Source: Tropicimonas sp. IMCC6043 (lineage in GTDB: Bacteria; Pseudomonadota; Alphaproteobacteria; Rhodobacterales; Rhodobacteraceae). Taken from it: 64,000 nucleotides of DNA. This document shows positions 1 through 64,000 of this stretch, piece after piece; the first letter of the stretch is position 1, and the number at the start of each line of letters is the position of its first letter. The DNA lies in contig NZ_SELO01000021.1 in assembly GCF_004146235.1 (NCBI RefSeq), positions 1 to 64,000 on the forward strand, read 5' to 3'. The notes beneath the pieces are model-generated. The model was given only the letters and a program-made list of their open reading frames with translations. It made no database searches and was not told the origin of the DNA. The translations under genes were made by a program, and so were the position numbers.

Positions 1-498
1 CCAACCGATGCGCCTAATTCCCTAAGCGCAACAGCCTGCCCATGTCCTCAGATTTATCCCGAACCGATCACCCTCGCGAACCACCAGTCCGTCACCAACA
101 ACCGCCTCAGCAGCGCCGGTGAAGGGGTATTTACGTTTGCGGACCGGGGGCCGCAACCCCTTTCGAGCATGAAACATGAACTTTTTTCGACATTCAGCAC
201 AACCGATTGAAATATATATTTACTTTCGGCAGGAGCGCTTTGGGGGACGCACAGACAGGGGGCTTCCCAAGGGTCACTGCTGTGTTTCGAAGAGTAGAGA
301 CATAGGAATCCGGAGTTCTCCACCGAGTCGTCCACAGAATCCTGTCGCTCGGCCCGGAATCGCGGCCCGGGCGCTACTCGATTGAACCGGTACGAAGCCG
401 AAGGCAGCGGTCAAAGTTCGACTCATGCGAGAAAGTTGAGGAATGCAGGGAGCGGTGACGCATCCGCACCGAACAGACATTTGGCAGCACTTGGGCTC
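1..498. other. Gap without a recognisable gene
   Basis: No open frame here has a good ribosome-binding site or a recognisable protein. The stretch around 200-235 is AT-rich compared with the rest of the window and could carry a promoter, but no convincing -35/-10 pair was found. It lies downstream of msrQ on the minus strand and no clear terminator is visible. Confidence 0.4.
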
Positions 499-1110
499 TC
501 AGGTCGCGGGCGCGCGCTGCCGCTGCCTCGGGCGCCGCAGCCGCAGCGCCAGCAAGGCTAGGACGCCTGCCAGGTAGACAAGCGGCTCGATCTGCCAGCC
601 CTTCACCAGCATCACGAAATGCACTGCTCCGAGTGGCACCACCAGATAGGTCAGTCGATGGAGGCGGCGCCAGCGGACCGGGCCGAGTCGGCGCAGCGCC
701 CAGTTGTTGGAGGTCACCGCCAACGGCACCATGAGCAGGAACGCGGCCATGCCGATTGTGATGTAGGGTCGCTTGAGGATGTCGGCCCACATCAGCGCGA
801 GGATCTGCACGTCGAGGAACAGCCAGACTAGCAGGTGCACGGATATGTAGTAGAAGCCCATGAGCCCGATGGCGCGTCGGAACTTCACCAGTCGAAGGCC
901 CGCGTAGCGCATCAGCGGCGTCACCGCGAGCGCGGCGATGAGCCACCAGAGCCCCCAGAGGCCGAGCTGGTGTTCGATCGACTTGACCGGGTCGACGCCG
1001 AGCCCGCCCGTGAGCCCCGACCAGAAGAGCCAGACCACCGGCAGCGCGCCGAGCGGGTAGAGCGGCCACGTGGGCACATTCCGAAGCATGCCGTTGATAC
1101 GGTCCATCAT
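499..1110 (-). CDS. msrQ: MsrQ, haem-binding membrane subunit of the MsrPQ system
   Basis: MsrQ is a b-haem inner-membrane protein that passes electrons from the quinone pool or a flavin reductase to periplasmic MsrP for repair of methionine sulfoxide. The 203-residue product has about five to six hydrophobic segments with membrane histidines (for example in the segment reading YYISVHLLVWLFLDV) typical of the ferric-reductase-like fold. The chosen ATG at 1110 overlaps the stop of the upstream GDCCVxC gene (ATGA). A longer frame upstream only overlaps that gene. It is the last gene of the msrP-GDCCVxC-msrQ operon. Identification is firm from sequence character and linkage to msrP. Confidence 0.92.
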   Translation of the reverse strand: MMDRINGMLRNVPTWPLYPLGALPVVWLFWSGLTGGLGVDPVKSIEHQLGLWGLWWLIAALAVTPLMRYAGLRLVKFRRAIGLMGFYYISVHLLVWLFLDVQILALMWADILKRPYITIGMAAFLLMVPLAVTSNNWALRRLGPVRWRRLHRLTYLVVPLGAVHFVMLVKGWQIEPLVYLAGVLALLALRLRRPRQRQRAPAT

Positions 1111-1313
1111 GCGCAACACCCCTCGCCCGCCTGAACCGGCGGGCAGGGAATGTCTGCGTAGGAACAGAAGACGCAGCAATCGCCCGGCCTGGGCCTGAGC
1201 AATGCGTGGCAGCTCCGGCACTCGTAGAACCACTGGCAGGCATCCGTCGGCATCTGCTCGACGGCGGTGGCGCCGCATTCCGGGCAGGTGATCGTGGCGT
1301 TCCGTTCAACCAT
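1107..1313 (-). CDS. GDCCVxC-domain small cysteine-rich protein
   Basis: A 68-residue soluble protein with a CPEC pair near residue 10, a CRSC pair near residue 33 and the motif GDCCVFCSY followed by CPP near the C-terminus. I recognise this as the GDCCVxC family, some members of which are selenoproteins; here all positions are cysteine. The arrangement suggests zinc or other metal binding or thiol chemistry, but the function is not established. It begins three bases after the msrP stop and its own stop overlaps the msrQ start, so it is almost certainly cotranscribed and translationally coupled with both. Confidence 0.85.
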   Translation of the reverse strand: MVERNATITCPECGATAVEQMPTDACQWFYECRSCHALLRPRPGDCCVFCSYADIPCPPVQAGEGCCA

Positions 1314-1316
1314 GGA

Positions 1317-2243
1317 TCAGTAGTATTTCTTGAGATCCATGCCGGAATAGAGCCCGGCCACCTCGTCATATCCGTTGAACATCTTTGTCGGCACCCGTTT
1401 GGCAAGGAATCCCGAGCCGATCACCCGTTCGGTCGCCTGGCTCCAGCGCGGGTGGTCCACCTCCGGGTTGACGTTCGAGTAGAAACCGTATTCTCGCGCA
1501 TTTGCCTTGTTCCAGCTTGTCGGCGGCTCCTCCGCAGTGAGCGTGATCCGCACGATCGACTTGATCGACTTGAAGCCGTATTTCCACGGCACCACGAGGC
1601 GGATGGGCGCACCGTTCTGCTTCGGCAGCGGCTCGTCGTACACCCCGGTGGCGAGGATGGTCAGCGGATGCATCGCCTCGTCGAGCCGCAGCCCCTCGAC
1701 ATAGGGCCAGTCGAGCACCGGTGAGCGCACTCCCGGCATCTCGTCAGGGCGAAGCGCGGTCTCAAAGGCCACGTATTTTGCCGAGGGCTGCACGCCGACG
1801 CGCTCCAGAAGGTCGGCCAGTTCGAAGCCCGCCCAGGGGATCACCATCGACCAACCCTCGACGCAACGAAGCCGATAGATCCGCTCCTCCAGCGTCGCGT
1901 TCTTCAGGATCTCGTCCATCGTCCAGGTGCCCGGCTTCTCGACAAGCCCGTCGATCTCGACCTGCCATCCTTCGGTCGTCAGAGTGTGCGCGTTGCGCGC
2001 CGGGTCATCCTTGCCCGTACCGAACTCGTAGTAGTTATTGTAGCTGGTGATATGCTCCAGCGGGTTCGGTTCGGCATCCGTCGAATAGTCCGAGGCGACC
2101 GCCCCAAGGCCGGCCAGCGCCGGCCCTGCAAGGCCGCCGGCCATGAGCGCACCCGCGGCGGACATGATCTGCCGCCGGGTTTGCCAGGCGGCTTTCGGTG
2201 TCACGTCGGACCAGTTGAGATCGTTCTTCCAGCGTCCAGCCAT
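1317..2243 (-). CDS. msrP: MsrP, molybdopterin-dependent protein-methionine-sulfoxide reductase
   Basis: MsrP is the periplasmic catalytic subunit that reduces methionine sulfoxide in proteins, using molybdopterin. The 308-residue product has a twin-arginine signal (RR at residues 23-24, then a hydrophobic stretch ending ALA near 45) for Tat export of the folded cofactor-loaded enzyme. The molybdenum-ligating cysteine is probably C127 in YRLRCVEGW, and the sulfite-oxidase-type fold continues to the end. The start at 2243 has a GGAGGGA ribosome-binding site; the frame extends 22 codons further upstream without a good site. First gene of the operon with the GDCCVxC gene and msrQ. Confidence 0.94.
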
Positions 2244-2570
2244 GCGTTCCCTCCAAATTCTCCAACCTAGATAGCGCAAATCATGCGCGGGCGTGCAACC
2301 TGACATCAATTTTCACGCAATCGTTGAAAGACGTCAGCGCACCGGACGGGTCGCGGTCCGGGCGCCAGGATAGCGCAAGTCGGGGCGCGGAAGGTCACCG
2401 GCTCTCAACAAATGGTGAATTGAAATCCTCAACGCCTGCGGCTTAGCGCGCGCACCGCCCGCGTCCAGATCATTCTTCGAAAAATCCGCCACATCCACGT
2501 CGAGCCCCGTGACGTAAATCCTCCAACGTCCGAGAGGGGCGTGAACATCGAGACACAAGGAGACACAGCT
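2244..2570. other. Divergent promoter region between msrP and the fasciclin gene
   Basis: This 327-base gap separates two divergent genes and must hold both promoters. It is less GC-rich around 2405-2430. I see no confident sigma-factor hexamers or operator. The ribosome-binding site AAGGAG of the fasciclin gene lies at its right edge. Confidence 0.5.
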
Positions 2571-3068
2571 ATGATCCGCAGAACTTTCGTTGCCCTCGCT
2601 GCCGCCGCCACCCTGGCCGCCGGCTCCGCCGCATTCGCCGACAACCACGGCATGAAGAAGGACATCGTCGACACGGCCGTCGACGCCGGCAGCTTCCAGA
2701 CCCTCGTCGCCGCCGTCACTGCCGCCGGCCTCGTCGACACTCTGAAGGGTGATGGACCCTTCACCGTCTTCGCGCCCACTGACGCTGCCTTTGCCGACCT
2801 GCCGGACGGCACGGTCGAATCGCTGCTGATGCCGGAGAACAAGGACCAACTGGTCTCGATTCTTACGTATCATGTCGTCCCCGCCAAGGTGATGTCGGGC
2901 GAGCTGGCCGGTCAGACCGTTTCCGCCAAGACCGTCAATGGCGGTGAACTCATGGTCGATGGCCGCAAGGGCGTGATGGTTAACGATGCCGAAGTGACCC
3001 AGGCCGACATCGTGGCTTCCAACGGCGTCATCCATGTCGTCGACAAGGTGATCCTGCCCGAAAGCTGA
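2571..3068 (+). CDS. Secreted fasciclin (FAS1) domain protein
   Basis: A 165-residue protein with a Sec signal peptide (residues 1 to about 23, ending AAFA) and one FAS1 domain. The domain shows the family's H1 motif ([15 protein letters not shown]) and the H2-like Y-H motif ([11 protein letters not shown]), ending in [15 protein letters not shown]1 domains mediate adhesion or bind polymers; the partner here is unknown. The ATG at 2571 is preceded by an AAGGAG site, which favours it over an ATG ten codons earlier. It stands alone, followed by two hairpins. Confidence 0.92.
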
Positions 3069-3080
3069 TCCCTGACGCCG

Positions 3081-3108
3081 GGAGGGCGCGGCCAATGTCG
3101 CGCCTTCC
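3081..3108 (+). terminator. Hairpin after the fasciclin gene
   Basis: Arms 3081-3090 and 3099-3108 pair with one mismatch, starting 12 bases after the stop. There is no T-run, so it may be a weak terminator or a 3'-end stabilising hairpin; a stronger one follows at 3140. Confidence 0.45.
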
Positions 3109-3139
3109 GCTAGACTGGCACATCAGCCGAACACGGTCC

Positions 3140-3178
3140 GGCCCGTCCGCGCATCAACTCACGCGCGGACGGGCCTTT
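3140..3178 (+). terminator. Intrinsic terminator
   Basis: Perfect 13-base arms at 3140-3152 and 3163-3175 with a 10-base loop, followed by TTT. It separates the fasciclin gene from the ybaB-recR operon. Confidence 0.75.
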
Positions 3179-3374
3179 GCATGAGTCGCCAAAGAAGTCC
3201 TGCCGGGCGATGCAAGAGCCCCTGAGCATCCGCACCAAATCCTCGGAAGCCCTCGGCCCCACGCGGTAGCAGCGACAGACGGAGCGATCCTCTCCGAATC
3301 GTTGACGCGCTTGCCTCCGGCGGCGCATCCGGGCATTCAGGAGCCAAACGAGACAGCACCAGAGGGGAACACCA

Positions 3375-3722
3375 ATGCTGAAAGGGCTCGGCAATCTCGG
3401 CGACATGGCCAAGATGATGAAGAAGGCGCAGGAGATGCAGGGCAAGATGGCCGCGCTCCAGAGCGAGCTTGAGAATACCGTGGTCATCGGCGAGAGCGGC
3501 GCAGGTTTGGTGCGCGCGCGGGCCACGGCAAAGGGAGAGCTGACCGGGCTCGAGATCGACCCGTCGATCTTCAATCCGGACGAGAAGGAGGTCGTCGAAG
3601 ACCTGATCCTCGCCGCGATCAAGGATGCCCAGGGCAAGGCGTCGGCGAAATCCAAGGAAGAGATGGAGAAGCTCACCTCCGAGCTGGGCCTGCCGGCCGG
3701 CATGGACATCCCCGGCCTCTGA
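3375..3722 (+). CDS. ybaB: YbaB/EbfC family nucleoid-associated protein
   Basis: A 115-residue DNA-binding protein of the YbaB/EbfC family, which forms tweezers-like dimers. The N-terminal helix ([19 protein letters not shown]) and the C-terminal [11 protein letters not shown] are diagnostic. It overlaps recR by one base (TGATG), the conserved ybaB-recR pair. In many bacteria dnaX precedes this pair; here a fasciclin gene does, about 300 bases away. The site AGAGGGGA precedes the start. Confidence 0.95.
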
Positions 3723-4321
3723 TGGCGGAGCCGCCGCGCGACATCGAGGACCTGATCGACCTGATGGCCCGCCTGCCCGGCCTCGGGCCGCGGTCGGCGC
3801 GTCGCGCGGTTTTACAACTGATCAAGAAGCGCGGCCAGCTGCTCCTGCCGCTCGGCGAGGCGATGCAGCGGGTCGCCGTCTCGGCGCGCGAATGCGTCGT
3901 CTGCGGCAATATCGGAACGGGCGAGACCTGCGCGATCTGCGCTTCGCCCAAACGCTCGACGGGCGAGATCTGCGTCGTCGAGGATGTCGCCGATCTCTGG
4001 GCGATGGAACGCGCCGCAGTCTTCGGCGGCCGCTACCATGTACTCGGCGGCACGCTCTCGGCGCTCGATTCCATCGGACCGGAGGAACTCGGCATCCCCC
4101 GGCTCGTGGCGCGCGTGGGTGACGAAGGCATCCGCGAGGTGATCCTGGCGCTCAATGCCACGGTCGATGGCCTGACCACGGCGCATTACATCGCCGAGGC
4201 GCTTGAGCCTCTCGGCGTCACCGTCACTTCGTTGGCACAGGGCGTACCGGTCGGCGGTGAACTCGACTATCTCGACGACGGCACGATCACGGCCGCGCTC
4301 AAGGCACGCAAGGCGCTCTAG
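3722..4321 (+). CDS. recR: Recombination protein RecR
   Basis: RecR works with RecO and RecF to load RecA at gaps during recombinational repair. The 199-residue product has the helix-hairpin-helix region ([16 protein letters not shown]), a four-cysteine zinc finger (C58, C61, C70, C73) and a Toprim domain ([16 protein letters not shown] onward), plus the C-terminal [15 protein letters not shown] motif. Length is normal. The start overlaps the ybaB stop. It ends in a four-base convergent overlap with the next gene on the minus strand. Confidence 0.97.
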
Positions 4322-5802
4322 CCGGGCGGGCGGATCGCCAGCACCGAATGGCTCTCGCCCTCGAAGAGCGGCGCAAGCCGCGCGCAGGGCGGTTGCGGCA
4401 GCTTATCCTTCGCCACAAGCACATGGCTGATCTCGTAGAGCGCCAGTACCTCGTCAAGTGCGCCACATTGGAGCGGCCCATCGGACGGGAATACCCGTTC
4501 TGCGAGGCGCAGCCGGTGGTCCCATTCGATCACCTCGGTATCGAGATAGGGATGGGTCTTGCGGGTCACGAATTGCGCGACCATCGCATCGAGGCGGAAA
4601 TCGGCCATGTCCGGCGAAGTCAGGTAGATGTCCCCCGGCGAATAATTTTCGTGCGCGAACCGAATGTGATCGGGGAATTGTGCCCCGGCGAAGTCGCGCC
4701 ACTTGATCGCCATTCCTCCGGCCGCAGCCAAACCGGCCCAGCCAAAGGCCAGCGCCGCGAGGCCCGCGACCAGCCTGCGGTCGCGGACCCGGTCAAGGAT
4801 CCGCTCCAGGACCCAGCCGAGCAGGATCGCGTCCGCAACCGGCACAATGACGATCGAGGCACGCCACGGGGCCATGAGGGCGATCTCGGCATTGCCGGTC
4901 AGCGCGACATAGCCCGCCCCGCCCAGGGCGACAGCGAGCAGCGCGAAGAGCAACACCCGCGTCAGCCGGTTCGGCGCAACGGCCAGCGCGGCCAGCGCGA
5001 TCCCAAGCTTGCGCAGCGCGTCGAAGTCGGCCCATAGCCGCGGATCGGAGTGATGCGGGATGCGCTCGAAGGCCAGAATGTCATTGGCCCGGGCGAAGCT
5101 TTCCGGATCTGTCGGCGCGAAGCGAAGCGCGAGATCGACCGGAGGCAGAACGAGCAGCGCAAGGGCTAGTGCGAGGAACAACAGCGGAAGTTGCGCGCCG
5201 GCCCGTCGGCGATCCCACAGGATGGCTGCGATGCCGATGGCCGAGATCAGGATATAGGCCGGGTGGATCGCCGCCGGAACGGCCATCACGACGAGCGCAA
5301 CAGGCCGGCGCGCGACGGCCAACAGCAGGGCGGGCAGATACAGAATGCCGAATTCCGATGGCTGGAGGTACCCGTGCATCATGTATTGCTGGGCAACGCC
5401 GCGCAGGCTGGTTTCCTGAGGCGGGTGGACCAACGCGACGAGGACCGAAGCCGCGATCAGCAGGAAGACAGGGGAGTCTCGGTGCCTCGGAGCACTCAGG
5501 CGGGCAATCTCGAGCAGCGAGAGGCACATGATCGCAAGAAGAGCCGCCTCGATCAGGTAGAAAACCAGCGGGCTCGAGGCGGAGGCAACGGCATGGACCA
5601 GCGCACTGAAGACCGGCAGACCGTCGCGCGTCGCTGCGGTCCAGTCGGCGCCGAGCCGCTCGGGAAAGGCCGTCGCGAGCCCGTGCAGGAATTTCGTGTT
5701 CTGGTTCTGGAAATAGAGCGGCGCTGTCACGGTGGCGGCGATGAACATGACCACGAGGCCGAGTCGGATGGCGACAAGCGGCACCGGTGCGGCGGCTTTC
5801 AT
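4318..5802 (-). CDS. Polytopic membrane protein of unknown function
   Basis: A roughly 494-residue protein with about ten hydrophobic segments in its first 380 residues and a soluble C-terminal part of about 110 residues. It has the general look of membrane proteins that handle glycans or lipids (hydrophobic helices with short loops, conserved-looking HPPQETS and [19 protein letters not shown] stretches near residues 125-155), but I recognise no family motif and assign no function. A GAGGAG site favours the ATG at 5802 over a GTG at 5808. It is monocistronic, with its 3' end overlapping that of recR. Confidence 0.75.
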
Positions 5803-5858
5803 CGACACGGCTCCTCAGGGCGCAGCCAATGTCCGGCCGCTTCCAAAGGTAAAGCGAT

Positions 5859-5888
5859 GCATCCCCGGCGACGCAAGGCCGGGGATGC
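5859..5888 (-). terminator. Intrinsic terminator of trcR
   Basis: Perfect 11-base arms 5859-5869 and 5878-5888 with an 8-base loop, 39 bases beyond the trcR stop on the minus strand, followed in that direction by a T-containing stretch (CGCTTTACCTTT). Confidence 0.65.
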
Positions 5889-5926
5889 CGCGCTTGAGGC
5901 GTTAGGTCGGGACCCGGTCCGGTCGA

Positions 5927-6709
5927 TCAGCGCGTGGCCTCGTCGTCCTCGTCCTCGTCCTCGTCTTCGTCCTCGTCCCGGTCGGGCAGGTTGAAGAAGC
6001 TGTCGGCATCGACGATCGGATCCTGGTCGCGATCCTCATCGTCACCGCGCGGATCGCCGCCCAACGTGAAGGTCTCGAGCCCCGAGATTGCCGTGGGGAT
6101 CCTAGGTTCTGGATCGGCGGCCAGTGACTGTTCGGTCGAGACCAGCTTGCGCCGCTCGTCGTCGCTCATCACCTCGCCCTCGGCGGCCCGCTTCGCAGCT
6201 GCCTTCTGCACGGCGGCGTCGAGTTCGGACTGCTTGCACAGGCCGAGCGCCACGGGGTCGATCGGCTGCATGTTGGAGATGTTCCAGTGGGTGCGCTCGC
6301 GGATCGACTGGATCGTCGGCTTCGTTGTGCCGACGAGTTTCGAGATCTGCCCGTCGGTCAGCTCGGGATGGAACTTTACGAGCCAGAGGATCGAGTTCGG
6401 CCGGTCCTGCCGCTTGGACAACGGCGTGTAGCGCGGTCCGCGGCGCTTCTCCTCGCCGACGGCGGCGGCATTGAACTTCAGCTTCAGCTTGTGCAGAGGG
6501 TCTTTCTCGGCCGCGTCGATCTCTTCCTGCGTGAGCTGGTTGTTGGCGATCGGATCGAATCCCTTGACGCCGGCAGCCACGTCGCCATCGGCGATGCCCT
6601 GCACTTCGAGCTCGTGCAGGCCGCAGAATTCAGCGATCTGCTTGAAGCTGATCGTCGTGTTGTCGACCAACCAGACGGCGGTCGCCTTTGCCATGATCGG
6701 CTTGTTCAT
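5927..6709 (-). CDS. trcR: TrcR (DUF1013) cell-cycle transcriptional regulator
   Basis: A 260-residue protein of the alphaproteobacterial DUF1013 family, annotated elsewhere as cell-cycle transcriptional regulator TrcR. It has two helix-turn-helix-like segments: one near residues 18-40 (ISFKQIAEFCGLHELEVQGI) and one near 115-140 (LTDGQISKLVGTTKPTIQSI). The C-terminus is a strongly acidic run of D and E encoded by a hexanucleotide repeat, 5945-5974. A GAGGAGG ribosome-binding site supports the start at 6709. It appears monocistronic with its own terminator. Family assignment is confident; the regulatory role is taken from family naming. Confidence 0.88.
   Translation of the reverse strand: MNKPIMAKATAVWLVDNTTISFKQIAEFCGLHELEVQGIADGDVAAGVKGFDPIANNQLTQEEIDAAEKDPLHKLKLKFNAAAVGEEKRRGPRYTPLSKRQDRPNSILWLVKFHPELTDGQISKLVGTTKPTIQSIRERTHWNISNMQPIDPVALGLCKQSELDAAVQKAAAKRAAEGEVMSDDERRKLVSTEQSLAADPEPRIPTAISGLETFTLGGDPRGDDEDRDQDPIVDADSFFNLPDRDEDEDEDEDEDDEATR
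5945..5974 (+). repeat. Hexanucleotide microsatellite in trcR
   Basis: Five tandem copies of GTCCTC (the fourth is GTCTTC) encode alternating Glu and Asp on the minus strand at the TrcR C-terminus. Gain or loss of a unit keeps the frame and only changes tail length. Confidence 0.9.
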
Positions 6710-6832
6710 GTCTGCCTCCTCAGCAAAATTCTCCCGTGGCCTGGATTGGGCCGCGGCTCCTTTGAGCCGCTATTCCTCGATTTCGGGGATTGGGCCGGAT
6801 ATAAGCCCGGCAGTCGGGAAAGGGAAGTCCAA

Positions 6833-7462
6833 ATGCGCTGGATGGTTGTTTGGGTCGCGCTGGCGGGAGCGGCGTTGGCGGAGGGCGAGAGGGCGGGTGA
6901 TTTCGATTACTACGTCATGGCGCTGACCTGGACGCCGAATTTCTGCGATCTGGAGGGCGACGCCAAGGGCCGGGACCAATGCGCTCCGGGACAGGGGCAT
7001 GGCTGGCTTCTGCATGGTCTCTGGCCACAATACGAAACCGGGTGGCCGAGCTATTGCCGAACATCGAAACGTGACCCGTCCCGCGGCCAAACGGCCGGGA
7101 TGGCCGATATCATGGGGTCGGCGGGCCTTGCGTGGTATGAATGGAAGAAGCACGGGCGCTGTTCCGGACTGTCCTCGGAGGCCTATTTTACGGCCTCCCG
7201 GGACGCCTATGAAAGCGTTGTCCGGCCCGAGGTTTTCCGCAAGCTTGACGAAACGGTCGCGCTGCCGGCTTCGGTCGTGGAAGAAGCATGGCTCGAGGCC
7301 AATCCTTCGCTCGTGCCTGACATGGTGACGGTGACCTGCAAGGCGGGTCGGATCGCGGAGGCGCGGATATGTCTCACGAAAGCGCTGGAGCCACGCGCCT
7401 GCGGTCCCGACGTCGTGAAAGATTGCACGCTCAACGACGCGCTGCTCGCCCCGTTGCGATAA
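6833..7462 (+). CDS. Secreted ribonuclease T2 family protein
   Basis: A 209-residue protein with a short Sec signal (residues 1 to about 16) and both T2 catalytic segments: CAS I in HGLWPQY (near residue 60) and CAS II in EWKKHGRC (near residue 105), which carry the catalytic histidines. Several cysteines probably form disulfides, so it is likely periplasmic or extracellular and cleaves RNA non-specifically for scavenging. The ATG at 6833 has an AGGGAAG site; the longer open frame upstream only covers trcR on the other strand. A strong hairpin follows. Confidence 0.93.
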   Translation: MRWMVVWVALAGAALAEGERAGDFDYYVMALTWTPNFCDLEGDAKGRDQCAPGQGHGWLLHGLWPQYETGWPSYCRTSKRDPSRGQTAGMADIMGSAGLAWYEWKKHGRCSGLSSEAYFTASRDAYESVVRPEVFRKLDETVALPASVVEEAWLEANPSLVPDMVTVTCKAGRIAEARICLTKALEPRACGPDVVKDCTLNDALLAPLR

Positions 7463-7480
7463 CCGCGCGAACGGCGAAAG

Positions 7481-7504
7481 CTCCTGACAGGATGCTGTCA
7501 GGAG
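7481..7504 (+). terminator. Hairpin between RNase T2 and VOC genes
   Basis: Perfect 10-base arms 7481-7490 and 7495-7504 with a GATG tetraloop. No T-run follows, so it may be a Rho-dependent end, an RNA-stability element or an attenuating hairpin ahead of the VOC gene. Confidence 0.55.
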
Positions 7505-7551
7505 GGCTGTGCGAGAAGGATGGGGCAACAGAGCTCGAGAAAGGAAATGCC

Positions 7552-7938
7552 ATGAGCTTCACCCCTGCCAATTTCAACGTCTGGGCAGAAATCCCGGTCA
7601 GCAACCTCTCCGCCGGCATGGATTTCTACGCCAAGACCACCGGTGGCAATCTTTTCGAAGTCGAGATGGGCGGCGACACCGTCGCCTTTCTTCAAACCGA
7701 AAACCGCGGGACGGGCGTGTCGGCCAACCTCTTCGTCGGTGAACCCGGACCGTCCGACCGCGGGCCGGTGGTCTTTCTCATCGTCGACGGGAGCGTCGAA
7801 GAGGCGGCGGCGCGCTGCACCGCGGCCGGCGGCCGCTTGCTCTCCGAGGTCGTGACCATCCCGCCGGGGCGCTTCGTCTACGCCGCCGACCCGGACGGCA
7901 ACCGCATCGGGCTTTTCGAAGCCGCGAAGGCCGCCTGA
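7552..7938 (+). CDS. VOC (glyoxalase/bleomycin-resistance fold) family protein
   Basis: A 128-residue single VOC module: the N-terminal VWAEIPVSNLSAGMDFYAK and C-terminal YAADPDGNRIGLFEA are typical of the family. The substrate cannot be told from sequence. A GAGAAAGGAA site supports the start at 7552. It is followed after one base by a YafY/WYL regulator gene, so the two are cotranscribed. In many genomes such pairs link a PhnB/YafY-like regulator to a small VOC enzyme. Confidence 0.88.
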   Translation: MSFTPANFNVWAEIPVSNLSAGMDFYAKTTGGNLFEVEMGGDTVAFLQTENRGTGVSANLFVGEPGPSDRGPVVFLIVDGSVEEAAARCTAAGGRLLSEVVTIPPGRFVYAADPDGNRIGLFEAAKAA

Positions 7939-7939
7939 C

Positions 7940-8629
7940 ATGCGACGGGCCGACCGCCTGTTCCAGATCGTGCAGTATCTGCGCGGCGGTCGGCTCGTCA
8001 CGGCCCGGCAACTTGCCGAGCGCCTGGAGGTCTCGGAGCGGACGATTTATCGCGACATTGCCGACCTTCAGGCCTCCGGCGTGCCGGTGGAGGGCGAAGC
8101 TGGCGTCGGCTACGTTCTCCTTTCTGGTTTCGACCTGCCGCCGCTCATGTTCACTCGTGACGAGATCGTGGCGCTGGTGGCCGGGGCACGGCTCGTGCGC
8201 GCCTGGGGCGGCGTGGCGATGGCGCGAGGCGCCGAAGAAGCACTGGTCAAGATATCGGCGGTGCTGCCGGAGGCAGAACGGGCGCGGGCGGCAGCCGTTC
8301 AGGTGCATTCCTTTGCGCCGGGGCTGACCGACGAACTGCGCGCGCGGATCGACGCCATCGAGGCGGCGGTGGAACGCCGTGCCGTCCTTGCCGTCAGCTA
8401 TGTCGACGCCGAGGGAGCGGAAACCGAGCGGCAGCTACGGCCGCTCGGCCTATGGTTCTGGGGCAAGGTATGGACGCTCGTCGCCTGGTGCGAGCTGCGC
8501 GAGGATTTCCGCATGTTCCGGCTCGACCGGATCACGACGCTCGCCGAGACCGGCGCTCGTTTCCGGGCCGAACGGGAGAAGAGCCTGAGCGAGTTCTATC
8601 GCCGGATGGAGGCGCAGCGCCGCGGTTGA
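7940..8629 (+). CDS. YafY family HTH/WYL transcriptional regulator
   Basis: A 229-residue regulator with an N-terminal winged helix-turn-helix of HTH_11 type (residues 3-55, TARQLAERLEVSERTIYRDI) and a WYL ligand-sensing domain from about 125 (AVSYVDAEG ... PLGLWFWGKVWTLVAWCE ... FRMFRLDRI), the WYL signature here reading WTL. It starts one base after the VOC stop and probably controls its own operon. The ligand is unknown. Confidence 0.92.
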   Translation: MRRADRLFQIVQYLRGGRLVTARQLAERLEVSERTIYRDIADLQASGVPVEGEAGVGYVLLSGFDLPPLMFTRDEIVALVAGARLVRAWGGVAMARGAEEALVKISAVLPEAERARAAAVQVHSFAPGLTDELRARIDAIEAAVERRAVLAVSYVDAEGAETERQLRPLGLWFWGKVWTLVAWCELREDFRMFRLDRITTLAETGARFRAEREKSLSEFYRRMEAQRRG

Positions 8630-8630
8630 A

Positions 8631-8655
8631 GTCGCCCGCCGAAGTGGCGGGCGAC
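8631..8655. terminator. Bidirectional hairpin between yafY-like gene and aqpZ
   Basis: Perfect 10-base arms 8631-8640 and 8646-8655 with a 5-base loop lie between convergent genes. No T-run on either strand, but position and perfection suggest termination for both. Confidence 0.6.
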
Positions 8656-8662
8656 AGTTCTG

Positions 8663-9388
8663 TCAGTATCCTTCCGGCTCCGTCTCAAGGACGTCCGCGA
8701 CGGTTTCAGGCGCGGTCAGTTTCCAGAGAAACGCTCCGAGCGCTGCGCCGATGAGCGGTGCAATCCAGAAGAGCCAGAGCTGCGCGATCGCGGTGCCGCC
8801 GCCGAAAAGCGCGACGCCGGTCGAGCGCGCCGGGTTCACCGAGGTGTTCGTCACCGGGATCGAGATCAGGTGAATGAGGGTCAGGCAGAGGCCGATCGCC
8901 AGCCCTCCGAAACCTGCCGGCGCCATAGGCGAGGTAGCCCCGAGGATCACCACAAGGAAGATCGCCGTCATCACGATCTCCGTCACCAGCCCGGCGAAAA
9001 GCCCATAGCCCTGCGGCGAGGCCGATCCGTAGCCGTTGAGCGCGAAATTCCCGATGGGCGAGAAACCGGCCTGGCCGCTGGCGATGATCCACAGGACAAA
9101 GCCCGCCACCACCGCGCCGACAACCTGAGCCGCCCAGTAGGGCAGCAATTCCTTGCTGTCGAACCGGCCGGCCATCATCAGGCCGAGCGACACGGCGGGA
9201 TTGAAGTGGCCGCCGGAGATGTTACCGAGCGCATAGGCGCCGGTCAGCACGGTCAGGCCGAAGGCGAGGGAAACGCCGAGATAGCCGATCCCCACATCCG
9301 GGACCCCGGCAGCGAGAACCGCGCTGCCACAACCACCGAGAACCAGCCAGAAGGTGCCGAGGAATTCCGCGATAAGTTTCTTGGACAT
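8663..9388 (-). CDS. aqpZ: Aquaporin Z
   Basis: A 241-residue water channel of the MIP family with six membrane segments and two NPA boxes (GHFNPAVS near residue 62 and VNPARS near 186). The histidine and arginine of the selectivity filter in these boxes and the short loops fit water-selective AqpZ rather than glycerol facilitators. Monocistronic; the 3' end faces the YafY-type gene across a perfect hairpin. Confidence 0.95.
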
Positions 9389-9509
9389 GTCGATTTTCCA
9401 TGAGCAAGACGAAAGAATCCGGAGCCGCCGCCGAAGTATCCGTGAACGGCGCCCGTGGAGATCTTATGGATCCCCGACGATCCTCGGCGAAGACGTTTTT
9501 TGTTTCCGT

Positions 9510-10499
9510 CTATGAAACTTTCAGGACGATCTTGCCGATATGGCCCGAGCTTTCCATGTGCGCATGGGCGGCGGCGGCCTCTTCCAGCGGAAACTCGGAA
9601 TCGATGACCGGCGCGATCCGGCCAGCGTCAAGCAGGGGCCAGACCTGCGATCCGAGCGCCTCGGCGATCCGCGCCTTGGCAAGGTCCGATTGCGGACGCA
9701 GCGTCGAGCCGGTGATGGTGAGCCGGCGCATCATGACCTGCGCGAAATTCAGCTCGACCTTCGATCCCTTGAGAAAGGCGATCTGCACCAGCCGTCCCTC
9801 GTCGGCCAGCGCCTTCACATTGCGCGGAAGGTAGTCGCCGCCAACCATGTCGAGGATCAGGTCCGCGCCACCTTCGGCCTGCAGGATCTCGACAAAATCC
9901 TCCTCGCGGTAATTAATCGCCCGCTCCGCACCGAGCCGCGCGCACGCAGCGCATTTCTCCGGCGAGCCGGCGGTGGCAAAAACGCGCGCGCCGAAGGCAT
10001 TTGCCAGCTGGATCGCGGTAGTGCCGATGCCGGACGATCCGCCATGCACAAGGAAGATCTCGCCCGCGCGGAGCCCGCCGCGCTCAAAGACATTGGACCA
10101 GGTGGTGAAGAAAGTTTCCGGCAGGCAGGCCGCCATGCGCAGGTCCATGCCGGCGGGCACCGGCAGCGCATGGGCGGCGGGCGTGGTGACATAGCCTGCA
10201 TAGCCACCGCCCGGCAGCAGCGCACAGACAAGGTCGCCGGGTTTCCACCGGGCGACACCTGGCCCCACCGCCACGACCTCGCCCGCGGATTCCAGCCCCG
10301 GCAGGTCGCTGGCCTGCGGCGGCGCCTTGTAGAGCCCTGCACGCTGCAACGCATCCGGCCGGTTGACCCCGACCCAGGCGTTGCGGATCAGGATTTCGCC
10401 ATGGCCGGGTCGTGGCAGCGGACGTTCCGCAGGCTTCAGAACCTCCGGCCCGCCGGGTTCGGTGATCTCGATGACGCGCATGGTTTCGGGAAGGGACAT
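9510..10499 (-). CDS. NAD(P)H-quinone oxidoreductase, MDR superfamily
   Basis: A 329-residue zinc-free medium-chain dehydrogenase/reductase of the QOR/PIG3 type. The GroES-like N-terminal part is followed by a Rossmann domain with VHGGSSGIGTTAIQLA near residue 145. It probably reduces quinones or enones with NADPH. The start at 10499 has an AAGGAG site; 18 upstream codons in frame lack one. It lies downstream of the coq9-type gene on the same strand with a gap of about 70 bases, possibly one operon. Confidence 0.88.
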   Translation of the reverse strand: MSLPETMRVIEITEPGGPEVLKPAERPLPRPGHGEILIRNAWVGVNRPDALQRAGLYKAPPQASDLPGLESAGEVVAVGPGVARWKPGDLVCALLPGGGYAGYVTTPAAHALPVPAGMDLRMAACLPETFFTTWSNVFERGGLRAGEIFLVHGGSSGIGTTAIQLANAFGARVFATAGSPEKCAACARLGAERAINYREEDFVEILQAEGGADLILDMVGGDYLPRNVKALADEGRLVQIAFLKGSKVELNFAQVMMRRLTITGSTLRPQSDLAKARIAEALGSQVWPLLDAGRIAPVIDSEFPLEEAAAAHAHMESSGHIGKIVLKVS

Positions 10500-10568
10500 G
10501 TCGGGCTCCTTTCGGTTGGCCCGATCTTTGCCCTCTCCACGCGGCGGGTGCAATCGCGCGGGCGGTAG

Positions 10569-11264
10569 CTACGCGCCCGGCCAGCGGCCGGGGAAGGCCT
10601 CCTCGCCGCGCTTCGGCGCGCGAACCTGACCTGCAAGCCAGTTCGGGCCGGCAAAGATCAGCTTCATGACCGGATTGCCGGTAATCCTGGCGCGGACGCG
10701 CTCCAGGTTCATCACGTCGTCGACGCGGGAGTCGAGGAACTCCCAGCTGCGCGCATGTCCCTCGCTCTCGTCGCCGAGCCAATAGAGCAGTGTCGCCGAA
10801 TAGACCCCCGCGAGCGAGGCGCGCTTGGTGTACCAGTTGATGTCGTCGGCCTCGTCGCCGAGCGCGGTCCAGATCCGGTCGGCCGTGTCCCAGATGGCAC
10901 GGGCGCCGTCGAGGGCGTTTCCGGGCAGCGCGAAGAACGTCGTGGCCCGGCGCGCTGCCTCGCGATCCTCGATCGCCTCGATGCGGAAACGGATGGCCAT
11001 GGCGATCCGGTCGCGCAGGCGCAGGGTGGGCAGGTCTTCCCGCTCGAGACGCCGCAGCATCTCGGCATCGCCGCGCGCGTGATAGGCCAGCGCGAGGTCC
11101 AACGCGCCGCGCGGAAAGAGGATGCGCGCCTCCGCAGGATCAATCCCGGCATCCCGGCAGGCGGCGGCGAAGGTCCCGTCGCTCCAGCCGTCGAAGGAGA
11201 CGTGGACGAGCGCGGCGTCCAGCAGCGTCGACATCCGTGCGGCCCGCGTGTCTTTTTCGGTCAT
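10569..11264 (-). CDS. COQ9 family protein
   Basis: A 231-residue protein of the COQ9 family, a TetR-like fold that in eukaryotes binds lipid and supports ubiquinone synthesis. The C-terminal segment ([25 protein letters not shown]) is the conserved COQ9 signature. The ATG at 11264 was chosen because the longer frame runs through the divergent rpsU gene. It shares a promoter region with rpsU, an arrangement that I recall as common in alphaproteobacteria. Role in ubiquinone synthesis is inferred from the family. Confidence 0.9.
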
Positions 11265-11301
11265 GAAAGCCTCTCGCAGTGGGGATTCGTTACGGGCACG
11301 G

Positions 11302-11330
11302 TAGACAGGGCAGCTATGCTTTGCTATAGG
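11302..11330 (+). promoter_or_regulatory. Predicted sigma-70 promoter of rpsU
   Basis: A -35 hexamer TAGACA (11302-11307, five of six consensus bases) is 17 bases from a -10 hexamer TATAGG (11325-11330), preceded by TGC as in extended -10 promoters. The start of rpsU is 52 bases downstream of the -10. Confidence 0.55.
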
Positions 11331-11381
11331 GGCCGCTCCTGCAGCCAATGCAACTCTAACAGGAAAGGTGGTGACAACCAC

Positions 11382-11588
11382 ATGCAGGTCAGTGTTCGCG
11401 ACAACAACGTCGATCAGGCGCTCCGCGCTCTGAAGAAGAAGCTGCAACGGGAAGGCGTTTTCCGTGAGATGAAGCTCAAGCAGCACTTCGAGAAGCCTTC
11501 CGAGAAGAAGGCGCGCGAGAAAGCCGAGGCGATTCGCCGTGCACGCAAGCTGGCGCGCAAGAAAGCGCAGCGCGAAGGGCTCCTCTGA
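11382..11588 (+). CDS. rpsU: 30S ribosomal protein S21
   Basis: A 68-residue basic protein with the S21 signature ([23 protein letters not shown]) and a lysine/arginine-rich C-terminal helix. S21 sits on the small-subunit platform near the anti-Shine-Dalgarno end. It is preceded by AGGAAAGGTGGT and followed by an intrinsic terminator, so it forms a one-gene transcript divergent from the coq9-type gene. Confidence 0.97.
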
Positions 11589-11660
11589 GATCGGAAGCGA
11601 GACCCACGGCGCCGTCTTGAGGCGCATCAAAGATCGACTTGGCGGACGCCAGTCACGAGG

Positions 11661-11694
11661 CCCCCGGCGTACACTCCGGGGGTTTTCTTTTTTT
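11661..11694 (+). terminator. Intrinsic terminator of rpsU
   Basis: Seven-base GC arms 11661-11667 and 11676-11682 with an 8-base loop, followed by TTTTCTTTTTTT: the clearest rho-independent terminator in the window. Confidence 0.9.
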
Positions 11695-11868
11695 GCGGGA
11701 GCAATGCTGACCGGTCCCGGCTGCCCGCAAATTTTTTTTGCACATGCACCTGGGACGCGGTCGCGCCGGACGCCTTTCGCAGAACCGCTTTCCTCCCGCC
11801 ACACGGCACTCGGGCCTTCCCTCAAGCGCAGCGAATGCCTACCTCTGGGCCAAACGAAAGGATGCGCC

Positions 11869-12591
11869 ATGAATGAGCATAGCCCCATGACCCGCGACCT
11901 GTCCGCGTTCCCGATCACCGCGCGCTGGCCGGCCGAGCACCCCGACCGCATCCAGCTCTATTCCTTCCCCACGCCGAACGGCCTGAAGATCTCCATCGCC
12001 CTCGAGGAACTCGGCCTGCCCTATGAGGCGCACCGCGTCACGTTGAAGCCTGAGGACGTGAAGAGCCCGGAATTCGTGTCGCTCAATCCGAATGGCAAGA
12101 TCCCCGCGATCATCGACCCAAACGGCCCGGACGGTGCGCCGATCGGGCTCTTCGAGAGCGGGGCGATTCTGCTCTACCTCGCCGAAAAAACCGGCAAGCT
12201 CCTCGGCGACACGCCGCGGGACCGGCACATCATCACCCAATGGCTGATGTTCCAGATGAGCGGGATCGGACCGATGTTCGGGCAGTTCGGCTTCTTCTTT
12301 GCGTTCGGCGGGCGGGACGTCACGGATCCCTTGCCGCTCGAGCGCTATCGCGCCGAGACATTGCGGCTTCTGCAGGTGCTCGAGACCCGGCTCTCAGGTC
12401 GTGAATGGATCGCCGACACGTTCTCCATCGCCGACATCGCGATGGCTCCCTGGCTGCGGACCCTGGAGGTCGGTTACCATGCCTGTGGCGATATCCGGTG
12501 TGAGGATTATCCCAGCGTCTTCGCCTTCCGCGAGAGGTTCCTCGCCCGCCCGGCGGTGCAGCGCGGGCTACTGGTGCCGCCGCGGGACTGA
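11869..12591 (+). CDS. Glutathione S-transferase, YfcG/YghU-like
   Basis: A 240-residue GST. The N-terminal thioredoxin-like domain has YSFPTPNGLKISIALEELGLPY with the TPNG segment seen in the nu-class disulfide-bond reductases YfcG and YghU, the cis-Pro region (GKIPAIIDP) and the ESGAILLYLAEK motif. The C-terminal domain has IADIAMAPW. The nu-class members reduce disulfides with glutathione; substrate here is unproven. The start at 11869 is preceded by ACGAAAGGATG. Confidence 0.9.
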   Translation: MNEHSPMTRDLSAFPITARWPAEHPDRIQLYSFPTPNGLKISIALEELGLPYEAHRVTLKPEDVKSPEFVSLNPNGKIPAIIDPNGPDGAPIGLFESGAILLYLAEKTGKLLGDTPRDRHIITQWLMFQMSGIGPMFGQFGFFFAFGGRDVTDPLPLERYRAETLRLLQVLETRLSGREWIADTFSIADIAMAPWLRTLEVGYHACGDIRCEDYPSVFAFRERFLARPAVQRGLLVPPRD

Positions 12592-12625
12592 TTGGATCCC
12601 AGCACTCCGGCAGGGCGGCCGGCGC

Positions 12626-13165
12626 TCAGGCTGTGCCGGCGCTGTTCTGGATGGCGGCCTCGACAAGGCGGCCCCGCTGCGCAGATGACGCTCCCAGCGT
12701 TCCGTCCGGGGCCGCTCGCCCGGCATCCTGAAGTTCATCAATGAACGAAATGAACTCCTCCCAGGCTTCAGTGGGATCTCCTGAACGCCGGGCGAAGTTG
12801 AGCTGTGCGTCGGCGATTGCGCGCAGGTTGCACTTTCGGGTCCCGTCAAACGCGATGTCGGCTCCGGGATGCTCCGACATGGCGTCCTGGAGATAGGAAT
12901 GAAACCGTTCGCCCATCGTCCAGAGCTTCATGAGGTCCTTGAAGTCGCACGCGCCGGAGGCATGCAACCGATCTGCCAGCTCGTCCACCTCGCGGGGCGA
13001 GATGGCATCGAGATCATAATCCGCCATGATCTCCCGCACCCGGTACGATCCGTCGGACGACCGATCGTTTGGCGAGAACGATGCGGCGGGTTTCTGGGGC
13101 TCCGCCGCGCCGGACCGGCCAACGGCTTGAGCGACGGCTGAAGCGACGGATGCGGTGGCGGTCAT
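12626..13165 (-). CDS. Hypothetical protein
   Basis: A 179-residue soluble protein that I do not recognise. The first 60 residues are Ala/Ser/Pro-rich and probably disordered; from about residue 60 it is predicted helical (MADYDLDAISPREVDELADRL...). A GGAAGGGAG site supports the ATG at 13165; a frame continuing 43 codons upstream has none. Codon use and GC match the neighbours. Monocistronic on the minus strand downstream of ytoQ, separated by about 150 bases. Confidence 0.65.
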   Translation of the reverse strand: MTATASVASAVAQAVGRSGAAEPQKPAASFSPNDRSSDGSYRVREIMADYDLDAISPREVDELADRLHASGACDFKDLMKLWTMGERFHSYLQDAMSEHPGADIAFDGTRKCNLRAIADAQLNFARRSGDPTEAWEEFISFIDELQDAGRAAPDGTLGASSAQRGRLVEAAIQNSAGTA

Positions 13166-13312
13166 GCCGGACAACTCCCTTCCGATTCTGTCCGGCACCG
13201 TCCTAGGGAGAAAGCCTGAAGAAGAGCTGAAGCTCCGCGAGGCGCCGAGACCGATTGCCCGGCCCGCTCCGTTCGATCCCGCAGCACGACGCATCCCAAA
13301 CCCGTACCTGCG

Positions 13313-13762
13313 TCAGCCCGGCAGCGCCCCGGTCAGAACGTAGCGCAGGATCCCGACGACCTGTTCCGGCGTCTCGACCACGGCAAGCGCCGCGGCGTCG
13401 ACCTCCTTGAGCGCGTGCTGGTGCTCCGCCCCGTGCATCACCACCAGCGATTTGCCGAGCGCGGCGGCATAGCCGGCATCGAAGGCTGCATTCCACTGCC
13501 TGTATTTCTCGCCGAAGCGGACCACCACCACATCCGCCAGCCCGATGCCACGCCGCGTCCGGATCGCATTGAGCTTCGCACCCTTGTGGTCGTGCCAGAA
13601 CTTCGACGGCTCCTCTCCCATGATCACCGCGCCGCAATCGTCGCTCGCGGCGTGGTCGGTGACGGGACTGTCAAAGATGACATCCAACCCCTCCGCCCCT
13701 GCCACGATCTGATCCCGCCAGTCGGTGTGAATCTCACCCGACAGATATACCCTAATGGTCAT
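13313..13762 (-). CDS. ytoQ: YtoQ family protein
   Basis: A 149-residue protein of the YtoQ family (conserved start VYLSGEIHTDWRD, internal NAIRTRRGIGLADVVVVRFGEKYRQWNAAFDAG). The fold resembles nucleoside 2-deoxyribosyltransferase-like proteins, but no function is established. Length matches the family. The start has a GGAGGGA site. Confidence 0.87.
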   Translation of the reverse strand: MTIRVYLSGEIHTDWRDQIVAGAEGLDVIFDSPVTDHAASDDCGAVIMGEEPSKFWHDHKGAKLNAIRTRRGIGLADVVVVRFGEKYRQWNAAFDAGYAAALGKSLVVMHGAEHQHALKEVDAAALAVVETPEQVVGILRYVLTGALPG

Positions 13763-14009
13763 TGTCCCTCCTTCCGGCGCGACGGCGTCCGGCGCGAGCC
13801 GGCACCTATGCGACCTTCTCTCGGTCCATCAGATACGTCCGGACATGCGGATCGCAAGTGGAGCCGGGGAATGGAACCTCTCCGCGCCGATCCGGATTGG
13901 CGCCGCTTCATGCTACAATGACGGATCGGCCACGGGCTTGACGAACGCCTGGATTCCGTTCGCGAGGCCGGGGGCGACGTCCGCAGGCCCTTTTCATGAG
14001 GAACATTCG

Positions 14010-14567
14010 ATGGACTTCAACACCAGTGAACTGATTGATCGCCTGGAGCGGTTGCTCGCAGCGCCGATTCGATACGAGATGCGCGGGATGGTCGGCAAGG
14101 TCCGGCCGATCAGCACGAGACCGGAGGACATCCGGCAGCTCGATTGCTCCGGCTTCTTCGAATACATCATCTATCACACCACGATCGGGCGGCATGACAT
14201 TCCTGCCGGCAGCCGACGGCAGTGGTCATGGCTGCGGGACAATGGCTATACCGAGGTCGACTACGCCACATACGCGCCCCGGAACGACGATGTCGTCCGC
14301 GCCGGCTTCCGCGCCGCCGAACACCGGCGCGACCACGAGGGCCGGCGCGTGCGGTCCCGAGCGGGGCATGTCTGGATGGTGATCAACGGCGCTACTTACG
14401 AGAGCACCACTGCGGTGGGCAATGACGGCGTTTGCTCGCTCAACTGGGAGTACCGGCTGAAACGGGACGAGGTCGACGCGTTCTTCACGCTCGGCACGGC
14501 ACCGGGATTCGGCCTCGGCCGCTCGCTGCGCAGGCTCTTCGCCGCAGGCGTGCGCTACCTGGCCTAG
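14010..14567 (+). CDS. NlpC/P60-like protein
   Basis: A 185-residue protein with QLDCSGFFEYI (Cys46) and AGHVWMVI (His120), the spacing and context of the catalytic Cys and His of papain-like NlpC/P60 enzymes that cut peptidoglycan stem peptides. No signal peptide is visible, so it may act in the cytoplasm or be released by lysis. The charged tail (RSLRRLFAAGVRYLA) is unusual. A GAGGAA site precedes the ATG. It ends in a four-base convergent overlap with pheT. Enzyme class is inferred from the two motifs only. Confidence 0.6.
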   Translation: MDFNTSELIDRLERLLAAPIRYEMRGMVGKVRPISTRPEDIRQLDCSGFFEYIIYHTTIGRHDIPAGSRRQWSWLRDNGYTEVDYATYAPRNDDVVRAGFRAAEHRRDHEGRRVRSRAGHVWMVINGATYESTTAVGNDGVCSLNWEYRLKRDEVDAFFTLGTAPGFGLGRSLRRLFAAGVRYLA

Positions 14568-16972
14568 CTCCGCAGCACGCCGCCCGTGGCCTTGGTCACC
14601 TTTTCGATCACCTTCCGGCTCACGGCCTCGATATCGGCCTCCTTCAGCGTCCGTTCTGTCGGCTGCAGCCGCACGGTGATGGCGAGCGATTTCTTGCCCG
14701 CGCCCATCTGCGCCTCGGCCTTCGGTCCGTGGAATTCGTCGAAGACGCGCACCTCCTCGATCAGCGCCTTGTCCGCGCCGGCCGCCGCGTTGACCACCGT
14801 CAGCGCTTCGACCCCGGCATCGAGGACGAAGGCGAAGTCGCGTTCGACCGCCTGAAGGTCTGCCAGCTCCAGCGCGCCACGGCTCGTTCCTTTCGACCGC
14901 GGGAACGGGACGGCGGCGAGATCGACGGAAAAGGCAACGGCCGGGCCCTTGACGTCGAGCGCCTCCAGCACCCGCGGGTGCAGCTCTCCGAAGACGCCGA
15001 GCACCTTCTGCGGTCCGAGGCAGATCGCTCCGGCGCGGCCCGGGTGCAGCCAGTCCGGCAGGGTGCGCAGGACCTGCACCTTTGCCGGTGCGCCGATGGC
15101 GGCGAGCACCGCCTCGATATCGGCCTTGGCGTCGAAGAGATCGACCGGGCGGCGGGCGCCATGCACGTCCTTCGGTCCGGTATTCCCCACCAGGAGGCCG
15201 CAGGCAAGCTGCTGCTGCTCTTCGGGTTCGCCGCCGTGGAAGCCCGGGCCAACCTCAAAGAGCGCCAGGTCCGCGAAGCCGCGCGCCTGGTTGCGTGCGG
15301 CAGCCTGCAGAAGGCCCGGCAGCGGTGTCGGCCGCATGTGGCTCATGTCGGAAGAGATCGGGTTCTCGAGCGCGGTGGCGTCCGTGCCGCCGCCGAAGAG
15401 CGCTGCGGCCTCCCGATCAACGAAGGAATAGGTCACGCATTCGTTGTAGCCGAGCGTGACGATAGTGCGGCGGGCAGCCGCCTCGCGGCGCTGCATCGGG
15501 GTCAGCACCGCCTCCGGCACGCCTGCAGCGGCGCGCGGCATCGGCTTGCCTTCGAGTTTCGTGAGCGAGGCGACGCGGGCGATCTCCTCCACGAGATCGG
15601 CCTCTCCCAGAACATCCGGCCGCCAGGAGGGCACATGCGCCATGTCGCCCTCGAGCCGGAAGCCGAGCGCCTGAAGCGTTGCACGCTGCTCCGCCTCGGG
15701 GATTTCCATGCCGACGAGGCTCTCGACCCGCTTCGCATCAAGCCGGTAGGCGCGCGACACATCCGGGATCTCGCCGGCAACCACCACCTCGGACGCCTCG
15801 CCGCCGCAGATATCGAGGATCATCCGCGTCGCGTGCTCGATACCCATTGGCGTCCAGCAAGGGTCGATGCCGCGCTCGAAACGATACCGCGCGTCAGAAT
15901 TGATCTTCAGCGCACGGCCGGTATAGGCGGTGCGGATCGGGTCGAAAAAGGCCGCCTCGAGGAAGACGTTGACGGTCTCCGCGGTGCAGCCCGTCGGCAG
16001 CCCGCCCATGACGCCGCCGATGCTCTCGACGCCCGTGTCGTCGGAAATGAGCGTCATGCCCGGCTCGAAGGTGTATTCCTTGTCGTCGAGCGCGAGCAGC
16101 GTCTCGCCGCCCTTCGCGCGGTGAATCCGAAGGTTCCCCTCGACCTTGTCGGCGTCGAAGACGTGCAACGGCCGGTTTCGGTCATAGGTGAAGAAATTGG
16201 TGATATCGACGAGGGTCGAGATCGGCCGGAGGCCGATGGCGCGCAGGTAGTCCTGGAGCCATTTCGGCGAGGGTCCGTTCTTCACCCCGCGAATGACGCG
16301 GCCATAGAAGACCGGGCAGGCGTCCCGCGTGTCCTCGTCGATGCTGACCGAGATCGGACAGGGGAAGCTTCCCGGCACCGGGTCGACCTCACGCGCGATA
16401 AGCGTCCCGAGGCCGCGCGCGGCAAGGTCCCGTGCGACGCCCGCCACGCCGAGCGCGTCGGGCCGGTTCGGGGTGATCGCGATCTCGATCACCGGATCGA
16501 CCCGCTCGGGCTGGTTCTTCGCCAGCCAGTCGGTGAACCGCTCGCCGACCTCGCCGGAGGGCAACTCAATGATCCCCGTATGCTCGTCCGACAGCTCCAT
16601 CTCGCGCTCCGAGCACATCATGCCATGGCTCTCGATGCCGCGGATCTTGCCGACGCCGATAGTGGTGTCGATGCCGGGCACGTAGGTGCCGGGCTTGGCC
16701 ACCACCACGGTGATCCCGTCCCGCGCATTGGGCGCGCCGCAGATGATCTGAAGCTCGCCCTCGTCGGTCAGCACCTTGCAGACCCGGAGCTTGTCGGCGT
16801 CCGGATGCTTCTCGGCATGCAGCACCTTGCCGATTGTAAAGGCCTCGAGCCGCTCCACCGGGTTCTCGACGCCCTCGACCTCGAGCCCGAGATCGGTCAG
16901 CGCGTAGAGGATCTCGTCCAGCGTGGCCTCGGTGTCGAGGTGCTGCTTGAGCCAGGAGAGAGTGAATTTCAT
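14564..16972 (-). CDS. pheT: Phenylalanine-tRNA ligase beta subunit
   Basis: An 802-residue beta subunit of the heterotetrameric PheRS, which attaches phenylalanine to its tRNA. Domains in order: N-terminal helical start, an EMAP/OB-like tRNA-binding domain (residues 40-150, KVLHAEKHPDADKLRVCKV), the B3/B4 editing domain (about 210-390), B5 (about 400-475, with DAKRVESLVGMEIPE), the catalytic-like core and a C-terminal FDX-ACB anticodon-binding domain (about 705-800). Full length. It is the third gene of pheS-ASCH-pheT. Confidence 0.97.
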   Translation of the reverse strand: MKFTLSWLKQHLDTEATLDEILYALTDLGLEVEGVENPVERLEAFTIGKVLHAEKHPDADKLRVCKVLTDEGELQIICGAPNARDGITVVVAKPGTYVPGIDTTIGVGKIRGIESHGMMCSEREMELSDEHTGIIELPSGEVGERFTDWLAKNQPERVDPVIEIAITPNRPDALGVAGVARDLAARGLGTLIAREVDPVPGSFPCPISVSIDEDTRDACPVFYGRVIRGVKNGPSPKWLQDYLRAIGLRPISTLVDITNFFTYDRNRPLHVFDADKVEGNLRIHRAKGGETLLALDDKEYTFEPGMTLISDDTGVESIGGVMGGLPTGCTAETVNVFLEAAFFDPIRTAYTGRALKINSDARYRFERGIDPCWTPMGIEHATRMILDICGGEASEVVVAGEIPDVSRAYRLDAKRVESLVGMEIPEAEQRATLQALGFRLEGDMAHVPSWRPDVLGEADLVEEIARVASLTKLEGKPMPRAAAGVPEAVLTPMQRREAAARRTIVTLGYNECVTYSFVDREAAALFGGGTDATALENPISSDMSHMRPTPLPGLLQAAARNQARGFADLALFEVGPGFHGGEPEEQQQLACGLLVGNTGPKDVHGARRPVDLFDAKADIEAVLAAIGAPAKVQVLRTLPDWLHPGRAGAICLGPQKVLGVFGELHPRVLEALDVKGPAVAFSVDLAAVPFPRSKGTSRGALELADLQAVERDFAFVLDAGVEALTVVNAAAGADKALIEEVRVFDEFHGPKAEAQMGAGKKSLAITVRLQPTERTLKEADIEAVSRKVIEKVTKATGGVLRS

Positions 16973-17050
16973 CGGGAGCGTCCCATGGATCGTCTGAAGT
17001 CGCGTGTGCTTAGCCCAATCGCGGGCGGGGGTGAAGGGGCGGCGGGCGGC

Positions 17051-17458
17051 TCAGGCCAGATCCTCGATCAGCCGAAAGCGCTCGCAGACCAGCATCATCT
17101 CAGGGTCGAAGCCACCGTTGCGCCGGAAATACCTCTCGTGACCATAACGCCAGCCGTCGAGGCTGTCGTCCTCGCCTTCTGCGAGGGCGAAATCCTCCGG
17201 CACGTCGCACCAGCGCAGGATCTCGACCGAGAGGGTTTCGATCACCAGCGCCGGCCGGCCGTCCCAGTCGAGCGCAATGTCACGCCGGCCGGGCTCCGGC
17301 ATCGCCTCGCCGCCTGCCTCGAAATCGCGCAGGGCGCCACAGGTAGCGGTCTTCACCCCCGAGCGCACCAGCGCCAGCAGCTCGTCGCAGAGTGCGCGTG
17401 AATCGCCGAAGGTGAAGGTCTCCGCGCCGGGGTAGCGGCGCTCAAGATCGGTCGACAC
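17051..17458 (-). CDS. ASCH domain protein between pheS and pheT
   Basis: A 135-residue ASCH-domain protein. The family has a PUA-like beta-barrel fold associated with RNA binding; some members hydrolyse modified nucleosides. Motifs: FGDSRALCDELLALVRSGVKTATC with the conserved G-K-T-A segment and ALVIETLSVEI ... WRYGHERYF. The start is a GTG at 17458 set by a near-perfect AAGGAGG site (17464-17470); no ATG near it has one. It lies 61 bases after pheS and 78 before pheT and is probably cotranscribed. Confidence 0.85.
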   Translation of the reverse strand: MSTDLERRYPGAETFTFGDSRALCDELLALVRSGVKTATCGALRDFEAGGEAMPEPGRRDIALDWDGRPALVIETLSVEILRWCDVPEDFALAEGEDDSLDGWRYGHERYFRRNGGFDPEMMLVCERFRLIEDLA

Positions 17459-17463
17459 GGTCA

Positions 17464-17470
17464 CCTCCTT
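17464..17470 (-). promoter_or_regulatory. Ribosome-binding site deciding the GTG start of the ASCH gene
   Basis: AAGGAGG on the minus strand ends five bases before GTG 17458. It makes the upstream ATG codons in the same frame unlikely starts. Confidence 0.8.
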
Positions 17471-17519
17471 GTCCCCAAAGAGTGCAGCGGTCCCCATGGC
17501 TCGAGCCAGGCGCTGCGGA

Positions 17520-18590
17520 TCAGGCGCTGATCCCGGCATGGATCGACGGCACATCGAGCGACGCGAAGCCGTAATGGCGCAGCCAGCGCAGGTCGCTGTC
17601 GAAGAAGGCGCGGAGATCCGGGATGCCGTATTTCAGCATCGCAAGCCGGTCGATTCCGATGCCGAAGGCAAAGCCCTGCCAGGCCAGCGGGTCGATATTG
17701 CCCGCGGTCAACACCTTCGGGTGAACCATCCCCGATCCGAGCACTTCCAGCCAGTCGTCGCCCTCGCCGACCTTCACGGTGCCGCCCTCCCAGGAGCAGC
17801 GGATATCGACCTCCGCCGACGGCTCGGTGAAGGGGAAGTGCGAGGCGCGGAAACGGGTTTCGACATGCGTTCCGAAGAAGGCGGAGAAGAATTCCTCCAG
17901 CACCCATTTCAGGTTGGCCATCGAGATGTCCCGGCCGATGGCGAGGCCCTCGACCTGGTGGAACATCGGCGTATGGGTCTGGTCGTAATCGCATCGATAG
18001 ACACGGCCGGGGCAGATGATCCTGAGTGGCGCGCCATGCTTCATCATCGACCGGATCTGCACCGGCGAGGTGTGCGTGCGCAGCACATGCGGCGGACGAT
18101 TGTCGCCCTCGGCGCGCGCCATGTAGAAAGTATCCATCTCGGCCCGCGCGGGGTGATGGCCCGGAATGTTGAGCGCGTCGAAATTGTGCCAGTCGTCCTC
18201 GACCTGCGGGCCCTCCGCAACGCCGAAGCCCATGTCGGCGAAGATCGCGGTGACTTCCTCGGTCACCTGGCTGACCGGGTGGATCGAACCGACGCGCCGG
18301 GTGCGCGCGGGCAGCGTCACGTCGAGCCACTCGGCCCTGAGCCGTTCCTCCAGCGCCACATCCGCAAGTGCCGCCTTCTTGGCAGCCAGAGCCGAATTGA
18401 TCTCTTCCTTGAGCGCGTTGAGCGCCGGGCCCGCGACCTGCCGCTCCTCCGGGCTCATCTTGCCCAACTCGCGCATTTTCAGGCTCACTTCGCCTTTCTT
18501 GCCCACAGCCTGCACCCGGAGCGACTCGAGCGCGCCCTCGTCGGCGGCGGCCGCAATGGCGGCGATGTATTTCTGCCTCAGCTCTTCCAT
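17520..18590 (-). CDS. pheS: Phenylalanine-tRNA ligase alpha subunit
   Basis: A 356-residue catalytic alpha subunit of PheRS. The N-terminal coiled coil (residues 1-85) precedes the class II core with motif 1 region ([19 protein letters not shown]), the motif 2 region ([20 protein letters not shown]) and motif 3 ([21 protein letters not shown]). GGAG ahead of 18590 favours this ATG over one four codons upstream (18602). First gene of pheS-ASCH-pheT; divergent from the fibronectin III gene. Confidence 0.97.
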
Positions 18591-18760
18591 GGCTGGCTCC
18601 ATTTCGTCCCGGCACGCCGCGGCCGAACGCGCGGCGGAATTCCCGGCCGGGCCTATCACATGGGCCTGCGAAGGCAAGACCGCAGGGCACAGGGGCTGCG
18701 GGCTGGCAATGGCGCACAGGGTCGATATGCTGAGCGCGCAACCAGACCCGGAGCCTGCCC

Positions 18761-20713
18761 ATGCGCCCTCCCCGCCTGTCCCGCGCCTGCCTGTCGTGGC
18801 TTGCCGCCGGGCTCCTGGCCGTCGGTATCGCCCTGCCGGGCGCCGCCTTGGCGCAGTCCAACGCGGTGGGGTTCCTGCCGCTCCAGGGCCAGATCGCACC
18901 CGATGGCAGCTCAGTGGAGCTGCGCTGGCCGGACGCAAATCCGCCCCGTGCCGGCAATGTCGTGGTCATGCGGCGCGAACTTGGCGAGACCGGGATGGCA
19001 AGCTGGAAGACCATTGCGCCGCGTGTCGGCGCCGCCTTCGGCTATCGCGACGCGACGACCCGGCCCGGCATCGCCTATGAGTACCGCGTCCAGCGCGAGG
19101 ACATCCGCGACGGACATATCATTGACGCCGGGATCTGGGCGACCGGCGTCGAGGTGCCGGCGCAGGATAGTCGCGGCCGGGTGTTCCTTGTCGTCGACGA
19201 GACCGTAGCGGAACCGCTCGCCGCCTGGCTGGAGCGGTTCGAGATGGATCTCGTCGGCGACGGCTGGCAGGTCTCCAGGATTGCCAGCCCGCGCGGCGAC
19301 ACGCAGGACGCCGTGGCCACGCTCGCCATGGCCCGCACTCTAAAGGACGAGGTGCGAAAGCGCTTCTGGGACGATCCCTTCGTCGACCACGCCCTGATCC
19401 TCGTCGGCAGCGTGCCGATGGTGCTCAGCGGACGGGCCGCGCCGGACGGCCACGACGCGGTTCCCCATGCCAGCGACCTCTTCTACGCCGATCTCGACGG
19501 CGAATGGCCAGACGATGGCAACGGCCTGCTGCGGCCGAACTACGTGCTCGGTGGAAAAATCGACATGCAGGTGGGGCGCATCGACTTCTCGCGGATCCGG
19601 CGCGGCGAAAACGAGATCAAGCTGCTGCGAAACTATTTCGACAAGAACCATGCCTGGCGCATGGGCTATATCGGTGACATCCGGCAGGGCTATGGCAAGA
19701 CTGGGTACTTGCAGGTCGAGATCAACGGAGTTCAGAACATCGTCGGCCCTGAGGCGATGGAGACGGGCGGCCATCACGATGCCGGCCAGGCGCATCCCTG
19801 GTTGATCGGGGTGGACTTCGGCTATTACGCAGGCCGGCTCTATGCGCAACGCTTTTCAAACAAGGCCGTCTTTGCGATCAATTTCGGCAGCCACAAGCAG
19901 AAGATCCAGAACGGCGAAAACGCGATGGCGATGCTGCTTGCCCAGCCCTTCTACCCGCTCGCGGTGGGGTGGGGCAGCCGGCCTGCCTGGTGGCTGAACC
20001 CGATGGCGCTCGGCCGGTCGATGGGCGAGAGCCACATGCGCACCGTCAACAACGGCGTGCCCGAGGAGCCTTACCCCGACACGATGGAATACCTGCCGAC
20101 CGGCCAGTACGTCTGGCGCAACCCGGTCTGGGTGAACCTGCTGGGCGATCCGACGCTGCACCCTTTCCCGCTGGCTGCACCGGGGCCCGTGACGGCACGG
20201 CGGAGCGGAACCGCGGTCGAACTTTCCTGGCAGGCTTCACCGGATCCGGACGTTCTCGGCTACCGGGTCTACCGTGCGGAGGCACAGAGTGGGCCCTTCC
20301 TCCCGCTGACGCCGGATGCGCCGGTTACGGATACCGGATTCACCGATCCCGAGCCACCCGAGGCGGCATGGTACATGGTCCGCGCCTTTGGGCTCAAGGA
20401 TGTCGCGGCCGGCTCCTTCTATGCGCTGTCGCGGGGTCAAGTGGCGCGGCCCGGTGAGCCACCGGTGGTGGCGCCGGACCGCAGTCTGGATCTCGCACCC
20501 GGCGACGCCCATCCGGTTCTGACCGCGCTCAGCGATGGGATGATCGCCGCCCCGGTGCGTGGAGTGGCGAACGCCTCGCTGTCGCGTGAGGGAAATGCCT
20601 GGGTGCTGGAACCCCATCCCGGGTTCACTGGGCAGCTCCGCCTTCCCTACATGGTCACGAACGCGACAAGTTCGGCGATGGGGATGATCGAGGTGACCGT
20701 CGGCGGCCCCTGA
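18761..20713 (+). CDS. Secreted fibronectin III protein with a C25-peptidase-like middle domain
   Basis: A 650-residue secreted protein. Signal peptide 1-31 (ALAQ); an N-terminal FnIII-like domain (about 38-125); a middle region (about 138-470) that resembles the gingipain-type C25 fold, with [31 protein letters not shown] and [11 protein letters not shown] followed by VGRIDF; a second FnIII domain (about 473-561, [21 protein letters not shown]) and a C-terminal beta-rich domain. I do not see the GHG and catalytic Cys motifs of active C25 enzymes. Its role is unknown; adhesion or surface binding is possible. Monocistronic, divergent from pheS. Confidence 0.75.
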
Positions 20714-20784
20714 GACGGGAATCGGCTGGTTGGAACGACGGTCCGAACTTTCACCTACAGCGACGGCGCTTGACCAAAACGAAA

Positions 20785-20816
20785 AGACCCGCGCGGCCCT
20801 GCGGCCCCGCGGGTCT
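20785..20816 (-). terminator. Intrinsic terminator of rpmI-rplT
   Basis: Nine-base arms 20785-20793 and 20808-20816, followed on the minus strand by TTTTCGTTTTGG, 24 bases after the rplT stop. Confidence 0.8.
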
Positions 20817-20839
20817 TCGATCTCGATCCGTCCGACGGA

Positions 20840-21202
20840 TCAGGCCAGAGCAGCCTTCGCCTTGTCGACGATCGCGGTGAAGGCATCGGGCTCGTGCACG
20901 GCGAGGTCGGCCAGCACCTTGCGGTCCACCTCGATGCCAGCCTTCGCCAGCCCGTTGATGAAGCGCGAATAGGTCAGCGCCTCGTCATGCGCGCGCACCG
21001 CAGCGTTGATCCGCTGGATCCAAAGTGCCCGGAACTGGCGCTTGCGGGCCTTGCGGTCGCGGGTTGCATACTGGTTGGCCTTGTCGACGGCCTGGGTGGC
21101 GGTCTTGAAGTTGCGCGAACGCGAGCCGTAATAGCCCTTCGCGGCCTTCAGGACCTTCTTGTGACGTGCGTGGGTGACGGTTCCGCCTTTGACTCGGGAC
21201 AT
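20840..21202 (-). CDS. rplT: 50S ribosomal protein L20
   Basis: A 120-residue L20 with the diagnostic start [25 protein letters not shown] (split across the N-terminal tail) and [14 protein letters not shown]20 is an early assembly protein of the large subunit. It follows rpmI after 13 bases and ends at an intrinsic terminator. Confidence 0.98.
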
Positions 21203-21215
21203 CTCTCAAATCTCC

Positions 21216-21416
21216 TCAGCGCGCGTAGGGCATGTATTTTTTGACGATCTTGGCATCCGCCTCCGAGAGGGTGGTGGTGCCGCGAGCGTTGCGGATGAAC
21301 TTGTTCGTCCGCTTGATCATGCCGTGACGTTTGCCGGCCTGGGCGGTCTTGATCTTGCCGGTCGCGGTCACTTTGAACCGCTTCTTGGCCCCGGACTTGG
21401 TCTTCATCTTGGGCAT
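21216..21416 (-). CDS. rpmI: 50S ribosomal protein L35
   Basis: A 66-residue L35 ([17 protein letters not shown]). The ATG at 21416 follows a site reading AAAGGAGCTGGCAA; the frame is open 17 codons further upstream but has no site there. It pairs with rplT; infC is not in the adjacent position seen in many bacteria. Confidence 0.97.
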
Positions 21417-21557
21417 TTGCCAGCTCCTTTGTTGGATTTGGTCTTTCCGCTCCGGCAGGCATGCCACTTTCGGCCCACCGCAGCGGTTGAAGCCGGGCGT
21501 ATAGGCCCGGTCTTTCTCGCGTGCAAGAGAAAACCGACAGTCTGGGATCGGCGAATG

Positions 21558-21791
21558 TCAGCCCGGACCGCCGCGCAGCACTTTCATGAAAACGCCCGGA
21601 ATCGCTTCGAAGGAGTAGCTCCCCGACTGCTTCTGCGACACCGCGTAGCCGATCATCCCCGCCGAAACCAGCAACACCAGCAACGGCAGGGTGGGGCCAC
21701 GCCCATGCGTGTAGGCGTTCAGGGCTACCAGAAATGCCAGCAACCCGAGAACCGCACCAATGACAAAGATCAGGTCCGGATCAACTACCAC
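21558..21791 (-). CDS. Small two-helix membrane protein
   Basis: A 77-residue protein with two hydrophobic segments (about residues 7-27 and 34-52) and a short polar tail. I do not recognise a named domain; similar small proteins occur in this order next to pyk. It starts 29 bases after the pyk stop and is likely cotranscribed with pyk. Confidence 0.65.
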   Translation of the reverse strand: MVVDPDLIFVIGAVLGLLAFLVALNAYTHGRGPTLPLLVLLVSAGMIGYAVSQKQSGSYSFEAIPGVFMKVLRGGPG

Positions 21792-21820
21792 GCTCGTCCC
21801 CTTTATCGCGTCAGATGCGA

Positions 21821-23269
21821 TTATTCGGGATCCGTGTTGAAAATCAATCTTTCGTCGCAGGGGGCGACCCGGAGGATGTTGGTCGAGCCGGGAATGTTGA
21901 AGGGAACGCCGGCGACGACGACGATATTGTCCTCGGCATTTGCAAACTGCCCGGCGCGGGCGGCGCGCGCGGCCGAGACCACCGCCATCTTGAAGCGGCT
22001 GACGTCACCATTCGTCATGAAGCAGTTCACGCCCCAGGAGAGGCAGAGCCGACGCGCGGTGTTGGTAAAGGGCGTCAGCGCAAGAATCGGTACCCGCGGC
22101 CGCTCGCGCGCGGTCTTGAGCGCAGTGGTGCCGGAATGGGTGAAGCAACAGATCGCCTTGACGCCGGTGTTCTCGGCCACCTCGCGGGCCGCCGCGACGA
22201 TGCTGTCGGCCGTCGAGGTCCGGTCGACGACGCGCGCCGCCTCGATGATGTCGCGATACATCTGACCCTGCTCGACCTCGACCGCCACCGCGTTCATCGT
22301 GCGCACGGCCTCGAGCGGATACTCGCCAGCGGCGGATTCGGCCGAGAGCATCACCGCGTCCGCGCCCTCGTAGATCGCGTTGGCGACGTCGGAGACCTCG
22401 GCGCGGGTCGGCACCGGGCTCTCGATCATCGATTCGAGCATCTGTGTGGCGACGATCACCGGCTTGGCCGCGGCCCGCGCGGCCCGGATCAGCCGCTTCT
22501 GGATCGGCGGGACCGCCTGGACCGGGAGTTCCACACCCAGGTCGCCACGGGCGACCATGATGCCGTCGGAGACCTCGAGAATGTCCTCGTAGCACTCGAC
22601 CGCCGAAGGTTTCTCGATCTTGGAAAGCACCGCCGCGCGGCCGTTCACAAGTTCCTTGGTGTGCAGGACGTCTTCGGGGCGCTGCACGAAGGACAGCGCC
22701 ACCCAGTCGACTCCGAGTTCACAGACGAAATCGAGATCGGCAATGTCCTTGGGGGACAGCGCCGCCACGGGCAACACCACGTCGGGCACGTTCACGCCCT
22801 TGCGGTTGGAGATCGTGCCGCCGGTCACCACCGTGCAATCGGCAAAATCCTCGCCGCACTTGTCGACGCGCAGGCGGATTTTTCCGTCATTGACCAGCAG
22901 CGTCGCGCCCGGGCGCAAAGCCTGGAAGATCTCCGGATGCGGAAGGCGCACGCGGCTCGAGTCGCCCTCTGCCTCGTCGAGATCCATGCGGAACTTCGCC
23001 CCCTCGACCAACTCCTCGCTGTCGCCGGAGAAGACGCCGACGCGAAGCTTCGGCCCTTGAAGGTCAGCGAGAATTGCGATCGGCCGGCCAAGCTCCTGCT
23101 CGATCTGACGGATCACTGTGTGACGTTCGCGGATTTCTTCGTGCGACCCATGGCTCATGTTGAGCCGGAAGACGTCAACGCCGGTTTCGAACAGCCTCCG
23201 GATCGTGTCGTAGTCGTCAGAAGCCGGGCCAAGAGTGGCCACGATCTTCACATTGCGCATCCGTCGCAT
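21821..23269 (-). CDS. pyk: Pyruvate kinase
   Basis: A 482-residue pyruvate kinase, which converts phosphoenolpyruvate and ADP to pyruvate and ATP. Motifs: KIVATLGPAS and FRLNMSHG at the N-terminus, the active-site helix KIEKPSAVECYEDILEVSDGIMVARGDLGVE, MLESMIESPVPTRAEVSDVANAI, and the C-terminal regulatory domain. GGAAAGG precedes the ATG at 23269, preferred over one five codons upstream. The gene is divergent from the N-formylglutamate amidohydrolase. Confidence 0.96.
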   Translation of the reverse strand: MRRMRNVKIVATLGPASDDYDTIRRLFETGVDVFRLNMSHGSHEEIRERHTVIRQIEQELGRPIAILADLQGPKLRVGVFSGDSEELVEGAKFRMDLDEAEGDSSRVRLPHPEIFQALRPGATLLVNDGKIRLRVDKCGEDFADCTVVTGGTISNRKGVNVPDVVLPVAALSPKDIADLDFVCELGVDWVALSFVQRPEDVLHTKELVNGRAAVLSKIEKPSAVECYEDILEVSDGIMVARGDLGVELPVQAVPPIQKRLIRAARAAAKPVIVATQMLESMIESPVPTRAEVSDVANAIYEGADAVMLSAESAAGEYPLEAVRTMNAVAVEVEQGQMYRDIIEAARVVDRTSTADSIVAAAREVAENTGVKAICCFTHSGTTALKTARERPRVPILALTPFTNTARRLCLSWGVNCFMTNGDVSRFKMAVVSAARAARAGQFANAEDNIVVVAGVPFNIPGSTNILRVAPCDERLIFNTDPE

Positions 23270-23420
23270 GGGCAACCTTTCCATTCTTCCGGCAGGGGTC
23301 CCGAGCCTGCGTATCCCGAGGCGAGTGTTAGCGCCAAAATACACAACATGCCACCCCGCAGGACTCTGGCGCTCCGCCCGCCTTCGCAATACACCATTGC
23401 CGACGAAACATAACCTGCCA

Positions 23421-24164
23421 ATGACATATCACGCCTTCCACACACATGGCGAAACCCGCGGGAGCCGCTGGCTCGTTACCTGCGATCACGCCACCAACAC
23501 CGTACCACCACAGGTGAACGGCGGCACGCTCGGCTTGCCGCAATCGGAGATGTCGCGCCATATCGCCTATGATCCGGGCGCGGCGGGCACCGCCCACGCG
23601 TTGGCCGATGCGCTCGACGCGCCGCTCATCACCTCGAACTTCTCGCGGCTGGTGATCGACCCGAACCGCGGCGAGGACGACCCGACGCTTCTGATGAAGC
23701 TCTATGACGGCACGATCATCCCGGGCAACCGGAAGGCCGGGCCGGCCGAGATCGAGCGCCGGAAGGAGCTGTGCTACCGGCCCTATCACGCGGAGCTCGG
23801 CCGGCTCGCGGCGTCGCGGGCCCGACCGGTGATCGTCGCGGTGCACAGCTTCACGCCGCAGCTCAGGGGACGCCCGCCACGGCCTTGGCACGTCGCGGTC
23901 CTGCACACCGCGCCGCAGAACGCGCTCTCGCTAGCAGCAATCGCGCGGCTTCGCGCCGAGGGCGATATCTGCGTCGGCGACAACCAGCCCTATGCCGGCC
24001 ACCAGCCCGGCGATTCGATCGACCGCCACGCCTTGAGCCACGACCGACCGCATGTTCTGATCGAACTCCGGCAGGACCTGCTTGGATCGGTCGAGGCGCA
24101 GCAGAGCTGGGGCCGCCGCCTCGCGCCGCTGCTCGCGGCGGCGCTGGAGGATTGCGGCGCGTGA
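23421..24164 (+). CDS. N-formylglutamate amidohydrolase family protein
   Basis: A 247-residue member of the N-formylglutamate amidohydrolase (HutG/FGase) superfamily: VTCDHATNTVPP, HIAYDPGAAGTA, NFSRLVIDPNRG and VAVHSFTP are the conserved blocks, carrying probable zinc ligands. The enzyme family releases formate and glutamate; no hut genes are nearby, so the real substrate may differ. The ATG at 23421 lacks a strong ribosome-binding site. A DUF1244 gene follows after 22 bases. Confidence 0.87.
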   Translation: MTYHAFHTHGETRGSRWLVTCDHATNTVPPQVNGGTLGLPQSEMSRHIAYDPGAAGTAHALADALDAPLITSNFSRLVIDPNRGEDDPTLLMKLYDGTIIPGNRKAGPAEIERRKELCYRPYHAELGRLAASRARPVIVAVHSFTPQLRGRPPRPWHVAVLHTAPQNALSLAAIARLRAEGDICVGDNQPYAGHQPGDSIDRHALSHDRPHVLIELRQDLLGSVEAQQSWGRRLAPLLAAALEDCGA

Positions 24165-24186
24165 CCGGAGGGAAGGGAGAGATGAC

Positions 24187-24507
24187 ATGGACGAACAGAC
24201 CCGGATAGAAATCGAGGCCGCCGCCTTCCGTCGGCTGCGCAGGCACCTGATGCAGGACCGCCCGGACGTCCAGAACATCGACATGATGAACCTCGCCGGC
24301 TTCTGCCGGAACTGCCTCTCTCGTTGGTATCAGGAGGCAGCGAACGAACGCGGCATCGACATGGACAAGTCAGAGGCACGCGCGGCCTTCTACGGCATGC
24401 CTTATGACGCGTGGAAGGCACAGCACCAGACCGAGGCCGAACCGGAACAGCAAACGGCTTTCGAAAGGGCGTTCCGAGAGAATGTCGGCACGCCCGACAA
24501 GGGCTGA
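24187..24507 (+). CDS. DUF1244 family protein
   Basis: A 106-residue protein of the DUF1244 (SMc04008-like) family, defined by FRRLRRHLM ... DVQNIDMMNLAGFCRNCLSRWYQEAA ... YGMPYDAWKAQHQTEA. The conserved CRNC pair may bind metal. No function is established. GGAGGGAAGGGAG precedes the start, and it is likely cotranscribed with the amidohydrolase gene. Confidence 0.9.
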   Translation: MDEQTRIEIEAAAFRRLRRHLMQDRPDVQNIDMMNLAGFCRNCLSRWYQEAANERGIDMDKSEARAAFYGMPYDAWKAQHQTEAEPEQQTAFERAFRENVGTPDKG

Positions 24508-24694
24508 GCCGGGCACGCGATTCGCGCCGCTTCAGTCATTTTCCGGCTGCACGGGTCGCGCCGATTTGGACAGGAGTGGAAACGGCACCGCCAATTCAGG
24601 CGGGATTGTTGACGCAAACGCGGCTGTCCTGACGAAAATTTGACGGATCCGACTTGAAATCTCTACCCTGTCCGGCGGGGACAAAGGGAAGACC

Positions 24695-25057
24695 ATGTTT
24701 GAATTGCTGCCGCTCGCAATCGTCGCGCTGTCGATCGCGCTTGCTGCCGCGTCTCTCCTGGGGGAGCGGCTCGACGGGTTGCAACTGGCCGCAGGCTCTC
24801 CTGACGGCGGCCTGCCGCTCGACCCGTATGTCGGCGAGGCAGTGACGTTGAAGGGGTTTGACCCGCGGGCAGAGGCACTGCTGGTGCAGTTGCCGCAAGA
24901 GGTCTTCGAGGACATCGACCACGCCGACTTCGCGACACGCCCGGCGCGCAACGGCGCCGGCCAGGAGCTGCTCTTCCGCGACAGGCTGCTGCTGCGTCTG
25001 CCCGATCTCGCGCCACAGCAGCGCATCGACCTTTTCGTCGAACCGATCCCCAGCTAG
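24695..25057 (+). CDS. Hypothetical protein with N-terminal membrane anchor
   Basis: A 120-residue product with one hydrophobic N-terminal helix (residues 5-22) and a soluble remainder rich in Leu, Asp and Pro. I do not recognise it. The upstream GGGGACAAAGGGAAG fits a ribosome-binding site. It converges with the D-amino-acid transaminase gene with a gap of seven bases. GC content and codon use match neighbours. Confidence 0.55.
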   Translation: MFELLPLAIVALSIALAAASLLGERLDGLQLAAGSPDGGLPLDPYVGEAVTLKGFDPRAEALLVQLPQEVFEDIDHADFATRPARNGAGQELLFRDRLLLRLPDLAPQQRIDLFVEPIPS

Positions 25058-25064
25058 GCGCCGA

Positions 25065-25925
25065 TCAGATCGCCGTCTTGCGGCTCTCGTCCAGATAGAT
25101 CTCGCGCAGCCGCCGCGCCACCGGCCCCGGCGTGCCGTCCCCGAGCGTGGCGTCGTCAATGGCCACAACCGGCATCACGAAGGTCGAGGCCGAGGTGATG
25201 AAGGCCTCGTCGGCTTCCTGCGCTTCAGCAAGCGTGAAGGGCCGTTCCTCGACCTCCATCTGCGCTTCGCGCGCGAAACGCAGGACGGCGGCGCGGGTAA
25301 TCCCGTGCAGGATCTCGGTACCGAGATTGCGGGTGATGATCTTGCCGCCCTTGACGATATAGGCGTTGTTGGACGTGCCTTCGGTGACGGCACCGTCCTC
25401 GATCATCCAGGCATCGTCGGCCCCCGCCGCCTTCGCCATCATCTTGCCCATCGACGGGTAGAGAAGCTGCACCGTCTTGATGTCGCGCCGGCCCCAGCGG
25501 ATGTCGGGTATGGAGATCACCCGGATGCCGCGCTCCGCGGCCGGGCTCTCGGCGAGCCCCGGCTTGGACTGGGTGAAGAGCACCAGCGTCGGCGGCACTT
25601 CCGCGCCCGGGAAAGCAAAATCCCGATCGGCTGGCGCGCCCCGGGTGATCTGGAGATAGACCATCCCGTCGACGATCGAGTTGCGGGCCACCAGTTCGCG
25701 GTGAATCTCCAGCAGATCATCCATCGCTTCCGGAGTGGGCATGTCGAGCTCATCGAGCGAACGCCGCAGCCGCCGAGCATGCCCCTCGAAATCGAGCAAC
25801 TTGCCACCGAGGACCGAAGTCACCTCATAGACGCCGTCGGCAAAGAGGAATCCGCGGTCGAAGACCGAGACCTTCGCCTCCTCCTCGGGAAGATATTCCC
25901 CGTTCACATAGACGATACGGCTCAT
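25065..25925 (-). CDS. dat: D-amino-acid transaminase (PLP class IV)
   Basis: A 286-residue fold-type IV aminotransferase. The PLP lysine is probably the K of DIKTVQLL (about residue 147), and TEGTSNNAYIV and the final TSASTFVMPV match D-amino-acid transaminases, which typically interconvert D-Ala + 2-oxoglutarate and pyruvate + D-Glu. Branched-chain or aminodeoxychorismate relatives are less likely given the N-terminus VYVNGEYLPEEEAKVSVFDRGF. It follows dgcA after nine bases, so the three genes form one operon. Confidence 0.85.
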   Translation of the reverse strand: MSRIVYVNGEYLPEEEAKVSVFDRGFLFADGVYEVTSVLGGKLLDFEGHARRLRRSLDELDMPTPEAMDDLLEIHRELVARNSIVDGMVYLQITRGAPADRDFAFPGAEVPPTLVLFTQSKPGLAESPAAERGIRVISIPDIRWGRRDIKTVQLLYPSMGKMMAKAAGADDAWMIEDGAVTEGTSNNAYIVKGGKIITRNLGTEILHGITRAAVLRFAREAQMEVEERPFTLAEAQEADEAFITSASTFVMPVVAIDDATLGDGTPGPVARRLREIYLDESRKTAI

Positions 25926-25934
25926 GGCTCTCTC

Positions 25935-26900
25935 CTAACCCCAAAGCGCCGCGGCGGGCGGGTGCACCCCCGCGGCATCGTAAACAAGCGGCGTCGCCCG
26001 GTCTTCGGCCAGAAGCAGCGGCCCGTCAAGATCCACCACGGCGGCACCTTGCGCCACCAGCACCGCCGGCGCCATTGCCAGCGAAGAGCCCACCATGCAA
26101 CCCACCATGATGCCGAGACCGGCGGCCTCTGCCTCGGCACGCAGGGCGAGTGCCTCGGTCAGCCCGCCGGTCTTGTCGAGCTTGATGTTGATCAGGTCAT
26201 ATTTGCCGGCCAGCCCGGCGAGCGAAGCGCGGTCATGCACCGATTCATCTGCACAGAGCGGCACCGGACGGTCGAGCCCGATCAGCCCATCATCCGAGCC
26301 GGCAGGCAGCGGCTGTTCGACCATCGCCACACCGAGCCGCGCCAGATGCGGCGCGAGTTCGGCATAGATCTCCGCCGTCCAGCCCTCGTTGGCATCGACG
26401 ATGATCTTCGGCCCCGGCGCACCCGCCCGAACCGCCTCGAGCCGGGCCATGTCATCGGGCGTGCCGAGCTTGATCTTGAGGAGCGGACGGTGCGCATGCT
26501 CCGCCGCCGCCGCCCGCATCGCCTCGGGTTCATCGAGCGACAGCGTGAAGGCCGTTACCATCGGCCCCGGCGCCGGCAACCCCGCCAGTTCCCAGACCCG
26601 TTTTCCGGCCCGCTTCGCCTCGAGATCCCAAAGCGCGCAATCCACCGCGTTCCGTGCCGCACCCGCGGGCAGAAGGTCCTGCAACGCGGCACGGTCGACA
26701 TCTTTGGGCAGGCCCTCGATCTCCTCGGTGACGCTCTCCAGGCTCTCGCCATAGCGCGCGTAGGGCACGCATTCGCCCCACCCTTCGACCTCGTCATCCG
26801 AGACCCGCACTGTCAGCACCTTTGCCTCGGTCCGCGATCCTCGCGAAATCGTAAAGACCTGCGCAAGCCGGAACACGTCCCGCGTCACTTCAATCTTCAT
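25935..26900 (-). CDS. dgcA: DgcA-like epimerase (enolase superfamily; N-acetyl-D-glutamate or dipeptide epimerase)
   Basis: A 321-residue member of the L-Ala-D/L-Glu epimerase subgroup of the enolase superfamily. The catalytic and metal residues are visible: the KxK motif in LLKIKLG, Asp in IIVDANEGW, Glu in VEQPLP, Asp/Glu in CADESVH and Lys in INIKLDKTGG. Next to dgcN it is best read as DgcA, which epimerises N-acetyl-D-glutamate to N-acetyl-L-glutamate. A peptidoglycan dipeptide epimerase is the alternative. Confidence 0.87.
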   Translation of the reverse strand: MKIEVTRDVFRLAQVFTISRGSRTEAKVLTVRVSDDEVEGWGECVPYARYGESLESVTEEIEGLPKDVDRAALQDLLPAGAARNAVDCALWDLEAKRAGKRVWELAGLPAPGPMVTAFTLSLDEPEAMRAAAAEHAHRPLLKIKLGTPDDMARLEAVRAGAPGPKIIVDANEGWTAEIYAELAPHLARLGVAMVEQPLPAGSDDGLIGLDRPVPLCADESVHDRASLAGLAGKYDLINIKLDKTGGLTEALALRAEAEAAGLGIMVGCMVGSSLAMAPAVLVAQGAAVVDLDGPLLLAEDRATPLVYDAAGVHPPAAALWG

Positions 26901-26988
26901 TGCCCTGCCCCGTTGCCTTCTTCTTCTCGTTAATCTCCCCGCCGGAGGCCTGAAACCTCAAACCCTCCGCCCTCAGCGACGGGCTCCG

Positions 26989-27993
26989 TCAGCCAAGTGC
27001 AATCAGCGCATCGACCAGGCGGTCCGCACCGTTGCGGAACGGATCGACCGTCGGCAGTCCCATCTCCGCCTCGACCTCGGCAAGGTAGGCCGCCGCCTCG
27101 TCCTCGGACATGTGCTGCGTGTTGATCGAGATCCCTATCACCTGCACCTCCGGATTGACCCGCGCCGCCAGCAACAGCGAGAGGTCCCTGAGTTCCTCGA
27201 GCGAGGGCAGGGCGTAGTCCGGCAGGCCCCGCATGTGTTCCCGAGTCGGTTCGTGGCAGAGGATCAGCGCGTCAGGTTGGCCGCCATGGACCAGCGCCAG
27301 TGTCACCCCCGAATAAGAGGCGTGGAACAGGCTCCCCTGCCCCTCGATCAGGTCCCAGTGGTCGGGGTCATTGTCCGGCGTCAGCCACTCCACCGCACCA
27401 GCCATGAAGTCTGCCACCACAGCGTCGAGCGGCACGCCGTCGCCGGTGATCAGGATTCCGGTCTGGCCGGTGGCGCGAAAGCTCGCCTTGAGCCCGCGTT
27501 CCTGCATCACGGCATCCATCGCCAGCGCGGTGTACATCTTGCCCACCGAGCAGTCGGTGCCGACGGCAAGGCAGCGCTTGCCGCTCCTCTTGCGGCCATT
27601 GGCGATCGGATAGTCGACTTCCGGAACCCGCACGTCGTGCAACTCCCGCCCTTCGGCGCGGGCGATCTCGACGAGCTCCGGTTCATCGGCCAGCAGGTTG
27701 TGCAACCCGGAGGCAAGGTCGAACCCCTTGAGCAGGGCCTCGGCCAGCACATGCCGCCATTCCGGCGAAATCACGCCGCCGCGGTTTGCCACGCCAATCA
27801 CCATGGTTTCGGCACCGGCTTCGCGCGCCTCTTCGAGCGTCATGTCGGGCAGCCCGAGATCGGCCTTGCAGCCCTCCATACGGAACTGGCCGATTGCGAA
27901 TTCGGGGCGCCAGTCCCGGATTCCACGGGCGACCTTGGCGGCGAGTTGGTCCGGCGCGTCACCGAGAAACAGCAGGTAGGGTGTCTTGATCAT
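26989..27993 (-). CDS. dgcN: DgcN, D-glutamate N-acetyltransferase (DUF1611)
   Basis: A 334-residue DUF1611 protein with an N-terminal Rossmann-like part (YLLFLGDAPDQLAAKVARGI) and a P-loop-type motif GTDCSVGKMYTALAM near residue 156. DgcN proteins of marine proteobacteria are reported to N-acetylate D-glutamate before epimerisation by DgcA. The start at 27993 has an AAGGAG site; seven codons further upstream has none. First gene of dgcN-dgcA-dat; an inverted repeat lies at 28117-28139 in the upstream region. Confidence 0.88.
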   Translation of the reverse strand: MIKTPYLLFLGDAPDQLAAKVARGIRDWRPEFAIGQFRMEGCKADLGLPDMTLEEAREAGAETMVIGVANRGGVISPEWRHVLAEALLKGFDLASGLHNLLADEPELVEIARAEGRELHDVRVPEVDYPIANGRKRSGKRCLAVGTDCSVGKMYTALAMDAVMQERGLKASFRATGQTGILITGDGVPLDAVVADFMAGAVEWLTPDNDPDHWDLIEGQGSLFHASYSGVTLALVHGGQPDALILCHEPTREHMRGLPDYALPSLEELRDLSLLLAARVNPEVQVIGISINTQHMSEDEAAAYLAEVEAEMGLPTVDPFRNGADRLVDALIALG

Positions 27994-28116
27994 CGTCGTC
28001 TCCTTGGCGCGCAAGCTTGCACGCGACGCCCTGGGAAATTTTGTCAGACTTACTGACCCAAAACCAGGGATCCGAGAGGATTTCCCGTAAGTTCAGAGAA
28101 AAGTCGCACAGAATTC

Positions 28117-28139
28117 AACTGCCTATACATTATGCAGTT
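28117..28139. promoter_or_regulatory. Operator-like inverted repeat upstream of dgcN
   Basis: Perfect six-base arms AACTGC (28117-28122) and GCAGTT (28134-28139) flank 11 AT-rich bases, about 125 bases upstream of the dgcN start in the only gap before the operon. Form fits a dimeric regulator site. No regulator gene is adjacent. Confidence 0.4.
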
Positions 28140-28186
28140 TGAAAACCCACGAAATCCGCCCCGATTCGGACATGCATCCTTGAGAT

Positions 28187-29023
28187 TCACGCGAGGCGCG
28201 TCGGCACAACCCACCAGTCCGGATCGGTGCCGGCAAGCGCCTCCGCCGCAGCGCGCGCCGCCGCATCGGTGCCAAACAACCCGAAACAGGTCGCCCCCGA
28301 CCCGGACATCCGCGCCAAGAGGCAACCCGGAAGGGCAGCGAGCTGGGTCAGCACCTGAGTGATTTCCGGTGCCAGCCGGCGTGCCGGCGGTTCGAGATCG
28401 TTGCGCTGCGCCATCAGCCAGGCGGCAAGCGCGACCGCGTCGGTGAGGCCATCGGGCACGGCGCCCATCGGCGGGTTCTCGCGGCAGTCGAGGCCGCGAA
28501 AGACCTCGGGCGTCGAGAGCGCGACGCCGGGATTGACCAGCACCGCCGGCAGGGGCGGCAAGGCCGGCACCGGCGCGAGATCCTCGCCGATGCCCGACAT
28601 ACGCGCGGCCTGCCCCCCGACGCAGACCGGGACATCGGCGCCAAGCGCCAGCAAGGCATCCCGCGGCGGCAGCGGCCGGTGATGCAGGCGGGCCAACGCC
28701 CGCAGCGTCGCCGCCGCGTCAGCCGATCCGCCGCCGATCCCGGAGGAGGCCGGTAGGATCTTTTCAAGCGTGATTGCGGCCGGAGCGCCGGGCATCAGCG
28801 CCGCCGCCTTCAGGACGAGGTTGCTTCCGTCGACGGGCACAGCTGCGCTTCTCAGCCCGGTCACCGCGAACGTTGTCTCGGGTGCGGCAGCGACCGAGAC
28901 TACATCGCCAACATCCGCAAAGACGACAAGGGAATCAAGCAAATGATAGCCGTCCGCCCGGCGTCCGGTGACATGCAGCGCGAGGTTGACCTTGGCCGGA
29001 GCGGCTTCGTCAATGCGCTCCAT
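28187..29023 (-). CDS. ispE: 4-diphosphocytidyl-2-C-methyl-D-erythritol kinase
   Basis: A 278-residue GHMP kinase that phosphorylates CDP-methylerythritol in the MEP isoprenoid pathway. Motifs: [22 protein letters not shown] at the N-terminus, the ATP-binding [20 protein letters not shown] near residue 92 and [14 protein letters not shown] near 237. Its start overlaps the end of the TPR gene by 14 bases, so the two are translationally coupled. Confidence 0.96.
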
Positions 29024-30719
29024 TGGCCACGGCCAGCGGCGCTTCGCCTTCCTCCTCTAGGACCACGTCAAGCCCGACTTCCAGCTTGCGCCGGATGCGC
29101 TCGGCCTCTTCGGGTTCGGGGTCGAAGGACAGTGCCCGGTGCCACTGGAACTGCGCCTCGATCTTGCGACCGACGGCCCAGTAGACATCGCCGAGGTGGT
29201 CGTTGACGATCGGGTCCGTGGCCATCAGCTCGGTGGCCCGCTCCATGTGCCCGACGGCCTCGTCGTAACGCCCGAGCCGGTAGAGCGCCCATCCGAGCGA
29301 GTCGATGATGTAGCCCGATCCGGGGGACGCCGCGACCGCCTCCTCGATCATCTCCAGCGCCTCGTCGAGATTCTCCTGCATCTCGACAAGGGAATAGCCG
29401 AGATAGTTCAGAACCTGCGGCTGGCCCGGATTGAGTTCGAGAGCCTTGCGGAAATCGGCTTCGGCCTCGGCCCACCGATCGGTGCGTTCGCGGGAGATGC
29501 CCCGGGCGTAGTAGACGATCCACTGCCCCGGCTGTTCCTCGTCGAAGAGCGCGATGGCGGCGTCATAGGCCTTCCCGGCCTCCTCGTAGCGTTCCTCGGC
29601 GCGCAGGTTGTCGCCGAGCGTGATCTGGACGATCGGGATGTCGCCATGGGTTTCGGCGAGCTGTTCCAGCACCTCGATGGCGGCCTCGTTGCGGCCGGAG
29701 GCGCGCAGCGCCGCCGCCCGGCCCATCTCGGCCACATGGAACCCCGCATCGTCGCGCGGCACCGAATTGAAGGCCGCGGTGGCCAGTTCGTATTGCTCCT
29801 GTTGCTCCAGAAGGGTGGCGCTGACCAGGATGGCGTCGACATGGTCGGGCCGCAGATATTCCGCCATCCTCGCATATGTCAGCGTATAGGCGTCCGACGC
29901 CTCGCCCTCGAGCGCGCCGGCGACGGTGTAGAAGACCTCGGCCAGACCGTCCTGAACATTGCGCACCATGTTGAAGGGGATTGTCTCGCCCGCCTTGAGC
30001 CGTGACAGCAGCTCTTCCAGGCCGGGGTCGATATCGTTGGTCCAGCCGAGCTCGATGAGCTCGATCGCCGCCTCGTTGCGTCCGAGCTGGCTCAGAACCT
30101 GGGCATGGGCGATCGCACCGCGCCGGGTGAGGCGCAACTGATCGCCCGACTCGCCCGAAAAGACCGCGTCGGCAGCCTCGAAATCGCCCACCATCGCGAG
30201 CGCAAGCGCTTTGTGATAGAGGCCAAAGGCCGACAGCCCCGTAGAGACCGAAGCCTCGTCGAAGGCTGCCATCGCCTCCTCGGACTGCCCCATGCCGAGC
30301 AGCCCCCAGCCGCGCACCAGCCCGTCGACCAGCGGACCCACCTTTTGCGGGCCGTCGAGGCCGGAGACAACGCCCTCGTAGTTCTCGGCCTTCAACTCGA
30401 CGCCCATCAGCACCATGTTCGCGATCTGGCTTTCCAACCCGATGCTCTGCATGCGCCGCGCCACCGGTTCGGCCTTGTCGATCTCGCCGAGGCCGATGAA
30501 CGCCATGACGACATTCTCCATCAGCACCGGGTTGTTGCGGTCGCGCGCCAGGGCCCGGGTGTAATACTCCGCCGCGGCGGAGTAGTCGCTGTGGAAGCTG
30601 GCGTGGCGGGCAGCCAGGAAGGCGCCGGCGAAGCCACGGCCTGGATCCTCCGCAGCGGCGGGCAGGGCAAGGCTCAGCGAAAGCGCGAGGGCAAGCGGCA
30701 GGGAGCGGATCAGGGGCAA
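29010..30719 (-). CDS. Secreted tetratricopeptide-repeat protein
   Basis: A TPR protein of about 569 residues. From about residue 30 it is built of helical repeats; clear TPR units include [16 protein letters not shown] and [28 protein letters not shown]. If translated from the TTG at 30719 it begins with a clean signal peptide ([20 protein letters not shown], then AAA), so export is likely. An ATG at 30815 would add 32 residues without a ribosome-binding site. Overlaps ispE by 14 bases. Function unknown; protein-protein scaffold is inferred. Confidence 0.75.
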
Positions 30720-30985
30720 GGCGCGACCTATGGTTGGATCTCTGTTGTCCGAACCTAGCTCCGCCAGCCGGGCGAAACAATAAGGCGTGGCAAGCGCCGC
30801 GCCCTTTGCCGCCATTCTGACGCCATCGTGAAAGGCAATCCCGAGGCCGGCCTGCGTCCAGGCCCGGCGGGACGCATCGGGACTGGATCCCGGTCTCTCC
30901 CCAAAACGTCCTCAGCGTCGCGAAGCGGCAGGGCGAACCCGAGGCCAGTGACAGGGCGGGACCGGACGTGGTCCGGGCCGCTTCG

Positions 30986-32638
30986 TCACATATTGGGATA
31001 GTTCGGCCCGTCTCCGCCCTGCGGAACGGTCCAGGTGATGTTCTGGGCCGGGTCCTTGATATCACAGGTCTTGCAGTGAACGCAGTTCTGGAAATTGATG
31101 ACAAAGCGCGGCGCCTGCCCCTCCTCCTCGAGGAACTCGTAGACCCCGGCCGGGCAGTAGCGCGCTGAGGGCCCGGCATATTTCGGCAGGTTCACGGTCA
31201 CCGGCAGCTCCGGATCGGCGAGCTTCAGGTGGCACGGCTGGCTTTCCTCGTGGTTCGTCATCGCGAAGCTCACATTGGTCAGCCGGTCGAAGGAGAGTGT
31301 GCCGTCTGGTTTCGGATAGTCGATCGGCTTGTAGGCAGCCGCCGCGCCGGTGGCCTCCGCATCAGTCTTGCCGTGCTTCATGGTGCCGAACGGGTTCCAG
31401 CCGGTCATCGAGCCCAGCCACATGTCGATTCCACCAAGGGTCAGCCCGCCGATCAGGCCGTATTTCGACCAGAGCGGCTTTACGTTGCGCACCGGCTTCA
31501 GGTCGCGCCCCACCGGCCCGGTCCGCAACGCGGCGTCGTAGCTCTCGAGCGCGTCGCCCGCGCGACCCGCCGCGATCGCGTCCTGCGCCGCCTCGGCGGC
31601 CGCCTTGCCCGAATGCATCGCGTTGTGGATCCCCTTGATCCGCGGCACGTTGATCAGCCCCGCAGAGCAGCCGAGCAGGACACCACCCGGAAAGGCCGTC
31701 CTGGGAAGCGACTGGAACCCGCCTTCGGAGATTGCCCGCGCCCCGTAGGCCACGCGTTTGCCGCCCTTCAGCAGGTCGGCGACCATCGGATGGTGCTTGA
31801 AGCGCTGGAATTCCATGTAGGGGAAGAGATACGGGTTGGCATAGTTCAGGTGGACCACGAAGCCCACGCAGACCTGGTTTCCCTCCATGTGGTAGATGAA
31901 GGACCCGCCGCCGGCGTTCTTCCCGAGCGGCCAGCCCATGGTGTGGGTGACCGTGCCCTCTCGGTGCTTCTCGGGGTCGATCTCCCAGATCTCTTTCATG
32001 CCGAGGCCGAATTTCGGCACATCGCACTCTGCGTCGAGCGTGTATTTCGCGATGATCTCCTTGGCGAGCGAGCCGCGCACGCCTTCGGAAATGAAAACGT
32101 ATTTGCCGTTGAGAATCATGCCGGGCTCATAGGCCGGCCCCGGCGTTCCGTCGGATTGCTTGCCGAATTCGCCCGCGACCACGCCCCGGACCTCGCCCGC
32201 TTCGCCGTAGACCAGTTCCGAACAGGCCATGCCGGGGAAGATCTCGACTCCCATCTCCTCGGCCTGTTCGGCCATCCAGCGGCAGACATTGCCGAGGCTA
32301 ACGATATAGCAGTGATGGTTGTTCATCAGCGGCGGCATCATCGCGTTCGGCAGCCGGATCCCGCCGCCTTCGCCCAGCATGTAGAACTCGTCGCGCTTGA
32401 CCTTCGTCGTGATCGGCGCCCCCCTGTCCCGCCAGTCGGGCATCAACGCGTCGAGCCCTGCAGGGTCCATCACCGCGCCTGAAACGATATGCGCGCCGAC
32501 CTCGGATCCCTTCTCCAGCACCACAACGCTCAGGTCCGGATCGAGCTGCTTGAGCCGGATCGCGGCCGAGAGGCCCGAGGGTCCGGCCCCCACGATCACG
32601 ACATCGTAGTCCATCGTTTCGCGGTCTGTCTCGCTCAT
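30986..32638 (-). CDS. Electron transfer flavoprotein-ubiquinone oxidoreductase
   Basis: A 550-residue ETF-QO, which carries electrons from acyl-CoA dehydrogenases via ETF to ubiquinone at the inner membrane. The FAD-binding GAGPSGLSAAIRL is near residue 17, the ubiquinone/membrane part lies in the middle, and the C-terminal [4Fe-4S] domain has CPAGVYEF and INFQNCVHCKTCDIKDP, giving four cysteine ligands. The ATG at 32638 was chosen because the longer frame has no family homology before MSETDRET. Monocistronic. Confidence 0.96.
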   Translation of the reverse strand: MSETDRETMDYDVVIVGAGPSGLSAAIRLKQLDPDLSVVVLEKGSEVGAHIVSGAVMDPAGLDALMPDWRDRGAPITTKVKRDEFYMLGEGGGIRLPNAMMPPLMNNHHCYIVSLGNVCRWMAEQAEEMGVEIFPGMACSELVYGEAGEVRGVVAGEFGKQSDGTPGPAYEPGMILNGKYVFISEGVRGSLAKEIIAKYTLDAECDVPKFGLGMKEIWEIDPEKHREGTVTHTMGWPLGKNAGGGSFIYHMEGNQVCVGFVVHLNYANPYLFPYMEFQRFKHHPMVADLLKGGKRVAYGARAISEGGFQSLPRTAFPGGVLLGCSAGLINVPRIKGIHNAMHSGKAAAEAAQDAIAAGRAGDALESYDAALRTGPVGRDLKPVRNVKPLWSKYGLIGGLTLGGIDMWLGSMTGWNPFGTMKHGKTDAEATGAAAAYKPIDYPKPDGTLSFDRLTNVSFAMTNHEESQPCHLKLADPELPVTVNLPKYAGPSARYCPAGVYEFLEEEGQAPRFVINFQNCVHCKTCDIKDPAQNITWTVPQGGDGPNYPNM

Positions 32639-32969
32639 GTCTCTCCCCGATTCCGGCTTTTTGGCTGTACGAATATTAGCGTCGGCCCTCCCTAGCCGAC
32701 AGAAAACTGCGCCGTCAATCGCAACGCCGCGCCGCAATGACGCAGCGCAGAAAGTCCCGGCGAGGGTCTCCCGCCGCGCCGCCAACGCTGTTGCCGCGCA
32801 ACAGAAATCCCAATAGTGTTTCCACATGTCGTATGGTCGTACCAGTTTCGTCGGTCACACGGGCACTTCGGGGACCCCGCCCTCGGGCAATGCAGGAGCC
32901 ATTCGGGCTCGGGCGGACGCCATACCGGCGGCCTGACGACGGATCACTGGGATGGGAAAGGGAGTCAGG
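32639..32969. other. Divergent intergenic region, ETF-QO / FadR-type gene
   Basis: No convincing small gene is seen in these 331 bases. The region must carry the promoters for both genes and contains the palindrome at 32834-32844. No clear sigma hexamers were identified. Confidence 0.5.
32834..32844. promoter_or_regulatory. Operator-like site TGGTCGTACCA
   Basis: The palindrome TGGT-N3-ACCA is the core bound by several FadR-subfamily GntR regulators such as PdhR and LldR. It lies 126 bases upstream of the FadR-type gene, which suggests autoregulation or control of the divergent ETF-QO gene. Confidence 0.4.
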
Positions 32970-33749
32970 ATGGCCAGGGATGCCAGCAAGCCGACCGAAA
33001 CCGATGCGAGATTGACCCATCCCGGCGAACAGAAGATCCCGGCGGTCGAGGACAAGATCGTTCGCCGAAAGCTCGCACATGAGGTGTTCGATCGGCTCCG
33101 GGCAATGATCACCTCCGGCGAACTGGCGCCGGGCGACCCCATCCCGTCCGAGCGCAACCTGATGCAGCGCTTTGGCGTCGGCCGGCCGGCGGTGCGAGAA
33201 GCGCTCCAATCGATGGAGACGATGGGGCTCGTCACCATCTCTCACGGTGGCCGAAGCCGGGTGAACGCGTTGTCCCCCGAAAGCGTGCTCGAACGGATGG
33301 ACGAGGTGGCACAGATCCTTCTGCTGTCGGAGCCCGACCAGCTCGAGCACTTGAAGGAAGCGCGGCGAATGTTCGAGATGGGCATGGTGCGCCTGGCGGC
33401 CGAGCGCGCGACCGATGCCGATATTTCCGATCTTCGGACGATCCTGGAGGCGCAGCGCGCGTGCCTGGATGACCCGCGGAGCTTCATCGAGGCCGACATG
33501 CGCTTTCACGCCCGGATCGCGGAGATGACCGGAAACCCGATCATGGGGGCCGCCTCGCAGGCGATGCTGCGGTGGCTGCTGCAGTATTACACGGCGCTGC
33601 TGCACTGGTCCGGCAATGAGGATACGACTCTTGCGGAACATGAGAAAATCGTTGCCTTGATCGCCGCGCACGACACCGAGGGCAGCGTCGATGCCATGCG
33701 CAAGCACCTGGACCGCTCGAGCGACCTGTTCCGGCACGAAGGCGGCTGA
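32970..33749 (+). CDS. FadR-family GntR transcriptional regulator
   Basis: A 259-residue regulator with an N-terminal winged helix-turn-helix (about residues 30-95: LRAMITSGELAPGDPIPSER, FGVGRPAVREALQSMETMGLV) and a C-terminal all-helical FadR/FCD ligand domain with the metal-site-like pattern (EADMRFHARIAEMTGNP ... EHEKIVALIAAHD). It resembles NanR-type annotations, but no sugar or sialic acid genes are near, so the effector is open. GGGAG precedes the ATG at 32970. It converges with leuD across a hairpin. Confidence 0.9.
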   Translation: MARDASKPTETDARLTHPGEQKIPAVEDKIVRRKLAHEVFDRLRAMITSGELAPGDPIPSERNLMQRFGVGRPAVREALQSMETMGLVTISHGGRSRVNALSPESVLERMDEVAQILLLSEPDQLEHLKEARRMFEMGMVRLAAERATDADISDLRTILEAQRACLDDPRSFIEADMRFHARIAEMTGNPIMGAASQAMLRWLLQYYTALLHWSGNEDTTLAEHEKIVALIAAHDTEGSVDAMRKHLDRSSDLFRHEGG

Positions 33750-33761
33750 GGACGGGAACAT

Positions 33762-33787
33762 TGGGCCGGCTCGACGCGGCCGGCCCA
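33762..33787. terminator. Hairpin between the FadR-type gene and leuD
   Basis: Perfect nine-base arms 33762-33770 and 33779-33787 with an eight-base loop between convergent genes. No strong T-run on the plus strand. Confidence 0.6.
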
Positions 33788-33804
33788 TATTCAGCCCGGC
33801 GGCG

Positions 33805-34410
33805 TCACACCCAGGGGCGTGATTGCGCCGCCTGCGCCTCGAACGCGTCGATCGCCGACGCCTTCTCCAGCGTCAGCCCGATATCGTCGAGTCCGTTCAG
33901 CAGGCAATGCTTCTTGAACGCGTCGATCTCGAAGGAGATCTCGCCACCATCCGGGCCGGTGATCGTCTGGCTTTCGAGATCCACGGTGATGATCGCGTTG
34001 GCGCCGCGTTCGGCATCGTCCATCAGCTTGTCGACATCTTCCTGCGGAAGCGCGATCGGCAGGATGCCGTTCTTGAAGCAGTTATTGTAGAAGATGTCGG
34101 CGAAGCTCGGCGCGATCACGCAGCGGATGCCGAAATCCTTGATCGCCCAGGGCGCATGCTCGCGAGAGGAGCCGCAGCCGAAGTTGTCGCCAGCCACGAG
34201 GATCTTGGCCTCGCGATAGGCGGGCTTGTTGAGAACGAAATCCTCGTTCTCGTTGCCATCGGCGTCATAACGCATCTCGTCGAAGAGATTGATGCCGAGG
34301 CCCTCGCGCTTGATCGTTTTCAGGAACTGCTTGGGGATGATCATGTCGGTGTCGACATTAATCAGCGGCAGGGGGGCGGCGATGCCCGTCAGCGTAGTGA
34401 ACTTGTCCAT
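33805..34410 (-). CDS. leuD: 3-isopropylmalate dehydratase small subunit
   Basis: A 201-residue LeuD, the swivelling-domain partner of LeuC in leucine synthesis (2- to 3-isopropylmalate). Motifs: [13 protein letters not shown] near residue 18 and [21 protein letters not shown] near residue 70. The length is standard. It is the third gene of leuC-HdeD-like-leuD, separated from the middle gene by 87 bases that include a small hairpin. Confidence 0.97.
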
Positions 34411-34470
34411 TTTCTCTTCCTTCTTGCTCTGCCGGGAGCGCGCGGCTTGCCGGCGGCTGGGAACGGGGAA

Positions 34471-34490
34471 CGCGGCCCGGCGGGGCCGCG
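34471..34490 (-). terminator. Short hairpin between the HdeD-like gene and leuD
   Basis: Eight-base GC arms 34471-34478 and 34483-34490 with a four-base loop. No T-run, so it may trim or stabilise rather than end the transcript. Confidence 0.35.
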
Positions 34491-34497
34491 GTGATAT

Positions 34498-35022
34498 TCA
34501 GAGTTCGTCGGAATTCGCGCGCAGGAAGAGTGCAAGGATCGAGAGCGCCACACCGTTGAACAGAAGCTCGACGCCCAGAAGGATCCCCAACAATCGCGAA
34601 CTTGCATGCAGGAAATTGGCGAGGATGACGCCGGCCAACAGCGTCGCGAGCGCCCCCGTGACCAGTGTCACGAAGAAATAGCCGGCTTCGCGCTTGCGGT
34701 AGGCAGACCCCAAGCGATAGAGGCCCGCCCCGGCGATCACGCCAGCGATCGCGGCGGTGATCGCCATCGTTCCCTCTTCCGGGTTGCGCATGAAGGAGAG
34801 GCCGAGCGCCAGCATCAGTGAGCCAAGCATGACCGACAGGAACTTGTTGAACCGTCCGGAATCGGAAAAGCCGACATAGGTCTGCACCGCTCCGGCCAGC
34901 ACCAGCAGGGCGCCGGTCACCCAGACGATGCCGATCGAAACCGCCGCGGCATTGCCCAGAGCGAGAGTTCCAAGCGCGATCGACACTAAACCCGCGATCA
35001 GCCACCTGGCCCACTCACTCAT
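34498..35022 (-). CDS. HdeD/DUF308-family membrane protein
   Basis: A 174-residue protein with six hydrophobic helices in three similar pairs, the pattern of the HdeD/DUF308 family (acid-stress-linked in E. coli). It has the typical start (WARWLIAGLVSIALGTLAL) and repeated G-rich helices. GGGAG ahead of the ATG at 35022 favours it over an ATG 12 codons upstream. It sits inside the leu operon between leuC and leuD; a functional link to leucine synthesis is not evident. Confidence 0.8.
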   Translation of the reverse strand: MSEWARWLIAGLVSIALGTLALGNAAAVSIGIVWVTGALLVLAGAVQTYVGFSDSGRFNKFLSVMLGSLMLALGLSFMRNPEEGTMAITAAIAGVIAGAGLYRLGSAYRKREAGYFFVTLVTGALATLLAGVILANFLHASSRLLGILLGVELLFNGVALSILALFLRANSDEL

Positions 35023-35066
35023 GGCGCTCACTCCCGACAGCCTACTCGCGGTCATCATCGCCGAGC

Positions 35067-36470
35067 CTACATCAACTCACGGACATCTGTCAGCTTTCCC
35101 GTGACGGCAGCAGCCGCGGCCATGGCCGGGCTCATCAGATGCGTTCGCCCCTTAAAGCCCTGACGCCCCTCAAAATTGCGATTCGAGGTTGAGGCACAGC
35201 GCTCTTGCGGCGCCAACTGGTCCGGGTTCATCGCCAGGCACATCGAGCATCCTGCGAGGCGCCATTCGAAGCCGGCCGCCTCGAAGATCTCGGCGAGTCC
35301 CTCTTCCTCGGCCTGCGCCCGCACCAGGCCGGAGCCGGGCACGACCATGCCCCGCACGCCCTCGGCGATCTTCCGGCCCTTGAGAATCTCGGCGGCGGCG
35401 CGCAGGTCCTCGATCCGGCCATTGGTGCAGGACCCGATAAAGACCGCATCGACCGGGATCTCGGAGAGCGGCGTGCCGGGCTCCAGCCCCATGTAGTCCA
35501 GGGAACGCCGCGCCGCCTCGACCTTGCCGCCAGTGAAATCCTCGGGCGCCGGCACCTTGCCGGTGATCGGCAGCACGTCCTCGGGCGAGGTGCCCCAGGT
35601 CACAACGGGCGCGATGTCCTCGCCCTTGATCGTCACCACCTTGTCGAAATGCGCGCCCTCGTCCGTGTAGAGCGTCTTCCACCAGGCGAGCGCCGCCTCC
35701 CACTGCGCGCCTTTCGGCGCGTGCGGCCGCCCCATGACATATTCGAAAGTGGTCTCGTCGGGGGCGATCAGCCCGGCGCGCGCACCGCCCTCGATCGCCA
35801 TGTTGCAGACCGTCATCCGTCCTTCCATGGAGAGCGCGCGGATCGCCTCGCCGCAATATTCGATGACGTGGCCGGTGCCACCGGCCGTCCCGGTCTTGCC
35901 GATTACCGCCAGCGTGATGTCCTTGGCGGTGACGCCCGGACGCAGCTTACCGGTGATCTCCACCTTCATATTCTTCGATTTCTTCTGGATCAGCGTCTGA
36001 GTGGCCAGCACATGCTCGACCTCGGAGGTGCCAATGCCATGCGCCAGCGCGCCGAAGGCGCCGTGCGTCGCGGTGTGGCTGTCGCCGCACACCACCGTCA
36101 TGCCCGGCAGCGTCCAGCCCTGCTCGGGCCCGACAATGTGGACGATGCCCTGGCGGATGTCGCTGACGGGGTAGTAGTTGATGCCGAAGTCGCGAGCGTT
36201 GGTGTCAAGCGCCTCGACCTGGATGCGGCTCTCCTCGTTGGTGATCCCGGTTTCGCGGTCGATCGTGGTCGGCACGTTGTGATCCGGCACGGCGATGGTC
36301 TTTTCGGGCGCACGAACCTTGCGCCCGGCCATGCGCAGCCCCTCGAAGGCCTGCGGGCTGGTCACCTCGTGGACCAGGTGGCGGTCGATATAGAGCAGGC
36401 AGGTTCCATCCTCGGCCTCATGGGCCAGGTGGGCATCCCAGATCTTGTCGTAAAGAGTCTTGGCGGTCAT
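35067..36470 (-). CDS. leuC: 3-isopropylmalate dehydratase large subunit
   Basis: A 467-residue aconitase-type subunit with a [4Fe-4S] cluster. Cluster cysteines are seen in [13 protein letters not shown] and [13 protein letters not shown], with the C-terminal [18 protein letters not shown]. The ATG at 36470 follows GGGAGAGA; 18 more codons upstream have no site. First gene of the leu cluster. A leader hairpin is seen at 36515-36535. Confidence 0.97.
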
Positions 36471-36514
36471 TGGGGGGTCTCTCCCGGTTCGGGTATGTGA
36501 AGTAGACAGGGGCG

Positions 36515-36535
36515 GGCGCCGCATCGCGCGGCGCC
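36515..36535 (-). other. Hairpin in the leuC leader region
   Basis: Eight-base GC arms 36515-36522 and 36528-36535 with a five-base loop, about 45 bases upstream of the leuC start. No leucine-rich leader peptide is seen beside it, so classic attenuation is not supported. Confidence 0.35.
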
Positions 36536-36712
36536 GGAAAGACTTTACCCGCGGCCGGTTACGCGGGCGGTCAGTCCGTGGAAGCGCCAGGGCAGGCGCG
36601 CGTGATCATCCATGTCGAACTTCATTGCCATTGTTGCCCGATAGCCCAGCCCGTCCCACGCCGCAAGCGGCAGGCACTTGCCCGGAGCGGAAATTGCCTG
36701 CAATCCTGCCCC

Positions 36713-38035
36713 ATGGAGCAGGACATCCAGGCTTTTCTCGCCGAGCTTCAGGCGTTCGGACAACAACTCGAAACCTCGGGCCGGCTGCTCTTGCTGCCGT
36801 CGCGGTCGCTACAGCTTGGCATCATCGCCGCGCTAATCGGGCTCGCCCAACTCGCGCGCTTCCTGCTGTCGGCGCGGTTGCACGAGGCGATCCGCCGGCT
36901 CGAAGGCCGCAGCAAGTCCCAGCTTCGCGCGCTCCTCATGTTGCAACGGCGTGTGGCGCTCATCGCCTTCACGGCGCTCTGCTGGTTCACCGTCTTCGTG
37001 ATGCGCGACGTGATGGGGCTGTTTCCCTCGCGCAGCTATCTCCTCGTCGTCGTCGGAACGATCTCGCTGGCCTGGCTGCTGATCGGCCTGACCACACGGT
37101 TCATCTCCAACCCGTTTCTGCGGCGCGTGGTCAACTGGAGCGCCTGGATCTATGCCACGCTCTATTTCACAGGGCTTCTGGACGACACGACGCAACTGCT
37201 CGACTCGATTTCCATCCAGATCCAGAATTTCCGCCTCTCGCTTCTGAACGTGCTGCAGGCGGTGGTGGCAACCGGCACGCTGCTCTTTCTCGCGCGCGTC
37301 CTCTCCAATGCAGGTGCCCGTCGGTTGCGGGGCAACGACGACATCTCGCCCTCCATGGGCGTGCTGCTTTCCAAGCTGCTGCAGGCCTTTCTCTATGTTT
37401 CGGCGGTCTTCCTCGGCCTGCGCGTGGTCGGGTTCGACCCCACTGGCTTCACCGTTCTTTCCGGCGCCATCGGCGTCGGCATCGGCTTCGGCCTGCAGAA
37501 GATCGTCTCCAACATCGTCTCAGGCGCGATCATCCTGATGGACGAGTCGGTCAAGCCCGGCGACGTGATCTCGCTCGGAGAGACTTTCGGCTGGATCCAG
37601 TCGCTCGGCGCCCGCTATGTCTCGGTGGTCACCCGCGACGGCAAGGAATACCTGATCCCGAACGAGGACCTGATCACCAGCCAGGTCGTGAACTGGAGCC
37701 ATTCCGATCAGTTCGTCCGGCTCGACATCCATTTCGGCACCGACTACGCCGATGATCCCTACCTCGTGCGCCGCACTGCAATCACGGCGGCGAAGTCGGT
37801 GCCGCGGGTTCTGTCGTCCAAGAGCCCGGTCTGTCACATCACCGGTTTTGGCGACAGCTCGGTCGACTATGTCCTCCGTTTCTGGATCGTCGATCCGACC
37901 AAGGGGCTGACCAATGTGCGCGGCGACGTTTTCCTCGCGCTCTGGGACGCCTTCAAGGAAGCCGGGATCAACATCCCGTTCCCGCGCCGCGACCTGCGGA
38001 TCCTCCCGTCCGACCAACCGCCCGCCGCCGACTGA
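36713..38035 (+). CDS. MscS family mechanosensitive ion channel
   Basis: A 440-residue channel of the MscS family, larger than E. coli MscS because of additional N-terminal membrane helices (about five hydrophobic segments before the pore). The pore-lining TM3 and beta domain show GIGFGLQKIVSNIVSGAIIL, DESVKPGDVISLGETFGWIQS and LIPNEDLITSQVVNWSH. It relieves turgor in hypo-osmotic shock. The ATG at 36713 is the first that fits the membrane topology. Confidence 0.93.
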   Translation: MEQDIQAFLAELQAFGQQLETSGRLLLLPSRSLQLGIIAALIGLAQLARFLLSARLHEAIRRLEGRSKSQLRALLMLQRRVALIAFTALCWFTVFVMRDVMGLFPSRSYLLVVVGTISLAWLLIGLTTRFISNPFLRRVVNWSAWIYATLYFTGLLDDTTQLLDSISIQIQNFRLSLLNVLQAVVATGTLLFLARVLSNAGARRLRGNDDISPSMGVLLSKLLQAFLYVSAVFLGLRVVGFDPTGFTVLSGAIGVGIGFGLQKIVSNIVSGAIILMDESVKPGDVISLGETFGWIQSLGARYVSVVTRDGKEYLIPNEDLITSQVVNWSHSDQFVRLDIHFGTDYADDPYLVRRTAITAAKSVPRVLSSKSPVCHITGFGDSSVDYVLRFWIVDPTKGLTNVRGDVFLALWDAFKEAGINIPFPRRDLRILPSDQPPAAD

Positions 38036-38083
38036 GCGGCGATTGCAGACCGAATCCACGGGTGCGACAGGGCGTCGCGGGCC

Positions 38084-38113
38084 TTGATTGCGCTCACATC
38101 CGCCCTTTATGAC
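38084..38113 (+). promoter_or_regulatory. Possible promoter before the 45-codon frame
   Basis: TTGATT (38084-38089) and TATGAC (38108-38113) with 18-base spacing, each matching four of six consensus bases. The start codon at 38153 is 40 bases downstream. Confidence 0.3.
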
Positions 38114-38152
38114 CATTCATCTTGATTCATTCTAAACAGAAAGAGGCCTCCG

Positions 38153-38290
38153 ATGCGTCGGGTCTACAGAGATGTTCACATCGGTCTGATCTCGGCCCTG
38201 CTGCTGGCGGTCATCGCCTTCGAAGCGGGTGCCGCGGGCCTGCTGTCGCCGTGGTCCGGCGACGTGGCGGAGACCAGATCTGCCCGCTAA
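38153..38290 (+). CDS. Possible small membrane protein, 45 residues
   Basis: A short frame with a basic start (MRRVYRDVH), one hydrophobic helix (about residues 9-31) and a polar tail. AAAGAGG lies upstream at a good distance and a possible promoter precedes it. These agree with a real single-pass membrane microprotein, but no family is recognised and the frame may be chance. Confidence 0.4.
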   Translation: MRRVYRDVHIGLISALLLAVIAFEAGAAGLLSPWSGDVAETRSAR

Positions 38291-38442
38291 TCCCGCGTTC
38301 ATGTCGCAATTCGTCGCCCGGAGTGGCGAAATACGCGCAATTTCGCGCGTTTCCTTCGCCGTCGTTGAGACGTCACAATCCCGGTGCTATGTTGGAGATA
38401 TGTCCAGCGCCGGGACACGGTCGGCGCGTTACCAGGAGGGCA

Positions 38443-38502
38443 ATGTCCTGTCTCACCATGCGGAGGCCGCCACGCCAACGGCGGCAGAAGAGGCATCCAT
38501 GA
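38443..38502 (+). other. Possible 19-codon upstream frame coupled to rsfS
   Basis: An AGGAGGG site (38434-38440) is immediately before ATG 38443, only two bases away, and the frame ends in TGA overlapping the rsfS ATG (ATGA). The peptide is very basic ([19 protein letters not shown]). Spacing to the ATG is short, so translation is uncertain. Confidence 0.3.
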
Positions 38503-38879
38503 CGATGCCGCACGAGTTCGAAACGGCGACGGTTCAGACGTTGCTAGAACGCATCCTTTCGTCTCTCGCTGAAGACAAGGCCGAAGACGTGGTCGTGATC
38601 GACCTGCGCGGCAAGTCCGAGATGGCCGACAGCATGGTCGTCTGCTCGGGCCGCTCATCGCGCCAGGTGGCGGCGATCTCGGAGAAGCTCGTGGAGCGGC
38701 TCAAGGTCGATCCCGGCGTGAATTCGAAGGTCGAGGGCAAGGAAACCGGCGACTGGGTGCTGATCGACGCGGGCGACGTGATCGTCCACGTGTTCCGGCC
38801 CGAGGTGCGCGACTTCTACCAGCTCGAAAAGATGTGGCTTCCCGCGGGAAGCGCCAAGCGGACCGGCTCCCAGGCCTGA
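38499..38879 (+). CDS. rsfS: Ribosomal silencing factor RsfS
   Basis: A 126-residue RsfS, which binds L14 on the large subunit and blocks subunit joining when nutrients run out. Conserved blocks: [39 protein letters not shown] and YQLEKMW. The ATG at 38499 fits the family N-terminus and has AGAAGAGG upstream; the frame is open much further but without homology. It overlaps rlmH (TGATG), the standard rsfS-rlmH pair. Confidence 0.95.
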
Positions 38880-39349
38880 TGCGGCTCCATATCGTGGCCG
38901 TCGGCCGTCTGAGGTCGGGGCCCGAGGCGGAGTTGATCTCGGACTATTGCCAGCGTGCGGAACGCTCCGGGCGTCCCCTCGGGATTTCGAAAGTGTCGGT
39001 GACCGAGATCGACGAGCGCAAGGGCGGCTCGAAATCCGGTGAGGCGGCGTTGCTGGAACGGGCCCTGCCCAAGGGTGCGGCGATTGTTGCGCTGGACGAG
39101 CGTGGCAGGAACCTCACCTCCCCGGCTTTCGCGGACCGAATTGCGGGCTGGCGGGATGCCGGCTGCCAGGATCTCGCCTTCCTGATCGGTGGTGCGGACG
39201 GGCTCGATCCCGCGCTTGTCGCCCGCGCCGATCTGGCGCTTTCCTTCGGCAAGATGGTCTGGCCGCACATGCTCGCCCGGGTGATGCTCTCCGAACAGAT
39301 CTACCGCGCCGTTTCCATCCTCTCGGGAAGCCCCTATCACCGCGCCTGA
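38879..39349 (+). CDS. rlmH: 23S rRNA (pseudouridine1915-N3)-methyltransferase RlmH
   Basis: A 156-residue SPOUT methyltransferase that modifies helix 69 of 23S rRNA. Motifs: [28 protein letters not shown] and [24 protein letters not shown], the trefoil-knot SAM site. Normal length. Its ATG overlaps the rsfS stop by one base. Confidence 0.97.
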
Positions 39350-39409
39350 GCCGGGCGGGCAACGATCGCGTCCCGAACCGATGCCGCGTCGACGCCGGAT
39401 AATTCTTTC

Positions 39410-40180
39410 ATGGATACGCTTTTCTTCATTGCATCGAAGCTGGTCTGGGGCGTTCTGCAACCCCAGACTTGGCTCCTGGTCGGCGCGGCGCTTGCTTGCC
39501 TGGCGGCGTGGCGCGGCCGTCTCCGCGCGACGCGTGCCCTGACGTCGCTTCTCCTTGCCCTGATCCTCGCTATCGGCACCCTCCCGGTTGCGGACGGGCT
39601 GCTGGCCTCTCTCGAATCCCGCTATCCGGCCAATCCTCCGGTGGAGAACGTCACCGGTATCCTCGTGCTTGGCGGCGGCGAGCGGTGGCCACGCCACGGC
39701 CAGCCGCAAGTGAACGAGGGGGGCGAGCGCTTCATCGAAGCGATCTCCCTCGCCCGACGGTTTCCGGAGGCGCACGTCGTCTTTTCGGGTGGCAGCGGCG
39801 CGTTGCGCGATCTCGGGACGGTCCCCGGCAAGTCCGCTGAGACGGCCGAACTCATCTTTCGCGGCGCCGGCATCGCACCCGAGCGCCTGACTTTCGAAAA
39901 TGCCTCGCGCAACACCGCCGAGAACGCCGCCTTTACCCTCGACCTGGTGACGCCGACGCAGGGCGACACCTGGCTGCTGGTAACCTCCGCCTTTCACATG
40001 CCGCGCGCCTATCGCAGCTTCGAGCGCGCGGGCTGGCCGGGCCTCGTTGCCTGGCCGGTGGATTTCCGCGCCGCCGGCGGCGTCCATCTCGGCTGGTTCC
40101 TTCCGGAAAATCTCCTCGGCCTGGATATTGCGCTCAAGGAGTATCTCGGCCTCGTCGTCTACGGCGTGACCCGGCGCTGA
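39410..40180 (+). CDS. YdcF/ElyC family (DUF218) membrane protein
   Basis: A 256-residue protein with two N-terminal hydrophobic helices (about residues 4-32 and 42-62) and a DUF218 domain: GILVLGGGERW, VVFSGGSGAL, ASRNTAENAAF, WLLVTSAFHMPRAYRSFERAGW. Relatives include ElyC, implicated in undecaprenyl-phosphate/peptidoglycan metabolism. The activity is not proven for this family branch. It follows rlmH by about 60 bases and may be cotranscribed. Confidence 0.88.
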   Translation: MDTLFFIASKLVWGVLQPQTWLLVGAALACLAAWRGRLRATRALTSLLLALILAIGTLPVADGLLASLESRYPANPPVENVTGILVLGGGERWPRHGQPQVNEGGERFIEAISLARRFPEAHVVFSGGSGALRDLGTVPGKSAETAELIFRGAGIAPERLTFENASRNTAENAAFTLDLVTPTQGDTWLLVTSAFHMPRAYRSFERAGWPGLVAWPVDFRAAGGVHLGWFLPENLLGLDIALKEYLGLVVYGVTRR

Positions 40181-40294
40181 GCCGGTCGCAGCCATGCGCC
40201 GCATGAATTTGCGGATTTCCACCCCTGCGGCGCTCTATCGGTTCCAATCGAGCGCCAACGGCACTAGGAAAGCGGCAACCAAGGAGACCTCCCC

Positions 40295-41824
40295 ATGAGC
40301 ATTCCCAAACCTGTCGTTCTGTGCATCCTCGATGGCTGGGGCATCGGCACCAAGCCGCCGGAAGTCGAGGGTAACTCGCCGGTGCTGGCCGAAACGCCGA
40401 CGTATGACCGGCTTATGGCGAACTGGCCGCATGCGACGCTCGTCACCTTCGGCAACGATGTCGGCCTGCCGACCGGGCAGATGGGCAATTCCGAGGTCGG
40501 CCACACCAATATCGGTGCGGGCCGCGTCGTCGCCATGGATCTCGGCCAGATCGACCTCGCGATCGAGGATGGCTCCTTCCCGAAGAAGGAAGCGCTGCAG
40601 CGCTTCATCGCCAAGCTCAAGGAGACCGGCGGCACGGCGCATCTCTCCGGGCTTGTCTCGCCCGGCGGCGTGCATTCGCACCAACGCCACATCGTAGAGG
40701 CCGCCCGCGTGATCGCCGCAGCCGGCGTCCCGGTGCAGATCATCGCGCTGACGGACGGCCGTGACGTGCCGCCGAAGTCCGGCGCGGGCCAGGTGTCGGA
40801 TTTCGAGGCCGCGCTACCGGACGGGGCAAAAGTCGGCGGCGTCGTTGGCCGCTATTTCGCCATGGACCGGGACAACCGCTGGGACCGCGTGCAGCAGGGC
40901 TTTGACCTCTTCGTTTCCGGCAAGGGCGACTACGACGCCCCAAGCGGCGCCGCCGCCTGCGAAGCCGCCTACGCGCGCGGCGAAACGGATGAATTCATCA
41001 AGGCCACGAAGATCGAGGACTATGTCCAGCCGAAGGACGGCGACGGCCTGCTCTTCCTCAACTTCCGCGCCGACCGCGCGCGCGAGATCCTCGCCGCCCT
41101 CGCCGACCCGGACTTCGATGAATTCGACGCCTCCGCCCGGCCGACTTGGGGCGCAGTCTGCGGCATGGTCGAGTATTCCGACCGCCACAACGAATACATG
41201 GACGTGATCTTCCCGGCGCAGGACATCGTCAACACGCTGGGCGAGTGGGTCTCCAGGCAGGGCAAGACGCAGTTCCGCCTCGCCGAGACGGAGAAATACC
41301 CGCATGTCACCTTTTTCCTCAATGGTGGGGTCGAGACGCCCTATCCCGGCGAGGACCGTTTCATGCCGAAATCGCCCAAGGTCGCGACCTACGATCTGCA
41401 ACCGGAGATGTCGGCGCCCGAGGTGACGGAGAAATTCGTCGAGGCGATCGAGAAGGGCTACGACCTGATCGTGACCAACTATGCCAACCCCGACATGGTC
41501 GGCCATACCGGCATCTTGGACGCGGCCAAGGCCGCCTGCCACGCGGTGGATTCGGGGCTGGGCCAGGTCGTCGCGGCGCTGGAGAAGGCGGGCGGCGCAA
41601 TGCTCGTGATCGCCGATCACGGCAATTGCGAGACGATGTTCGCCGAGGATGGCGGACCGCACACGGCGCATACGACCAATCTCGTGCCGGTGATCCTGTT
41701 CAATGGCCCCGAAGGCGCGACGCTGCATTCGGGCCGGCTGGCCGACGTGGCGCCGACCATCCTCGAGCTGATGGGGCTCGAGCAGCCCGCGGAGATGACC
41801 GGCAAGAGCCTGATCGACGGATGA
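40295..41824 (+). CDS. gpmI: 2,3-bisphosphoglycerate-independent phosphoglycerate mutase
   Basis: A 509-residue manganese-dependent iPGM, which interconverts 3- and 2-phosphoglycerate. The N-terminal LCILDGWGIG and the phospho-accepting serine in MGNSEVGHTNIGAGR (about residue 63) are clear, and the C-terminal metal site is in ADHGNCETMF ... HTAHTTNLVPVIL. AAGGAG precedes the start. Its stop overlaps the envC start (ATGA), linking glycolysis and envelope genes in one operon. Confidence 0.97.
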   Translation: MSIPKPVVLCILDGWGIGTKPPEVEGNSPVLAETPTYDRLMANWPHATLVTFGNDVGLPTGQMGNSEVGHTNIGAGRVVAMDLGQIDLAIEDGSFPKKEALQRFIAKLKETGGTAHLSGLVSPGGVHSHQRHIVEAARVIAAAGVPVQIIALTDGRDVPPKSGAGQVSDFEAALPDGAKVGGVVGRYFAMDRDNRWDRVQQGFDLFVSGKGDYDAPSGAAACEAAYARGETDEFIKATKIEDYVQPKDGDGLLFLNFRADRAREILAALADPDFDEFDASARPTWGAVCGMVEYSDRHNEYMDVIFPAQDIVNTLGEWVSRQGKTQFRLAETEKYPHVTFFLNGGVETPYPGEDRFMPKSPKVATYDLQPEMSAPEVTEKFVEAIEKGYDLIVTNYANPDMVGHTGILDAAKAACHAVDSGLGQVVAALEKAGGAMLVIADHGNCETMFAEDGGPHTAHTTNLVPVILFNGPEGATLHSGRLADVAPTILELMGLEQPAEMTGKSLIDG

Positions 41825-42957
41825 TCCACGGCGGTCTCGCCCGGGCGGTCTGGCTTGCCGCGACGCTCCTGGCGGCCCCCGCGGCATCCGCCGAGACGGG
41901 CCCCGTCCAGCTCGCCGAGGAGGCCATCGCGAGGATCGAGGCCGCCTCTGCCTCGCTGGAGGCGGCCGAGGGCGCCCGCGACCGGGTGCGCGCGCTGACC
42001 GAAACCGTTCAGGCCTACGAGGAAGGTCTCGCCGCCCTGCGCGCCGGCATGCGGCAGGCCGCGCGCGAGGAGCGCATCCTGAGCGCGGTGCTCGAGGCGC
42101 GCGAAGTCGAGGTCGCGCAGTTCATCGGCGCGCTTGCCGCCATGGGGCGCGCGCCGGCGCCGCTCCTGCTGCTGCATCCAGCCGGACCGCTCGGCACCGC
42201 CCGCTCCGGCATGCTGGCCAGCGAGATCGCGCCGGAAATCGACGCCCGAGCGGAGGAACTGCGCAACGAGCTGCGTCAGCTCGCGGTCCTGCGTGCGTTG
42301 CAGGAGAGCGCGGCCGAGTCGCTCCAGTCAGGCATGCAGGGCGTCCAGGACGCGCGCACTGCGCTTTCCCGGGCGATGGCCGAACGCACCGACCTGCCGC
42401 GCCGCTTCACCGCCGATCCCGAGGCAATGCGCCAGCTTCTTGAGACCGCTGATTCGCTCGAAAGCTTCGCCGCCGGCCTGACCTCGCTCGGACCAGCCGG
42501 CGCCGGCGCGGACGACTTCCTGGCCCTCAAGGGTGCGCTGACACCCCCCGTACAATCGATCCTTCTGCGCGGTTTCAACGAGCCGGACGCGGCCGGCGTC
42601 GCGCGCCCCGGATGGCTTCTCGCCACCCGCCCCGGTGCACTTGTCACGGCGCCCGCCGAGGGAACGATCCGCTACCTCGGCCCGCTTCTCGACTACGGAA
42701 ACGTGATGATCCTTGAGCCCGCGGACGGCATTCTTCTGGTGCTTGCCGGTCTCGGGATCGTCTATGGTGCGCCGGGCGACGTCGTGCAGGCCGGCGCACC
42801 GCTCGGGCTGATGGGCGGCGCACCTGCGGGTGAGTTTGTCGCGGAAGCCCAAGTTGGTGGTGGCGCCGAGCGGAGCGAAACGCTTTATATGGAACTGAGA
42901 CAGGGCGAGGTGCCGGTGGATCCGGCCGCGTGGTTCGCCCCGATACAGGGAGACTGA
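41821..42957 (+). CDS. EnvC-like murein hydrolase activator
   Basis: A 378-residue periplasmic protein: signal peptide 1-24 (ASAE), a long coiled coil (about 25-215) and a LytM (M23) domain at the C-terminus (VTAPAEGTIRYLGPLLDYGNVMILEP ... GAPGDVVQAGAPLGLMGG). The usual M23 zinc ligands (HxxxD and HxH) are not evident, as expected for EnvC-type activators that switch on amidases at the septum rather than cutting peptidoglycan. It overlaps gpmI by four bases and precedes ctpA by seven. Confidence 0.9.
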   Translation: MIHGGLARAVWLAATLLAAPAASAETGPVQLAEEAIARIEAASASLEAAEGARDRVRALTETVQAYEEGLAALRAGMRQAAREERILSAVLEAREVEVAQFIGALAAMGRAPAPLLLLHPAGPLGTARSGMLASEIAPEIDARAEELRNELRQLAVLRALQESAAESLQSGMQGVQDARTALSRAMAERTDLPRRFTADPEAMRQLLETADSLESFAAGLTSLGPAGAGADDFLALKGALTPPVQSILLRGFNEPDAAGVARPGWLLATRPGALVTAPAEGTIRYLGPLLDYGNVMILEPADGILLVLAGLGIVYGAPGDVVQAGAPLGLMGGAPAGEFVAEAQVGGGAERSETLYMELRQGEVPVDPAAWFAPIQGD

Positions 42958-42964
42958 GAACCGC

Positions 42965-44308
42965 ATGAAGAAGTTCGTGATGGCCGCGATCGGTGGCATC
43001 GTGGCAGGTGGCGTGCTGACCACGCAGATAGCGGGCCCGCTGATCGCCCAGGAAGCGCAGAACAACAGCTCGGTCTACGAGCAACTCGACCTGTTCGGCG
43101 ACATCTTCGAGCGGATCCGCGCACAATATGTCGAGGATGTCGACGAGAAGGAACTGATCGAGGCCGCGATCAACGGCATGCTGGTCTCGCTCGACCCGCA
43201 TTCGAGCTATCTCTCGCCCGACGACGCTGACGACATGCGGGTGCAGACCCGCGGCGAGTTCGGCGGTCTCGGCATCGAGGTGACGCAGGAAGAGGGCTTC
43301 GTGAAGGTCGTCTCGCCGATCGACGACACGCCGGCCGACGAGGCGGGAATCGAGGCGGGCGATTTCATCACACACGTGGACGGCGAGAGCGTGCTCGGCC
43401 TGACCCTCGATGACGCGGTGGACCTGATGCGCGGCCCGGTCGGCTCGGAGATCGTCATCACCGTGGTGCGCGAAGGCGTGGACGAGCCCTTCGACGTCAC
43501 CATCGTGCGCGACACCATCAAGCTCACCGCGGTACGGACCCGCACTCAAGGCGACACTGTCGTGCTGCGCGTGACCACCTTCAACGACCAGACCTACCCG
43601 AACCTCGAGGACGGCCTCAAGGAAGCGGTCGAGGAACTTGGCGGCATGGAGAAGGTCAACGGCTTCGTGCTCGACCTGCGCAACAACCCGGGCGGGCTCC
43701 TCACTCAGGCAATCAAGGTGTCGGACGCCTTCCTCGACAAGGGCGAGATCGTCTCGACTCGTGGCCGCGACCCGCAGGACAGCGACCGCTACAACGCCTC
43801 CGAAGGCGACCTCGCGGTGGGCAAGCCGATCGTGGTGCTTATCAATGGCGGCTCCGCCTCGGCCTCCGAGATCGTCACCGGCGCGCTGCAGGATCACCGC
43901 CGCGCCATCGTCGTCGGCACCAAGAGCTTCGGCAAGGGGTCGGTGCAGACGGTGATGCCGCTCAAGGGCGACGGCGCGATGCGGCTGACCACGGCGCGCT
44001 ATTACACCCCCTCGGGCCGTTCGATCCAGGCGCTCGGCATCTCGCCCGACATTGTCGTCGAGCAACCGCGCCGCGACCCGGCGGCGACCGAGGAAGAAGA
44101 TGACACGCCGGTCAACCGCTTCTCGCGCTCCGAGGCGGACCTGCGTGGCCGGCTCGACAATGACAGCCTCACCGAGGACGAGCGGCGGCAGATCGAAGAG
44201 GAACAGCAGAAGGCGGAAGACGCCGCGGCGCTGCGCGAGGAGGATTACCAGCTCGCCTATGCCATCGACATCCTCAAGGGCCTCTCGGCACTCGACCCGG
44301 CACAATAA
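42965..44308 (+). CDS. ctpA: S41 family carboxy-terminal processing protease (CtpA)
   Basis: A 447-residue periplasmic protease with an N-terminal signal (about 1-30), a PDZ domain (about residues 90-170, [20 protein letters not shown]) and the S41 core with the catalytic Ser in [15 protein letters not shown] and Lys in [11 protein letters not shown]. The C-terminal 60 residues are acidic and charged. CtpA trims periplasmic proteins, often murein-related ones, consistent with the upstream envC. A hairpin follows. Confidence 0.95.
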
Positions 44309-44331
44309 GTCGATCGCGACTGTTTCGAAAG

Positions 44332-44356
44332 ACGGGCGGCCCGGCGGGCCGCCCGT
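44332..44356 (+). terminator. Hairpin after ctpA
   Basis: Perfect 11-base GC arms 44332-44342 and 44346-44356 with a three-base loop, 24 bases after the ctpA stop. No T-run follows, so partial readthrough into rppH is possible. Confidence 0.6.
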
Positions 44357-44418
44357 TCCATTCGCGGGGCTGCGTCCGGCCTCTTGCCAGCGGAGTGCCG
44401 GCGCCGGATAAGAGCGCC

Positions 44419-44898
44419 ATGACCAAGGATCCGTCCAAGCTCCCGTATCGCCCCTGCGTCGGCATCGTGCTCACCAATGCCGAGGGCGATGTCTTTGTCG
44501 GACAACGGCTCGATTCCGATGTGCCGGCCTGGCAGATGCCGCAGGGCGGGATCGACAAGGGCGAAAACTGGCGCGAGGCGGCGCTGCGCGAGCTTTGGGA
44601 AGAGACCGGGGTGCATGCCGACCTGGTGCATTTCGTCGCCGAGACCGAGGGCTGGCTGCGCTATGACCTGCCGGCTCACCTGCTCGGCAAAGTCTGGAAG
44701 GGCAAATACCGCGGCCAGGAGCAGAAATGGGTCCTCCTGCGCTTTCTCGGCCGCGACGACCAGATCCGGATCGACACCGAGCACCCGGAATTCTCCGAGT
44801 GGCGCTGGCTGCCGGCGAAGGAACTGGTCGCCAACATCGTGCCCTTCAAGCGTGGGGTCTACGAGCAAGTGATTGCGGCCTTCGCGGATCACCTGTGA
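44419..44898 (+). CDS. rppH: RNA pyrophosphohydrolase
   Basis: A 159-residue Nudix hydrolase that removes pyrophosphate from 5'-triphosphate mRNA ends and triggers decay. The Nudix box [22 protein letters not shown] is intact (residues about 38-59), and [21 protein letters not shown] and WQMPQGG fit RppH. The ATG at 44419 was preferred to one eight codons earlier on family length. It converges with fcl, with three bases between. Confidence 0.95.
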
Positions 44899-44901
44899 AG
44901 G

Positions 44902-45876
44902 TCATTCCGCCCGCAGCGTGGCCTCATCCTGCGCGAGAAACCAGTCATAGGTCTCGCGAATGCCGCGATCGAGCGGAATGCGGGCCTGCCAGCCGAGCCG
45001 CTGCAGCCGGCTCACGTCCATCAGCTTTCGCATCGCACCATCGGGCTTGCTCGAGTCGAAGATGATTCGCCCGGCAAAGCCCGTGACCTCGGCGATCCGC
45101 TCGGCCAGGTTGCGGATCGAGACATCCGTACCGGATCCCACGTTGATATGGCTCAGCATCGGCCGTGTCTCGCGCGCATAGGTCTCGGGATCGAGACCGA
45201 GCACGAAGAGCGCGGCCTCGGCCATGTCGTCGACATGAAGAAACTCCCGCATCGGCCGGCCGGTACCCCAGACGACCACCTCCGCGTCGCCGCGCTGCGC
45301 TGCACGGTGGAAGCGACGCATCAGCGCCGGAAGCACATGGCTGTTCTCCGGGTGGAAATTGTCGCCGGGCCCATAGAGATTCGTCGGCATGACCGATCGG
45401 AAATCGGTGCCGTATTGCCGGTTGTAGCTCTCGCAGAGCTTGATCCCGGCGATCTTGGCAATGGCGTAGGGCTCGTTGGTCGGTTCGAGAACGCCGGTCA
45501 GCAGGGCATCCTCGCGCATCGGCTGCGGCGCGGCCCGCGGGTAGATGCAGGAAGATCCGAGCTGCAGAAGCTTGCGCACTCCCGCGGCAAAGGCCTGGTG
45601 GATCACGTTGCACTCGATCATCAGGTTTTCGTAGATGAACGCGGCAGGATAGCTGTCGTTGGCATGGATGCCGCCGACCTTCGCGGCCGTGAGGATGACC
45701 TGGTCGGGGCGCTCGGCGGCGAGGAAATCGCGCACCGCGGCCTGGTCGGTCAGATCGAGCTCGGCGGAGCTTCGCGTCACCAGTTCGATCTGCCGTCCCG
45801 CTGCCCGCTGAGCCTCGAGACGCCGCAGGATCGCGCCGCCCACCATGCCCCGGTGTCCCGCAAGATAGATCTTCAT
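44902..45876 (-). CDS. fcl: GDP-L-fucose synthase
   Basis: A 324-residue extended SDR that converts GDP-4-keto-6-deoxy-mannose to GDP-L-fucose by epimerisation and reduction. NADP-binding [14 protein letters not shown] at the N-terminus, [11 protein letters not shown], the active-site pattern [10 protein letters not shown] (Y-x3-K) and [14 protein letters not shown] are diagnostic. It overlaps gmd by four bases, making the two-step pathway one operon that feeds surface polysaccharide. Confidence 0.96.
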
Positions 45877-47006
45877 CCCGCTGATCCGCCTTCCCGGCTG
45901 ACCGGGAGGTCATAACCATGCGACTTGAGCAGCGCATGCCGCCGTGCGCTCGCGAGATCCACCGCGACCATCTCCGCGCAGACCTCCTGCGCGGTGATTT
46001 CGGGCACCCAGCCGAGCCGTTGCCGCGCCTTGGACGGATCGCCCAGCAACGTCTGGACCTCCGCGGGCCGGAAGTAGCGCGGGTCGATCCGCAGGATCAC
46101 GTCGCCCTGCTTGACCGCCGGCGCCGCGTCGCCCTCAACGCGCTCCACAACACCGATCTCGCCAACGCCCTCTCCTTCGAACCGGAGTTCGATGCCAAGC
46201 TCGCGCGCCGACCAGTCGATGAACTGGCGGACCGAGTATTGCTGACCGGTGGCGATCACGAAATCGTCCGGCTCCTCCTGTTGCAGCATCAGCCACTGCA
46301 TGCGGACATAGTCCCTTGCGTGACCCCAGTCCCGCATCGCGTCGATATTGCCCATGTAGAGGCATTGCTCGAGCCCCTGGGCGATGTTGGCGAGGCCGCG
46401 GGTGATCTTCCGGGTCACGAAGGTCTCTCCACGGCGCGGACTCTCGTGGTTGAACAGGATCCCGTTGCAGGCATAGAGGCCATAGGCCTCGCGGTAGTTC
46501 ACGCAGATCCAGTGCGCATAGAGCTTGGCCACGGCATAGGGCGAGCGCGGGTGAAACGGCGTGGTCTCGCGCTGCGGCATGTCCTGCACCAGCCCGTAGA
46601 GCTCGGAACTCGAGGCCTGGTAGAACCGCGTCCGCTGCTCGAGGCCGAGAAACCGGATCGCCTCCAGCAGCCGCAAAGTGCCGATTGCATCGACATCGGC
46701 AGTGTATTCTGGCGCCTCGAAACTGACCGCGACATGGCTCTGTGCGCCGAGGTTGTAGATCTCGTCCGGCTGCACCTGCGACACGATCCGGGTCAGGTTC
46801 GACGTGTCGGTCAGGTCCCCGTGATGCAGGATGAAGCGGGCATGGTCGACATGCGGGTCCTGATAGATGTGATCCACCCGTTGGGTATTGAACATCGAGG
46901 CGCGGCGTTTGATGCCATGCACCTCGTATCCTTTTTCCAGCAGGAACTCGGCGAGATAGGAGCCGTCCTGCCCGGTGACGCCGGTGATGAGGGCCGTCTT
47001 GGTCAT
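45873..47006 (-). CDS. gmd: GDP-mannose 4,6-dehydratase
   Basis: A 377-residue Gmd, the first step from GDP-mannose toward GDP-L-fucose. Motifs: [27 protein letters not shown] (split), [19 protein letters not shown] with the catalytic T/S-x-Y region and [11 protein letters not shown]. Length fits the family. Overlaps fcl by ATGA. Confidence 0.97.
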
Positions 47007-47166
47007 GGATTGTGTTGCTCCCCTGTCGCCGATTCGTCTCCTGCCGATTGGTGCCGCGCCCGGCAGCAGGGGTCCATCCGCAAATGCACCCGGCCGTGGA
47101 GAAAGCGGAAAGACCGCCGATCCGCGTGCCCGCTACCCGGACGCGCCTCATCTCCGCGCGGCTCCG

Positions 47167-47940
47167 TCAGCCGGGGAACACCTGCGCCATCGCGGCGTCG
47201 AACTGCGCCCAGCTCATGGTCGCCCGGTTGCCCGCAAAGCCGTGGTAATGCGACCTGCCGTTTGCGGTCGGCAGGCCGGCCCAGATCTCGGCGAGGTTGT
47301 TCATGAATTGGTGGCGGGTGATCGTGCCTGCCCGGAACCGGTGCAAGCCAGCCTCCAGGAGCAGGCGGTCGGCCAGCCGGTCCTGAAGGCGCGGCGTGAA
47401 CAGCGCGTGCTCGTCGATCCCAAGGTCGCGAACCAGTCGGGCGAGAGTCTGCGGGATGAACTGGTAACGGCCGATGGCGTGCTGCTGTTCGGGCGTGTCT
47501 TCGATCCACAGGAAGATCTCGGCGACGGACAAGGCGGTCGGCCGGCGAGGTGGCGGGACCGTCGCGGCGTGCTGGACAGCGTCGTAGCCGTGCCGGCGGG
47601 ATTCAGCGAAGCCGATGATGTCGAGGATCCCGTCGCGCTGCGATCCTCCAAGCCGGAGCATTCCTCCGGACGCGCCCGCTTCGGACCGGGCCGAGGTGCG
47701 GCCGGGCGTCTGGCGGGGTGGAGCGAACAGGCCGGCCTCGACCCGGCCGACAAAGAGCGAGGCGGCCTGCACTCGCCCATCGGGCTCGGCCGGCAGGCGG
47801 GACACCGTGACCAAACCACCCGCGCCCCGGAACAGGGAGCCGCGGGAATGGAGCGAGGCGGGTTCGGCGATCGTGCCACCGGCCAGCGCCGGGACGGCCG
47901 CGATCGCGGCCAGCGTCGGGACGAGTCCTCTCAGCGTCAT
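47167..47940 (-). CDS. Secreted lysozyme-like protein
   Basis: A 257-residue protein with an N-terminal signal peptide (about 1-20) and a C-terminal domain that resembles the lysozyme superfamily: IIGFAESRRHGYDAVQH with a candidate catalytic Glu, QQHAIGRYQFIPQTLARLVRDLGI, and DRLADRLLLEAGLHRF. This pattern is like phage-type and GH104-type muramidases. Residues 20-110 are low in similarity to anything I know. Peptidoglycan cleavage is inferred. Monocistronic, divergent from the EamA gene. Confidence 0.7.
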   Translation of the reverse strand: MTLRGLVPTLAAIAAVPALAGGTIAEPASLHSRGSLFRGAGGLVTVSRLPAEPDGRVQAASLFVGRVEAGLFAPPRQTPGRTSARSEAGASGGMLRLGGSQRDGILDIIGFAESRRHGYDAVQHAATVPPPRRPTALSVAEIFLWIEDTPEQQHAIGRYQFIPQTLARLVRDLGIDEHALFTPRLQDRLADRLLLEAGLHRFRAGTITRHQFMNNLAEIWAGLPTANGRSHYHGFAGNRATMSWAQFDAAMAQVFPG

Positions 47941-48054
47941 GCGCGCCTCGTTCTGAGTGCATCCGTGGCGCGGATCCTGCCCGAGAGACGTTCACATTTC
48001 GTTGCCGCTTTCAGGGAGTTGACCGCCCCCGCGCGATCCCCGAAAGAGAGCAGC

Positions 48055-48948
48055 ATGACACGCTCCCGCGCCACCGCCACCGGCTTCCTCGCCGTCCTTC
48101 TCTGGGCGCTACTGGCGCTCTTCACCGTCGGATCCGCGCCGGTGCCGCCGCTTCAGCTCACCGCGATGAGCTTCGCCATCGGCGGTGCGATCGGCGTTGT
48201 CTGGACGCTGGCGGCAGGCGGGCTGCACCGGCTGCGCGGCGTCGGCTGGAAGATCTATGCTTTCGGCACGGCGGGACTGTTCGGCTACCACTTCTTTTAT
48301 TTCTCGGCCCTCCGACTGGCCCCTCCGGCACAGGCAGGGCTCATCGCCTATCTCTGGCCGCTGCTCATCGTGCTGATGTCGGGGCTCCTGCCGGGCGAAC
48401 GCCTGCGCCCCGGCCACCTGCTGGGCGGCGCGCTCGGCCTCGGTGGCGCGGCTCTCATCATCCTCGGCGACGGCGGCGGGCTGCGCGGCGACGCCCTGCC
48501 CGGCTACGGGCTGGCGCTGCTCTGTGCCCTGTTCTGGTCCGGCTATTCCGTGCTGTCCCGCCGCATCGGCCACGCCCCGACCGAGACGGTCGCGGTCTTC
48601 TGCCTGGCCACGGCGCTTCTCTCGGGCCTCGCCCATCTGGCGCTGGAAGACACCGTGTTTCCGGCCACGGCACGCGCCTGGGCGAGCGTCGCAGCGCTCG
48701 GCCTCGGTCCCGTCGGGATCGCCTTCTATGTCTGGGATATCGGGGTGAAGCGCGGGGATATACAGCTTCTTGGTGTCGCAAGCTACGCTGCGCCGCTGCT
48801 CTCGACATTGGCACTGGTGCTTGCCGGTCTTGCGGAACCGACGCCGCGCCTTGCACTGGCGGCGGCATTGATCACCGGGGGCGCTGCACTGGCCGCCTGG
48901 GCCAGCGCACGCGCCGCTCGCGTCAGGAGGCGGACGTCAGCCGCGTGA
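48055..48948 (+). CDS. EamA/DMT family transporter
   Basis: A 297-residue inner-membrane protein with about ten helices in two EamA repeats (TGFLAVLLWALLALFTVGSAP and GYGLALLCALFWSGYSVLSRR mark the two starts). The closest type is the YddG-like aromatic or amino-acid exporter group, but substrate cannot be assigned. AAAGAGAG precedes the ATG at 48055; the frame is open far upstream across the lysozyme-like gene without homology. Its 3' end overlaps the DUF465 gene by 26 bases. Confidence 0.87.
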   Translation: MTRSRATATGFLAVLLWALLALFTVGSAPVPPLQLTAMSFAIGGAIGVVWTLAAGGLHRLRGVGWKIYAFGTAGLFGYHFFYFSALRLAPPAQAGLIAYLWPLLIVLMSGLLPGERLRPGHLLGGALGLGGAALIILGDGGGLRGDALPGYGLALLCALFWSGYSVLSRRIGHAPTETVAVFCLATALLSGLAHLALEDTVFPATARAWASVAALGLGPVGIAFYVWDIGVKRGDIQLLGVASYAAPLLSTLALVLAGLAEPTPRLALAAALITGGAALAAWASARAARVRRRTSAA

Positions 48949-49093
48949 TCTCTTCCTTTATTCGAAGCTTCTGTTTCTTGAGTTCTACAATCTCGAGGTC
49001 GTCGGAGCCGGGGGCAGATTGAATTTCCTCCACTTTCGCCGACAGGGCGGAATGTTTCTTGCGGAGTTCTTCAACGCGGGCGGACTCGGACAT
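48923..49093 (-). CDS. DUF465 (YdcH) family small protein
   Basis: A 56-residue coiled-coil protein (MSESARVEELRKKHSALSA ... VELKKQKLRIKEEI) with the conserved LKKxKLxxKEEI end of the DUF465/YdcH family. Function is unknown. It overlaps the 3' end of the EamA gene by 26 bases on the opposite strand. Confidence 0.8.
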   Translation of the reverse strand: MSESARVEELRKKHSALSAKVEEIQSAPGSDDLEIVELKKQKLRIKEEITRLTSAS

Positions 49094-49218
49094 GGCCAAC
49101 TTCTCCTCTCAAGTTCTTTCGCCCCTCAAGTGCAGCACGATTTTCTGGGCTTGTCACGCCGAACCGGCATCACAGGTGAATATTTTGCACGGGCTCTGCA
49201 AAACCTTGCCGAAAATGC

Positions 49219-49986
49219 CTATATGGCTGCGGCGCCGAATGCTGGAAGGGCCGCGCCGCCGCGCAGCACGGCAGTGATCTCCTCGGAATAGTCCTCGCCG
49301 TCGAATTCATGCATCCGCCCGCGATGGAGCACCAGCGGCGCGTGCAGCCGCAAAGGCGCCCGGCCGCCCTTGCGAAGGCGGACGATCACCAGGCTCGCGT
49401 CCCGTCCCTCCCGCGGTTGCAGCGGTTGGATCTGAACGGATCCCAGCCCGTCCTGCGTGCCGAGCAGGTCCGCCAGCCGTTCGGGCCGGTGGATCAGCGT
49501 GAGCCAGCCCTTTGTTGCCAGCCGCCGGGCCGCGGTTGCGATCCAGAGCGCGAGCGGCGTCTCCTCGCCCATTGCCGCCTCCCGCGCGCCATGCGGCGAC
49601 GCATGCGAGTTCTCGCGCCGGAAATAGGGCGGGTTGGCGATCACATGGTCGAAGCTCCGCTGACGGATACCCGGCGGGAGATGGGCGAGGTCCGCCTCGA
49701 CCACGTTCATCTCCACGCCGTTTTCCGCGGCGTTGCGCCGCGCCAGCGCAGCGATCTCCGGCTGCCGCTCGACTCCCGTGAGCGCAAGCCCCGAAACGCG
49801 CGCCGCCAGACAGAGCGAGGCCGTGCCGGTGCCGCAGCCGAGTTCGAGCACGCTCTGCCCGGGCTCCGCCGGACAGGCGGCCGCGAGCAGGACCGGGTCG
49901 ATACCGGCGCGATAGCCCTTTGCCGGTTGCCAGAGTGCCAGGCGACCGCCGAGATAGGCATCCCGCGTCAGCGGCATGTCGTCCAT
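49219..49986 (-). CDS. TrmN6-like N6-adenine methyltransferase
   Basis: A 255-residue class I SAM methyltransferase. SAM-binding VLELGCGTGTASLCLA near residue 47 and the amino-methyltransferase motif VIANPPYFRREN near 115 place it with the tRNA1(Val) adenine-37 N6 methyltransferases (TrmN6/YfiC). Target is inferred from the family. It starts one base after the stop of the DUF2007 gene and is cotranscribed with it. Confidence 0.87.
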   Translation of the reverse strand: MDDMPLTRDAYLGGRLALWQPAKGYRAGIDPVLLAAACPAEPGQSVLELGCGTGTASLCLAARVSGLALTGVERQPEIAALARRNAAENGVEMNVVEADLAHLPPGIRQRSFDHVIANPPYFRRENSHASPHGAREAAMGEETPLALWIATAARRLATKGWLTLIHRPERLADLLGTQDGLGSVQIQPLQPREGRDASLVIVRLRKGGRAPLRLHAPLVLHRGRMHEFDGEDYSEEITAVLRGGAALPAFGAAAI

Positions 49987-49987
49987 C

Positions 49988-50209
49988 TCAGCGGTCCTCG
50001 CTGACGTCGAGATCGTTGTCGCGCAGGGCCACGCGGGCGCGGAACAGGTCCCTGTCGGCCACCATGAGCCGCCGCGGCAGGATGCCCAACGACCCTTCGA
50101 GGATGCTCATATGGACGTCCATTTCGAAGCAGTCTATATCCTCGCCAGCGAGGAGCGTTTTCGCGAAGGCGATTACTGTAAGGTCGGTGCTGCGTAAAAC
50201 CTCTTTCAT
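49988..50209 (-). CDS. DUF2007 domain protein
   Basis: A 73-residue protein (VLRSTDLTVIAFAKTLLAGEDIDCF ... RRLMVADRDLFRARVAL) of the DUF2007 'putative signal transducing' family, with a ferredoxin-like fold by family knowledge. No function is established. Cotranscribed with the downstream methyltransferase and divergent from the polyprenyl synthase gene. Confidence 0.87.
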   Translation of the reverse strand: MKEVLRSTDLTVIAFAKTLLAGEDIDCFEMDVHMSILEGSLGILPRRLMVADRDLFRARVALRDNDLDVSEDR

Positions 50210-50264
50210 GGCGTCGAGTTAAGAGAAGGCCCGCCGCCTTGTCGAGCGGGATAGCAAGACCGTG

Positions 50265-51266
50265 ATGAGCCTGGACGACCCCAGCCAGAAACCGCATGAC
50301 CGCCTCGCCGCCGCGCTTTCGGACGAGATGGCGCAGGTCAACGCGCTGATCCGCACCCGGATGGCCTCCGAGCACGCCCCCCGGATTCCCGAGGTGACAG
50401 CGCATCTGGTCGAGGCGGGCGGCAAGCGACTCCGGCCGATGCTGACCCTCGCGACGGCGCGGATGTGCGGCTACACCGGCGACAGCCATGTGAAACTCGC
50501 CGCAACGGTGGAATTCATCCACACCGCGACACTCCTGCATGACGACGTGGTCGACGAGAGCGCGCAACGGCGCGGCCGGCCGACCGCGAACCTGCTCTGG
50601 GACAACAAGTCCTCGGTGCTGGTTGGCGACTATCTCTTTGCCCGCTCCTTCCAGTTGATGGTGGAAACCGGCAGCCTCAGGGTGATGGACATTCTCGCCA
50701 ACGCCTCGGCGGTGATCGCCGAAGGCGAGGTTCTCCAGATGACCGCGGCGCAGGACCTCGGCACGGACGAGTCGATCTACCTGCAGGTGATCCGCGGAAA
50801 GACCGCGGCGCTCTTTGCGGCGGCGTGCGAGGTCGGCGGCGTGGTGGCCGGGGCTCCGGAAGAACAGGTCTTGGCGCTGCGTGATTACGGTGATGCGCTC
50901 GGCATCAGCTTCCAGATCGTCGATGACTTGCTGGACTACGGCGGCGACGCCGCGGCGACAGGCAAGAATGTCGGCGACGACTTCCGCGAACGCAAACTGA
51001 CGCTGCCGGTGATCAAGGCGGTGGCGCTGGCCGACGACGAGGAACGAGCGTTCTGGCGCCGAGTCATCGAGAAGGGCGACCAACGCCCGGGCGATCTCGA
51101 GACCGCGCTGGCGCTGCTCGCAACCCATGGCACGCTCGAGGCCACCCGGCGCGAGGCACTCGGCTGGGCGGAGCGCGCGAAGACTGCGCTTTCGGCTCTT
51201 CCCGCGGACGAGATTCGCGAGATGCTGACCGACCTCGCAGATTACGTGGTGGCGCGGCTGCGCTGA
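50265..51266 (+). CDS. ispB: All-trans polyprenyl diphosphate synthase (ubiquinone side chain)
   Basis: A 333-residue long-chain prenyl transferase with both aspartate-rich motifs (LLHDDVVDES near residue 88 and FQIVDDLLDYGGD near 218) and the GGKRLRPML substrate-binding motif. Family placement suggests octa- or decaprenyl diphosphate synthesis for ubiquinone; alphaproteobacteria usually make Q-10. The ATG at 50265 is preferred to an adjacent GTG. Confidence 0.94.
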   Translation: MSLDDPSQKPHDRLAAALSDEMAQVNALIRTRMASEHAPRIPEVTAHLVEAGGKRLRPMLTLATARMCGYTGDSHVKLAATVEFIHTATLLHDDVVDESAQRRGRPTANLLWDNKSSVLVGDYLFARSFQLMVETGSLRVMDILANASAVIAEGEVLQMTAAQDLGTDESIYLQVIRGKTAALFAAACEVGGVVAGAPEEQVLALRDYGDALGISFQIVDDLLDYGGDAAATGKNVGDDFRERKLTLPVIKAVALADDEERAFWRRVIEKGDQRPGDLETALALLATHGTLEATRREALGWAERAKTALSALPADEIREMLTDLADYVVARLR

Positions 51267-51292
51267 ACCTGCCGTCTCGCAGCGCCTTCCGC

Positions 51293-51751
51293 TCATCCCG
51301 GAACCGGGTAGCCCCGCCAGGACTTGATCGACCGCAGGGCAAAGCTTGTCTGCATTCCCGACACGCCGGGCAACCGGGCGAGGCATCGGCGATGGATCAT
51401 GTCGTAATGCGCCACGTCACGGGCCACGATGCGCAGGATGTAATCCGCGGTGCCGGTGGTCAGCACGCATTCGAGGATCTCGTCATAGAGCTGCACCGCC
51501 TTTTCGAAGGCGTCCATTGCCTCCTGGCTCTGCGAGGTCAGCGTGATGTCGACGAAGACCTCGAGGTCCAGCCCCAGAGCCTTCGGATTCACCCGCGCCG
51601 AATAACCGTCGATCATGCCGCTTTGCTCGAGGAGCTTCACCCGCCGGTGGCAGGCCGAGGTCGAGAGCCCGATCCGATCGGCTAGCTCCGCAACCGCGAT
51701 ATGCGAATCCCGCTGCAGCTCGCGCAGGATGTTGGCGTCAAATCTGTCCAA
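51293..51751 (-). CDS. Lrp/AsnC family regulator of alanine dehydrogenase
   Basis: A 152-residue Lrp-type regulator: N-terminal helix-turn-helix (DANILRELQRDSHIAVAELADRIGLSTSACHRRVKLLE, quoted in part) and a C-terminal RAM ligand-binding domain. The TTG at 51751 follows a GGGAGG site at good spacing, and the family normally begins a few residues before FDANILRELQ, so the longer frame is unlikely. Divergent from ald; by analogy to AldR-type pairs it probably responds to alanine and controls ald. Confidence 0.88.
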   Translation of the reverse strand: MDRFDANILRELQRDSHIAVAELADRIGLSTSACHRRVKLLEQSGMIDGYSARVNPKALGLDLEVFVDITLTSQSQEAMDAFEKAVQLYDEILECVLTTGTADYILRIVARDVAHYDMIHRRCLARLPGVSGMQTSFALRSIKSWRGYPVPG

Positions 51752-51756
51752 ATGAC

Positions 51757-51764
51757 ATCCTCCC
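51757..51764 (-). promoter_or_regulatory. Ribosome-binding site deciding the TTG start of the Lrp-type gene
   Basis: GGGAGGAT on the minus strand lies five bases before the TTG at 51751. The nearest ATG that matches this site is in another frame. Confidence 0.6.
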
Positions 51765-51882
51765 GTTTTGACCAATCTTCGGAAATCTTCTCGCAAAACG
51801 CCAGAGAGACGCGCCATGTATGAATCGAAACCGACGCAGAGCGTGATATTCTTGACAGAATTGCACAAGGGAGACAGCGGCT

Positions 51883-53004
51883 ATGCGCATCGGTGTGCCG
51901 AAGGAAATCAAGACCCATGAATACCGCGTCGGGCTGACGCCGGAATCTGCCGCCGAGATGATCGCGCATGGCCATTCCGTCGCGGTGGAAACCGGCGCCG
52001 GCGTCGGAATCGGGGCCGACGATTCGGTCTACGAGGCCGTCGGCGCAACGATCCTCGGCACGGCGACGGAGGTCTTCGCCACCGCGGAGATGATCGTGAA
52101 GGTCAAGGAACCGCAGCCCGCCGAGTGCGCGATGCTGCGGCCGGGCCAGCTGCTGTACACCTATCTCCACCTCGCCCCCGACCCGAACCAGGCGAAGGCG
52201 TTGATGGAGTCGGGTGCCGTCGCGGTGGCCTACGAAACCGTTACCGATGCCTGGGGCGGTCTGCCGCTGCTGAAGCCGATGAGCCAGGTCGCCGGGCGGA
52301 TGTCGATCCAGGCCGGGGCCACGGCGCTGGAGAAGGCGCATGGCGGCCGCGGCGTGCTGCTCGGCGGCGTGCCGGGCGTGGCGCCGGCAAAGGTCGTCGT
52401 GATCGGCGGCGGCGTCGTCGGCTTCAACGCCGCGCAGATGGCGGTGGGCCTCGGCGCGGATGTCACCATCATGGACCGCAATCCGGAGGCGCTCGAGCGG
52501 CTTGCCACGCATTTCGAGAGCCGCGCCAAGACCGCCTATTCGACCCGTACGCGGATTGCCGAACTCGTTGCCGCCGCCGACCTCGTCATCGGCGCGGTGC
52601 TGATCCCCGGCGCGGCGGCACCGAAACTGGTGACCCGCGCGGATCTCGCCGAGATGAAGCCGGGCGCGGTCCTTGTCGACGTCGCCATCGACCAAGGTGG
52701 CTGTTTCGAGACGTCCCGGCCCACGACCCATTCCGAGCCGACCTTCGAGGTCGACGGAATCGTGCACTATTGCGTCGCCAACATGCCCGGCGCCGTAGCG
52801 CGCACGTCGACCTACGCGCTCAACAACGCCACCCTGCCCCATGCCCTGCGCATGGCCGATCTCGGCTGGAAGGAGGCGCTGCGGCGCAATCCGCACCTGC
52901 GCGCGGGGCTGAACGTCTGGGACGGACGGATCACCTGCGACGCAGTCGCCGAAGCGCTCGGCCTCGACGGGATCGACGCAGAGGTTGCGCTGGCGGCCGA
53001 GTAG
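51883..53004 (+). CDS. ald: Alanine dehydrogenase
   Basis: A 373-residue NAD-dependent alanine dehydrogenase (alanine to pyruvate and ammonia). [20 protein letters not shown] and [10 protein letters not shown] at the N-terminus, [22 protein letters not shown] and the nucleotide-binding [20 protein letters not shown] are diagnostic. AAGGGAG precedes the ATG. Divergent from the Lrp-type gene; a GC hairpin lies downstream. Confidence 0.97.
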
Positions 53005-53106
53005 ACGCGTGTCGGTGCGCCGCTGCGCGACGCCGATCGCCGGCAGACCCCAGGGGTGAGCCCGCACGAGACGCGCTCACTTCAAAAACCTGGCCCTGGA
53101 AGCACG

Positions 53107-53134
53107 CCGCCCGCCGGATCTCTCCGGCGGGCGG
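53107..53134 (+). terminator. Hairpin after ald
   Basis: Perfect 11-base GC arms 53107-53117 and 53124-53134 with a six-base loop, about 100 bases beyond the ald stop. The following bases (TCTGACTCT) are only partly T-rich. Confidence 0.55.
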
Positions 53135-53346
53135 TCTGACTCTCACTTCGGCTCCGGGTCAGGCGGCCATGCGACGAAAGAACCTTTTCGGCCATGCCAG
53201 GAAAATCATCTGGCTTCCGCGCCGGCGCCGACCGAAGAGCATCTGGAATCCATGATTCGGATGCATCTCGCGCTCCTCTGCAGTTTGTCGATCTTAAAAC
53301 AAGATGGCACTTGCGGCGCGAAATTCAACCCCAGAAGGAGGGAAAC

Positions 53347-53361
53347 TATACCATGGGTATA
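53347..53361. promoter_or_regulatory. Operator-like palindrome TATACC-N3-GGTATA
   Basis: A perfect inverted repeat with six-base arms and a three-base centre that coincides with an ATG. It lies just beyond the 3' end of hemC in an AT-rich island. It could bind a dimeric regulator; none is recognised. Confidence 0.35.
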
Positions 53362-53397
53362 AAACTGGTTGTTTTCCGGTCACGCCCCTTAGCCTAG
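53353..53397 (+). other. Possible 14-codon mini frame
   Basis: An AGAAGGAGG site (53333-53341) precedes this ATG by 11 bases. The peptide (MGIKLVVFRSRPLA) overlaps the hemC stop region on the opposite strand by four bases. The site is strong but the frame is too short to assess. Confidence 0.25.
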
Positions 53398-54350
53398 ACC
53401 GGGGCGTCGAAGAAGCCCGGGCCGGCCTGTTCCAGCAGTCGGGCGGCGAGATCGCGGCCGAGGGCTGGGCCGTCCTCGATCGGCGCGCTTGCGGCGCCCT
53501 CGTAACACCGGCTGCCGTCCGGACGCAGGATCTCGCCTCTGAGCGCGAGGTTGCCGCCCTCGAGCACGGCCAGGCCCGCGATGGGCGTCTCGCAGGAGCC
53601 GTCGAGCGCGGCGAGGAAGGCCCGCTCGGCGGCGAGCCGCTGGCCGGTCGGCACATCGTGGATCGCCTCGAGCATGCGCGCCGCTCGGCTGTCGCTGTCC
53701 CGCCGCTCGATGCCGATCGCGCCCTGCGCCACCGCCGGTAGCATGTCTTCGGTGGCGATCGGCACCCGCGCGATATCGAGCCCCAGCCGGTTCAACCCGG
53801 CGCAGGCAAGGAAGGTCGCCGCGGCCACACCGTCCTGAAGCTTCTTCATCCGGGTCTGCACATTGCCGCGGAACTCCACCAGCCGAAGGTCCGGCCGCCG
53901 GTAGAGCAGCTGCGCCCGCCGCCGCAGCGAGGATGTCCCGACCACTGCACCCTCCGGCAGGTCTGAGAAGGCGCGGCCCTCAAGCGTGACGAAGGCATCG
54001 CGCACATCCTCGCGCGGAAGGAAACAGTCGAGCACAAGCCCTGCGGGCTGCTCGACCGGCATGTCCTTCATCGAATGGACCGCGATGTCGATCTGATCCG
54101 CGAGCAGCGCTTCCTCGATCTCCTTGGTGAAGAGCCCCTTGTTGCCGATCTCCTTCAGCGGCCGGTCCGTGTCGATCAGCGCGCGGTCGTCGCCGGTGGT
54201 CTTGATCACCACGATCTCGAAGGCCTCGGCCGCAAGGCCGAAGGCGGCGCCGAGCCGGGCGCGGGTTTCATGCGCCTGAGCCAGCGCCAGCGGCGAGCCG
54301 CGGGTGCCGATGCGCAGCGGCGCGGCGGGGTTGGGGAGCGGATATTCCAT
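53394..54350 (-). CDS. hemC: Hydroxymethylbilane synthase (porphobilinogen deaminase)
   Basis: A 318-residue enzyme that joins four porphobilinogens to hydroxymethylbilane. LRIGTRGSPLALAQA, VHSMKDMPVEQPAG, VGTSSLRRRAQLLY and the cofactor-binding Cys in LDGSCETPIAG (about residue 243) are present. The ATG at 54350 fits the family; the longer frame crosses the divergent hemE. Divergent from hemE, the common rhodobacterial arrangement. Confidence 0.97.
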   Translation of the reverse strand: MEYPLPNPAAPLRIGTRGSPLALAQAHETRARLGAAFGLAAEAFEIVVIKTTGDDRALIDTDRPLKEIGNKGLFTKEIEEALLADQIDIAVHSMKDMPVEQPAGLVLDCFLPREDVRDAFVTLEGRAFSDLPEGAVVGTSSLRRRAQLLYRRPDLRLVEFRGNVQTRMKKLQDGVAAATFLACAGLNRLGLDIARVPIATEDMLPAVAQGAIGIERRDSDSRAARMLEAIHDVPTGQRLAAERAFLAALDGSCETPIAGLAVLEGGNLALRGEILRPDGSRCYEGAASAPIEDGPALGRDLAARLLEQAGPGFFDAPV

Positions 54351-54455
54351 GCCCTCGTGCTTAATTGCCGCCCCGCGGCCTGACAACACCCTGCCCCGCT
54401 TGACTTCCTGTCCCAGAGGTCGCACCCAACGGGGCGAACAGAGGGGAGGGCAAGG

Positions 54456-55490
54456 ATGGCGAAAAAGCTCCTGAGAGCGCTGGCCGGAGAAACCCAGGCG
54501 GTTCCGCCGATCTGGATGATGCGCCAGGCCGGCCGCTACCTGCCGGAATACCGCGCCACCCGTGCGCAGGCCGGGGATTTCCTGTCTCTTTGCTATAATC
54601 CAGAGCTCGCTGCCGAAGTGACGTTGCAGCCGATCCGCCGTTACGGATTCGACGCGGCGATCCTCTTTGCCGATATCCTGCTCCTGCCCGACGCGCTCGG
54701 GGCCGACCTTTGGTTCGTGACCGGCGAGGGGCCGCGGCTCTCCACGGTGACGGCCCAGGCGGATTTCGACCGGCTCAAAGGCAAGGACGACATCCACGAC
54801 CACCTCGCGCCGGTCTACGAGACGGTGCGCCTGCTCGCCCGCGAGCTGCCCGAAGAGGTCGCGCTCATCGGTTTCGCCGGCGCGCCCTGGACGGTGGCGA
54901 CCTACATGATCGCCGGCCGCGGCACGCCCGACCAGGGCCCGGCCCATGCGCTCAAGGCAGAGAACCGGCCGCTCTTCGACGCGCTGATGGAGCGGCTGAC
55001 CGAGGCCACGATCGAATACCTCTCGCAGCAGGTCGAGGCAGGGGCAGAGGTGGTGAAACTCTTCGACAGCTGGGCGGGCTCACTCAGCGGCGCGGATTTC
55101 GAGACCTATGCCGTCGAACCCGCCCGCCGGATCACCGCCGCTCTGAAGGCGCGCCACCCCGGCCTTCCGATAATCGCCTTCCCACGCGAGGCCGGCGAGA
55201 AATATGTCGGATTCGCCAGGGCGACCGGGGTCGACTGCGTCGCGCTCGACAATTCGGTGAGCCCCGAATGGGCCGCCGAACATGTGCAGGTCGACGGCTG
55301 CGTGCAGGGCAACCTTGCCTCTTCGCACATGGTCACTGGCGGCGCCGCGCTGGTCGAGGAAACCCGCCGGATCGTCTCGGCCTTCTCCAGGGGACCGCAC
55401 ATCTTCAACCTCGGCCATGGAATCACCCCGGATGCCGACCCCGACAATGTAAGCCTTATGATCGACACGGTGCGCGGCGCCCGGGGCTGA
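54456..55490 (+). CDS. hemE: Uroporphyrinogen decarboxylase
   Basis: A 344-residue HemE that decarboxylates uroporphyrinogen III to coproporphyrinogen III. Signatures [17 protein letters not shown] and [16 protein letters not shown] are intact. A GGGGAGG site precedes the start. It shares a 105-base divergent promoter region with hemC and is followed after four bases by a TRIC-family gene. Confidence 0.97.
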
Positions 55491-55494
55491 CCGC

Positions 55495-56097
55495 ATGCTG
55501 CTGGCGCATCTCACGCTGACGCTGACCGTGGTGGCCACGGCAACGATGGCGGCCTCCGCGGCGGTCCAGGCGGTCCGGCAGGAGTTCGACCTCTTCGGCG
55601 CCACCGTCCTCGCCATCGCTGCGGCGCTCGGCGGCGGGACCGTCCGCGACCTCCTGCTGGGCCGCACACCGGTTTTCTGGATCGACGACCTGACCTATGT
55701 CGCCACGACCGTTCCCATCGCCATGCTGACCTGGTTCGCCGCCCGCCGCATGGACACCGGCAACGGCCGTCGACTCCGGCTGCTGCTCTACCTCGATGCA
55801 ATGGGTCTGGCGCTGTTCACCCTGATGGGCACGCGGATCGCTCTGCAGGCCGAGACTTCGGCGCTGATCGCCATCATCATCGGATGCATCACCGGCACCG
55901 TCGGGGGCATGATCCGCGACATGTTGTGCAACCTGACCCCGACGATCCTGAAGAAGGACCTCTATGCCACGATCTCGCTCGCCGGCGGCGCGGTCTACCT
56001 GCTGCTGCGGGAAGCCGCCCCGGACTGGGCCGCCATCCTGGTCGCCTTCGTCGGCATGCTCGTTGCGCGGGTCGTCGTCATCCGCCGCGCCGCCTGA
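55495..56097 (+). CDS. TRIC-family (UPF0126/YicG-type) membrane protein
   Basis: A 200-residue protein with about seven hydrophobic helices and two related repeats, each with a glycine-rich segment (ALGGGTVRDLLLGRTPVFWI near residue 42 and ITGTVGGMIRDMLCNLTP near 130). The family includes bacterial TRIC-type potassium or cation channels. It follows hemE by four bases and is probably cotranscribed, though no haem role is known. Confidence 0.87.
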   Translation: MLLAHLTLTLTVVATATMAASAAVQAVRQEFDLFGATVLAIAAALGGGTVRDLLLGRTPVFWIDDLTYVATTVPIAMLTWFAARRMDTGNGRRLRLLLYLDAMGLALFTLMGTRIALQAETSALIAIIIGCITGTVGGMIRDMLCNLTPTILKKDLYATISLAGGAVYLLLREAAPDWAAILVAFVGMLVARVVVIRRAA

Positions 56098-56100
56098 TCC

Positions 56101-56991
56101 TCAGATCCATTTCGCCAGCGGCGGCAGCGACATTAGCACCGCTTCGGGATCATGCCCGGTGGCCAGCCCGAATTTAGTGCCGCGGTCATAGACCAGATTG
56201 TATTCGGCATAGAGGCCGCGATGGACCAGTTGCGCCTCCTTGTCGGCCTCGCTCCAGGGCGTGTCGCGCCTTGCCTCCGTCACCGGAAGGAAGGCCGGCA
56301 GGAAGGCGGCGCCCACGGCACGGGTGAAAGCGAAATCGGCCTCCCAGTCGCCGGTGTTGAGGTCGTCGTAGAAGATGCCGCCGACGCCGCGGGCGCGCTT
56401 GCGGTGGGGGATGAAGAAATACGTATCCGCCCAAGCCTTGAAGCGCTCGTAATACCCCGGATCGTGGGCGTCGCAGGCCGCCTTGAGCGCGGCGTGGAAG
56501 GCCGCCGTATCCTCGTCATATTCGACGCAGGGGTTGAGATCCGCCCCGCCGCCGAACCACCAGGCGCCCGGCGTCCAGAACATCCGCGTGTTCATGTGAA
56601 CCGCCGGCGTGTGCGGGTTCTGCATATGCGCCACGAGGCTGATGCCGGAGGCCCAGAAGCGCGGATCGGCCTCGATGCCCGGCACGCCGCGCGCCGCCAT
56701 GGCCTGCTGAGCGGCCTCGCCGAGCGTGCCGTGGACGGTGGAGATGTTGACGCCGACCTTCTCGAAGACCCGCCCGCCGCGCATTACGCTCATCAGCCCG
56801 CCTCCGGCGTCGCTGCCGTCCTCCGCCGTCCGGTGCGTCGCGCGCAGCTCGAACCGCCCGGCCGGTCGGCCGGCAAAGGGGCCGGTCTCCTGGCTGTCCT
56901 CGAGCGCCTCGAAGGCGGCAACGATCCGGTCTCGCAACTCGTGAAACCACTCCGAGGCGCGGGTCTTTTCCGCCTGCATCGCTTCTTCCAT
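56101..56991 (-). CDS. hemF: Oxygen-dependent coproporphyrinogen III oxidase
   Basis: A 296-residue aerobic HemF that forms protoporphyrinogen IX using oxygen. Conserved blocks include GGVNIS-like VGVNISTVHG, ISLVAHMQNPHTPAVHMNTR, WWFGGGADLNPC and EYNLVYDRGTKFGL. A GGGAGGA site sets the ATG at 56991; codons from 57015 lack one. Third haem gene of the cluster; converges with the TRIC-type gene. Confidence 0.96.
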   Translation of the reverse strand: MEEAMQAEKTRASEWFHELRDRIVAAFEALEDSQETGPFAGRPAGRFELRATHRTAEDGSDAGGGLMSVMRGGRVFEKVGVNISTVHGTLGEAAQQAMAARGVPGIEADPRFWASGISLVAHMQNPHTPAVHMNTRMFWTPGAWWFGGGADLNPCVEYDEDTAAFHAALKAACDAHDPGYYERFKAWADTYFFIPHRKRARGVGGIFYDDLNTGDWEADFAFTRAVGAAFLPAFLPVTEARRDTPWSEADKEAQLVHRGLYAEYNLVYDRGTKFGLATGHDPEAVLMSLPPLAKWI

Positions 56992-57157
56992 CCTGTCCTC
57001 CCTGACGGCCGCCACGGGCTACCAGCTTTGCCCGGATATCGCCAGTCCCGGGCGTGTGGAGAGAAAAGAGGCTGCACCGGACGAAGGGGCGCTCGAGCTG
57101 CCCCGTTGCGGCTCGTCCGCAATTGGCGCCGCGCCCCGCGCGCAGTAGCCTGATCGC

Positions 57158-57544
57158 ATGGGCCGTCTGATTCTCCTGCTCACCCTGCCACTGCTGGCTG
57201 CCTGCGCGACGCCGCGGCAGACCTGCCTCGTGGCGGCGACGCGTGACCTGGCCACGGTCGACCAACTGATCGCCGAGACCGAGGCCAACCTGCAGCGCGG
57301 CTACGCCATCGAGCCGGAATACTACACCGGCTCGCAGGTCGGCCTCTGCGTCGGCAACGGGTTATATACCGGACTGGGCTGGACCTATTGCACCGTTCCG
57401 CAAACGCGCGTCCGTGCCAGGCCGGTGACCATCGACCGCACGGTCGAGCAGCAGAAGCTGAGGGATCTGAAGAAGGTCCGCGTCCGCGCCGAGCGCGAGG
57501 CGAGAACGAAACTCGAGAGCTGCGACGCGACCTATCCGCAGTAA
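57158..57544 (+). CDS. Hypothetical lipoprotein
   Basis: A 128-residue product with a lipoprotein signal peptide ending in the lipobox LLAAC (Cys at about 16). Three further cysteines in the mature part may form disulfides, and the C-terminal third is a charged helix (QQKLRDLKKVRVRAEREA). I recognise no domain. It converges with the SDR gene. Confidence 0.75.
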   Translation: MGRLILLLTLPLLAACATPRQTCLVAATRDLATVDQLIAETEANLQRGYAIEPEYYTGSQVGLCVGNGLYTGLGWTYCTVPQTRVRARPVTIDRTVEQQKLRDLKKVRVRAEREARTKLESCDATYPQ

Positions 57545-57557
57545 GGGCCGGGCCGCG

Positions 57558-58364
57558 TCAGTGCGCCGGCGCGTTGACCGGATCGAGAAGGGTGCGCCCT
57601 CCGTCGACGGTGAGAATCTGCCCGGTCATGAAGGCCGCCGCGTCCGAGGCGAGGAACTGCGCCGCCTCGGCCACTTCGCCCGGCTTGGCGATCCGATTCA
57701 TCGGCGTGTGCTCGCGGATATCGGCGCGATAATCGGCATTCTGTTTCAGGGCTTCCTTCAGGCTCGAGGAGAGCACCGAGCCGAAAGAGACGCCGTTCAC
57801 GCGGATCCGGTGCGGAGCGAGCGCCACGGCGAGCGAACGGGTCATCTGGTCGAGCGCCGCGGTCGAGACAGAATATCCGAGCAGTTCGGGATGGGTCCTA
57901 CGGGCGGCGATCGAGGACAGGTTGATGATCGTGCCGACCGAGTTGCGGTCCTCGGACTCGCTCTCCTTGGCCTGCTTGATCATCCGTTTTGCCACCGCCT
58001 GGCTCAGGCGCAACGCGGTCATCAGGTTCTGCTGCAACAGCATCTCGACCGCGTCATTGTCCGGATCGAGCGGGTCGGAGGGCTCCATCTGCCGGCAGGC
58101 ATTCACCAGGATGTCTATATGATCGAAGGCGTCGAGCGTCGCCGACAGAAGGTTGGCGATGGTCAGCCGCTCGCGCAGGTCGCCGGCGAAGGACCGGGCA
58201 CTGCCGCCCTTGTCGTCGCCGATCTCGTCGCGGAGCCGCTTCTCGTCCATATCCGCGAACATCACGTTCGCGCCCTTGTCCAGGAAATGCCGCGCGATCG
58301 CGAGCCCGACCCCGTGGGCGGCGCCGGTGACGATCGCTGTCTTGCCTTGGATGGAGAATGTCAT
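57558..58364 (-). CDS. Atypical SDR family oxidoreductase without the catalytic lysine
   Basis: A 268-residue classical-type SDR. The dinucleotide motif VTGAAHGVGLAIA (residues 12-24), a C-terminal VDGGRTL and a 150-type Ser-Ser and Tyr164 are present. But the Y-x3-K motif reads YSVST, with Thr168 where lysine should be, and the NNAG motif reads VNACR. Both changes are visible in the DNA (ACC at the Lys codon). It may bind NAD(P) without classical catalysis. The ATG at 58364 fits the fold; the frame continues upstream without homology. Confidence 0.85.
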   Translation of the reverse strand: MTFSIQGKTAIVTGAAHGVGLAIARHFLDKGANVMFADMDEKRLRDEIGDDKGGSARSFAGDLRERLTIANLLSATLDAFDHIDILVNACRQMEPSDPLDPDNDAVEMLLQQNLMTALRLSQAVAKRMIKQAKESESEDRNSVGTIINLSSIAARRTHPELLGYSVSTAALDQMTRSLAVALAPHRIRVNGVSFGSVLSSSLKEALKQNADYRADIREHTPMNRIAKPGEVAEAAQFLASDAAAFMTGQILTVDGGRTLLDPVNAPAH

Positions 58365-58419
58365 GTGTCGGTCCTGTCGGAGTGTTGCCCGGGGGCCGTG
58401 AGGGGGATGAGTGAGTGTC

Positions 58420-59418
58420 TCAGCGTTTCGGCCGCGCGCCGGATTTCGGCCGGCGCGCCGCGAGGATCTTGAAACCCGGCGTGCCATCGAGTTCGCGGAC
58501 CTCGCCGAAACCCGCGTTGAGCGGCGCCTCATAGGGCAAATGCCTGTTGGCCACAAGCCACAGGGTGCCATGCCCGGAAAGGTTGCGCGCCGCCGCAGCG
58601 ATGAAGGCCGCGCCGAGCGTGGGGTCGGCGGCACGGCTGGCATGGAAGGGCGGGTTCATCACGACGTGGTCGAAGGGTGCGCCATCGCTCCACTGCGTCA
58701 CGTCCTCCCACAGGAAACGCGCACGGTCGTCGGCAATGTTCATCCGCGCCGCCTCGAGCGCGGCGTGTTCGGCCTCGACCAGAACGCATTCCGTGACGCC
58801 CGCGCGTTCGAGGACGTGAAATGCGAGATAGCCCCAGCCGGCGCCGAGATCGGCCACGCGCCCGGGCATCTTGGCCGGCAGCGCCTCTGCCAGCGCCACC
58901 GAGGCCGGGTCGGGTCCGTCGGCCGAGAAAACTCCCGGCGCGGTCACCCAGCCGCTTTCCAGCCGTTTCACCGGCGGCAGCGCCCAGTCGGCGAAGAGCC
59001 CGGGGCCGGGCTGGACGGCAAAGATCTTGCCATGCGCCTTTGAGACAGGAGGCGCGACGTCGCAACGCTTGCGGATCTCGCGCAGGATCGAATCGACTCC
59101 GTCGCTCTTCTGCCCGTCGACGATCACCACCCCGCCCTGCGCGGCGGCCTCGGCGATCAGCGCCTTCGCCTCGGCCTTCGACCGCGGCAACATGACGATG
59201 GCGGCGGCGAAATCCTCCGGGGCGGCGACATCGGTTCGGAACCCTCTCCGTGCCCAGGAATCGTGATCGGCGCGGTTGCCCTGGACGATCTCGACCCGTT
59301 CGCGTGGCAAAGCCGAGAGATCGGCCTCTGCCCGCGGCCGGAAGACGGCGATGGCCCCCGTCTGGGGCAGGTGCAGGGCACCGGATCTGAGCGCAAATGT
59401 CAGTCGGCTGTCGGACAT
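58420..59418 (-). CDS. RsmC-like class I methyltransferase
   Basis: A 332-residue protein with an N-terminal degenerate domain and a C-terminal SAM domain (VADLGAGWGYLAFHVLERAGV near residue 190; HVVMNPPFHASR near 257), the layout of RsmC-type 16S rRNA guanine-N2 methyltransferases (target G1207 in E. coli). Target assignment is by family. The ATG at 59418 has only a weak site. Same strand as, and 55 bases upstream of, the SDR gene. Confidence 0.85.
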   Translation of the reverse strand: MSDSRLTFALRSGALHLPQTGAIAVFRPRAEADLSALPRERVEIVQGNRADHDSWARRGFRTDVAAPEDFAAAIVMLPRSKAEAKALIAEAAAQGGVVIVDGQKSDGVDSILREIRKRCDVAPPVSKAHGKIFAVQPGPGLFADWALPPVKRLESGWVTAPGVFSADGPDPASVALAEALPAKMPGRVADLGAGWGYLAFHVLERAGVTECVLVEAEHAALEAARMNIADDRARFLWEDVTQWSDGAPFDHVVMNPPFHASRAADPTLGAAFIAAAARNLSGHGTLWLVANRHLPYEAPLNAGFGEVRELDGTPGFKILAARRPKSGARPKR

Positions 59419-59558
59419 GGCGCGGCCACTATCGCAGAACCGCACCCGGGGTCACGCGGAAAATTCCGCCGCGCCGGGGCCACCCCGGCCGGCTGCTATT
59501 TGATATCCGCCGCCGCCTGCGTAGACTTGGCGGAAAAGAACACCCATCGGAGGCCGTG

Positions 59559-61229
59559 ATGAGCAGATATCTTTCCACCCTGGGACCCCTGGCGTTCGGC
59601 TTGGCCTGTGCGCTCGCTGCCGGCGCGGCGCTGGCCGACCGGGCTCTGGTGATCGGTGCCTCCGAGGAGTCGCGGCGTGGCCTCTGGTGGTCGGGCGGCG
59701 GCGAGGCGGACAGCGCGCAGGCGCTGCGCGAAGCCGGTTTCGACGTGATCACTGCCGACGCGGGTTCGGTTGGCGATATGCGCAAGGCACTCTCTGCCTT
59801 CCTCAACGGGATCGAGGAGGAGGCGCGCGTCGTGGTCCACCTCTCCGGCGCCTTCCTCAACGGCGCGGGCCGGACATGGCTGGTCGAGGCCGAACGCACC
59901 GGGCGGCCCGATCTCGCGACCATCGACGACATCGCGCTCTCCGTGGACACGGTGCTCGCTGTGGCCGGGCGCGTTCCGGGCGCTGCCATCGTCGCGCTCG
60001 GCACCGTCGAGGGCGAGGTGACGCCGGGGGCCGGGCTCGAAGCCGGGCCGTCGGCGCTGGTGCCGCCGCAGGGCGTCACCCTCGTCACCGGCGCGGATGA
60101 AGCGGTGGCCGAGTTCGTGACCGACCCGCTGCTGGTGGAGGGGCAATCGCTGCCCGAGGCGATCGCGGCGGTGCGGGGGCTGCGCGGCAGCGGCTTTCTC
60201 TCCGGGCGGGTGGCCTTCATCCCGGCCGGCACAGAACGGCCGGTGGCGCCCCCAAACGCGGCCGAGGTGGAGCGGGCGATCTGGCAGGCGAGCCTCGCGC
60301 AGGACAGCGTCGAGGGCTACCGCGGCTATCTCCAACGCTATCCTGACGGGTTCTTCGCCGCCGAGGCGCGGGCGGCGATCGAGCGGATCGAGACCGAGCC
60401 GGGCCGCGAGGCGCGGCTCGCAGAAGAGGCGCTGGCGCTCGACCGCGCTGACCGGCGCACCATCCAGCAGCAGCTCACCTTGCTGGGCTTCGAGCCGCGC
60501 GGCGTCGACGGGGTCTTCGGCTCCGGCTCGCGGGCGGCGATCTCGCGGTTTCAGGCCAAGAACGGCTTTCCCGAGACCGGCTTCCTGAACGCGACGCAGA
60601 TCGAACGCCTCGCCCTGCAAGCCGAGCGGCGCGAGGCGGAGGTCGCGGCCGAGACGCGCAGGCAGGAACTGGAACGCGAAAAGAGAGACCGCGAGGCCTG
60701 GGCGGCGGTCTCCGAAACAGGCGACGAAGCGGGGCTGAGGACCTATCTCGAGCGCTATCCAAATGGCCTCTTCGCGCCGATCGCGAAGGAGCGGCTGGCG
60801 GCGATCGACGCCACGGCGAAGGCGCAGGCCGAGGCGCTGGAGCGGGCCGACTGGGAACGCGCAGCGGCGGCCGGCACCGAAGAGGCGCTCGCAGCCTATC
60901 TCGCCGCGCATCCCAACGGCGCGAACGCGGCCGTTGCGCGGGAGCGCCTGGAGGCGATGGCCAACGCCGGAAGCGAGGCCATGCAGGCGGCCGAAGCGGC
61001 CGAGGCGGCGCTCGGGCTCAACCCGGTGACGCGGACACTGGTCGAGCGCAGGCTGGAGCAGCTCAATCTCGACCCCGGCCCGGTCGACGGAAGCTTCGAC
61101 GACCAGACCCGGGCCGCGATCCGCCGCTACCAGCGCGCGCGCGGGCTGGACGTGACGGGCTACATGAACGAGGTCGTCGTGGCGCAGATGCTGGCCGATC
61201 TCGGCGGGCTGCTGATGCCGGAGCGGTAG
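59559..61229 (+). CDS. Secreted degenerate-caspase protein with peptidoglycan-binding domains
   Basis: A 556-residue exported protein: signal peptide 1-26, an N-terminal domain resembling the caspase (C14) fold (RALVIGASEESRRGLWW ... AQALREAGFDVITADAG ... RVVVHLSGAFLNG), helical repeats of the type 'YLQRYPDGFFAAEARAAIE' in about three copies, and two peptidoglycan_binding_1 domains (about 300-345, LLGFEPRGVDGVFGSGSRAAISRFQ; about 495-545, LNLDPGPVDGSFDDQTRAAIRRYQ). The caspase His and Cys motifs (SGHG, QAC) are missing, so it is probably inactive. A CGGAGG site sets the start. Confidence 0.8.
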   Translation: MSRYLSTLGPLAFGLACALAAGAALADRALVIGASEESRRGLWWSGGGEADSAQALREAGFDVITADAGSVGDMRKALSAFLNGIEEEARVVVHLSGAFLNGAGRTWLVEAERTGRPDLATIDDIALSVDTVLAVAGRVPGAAIVALGTVEGEVTPGAGLEAGPSALVPPQGVTLVTGADEAVAEFVTDPLLVEGQSLPEAIAAVRGLRGSGFLSGRVAFIPAGTERPVAPPNAAEVERAIWQASLAQDSVEGYRGYLQRYPDGFFAAEARAAIERIETEPGREARLAEEALALDRADRRTIQQQLTLLGFEPRGVDGVFGSGSRAAISRFQAKNGFPETGFLNATQIERLALQAERREAEVAAETRRQELEREKRDREAWAAVSETGDEAGLRTYLERYPNGLFAPIAKERLAAIDATAKAQAEALERADWERAAAAGTEEALAAYLAAHPNGANAAVARERLEAMANAGSEAMQAAEAAEAALGLNPVTRTLVERRLEQLNLDPGPVDGSFDDQTRAAIRRYQRARGLDVTGYMNEVVVAQMLADLGGLLMPER

Positions 61230-61857
61230 GGCCAGGCGGCAGGAGCTGGCAGAGATGCCGCTTGCTGCGCGAATCCGCTTTGCGAAAGGACAGCACAAGT
61301 TGCGAGCGCAAGAACGCCCCCGTCGCAACCTTGGACCGAAGACGTCGCGGCGCAGTGCAGCGTCTACGCACCGTCAGTCCACGCGTACCGCGGCAGAATT
61401 GGCGCGGCGTATTCGCACTGTGTGGGTTGAACCGCCTGGGCGTAGCTCCCGTGTCGTCCTGTTGAGCCCAATTCCGAGACAGTCCTTTCATGCTGCCAGG
61501 GTTTCATGATGGACCCTGGATGCACCGCTCAGAGTCCCCATTGACGGAAGACTCACAGTACCAGTGGCGGGAGAAGAGATCTGTAGCGCTCAAGCTCCGC
61601 CGAGGCGGCCTCGTTCCTCTTGCGAATGTCGGTCACGTCGAGATGATCCTCGAGGGTCGGGCGACGACGGTAGCGGCGGTCTTTCTGCTTCGAAAACATC
61701 GGCTTTTTCCCTGATGTGAAGATTGAGGTCATGCCACAAGCTTGCCGTTTCTTCCCAAACCGCGCGTCGGGAGCATTCCCCATTTTGATTTCTTCGGTTC
61801 CCCATTTTCAGATCCCTATCGGGTTCGGATGCGGTAACCTTTGTCTGGGAGGGCGGT
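61230..61857. other. Long gap before the STAND ATPase gene
   Basis: Holds a possible 48-codon minus-strand frame (61553-61699) and an imperfect hairpin (arms 61496-61502 and 61513-61519). No other gene is supported. Sequence composition around 61280-61560 is less regular than in neighbouring coding regions. Confidence 0.45.
61553..61699 (-). CDS. Possible small basic protein, 48 residues
   Basis: A short frame (MFSKQKDRRYRRRPTLEDH ... RYRSLLPPLVL) with an arginine-rich first half and a helical second half. An AGGGA sequence lies nine bases before the ATG at 61699. The composition looks protein-like, but no family is recognised. Confidence 0.35.
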   Translation of the reverse strand: MFSKQKDRRYRRRPTLEDHLDVTDIRKRNEAASAELERYRSLLPPLVL

Positions 61858-64000
61858 ATGGAGCTGCTGGAACGGGACGAACCACTGGACCGGCTTCGGG
61901 CGGCATTGGCCAGCGCCCAGGCAGGGCATGGCCGGGTCGTCGCCATCACGGGAGAGGCGGGTCTCGGGAAGACCACGCTTGTTCGAGCCTTTCTGTCCGG
62001 GCCTGATATCCGGTCCCGGATATTGCGGGGGGGATGCGAGGATCTGGGGATTGCCGAGCCGCTCGGTGCGCTTCGCGACCTTGCGCGGGAGGCCGGCTGG
62101 ACCTTGCCCGAAGCCCGTCTGGCGTCCGGACGTTTGTCGCTCTTCTCCGATGCGCTCGCGGAATTTGCGTCTGTCAATGAGGGAACGATACTGGCGGTCG
62201 AGGATATTCATTGGGCTGACGAGGCGACGCTGGACTTCCTTCGCTACCTCTCCCGCAGGATTGCGGACCAACCGATCCTGCTGGTCGTCACCGCCCGAAC
62301 CGACGATGCAGAAGGGCGGTCGCAGCTGCGCCGGCTCCTTGCCGGCGCCCCGAGCGATATCGTAGTCCGCCTTCCGCTCTCGCCCCTCTCCGAGACCGCC
62401 GTCACCGCTTTGGCGCGAGCTGCAGGGCAACGTGGCGAGGATCTTTTCCGAACGACCGGCGGCAATGCCTTCTACGTCACAGAACTGCTGCGCAATCCCG
62501 GCGTTACACCACCCAGCGTGCAGGATGCGGTTCTCGCGCGCGCCGACCGTCTGGCCCTAAACGAGCGTCGTCTTCTGGATGCAGTCTCGATCTTCCCGCG
62601 ACGCGCGGAAAGGTCCCTGGTTCTGGACCTCCTCGGAGACGAAACTGGCGAGGCGATCGAGACCAGCCTCGATGTAGGCCTCTTGGAATTCGATGGAGAA
62701 AACCTCGCTTTCCGGCATGAAGTGGCGCGCCAGGCTGTGTACGCCGCCATACGACCGGATATTCGGCGCAGGTTGAATTCCCGGCTCCTTGCATTGCTTG
62801 AACATCAGGAAGGTATTCGCCCAGCACGCCGCCTGCACCATGCACGCGCAGCCAATGACGTGGCGACGGTGCGCCGGCTGGCACCGGATGCGGCAGCTGA
62901 TGCCGTGGCGCTCGGCGCCCGCCTCGAAGCTGCTCAGTACTACACCCTTGCCATCGACAGTGCCGACGCCGTTGGCGCAGATCTTCTCGAGGAGGCCGCG
63001 TGGGCGCATTACCTCGTCGGTGACAACCGCCGGGCCGTGACTCTCCAAGCCGAAGCCCAGAAGCTCCACGAAACCGCGGCGGATGTCGTTCGCGTAGGCG
63101 ACGGGATGCGCCGGCTTGCGCGTTTCCGATGGGGCGCCAACGACATTTCCGGCGCATTCGAAGCCGCTACGGCAGCGGTACAGAAGCTCACGAACCATCC
63201 TGGCCCCGAACTCGCGCTTGCCCTCTCAACGGTGTCGCAACTCCTTATGCTCGCGTGGCAATACGATAGGGTCGAAGCGCCCGCCAGAGCCGCGATCGCG
63301 CTTGCAGAGGACTGCGCGCGTCCCGACATCGTCTGCCACGCGTTGAACAACCTCGGGATGTCGAGGAGCTTCTCCGACGCTGCTTCGGCGCGCGCCGACC
63401 TGTCCCGAAGCCTGGAAATCGCTCTGGAAATCGATAATCCGGACCATGCCGCCCGAGCATTCGGCAACCGGGCACATATGGAGTATCACCTGTGCGAATA
63501 TCCGGCAGCGCTGGAAATCGCGACGAAAGCCGCCCCCTATCTGCGAGAGCAGGAGCTTGACGGGTTCTTCGTCTACAATTCGGGGCTGCGTGCCCGCCTG
63601 AAGCTACATTCCGGCGAGTGGGAAGAAGCAGGTGAAATCGCGCGCGAGGCATGGTCGCGGCACGAGGATTTTGGCTTCGTCCTGTATCCATTCAACGCCG
63701 CCCTTGCCTTGTTGGCCCTCCAGATCCGCACCGGCGCCACGCCTGAGGTCGGTGCGCTTGACTACCTTTCCGGCTTTGACAGCCCCGACGCCGAGGCACA
63801 GCGACTTGCACCCTACGCGCTTCTGATCGCGGAAATGGCGTGGTTCACCGGGACCGGCCGTAAAGAGGCCACGGACCTCCTGCGTCGGGCCGCGAAGCGT
63901 TCTCCAATTGTCGAGCCTGTCGCGAATGTCCATCTCTGGCGTCGCCGCCTCGATCCTGGCATTTCGATCCCCGATCTCGGGAATGCTCCCGAGCCGTATC
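61858..64000 (+). CDS. STAND-type ATPase, likely LuxR/MalT-family regulator (partial)
   Basis: An open frame of 714 codons runs to the window edge without a stop. The N-terminal ATPase has Walker A GEAGLGKT (residues 32-39) and Walker B ILAVEDIHWAD (111-121), the IHWAD form typical of AAA_16/STAND signalling proteins. From about residue 330 it is helical with TPR-like repeats. A LuxR-type helix-turn-helix or another effector may lie beyond 64000; none is visible here. GGGAGG precedes the start. Confidence 0.8.
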   Translation, partial: MELLERDEPLDRLRAALASAQAGHGRVVAITGEAGLGKTTLVRAFLSGPDIRSRILRGGCEDLGIAEPLGALRDLAREAGWTLPEARLASGRLSLFSDALAEFASVNEGTILAVEDIHWADEATLDFLRYLSRRIADQPILLVVTARTDDAEGRSQLRRLLAGAPSDIVVRLPLSPLSETAVTALARAAGQRGEDLFRTTGGNAFYVTELLRNPGVTPPSVQDAVLARADRLALNERRLLDAVSIFPRRAERSLVLDLLGDETGEAIETSLDVGLLEFDGENLAFRHEVARQAVYAAIRPDIRRRLNSRLLALLEHQEGIRPARRLHHARAANDVATVRRLAPDAAADAVALGARLEAAQYYTLAIDSADAVGADLLEEAAWAHYLVGDNRRAVTLQAEAQKLHETAADVVRVGDGMRRLARFRWGANDISGAFEAATAAVQKLTNHPGPELALALSTVSQLLMLAWQYDRVEAPARAAIALAEDCARPDIVCHALNNLGMSRSFSDAASARADLSRSLEIALEIDNPDHAARAFGNRAHMEYHLCEYPAALEIATKAAPYLREQELDGFFVYNSGLRARLKLHSGEWEEAGEIAREAWSRHEDFGFVLYPFNAALALLALQIRTGATPEVGALDYLSGFDSPDAEAQRLAPYALLIAEMAWFTGTGRKEATDLLRRAAKRSPIVEPVANVHLWRRRLDPGISIPDLGNAPEPY

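Follow-up and report, generated by a model that had tools for sequence, protein, structure and literature searches.

In Rhodobacteraceae, the genes dgcN, dgcA, and dat stand together in a conserved arrangement that is largely specific to this family and encodes enzymes of known kinds. On balance, we favor the reading that the trio is a D-amino-acid scavenging operon that drains peptidoglycan D-Ala and D-Glu one way. The locus was analyzed in a window of 64,000 nucleotides from Tropicimonas sp. IMCC6043 (NZ_SELO01000021.1), where an earlier note had placed dgcN, dgcA, and a transaminase gene at 25065 to 27993. All three genes were there, on the minus strand, with products scoring above their NCBIfam cut-offs:

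26989..27993, minus strand: dgcN, first gene, predicted D-glutamate N-acetyltransferase (DUF1611), 334 aa
26901..26988, minus strand: 88-bp dgcN-dgcA spacer, without an Rfam family at gathering score
25935..26900, minus strand: dgcA, predicted N-acetyl-D-glutamate racemase, enolase superfamily, 321 aa
25065..25925, minus strand: dat, predicted D-amino-acid transaminase, PLP fold type IV, 286 aa
27994..28186, minus strand: 193-bp intergenic region from ispE (same strand) to dgcN, presumed promoter region

The dgcN gene starts with an ATG at 27993 preceded by AAGGAG, and its neighbor ispE was recognized by NF011202 (350.2 bits). Gaps of 88 bp (dgcN-dgcA) and 9 bp (dgcA-dat) separate the genes in the window. 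An Rfam scan of positions 24500 to 28700 returned no known RNA family at gathering score, and consensus scans found neither promoter-like sites (0 found versus 0.3 expected from shuffles) nor terminator-like sites (0 versus 2.1). From spacing, shared strand, and conservation, we infer that dgcN, dgcA, and dat form a single operon. The linkage of dat to dgcNA, which the earlier note had proposed to count, was widespread: of 130 dgcN-bearing Rhodobacteraceae genomes, 124 had the three genes side by side in the same orientation, an adjacency beyond chance (regions were fetched around dat, and a missing dgcA means none within the fetched sequence, at most about 15 kb). The trio was likewise present in 75 of 80 named loci, a set that overlaps the 130 genomes, and the remaining five lay on contigs that end there. 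Ruegeria pomeroyi has the complete trio at its locus (L269). In other Alphaproteobacteria, dgcA adjoined dgcN in 38 of 40 loci, and dat adjoined dgcN in 1 of 55 dgcN-bearing genomes. Of 149 loci, 17 have an ammonium transporter gene upstream in the same orientation, which fits nitrogen scavenging.

DgcN is assigned by family as a predicted acetyl-CoA:D-Glu N-acetyltransferase. Its whole-protein score against NF041892 was 556.2 bits (curated cut-off, 480), it carries the domains PF07755 and PF17396, and it matched PDB 7xrj at 580.8 bits across 332 residues; scores above the NF041892 cut-off were obtained in 129 of 149 Rhodobacteraceae genomes. DgcA reached 510 bits as a whole protein against NF042940 (curated cut-off, 400), and with these two scores the known DgcN-DgcA step invoked in the earlier note is supported. 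PDB relatives of DgcA were 4gfi (365.9 bits) and 1jpd (264.5 bits). In homologues from dgcN-bearing genomes, residues K142, K144, D169, N171, E195, D218, K243, D290, and D292 did not vary (127 of 127 compared); they fall in the KxK, DxN, E, D, KxDK, and DxD motifs.

The transaminase is of the D-amino-acid type, as the earlier note had it: Dat scored 384.7 bits against NF005209 (curated cut-off, 320), and its best PDB relatives were 9pxs and 1daa. A fold search ranked D-amino-acid aminotransferases first (E of 1e-24 or better) and archaeal branched-chain aminotransferases (BCATs) next (1e-22); the AlphaFold model used (mean pLDDT 69.5, residues 100 to 105 below 50) served fold ranking only, not the pocket. 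Residues Y33, R101, F103, K150, and E182 were invariant in 149 of 149 homologues, and the Dat motif reads F28xxxxY33xV35xS37 / Y90xQ92 / R101xF103. Group I D-amino-acid transaminases are defined by a Y-R-H carboxylate trap in the accessible text of PMC12429042. In Dat, Y33 and R101 are kept, and the His is replaced by F103. The group II signature (RxxxxF plus an R-[RK] dyad) does not occur either, F28xxxxY33 and Y90xQ92 standing in its place. With Phe replacing the trap His throughout the 149 homologues and a Dat score under the cut-off of TIGR01121 D_amino_aminoT (231.4 versus 277.45 bits), the specificity of Dat is extrapolated.

Six genomes (G002, G018, G047, G062, G099, and G132) carry a full-length dgcA adjoining dat and have no DgcN match at E ≤ 0.001. 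Two candidate marker residues in DgcA were rejected. Cys/Val at residue 221 failed to mark the enzymes linked to DgcN, Cys being present in 113 of 129. Residue 23 was Lys instead of Arg in four of the six orphans, compared with non-Arg in 4 of 129 (Fisher P = 7.6e-5 for the best of 321 columns, chosen post hoc). However, Lys was also present in 12 of 33 DgcN-linked DgcAs from other Alphaproteobacteria that matched the search pattern (5 of 38 did not match). Decay of the orphans was rejected as well, five of the six evolving no faster than Dat distance predicts; the G132 protein evolves faster (z of 3.04 versus a 95% point of 1.08). dN/dS values were left unused, since many pairs were close to or past dS saturation.

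Taken together, these assignments outline a route, most of which combines enzymes already described. Judging from its family and motif, Dat would interconvert D-Ala plus 2-oxoglutarate and pyruvate plus D-Glu. DgcN and DgcA, both known enzymes assigned here by family, would use acetyl-CoA to convert D-Glu to N-acetyl-D-Glu and then turn this into N-acetyl-L-Glu. The DgcN reaction consumes acetyl-CoA and takes away D-Glu, so both D-amino acids should be drawn in one direction by the trio, from D-Ala to pyruvate and D-Glu and from D-Glu to N-acetyl-L-Glu, if Dat runs in that direction and the genes are cotranscribed. Of the three-step route from D-Ala to N-acetyl-L-Glu put forward in the earlier note, the gene identities, the DgcN-DgcA step, and the linkage held up; the direction of Dat is inferred, and the funneling of N-acetyl-L-Glu into arginine is doubtful. 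ArgJ, which regenerates N-acetyl-L-Glu, is encoded in the window genome (382.4 bits; cut-off, 298), so that the arginine route would run without net consumption, and a putative deacetylase would have to cleave N-acetyl-L-Glu to L-Glu. A search of the window genome for the deacetylase ArgE gave only relatives under cut-off (best, 194.7 versus 297.7). Candidates for the step are these relatives, with the best at G000:C70:42181-43221, and an N-formylglutamate-amidohydrolase-like protein encoded nearby (23235 to 24164). The examined inserts between dgcA and dat did not supply a deacetylase, being a metallophosphoesterase in six loci and a weak match to an S9-peptidase model in three; the family search named no family for the other inserts.

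Published observations bear on this route, each as given in the accessible part of its source. Among D-amino-acid transaminase reactions, that of D-Ala with 2-oxoglutarate is rated the most effective (PMC12429042), and a strain of Rhodobacteraceae that carries the whole trio grew on D-Glu, D-Ala, and peptidoglycan (PMC11747546). The transaminase of strain LCG007 is ascribed by its authors to D-Phe and D-Lys, not D-Ala (PMC11747546), and D-amino-acid breakdown in Nautella is ascribed to deaminases (PMC4836201).

We weighed this reading against others, beginning with the enzymes themselves. A branched-chain (L) or (R)-amine specificity of Dat is scarcely credible. Dat shares a fold family with transaminases of both kinds, the Ser closing its first motif is shared with that of (R)-amine transaminases, and archaeal BCATs came next in the fold search; however, BCAT models scored far under cut-off (176.6 versus 363 and 144.3 versus 245.55), the BCAT motif YxxxxFxGxR / YxR / MxV is absent, and D-amino-acid aminotransferases lead both the PDB and the fold matches. 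We also consider it very unlikely that the main work of DgcA is to epimerize L-Ala-D/L-Glu dipeptides in muropeptide recycling, with N-acetyl-Glu racemization absent or only part of its activity. Its match to 1jpd, the E. coli L-Ala-D/L-Glu epimerase YcjG, its YcjG-like loop, and the orphan genomes are consistent with an epimerase, as is its DxD motif, which presumably binds the dipeptide ammonium. This motif is kept in all 127 homologues and does not discriminate epimerase from racemase. The sequence is compatible even with an epimerase confined to Ala-Glu dipeptides, which the earlier note named as a refuting case. Against the epimerase reading, DgcA exceeds its own equivalog cut-off and falls under that of the YcjG-type model PRK15129 (309 bits; curated cut-off, 343), dgcN is linked in most dgcN-bearing family genomes and adjoins dgcA in most loci of other Alphaproteobacteria, and the sole candidate marker residue of orphan DgcAs failed in the latter group.

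Other alternatives concern what dat does beside dgcNA. The gene could be an independent housekeeping gene that lies by dgcNA through descent, the adjacency being inherited within one family with little functional meaning. In keeping with this, dat occurs in 149 of 149 Rhodobacteraceae genomes, 18 of them without a recognizable dgcN, sits between mcl and pyk without dgcNA in G046 and G055, and is rarely found by dgcN in other Alphaproteobacteria. These distributions indicate that dat serves some further purpose and that the drain is not its only role. Nevertheless, linkage to dgcNA outlasts that to the flanks, mcl and pyk each being detected in 84 of the 125 loci where dat has both dgcN and dgcA nearby, a contrast inflated by dat-centered fetching and score thresholds. 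The dgcA-dat gap is also short in family loci (median, 12 nt), at ≤30 nt in 71 of 124 measured loci (11 of these overlapping), yet 27 exceed 200 nt. We regard mere descent as unlikely. Somewhat less so, though still a minority view, is that Dat works mainly in reverse or as a balance, from D-Glu and pyruvate to D-Ala and 2-oxoglutarate, the operon keeping D-Glu low through two exits and supplying wall D-Ala. Transamination is reversible, dat is present even in dgcN-less genomes, and MurI in the window genome (149.7 bits) makes D-Glu obtainable without Dat. However, an alanine-racemase relative (PF01168) in nine of nine genomes tested points to a D-Ala supply independent of Dat, D-Glu removal by DgcN would pull Dat toward D-Glu, and G141, a single-contig genome with the trio operon, gave no MurI match at a threshold as loose as E ≤ 10. 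As G141 does have an alanine-racemase relative but no such MurI match, Dat may have to run from D-Ala to D-Glu there. G141 also has Asp/Glu-racemase-superfamily proteins that might make D-Glu; a PF01177 glutamate-racemase search was too broad to settle the supply.

We retain the one-way drain, in which D-amino acids of the cell wall are probably recycled by the trio through largely established chemistry. A more far-reaching version is offered only tentatively, as one we would not expect to hold: an old transaminase with an altered trap (Tyr-Arg-Phe) joined dgcNA in Rhodobacteraceae as a one-way drain, and in G141, lacking glutamate racemase, the operon would make the only D-Glu (Dat), destroy the excess (DgcN-DgcA), and so set the wall D-Glu level. 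This genome is a natural test of Dat direction. Should the operon work as proposed, D-Ala and D-Glu breakdown would be one genetic unit in Rhodobacteraceae, and the three genes together would be a better marker of D-Glu catabolism than dat, which by itself is uninformative. Rhodobacteraceae are abundant marine bacteria. D-Amino acids of dead cell walls are part of slow-turning marine organic matter, according to the accessible parts of PMC10845958 and PMC12363236.

In the open literature searched, as far as its text was accessible and with Yu 2023 and Yu 2022 outside it, we met no description of the dat-dgcNA linkage, which we do not claim to be unpublished. Among known systems, E. coli YcjG shares its family and motif residues with DgcA and differs in equivalog assignment. 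The group I transaminase of Bacillus sp. YM-1 (1daa; 167 bits) resembles Dat in fold, in the equivalents of Y31, YxQ, and R98, and in the catalytic Lys, whereas its trap residue H100 is Phe in Dat, its K35 is Ser, and Dat falls under the TIGR01121 cut-off. Dat would act as the D-Ala aminotransferase reportedly does in the D-Ala catabolism of Pseudoalteromonas sp. CF6-2 (Yu et al. 2022, AEM 88). The closest parallel is the D-glutamate catabolic pathway DgcN-DgcA, reportedly described by Yu et al. in 2023 (ISME J 17:537; EC 2.3.1.312 and 5.1.1.25). The Pseudoalteromonas model reportedly includes a regulator, DgcR, whereas no regulator gene adjoins dgcNA in the window. The window likewise has both enzymes, encoded by adjacent genes and above NCBIfam equivalog cut-offs, and adds a D-amino-acid transaminase gene next to them on the same strand.

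A D-glutamate N-acetyltransferase gene (dgcN), an N-acetyl-D-glutamate racemase gene (dgcA) and a D-amino-acid transaminase gene (dat) lie side by side in that order on the minus strand of the window (25065-27993), as the earlier note had described. The gaps between their frames are 88 and 9 bp, and each product passes the cut-off of its NCBIfam model:

26989-27993, minus strand: dgcN (DUF1611); NCBIfam DgcN, 556.2 bits (cut-off 480)
25935-26900, minus strand: dgcA; NCBIfam DgcA, 510 bits (cut-off 400)
25065-25925, minus strand: dat; NCBIfam NF005209, D-amino-acid transaminase, 384.7 bits (cut-off 320)

The nearest PDB chains are 7xrj for DgcN (580.8 bits), 4gfi and 1jpd for DgcA (365.9 and 264.5 bits), and 9pxs and 1daa for Dat (187 and 167.2 bits). 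Two results count against these names: DgcA scores 309 bits with the L-Ala-D/L-Glu epimerase model (cut-off 343, not reached), and with TIGR01121, a model for D-amino-acid aminotransferases, Dat reaches 231.4 bits where 277.45 are required. Upstream of dgcN, ispE lies 193 bp off on the same strand and may share a transcript with the trio. Downstream of dat are a DUF1244 gene and an N-formylglutamate-amidohydrolase-like gene, both on the opposite strand, and a pyruvate kinase gene.

Two papers (PMC12429042; PMC10671532) give the motif of the Escherichia coli branched-chain aminotransferase (BCAT) as YxxxxFxGxR/YxR/MxV and that of the group I D-amino-acid transaminase from Bacillus sp. as FxxxxYxVxK/YxQ/RxH, with a table in one of them listing HxY for the YxQ element. 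In our alignment, the window Dat reads F28xxxxY33xV35xS37/Y90xQ92/R101xF103, and Y33, R101, F103, K150 and E182 are invariant in 149/149 family homologues. Compared to the group I enzyme, the carboxylate-trap Tyr and Arg are kept whereas the trap His is replaced by Phe, indicating that Dat is neither a canonical group I enzyme nor a group II enzyme nor a BCAT. A fold search with the Dat model (mediocre, mean pLDDT 69.5) returned D-amino-acid aminotransferase chains at ranks 1 to 6, followed by archaeal BCATs. A branched-chain enzyme, the first of the refuting conditions named in the earlier note, is not supported.

We then counted how often dat is linked to dgcN-dgcA, as the earlier note had proposed, in the window's own genome and 148 from its order, all listed in one family, which named relatives identify as Rhodobacteraceae (n = 149). 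The transaminase is over cut-off in all 149, and the region around dat was inspected in each. DgcN is matched in 132 genomes and over cut-off in 129; adding genome G060 (476.1 bits) gives 130 dgcN-bearing genomes, leaving out G057 (sole match E 3.1e-50, the strength of distant paralogues) and G127 (E 8e-8, with dgcA at a contig end). In 124 of these 130, dgcN and dgcA lie on dat's strand in the region around it. Elsewhere, the pair is close to dat on the opposite strand (G052), dgcN and dat are on separate contigs (G017, G098 and G140), dgcN lies 62 kb off while dgcA stays beside dat (G124), or a diverged pair is located away from dat (G060). Of the 149 regions, 133 have dgcA in the same orientation as dat, 1 has it on the opposite strand, and in 15 it does not lie within the region. 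Stop-to-stop frames of the 133 same-strand pairs are <200 bp apart in 104 and farther in 29. The median distance from dgcA stop to dat ATG is 12 nt (n = 124; ≤30 nt in 71, 11 of them overlapping; 31 to 200 in 26; >200 in 27). All three genes also share a strand in 75 of 80 named genome contigs, the other 5 terminating at or just past dgcN or dgcA; these are the best 80 of at least 588, are hence skewed to close relatives, and overlap with the 149 genomes (contigs L311 and G120:C1, for example, are equally long).

The survey was extended across the Alphaproteobacteria with a set of 192 genomes, three of them listed in the window's family. DgcN was found at E ≤ 1e-70 in 57 (55 outside the family) and the transaminase at E ≤ 1e-85 in 120 (111 over cut-off). 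By comparison of coordinates by eye, dat adjoins dgcN in 1 of the 55 (G201) and lies 7 kb off in G284, although contig breaks may hide a few more. Of these 55 loci, 40 were fetched (L216 to L255), and 38 of them have dgcA next to dgcN in the same orientation; the contig of locus L234 stops 56 bases beyond dgcN, and dgcA was not found in the remaining 1.6 kb of that of L235. In 1 of the 40, dat was found (contigs of L228, L234 and L254 are too short to judge). We conclude that, within the Alphaproteobacteria, dgcN-dgcA is the general unit and that its joining by dat is largely a trait of the window's family.

Other genes recur at these loci. The amidohydrolase-like gene (PF05013; window 23235-24164, plus strand), whose product is a candidate N-acyl-Glu hydrolase, is near dat in 61/149 family loci but is only weakly tied to the presence of dgcN (53/125 versus 8/24); in 4/40 nonfamily loci it is no farther than about 6.5 kb from dgcN. 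In 17/149 family loci, dgcN is preceded by an ammonium transporter gene (PF00909) of the same orientation (e.g., L167:1134-2648; one case tested, 344 bits). A gamma-glutamyltranspeptidase gene (PF01019), whose product might release D-Glu from gamma-D-glutamyl bonds, is upstream on the opposite strand in 10/40 nonfamily loci, within 2.7 kb in 8 (e.g., L250:10484-12406; one case tested, 385 bits).

Because 18/149 family genomes (19 if G127 is counted) carry dat without a recognizable dgcN, dat evidently has a role of its own. Twelve have neither dgcN nor dgcA near dat (G006, G022, G046, G048, G054, G055, G057, G058, G065, G080, G092 and G113). Six (G002, G018, G047, G062, G099 and G132) have a full-length dgcA beside dat and no dgcN match genome-wide at E ≤ 0.001; these orphan DgcAs retain the tabulated catalytic residues and may have a DgcN-independent job, possibly dipeptide epimerization, as in the relative YcjG. 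Related sequences were also seen: diverged, second-type DgcN-DgcA pairs in G060 and G038 (L184 and L185; scores against the window proteins about 357 and 220 bits), in G038 in addition to the usual operon; a distant DUF1611 paralogue (171 to 180 bits, frame of 401 to 521 codons) in at least 19 family genomes (e.g., G111:C3:18776-19579); and, in other Alphaproteobacteria, transaminase matches interrupted by a single in-frame stop (G176:C11:184116-184958 and G246:C27:6627-7478; TAG and TGA, respectively).

Glutamate racemase (MurI) matches occur in 147/149 family genomes, over cut-off in only 50; that of the window's genome scores 149.7 bits, and those of G085 and G133 are in pieces or partial. 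No MurI match was found in G013 or G141 even at E ≤ 10. Both (completeness listed as 100; about 90 contigs and a single contig, respectively) carry dgcN-dgcA-dat, an alanine-racemase relative and broad Asp/Glu-racemase-superfamily matches. Dat in G141 would be a family-level candidate for D-Glu synthesis from D-Ala, which fits the direction proposed in the earlier note.

The DgcN-DgcA route has been termed an irreversible racemization pathway of considerable energetic cost (PMC12363236). In the proposed sequence, Dat would convert D-Ala and 2-oxoglutarate to pyruvate and D-Glu, DgcN would acetylate D-Glu with acetyl-CoA, and DgcA would epimerize the N-acetyl-D-Glu; the acetyl-CoA-consuming step should render the sequence one-way. 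The enzyme identities in this three-step route are supported by family, motif and linkage, whereas its final funneling into arginine needs correction. The window's genome encodes ArgJ (382.4 bits; cut-off 298), and N-acetylglutamate is regenerated in the ArgJ-type arginine pathway, so that net use would need a deacetylase. Matches to the ArgE model in this genome are all under cut-off (best 194.7 versus 297.7). The original description of DgcN-DgcA reportedly had cleavage to L-Glu.

Published accounts assign the transaminase of strain LCG007, a Rhodobacteraceae strain that has all three genes and grows on D-Glu, D-Ala and peptidoglycan, to D-Phe and D-Lys (PMC11747546), propose DgcN-DgcA as the main D-Glu route in Shewanella psychrophila WP2 (PMC10845958), and credit deaminases for growth of the marine alphaproteobacterium Nautella on many D-amino acids (PMC4836201). 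Taken together, the observation in the earlier note is borne out and its interpretation has partial support. The trio in the window adds one more case of known enzymes, here in an arrangement that is conserved and largely specific to the family, its gene identities established at the level of family, motif and linkage. Yu is said to have described a D-Ala aminotransferase in Pseudoalteromonas CF6-2 in 2022 and DgcN-DgcA in 2023, reportedly in the same strain. If so, both halves have been described in one strain, which brings the proposed three-step sequence close to what is known.
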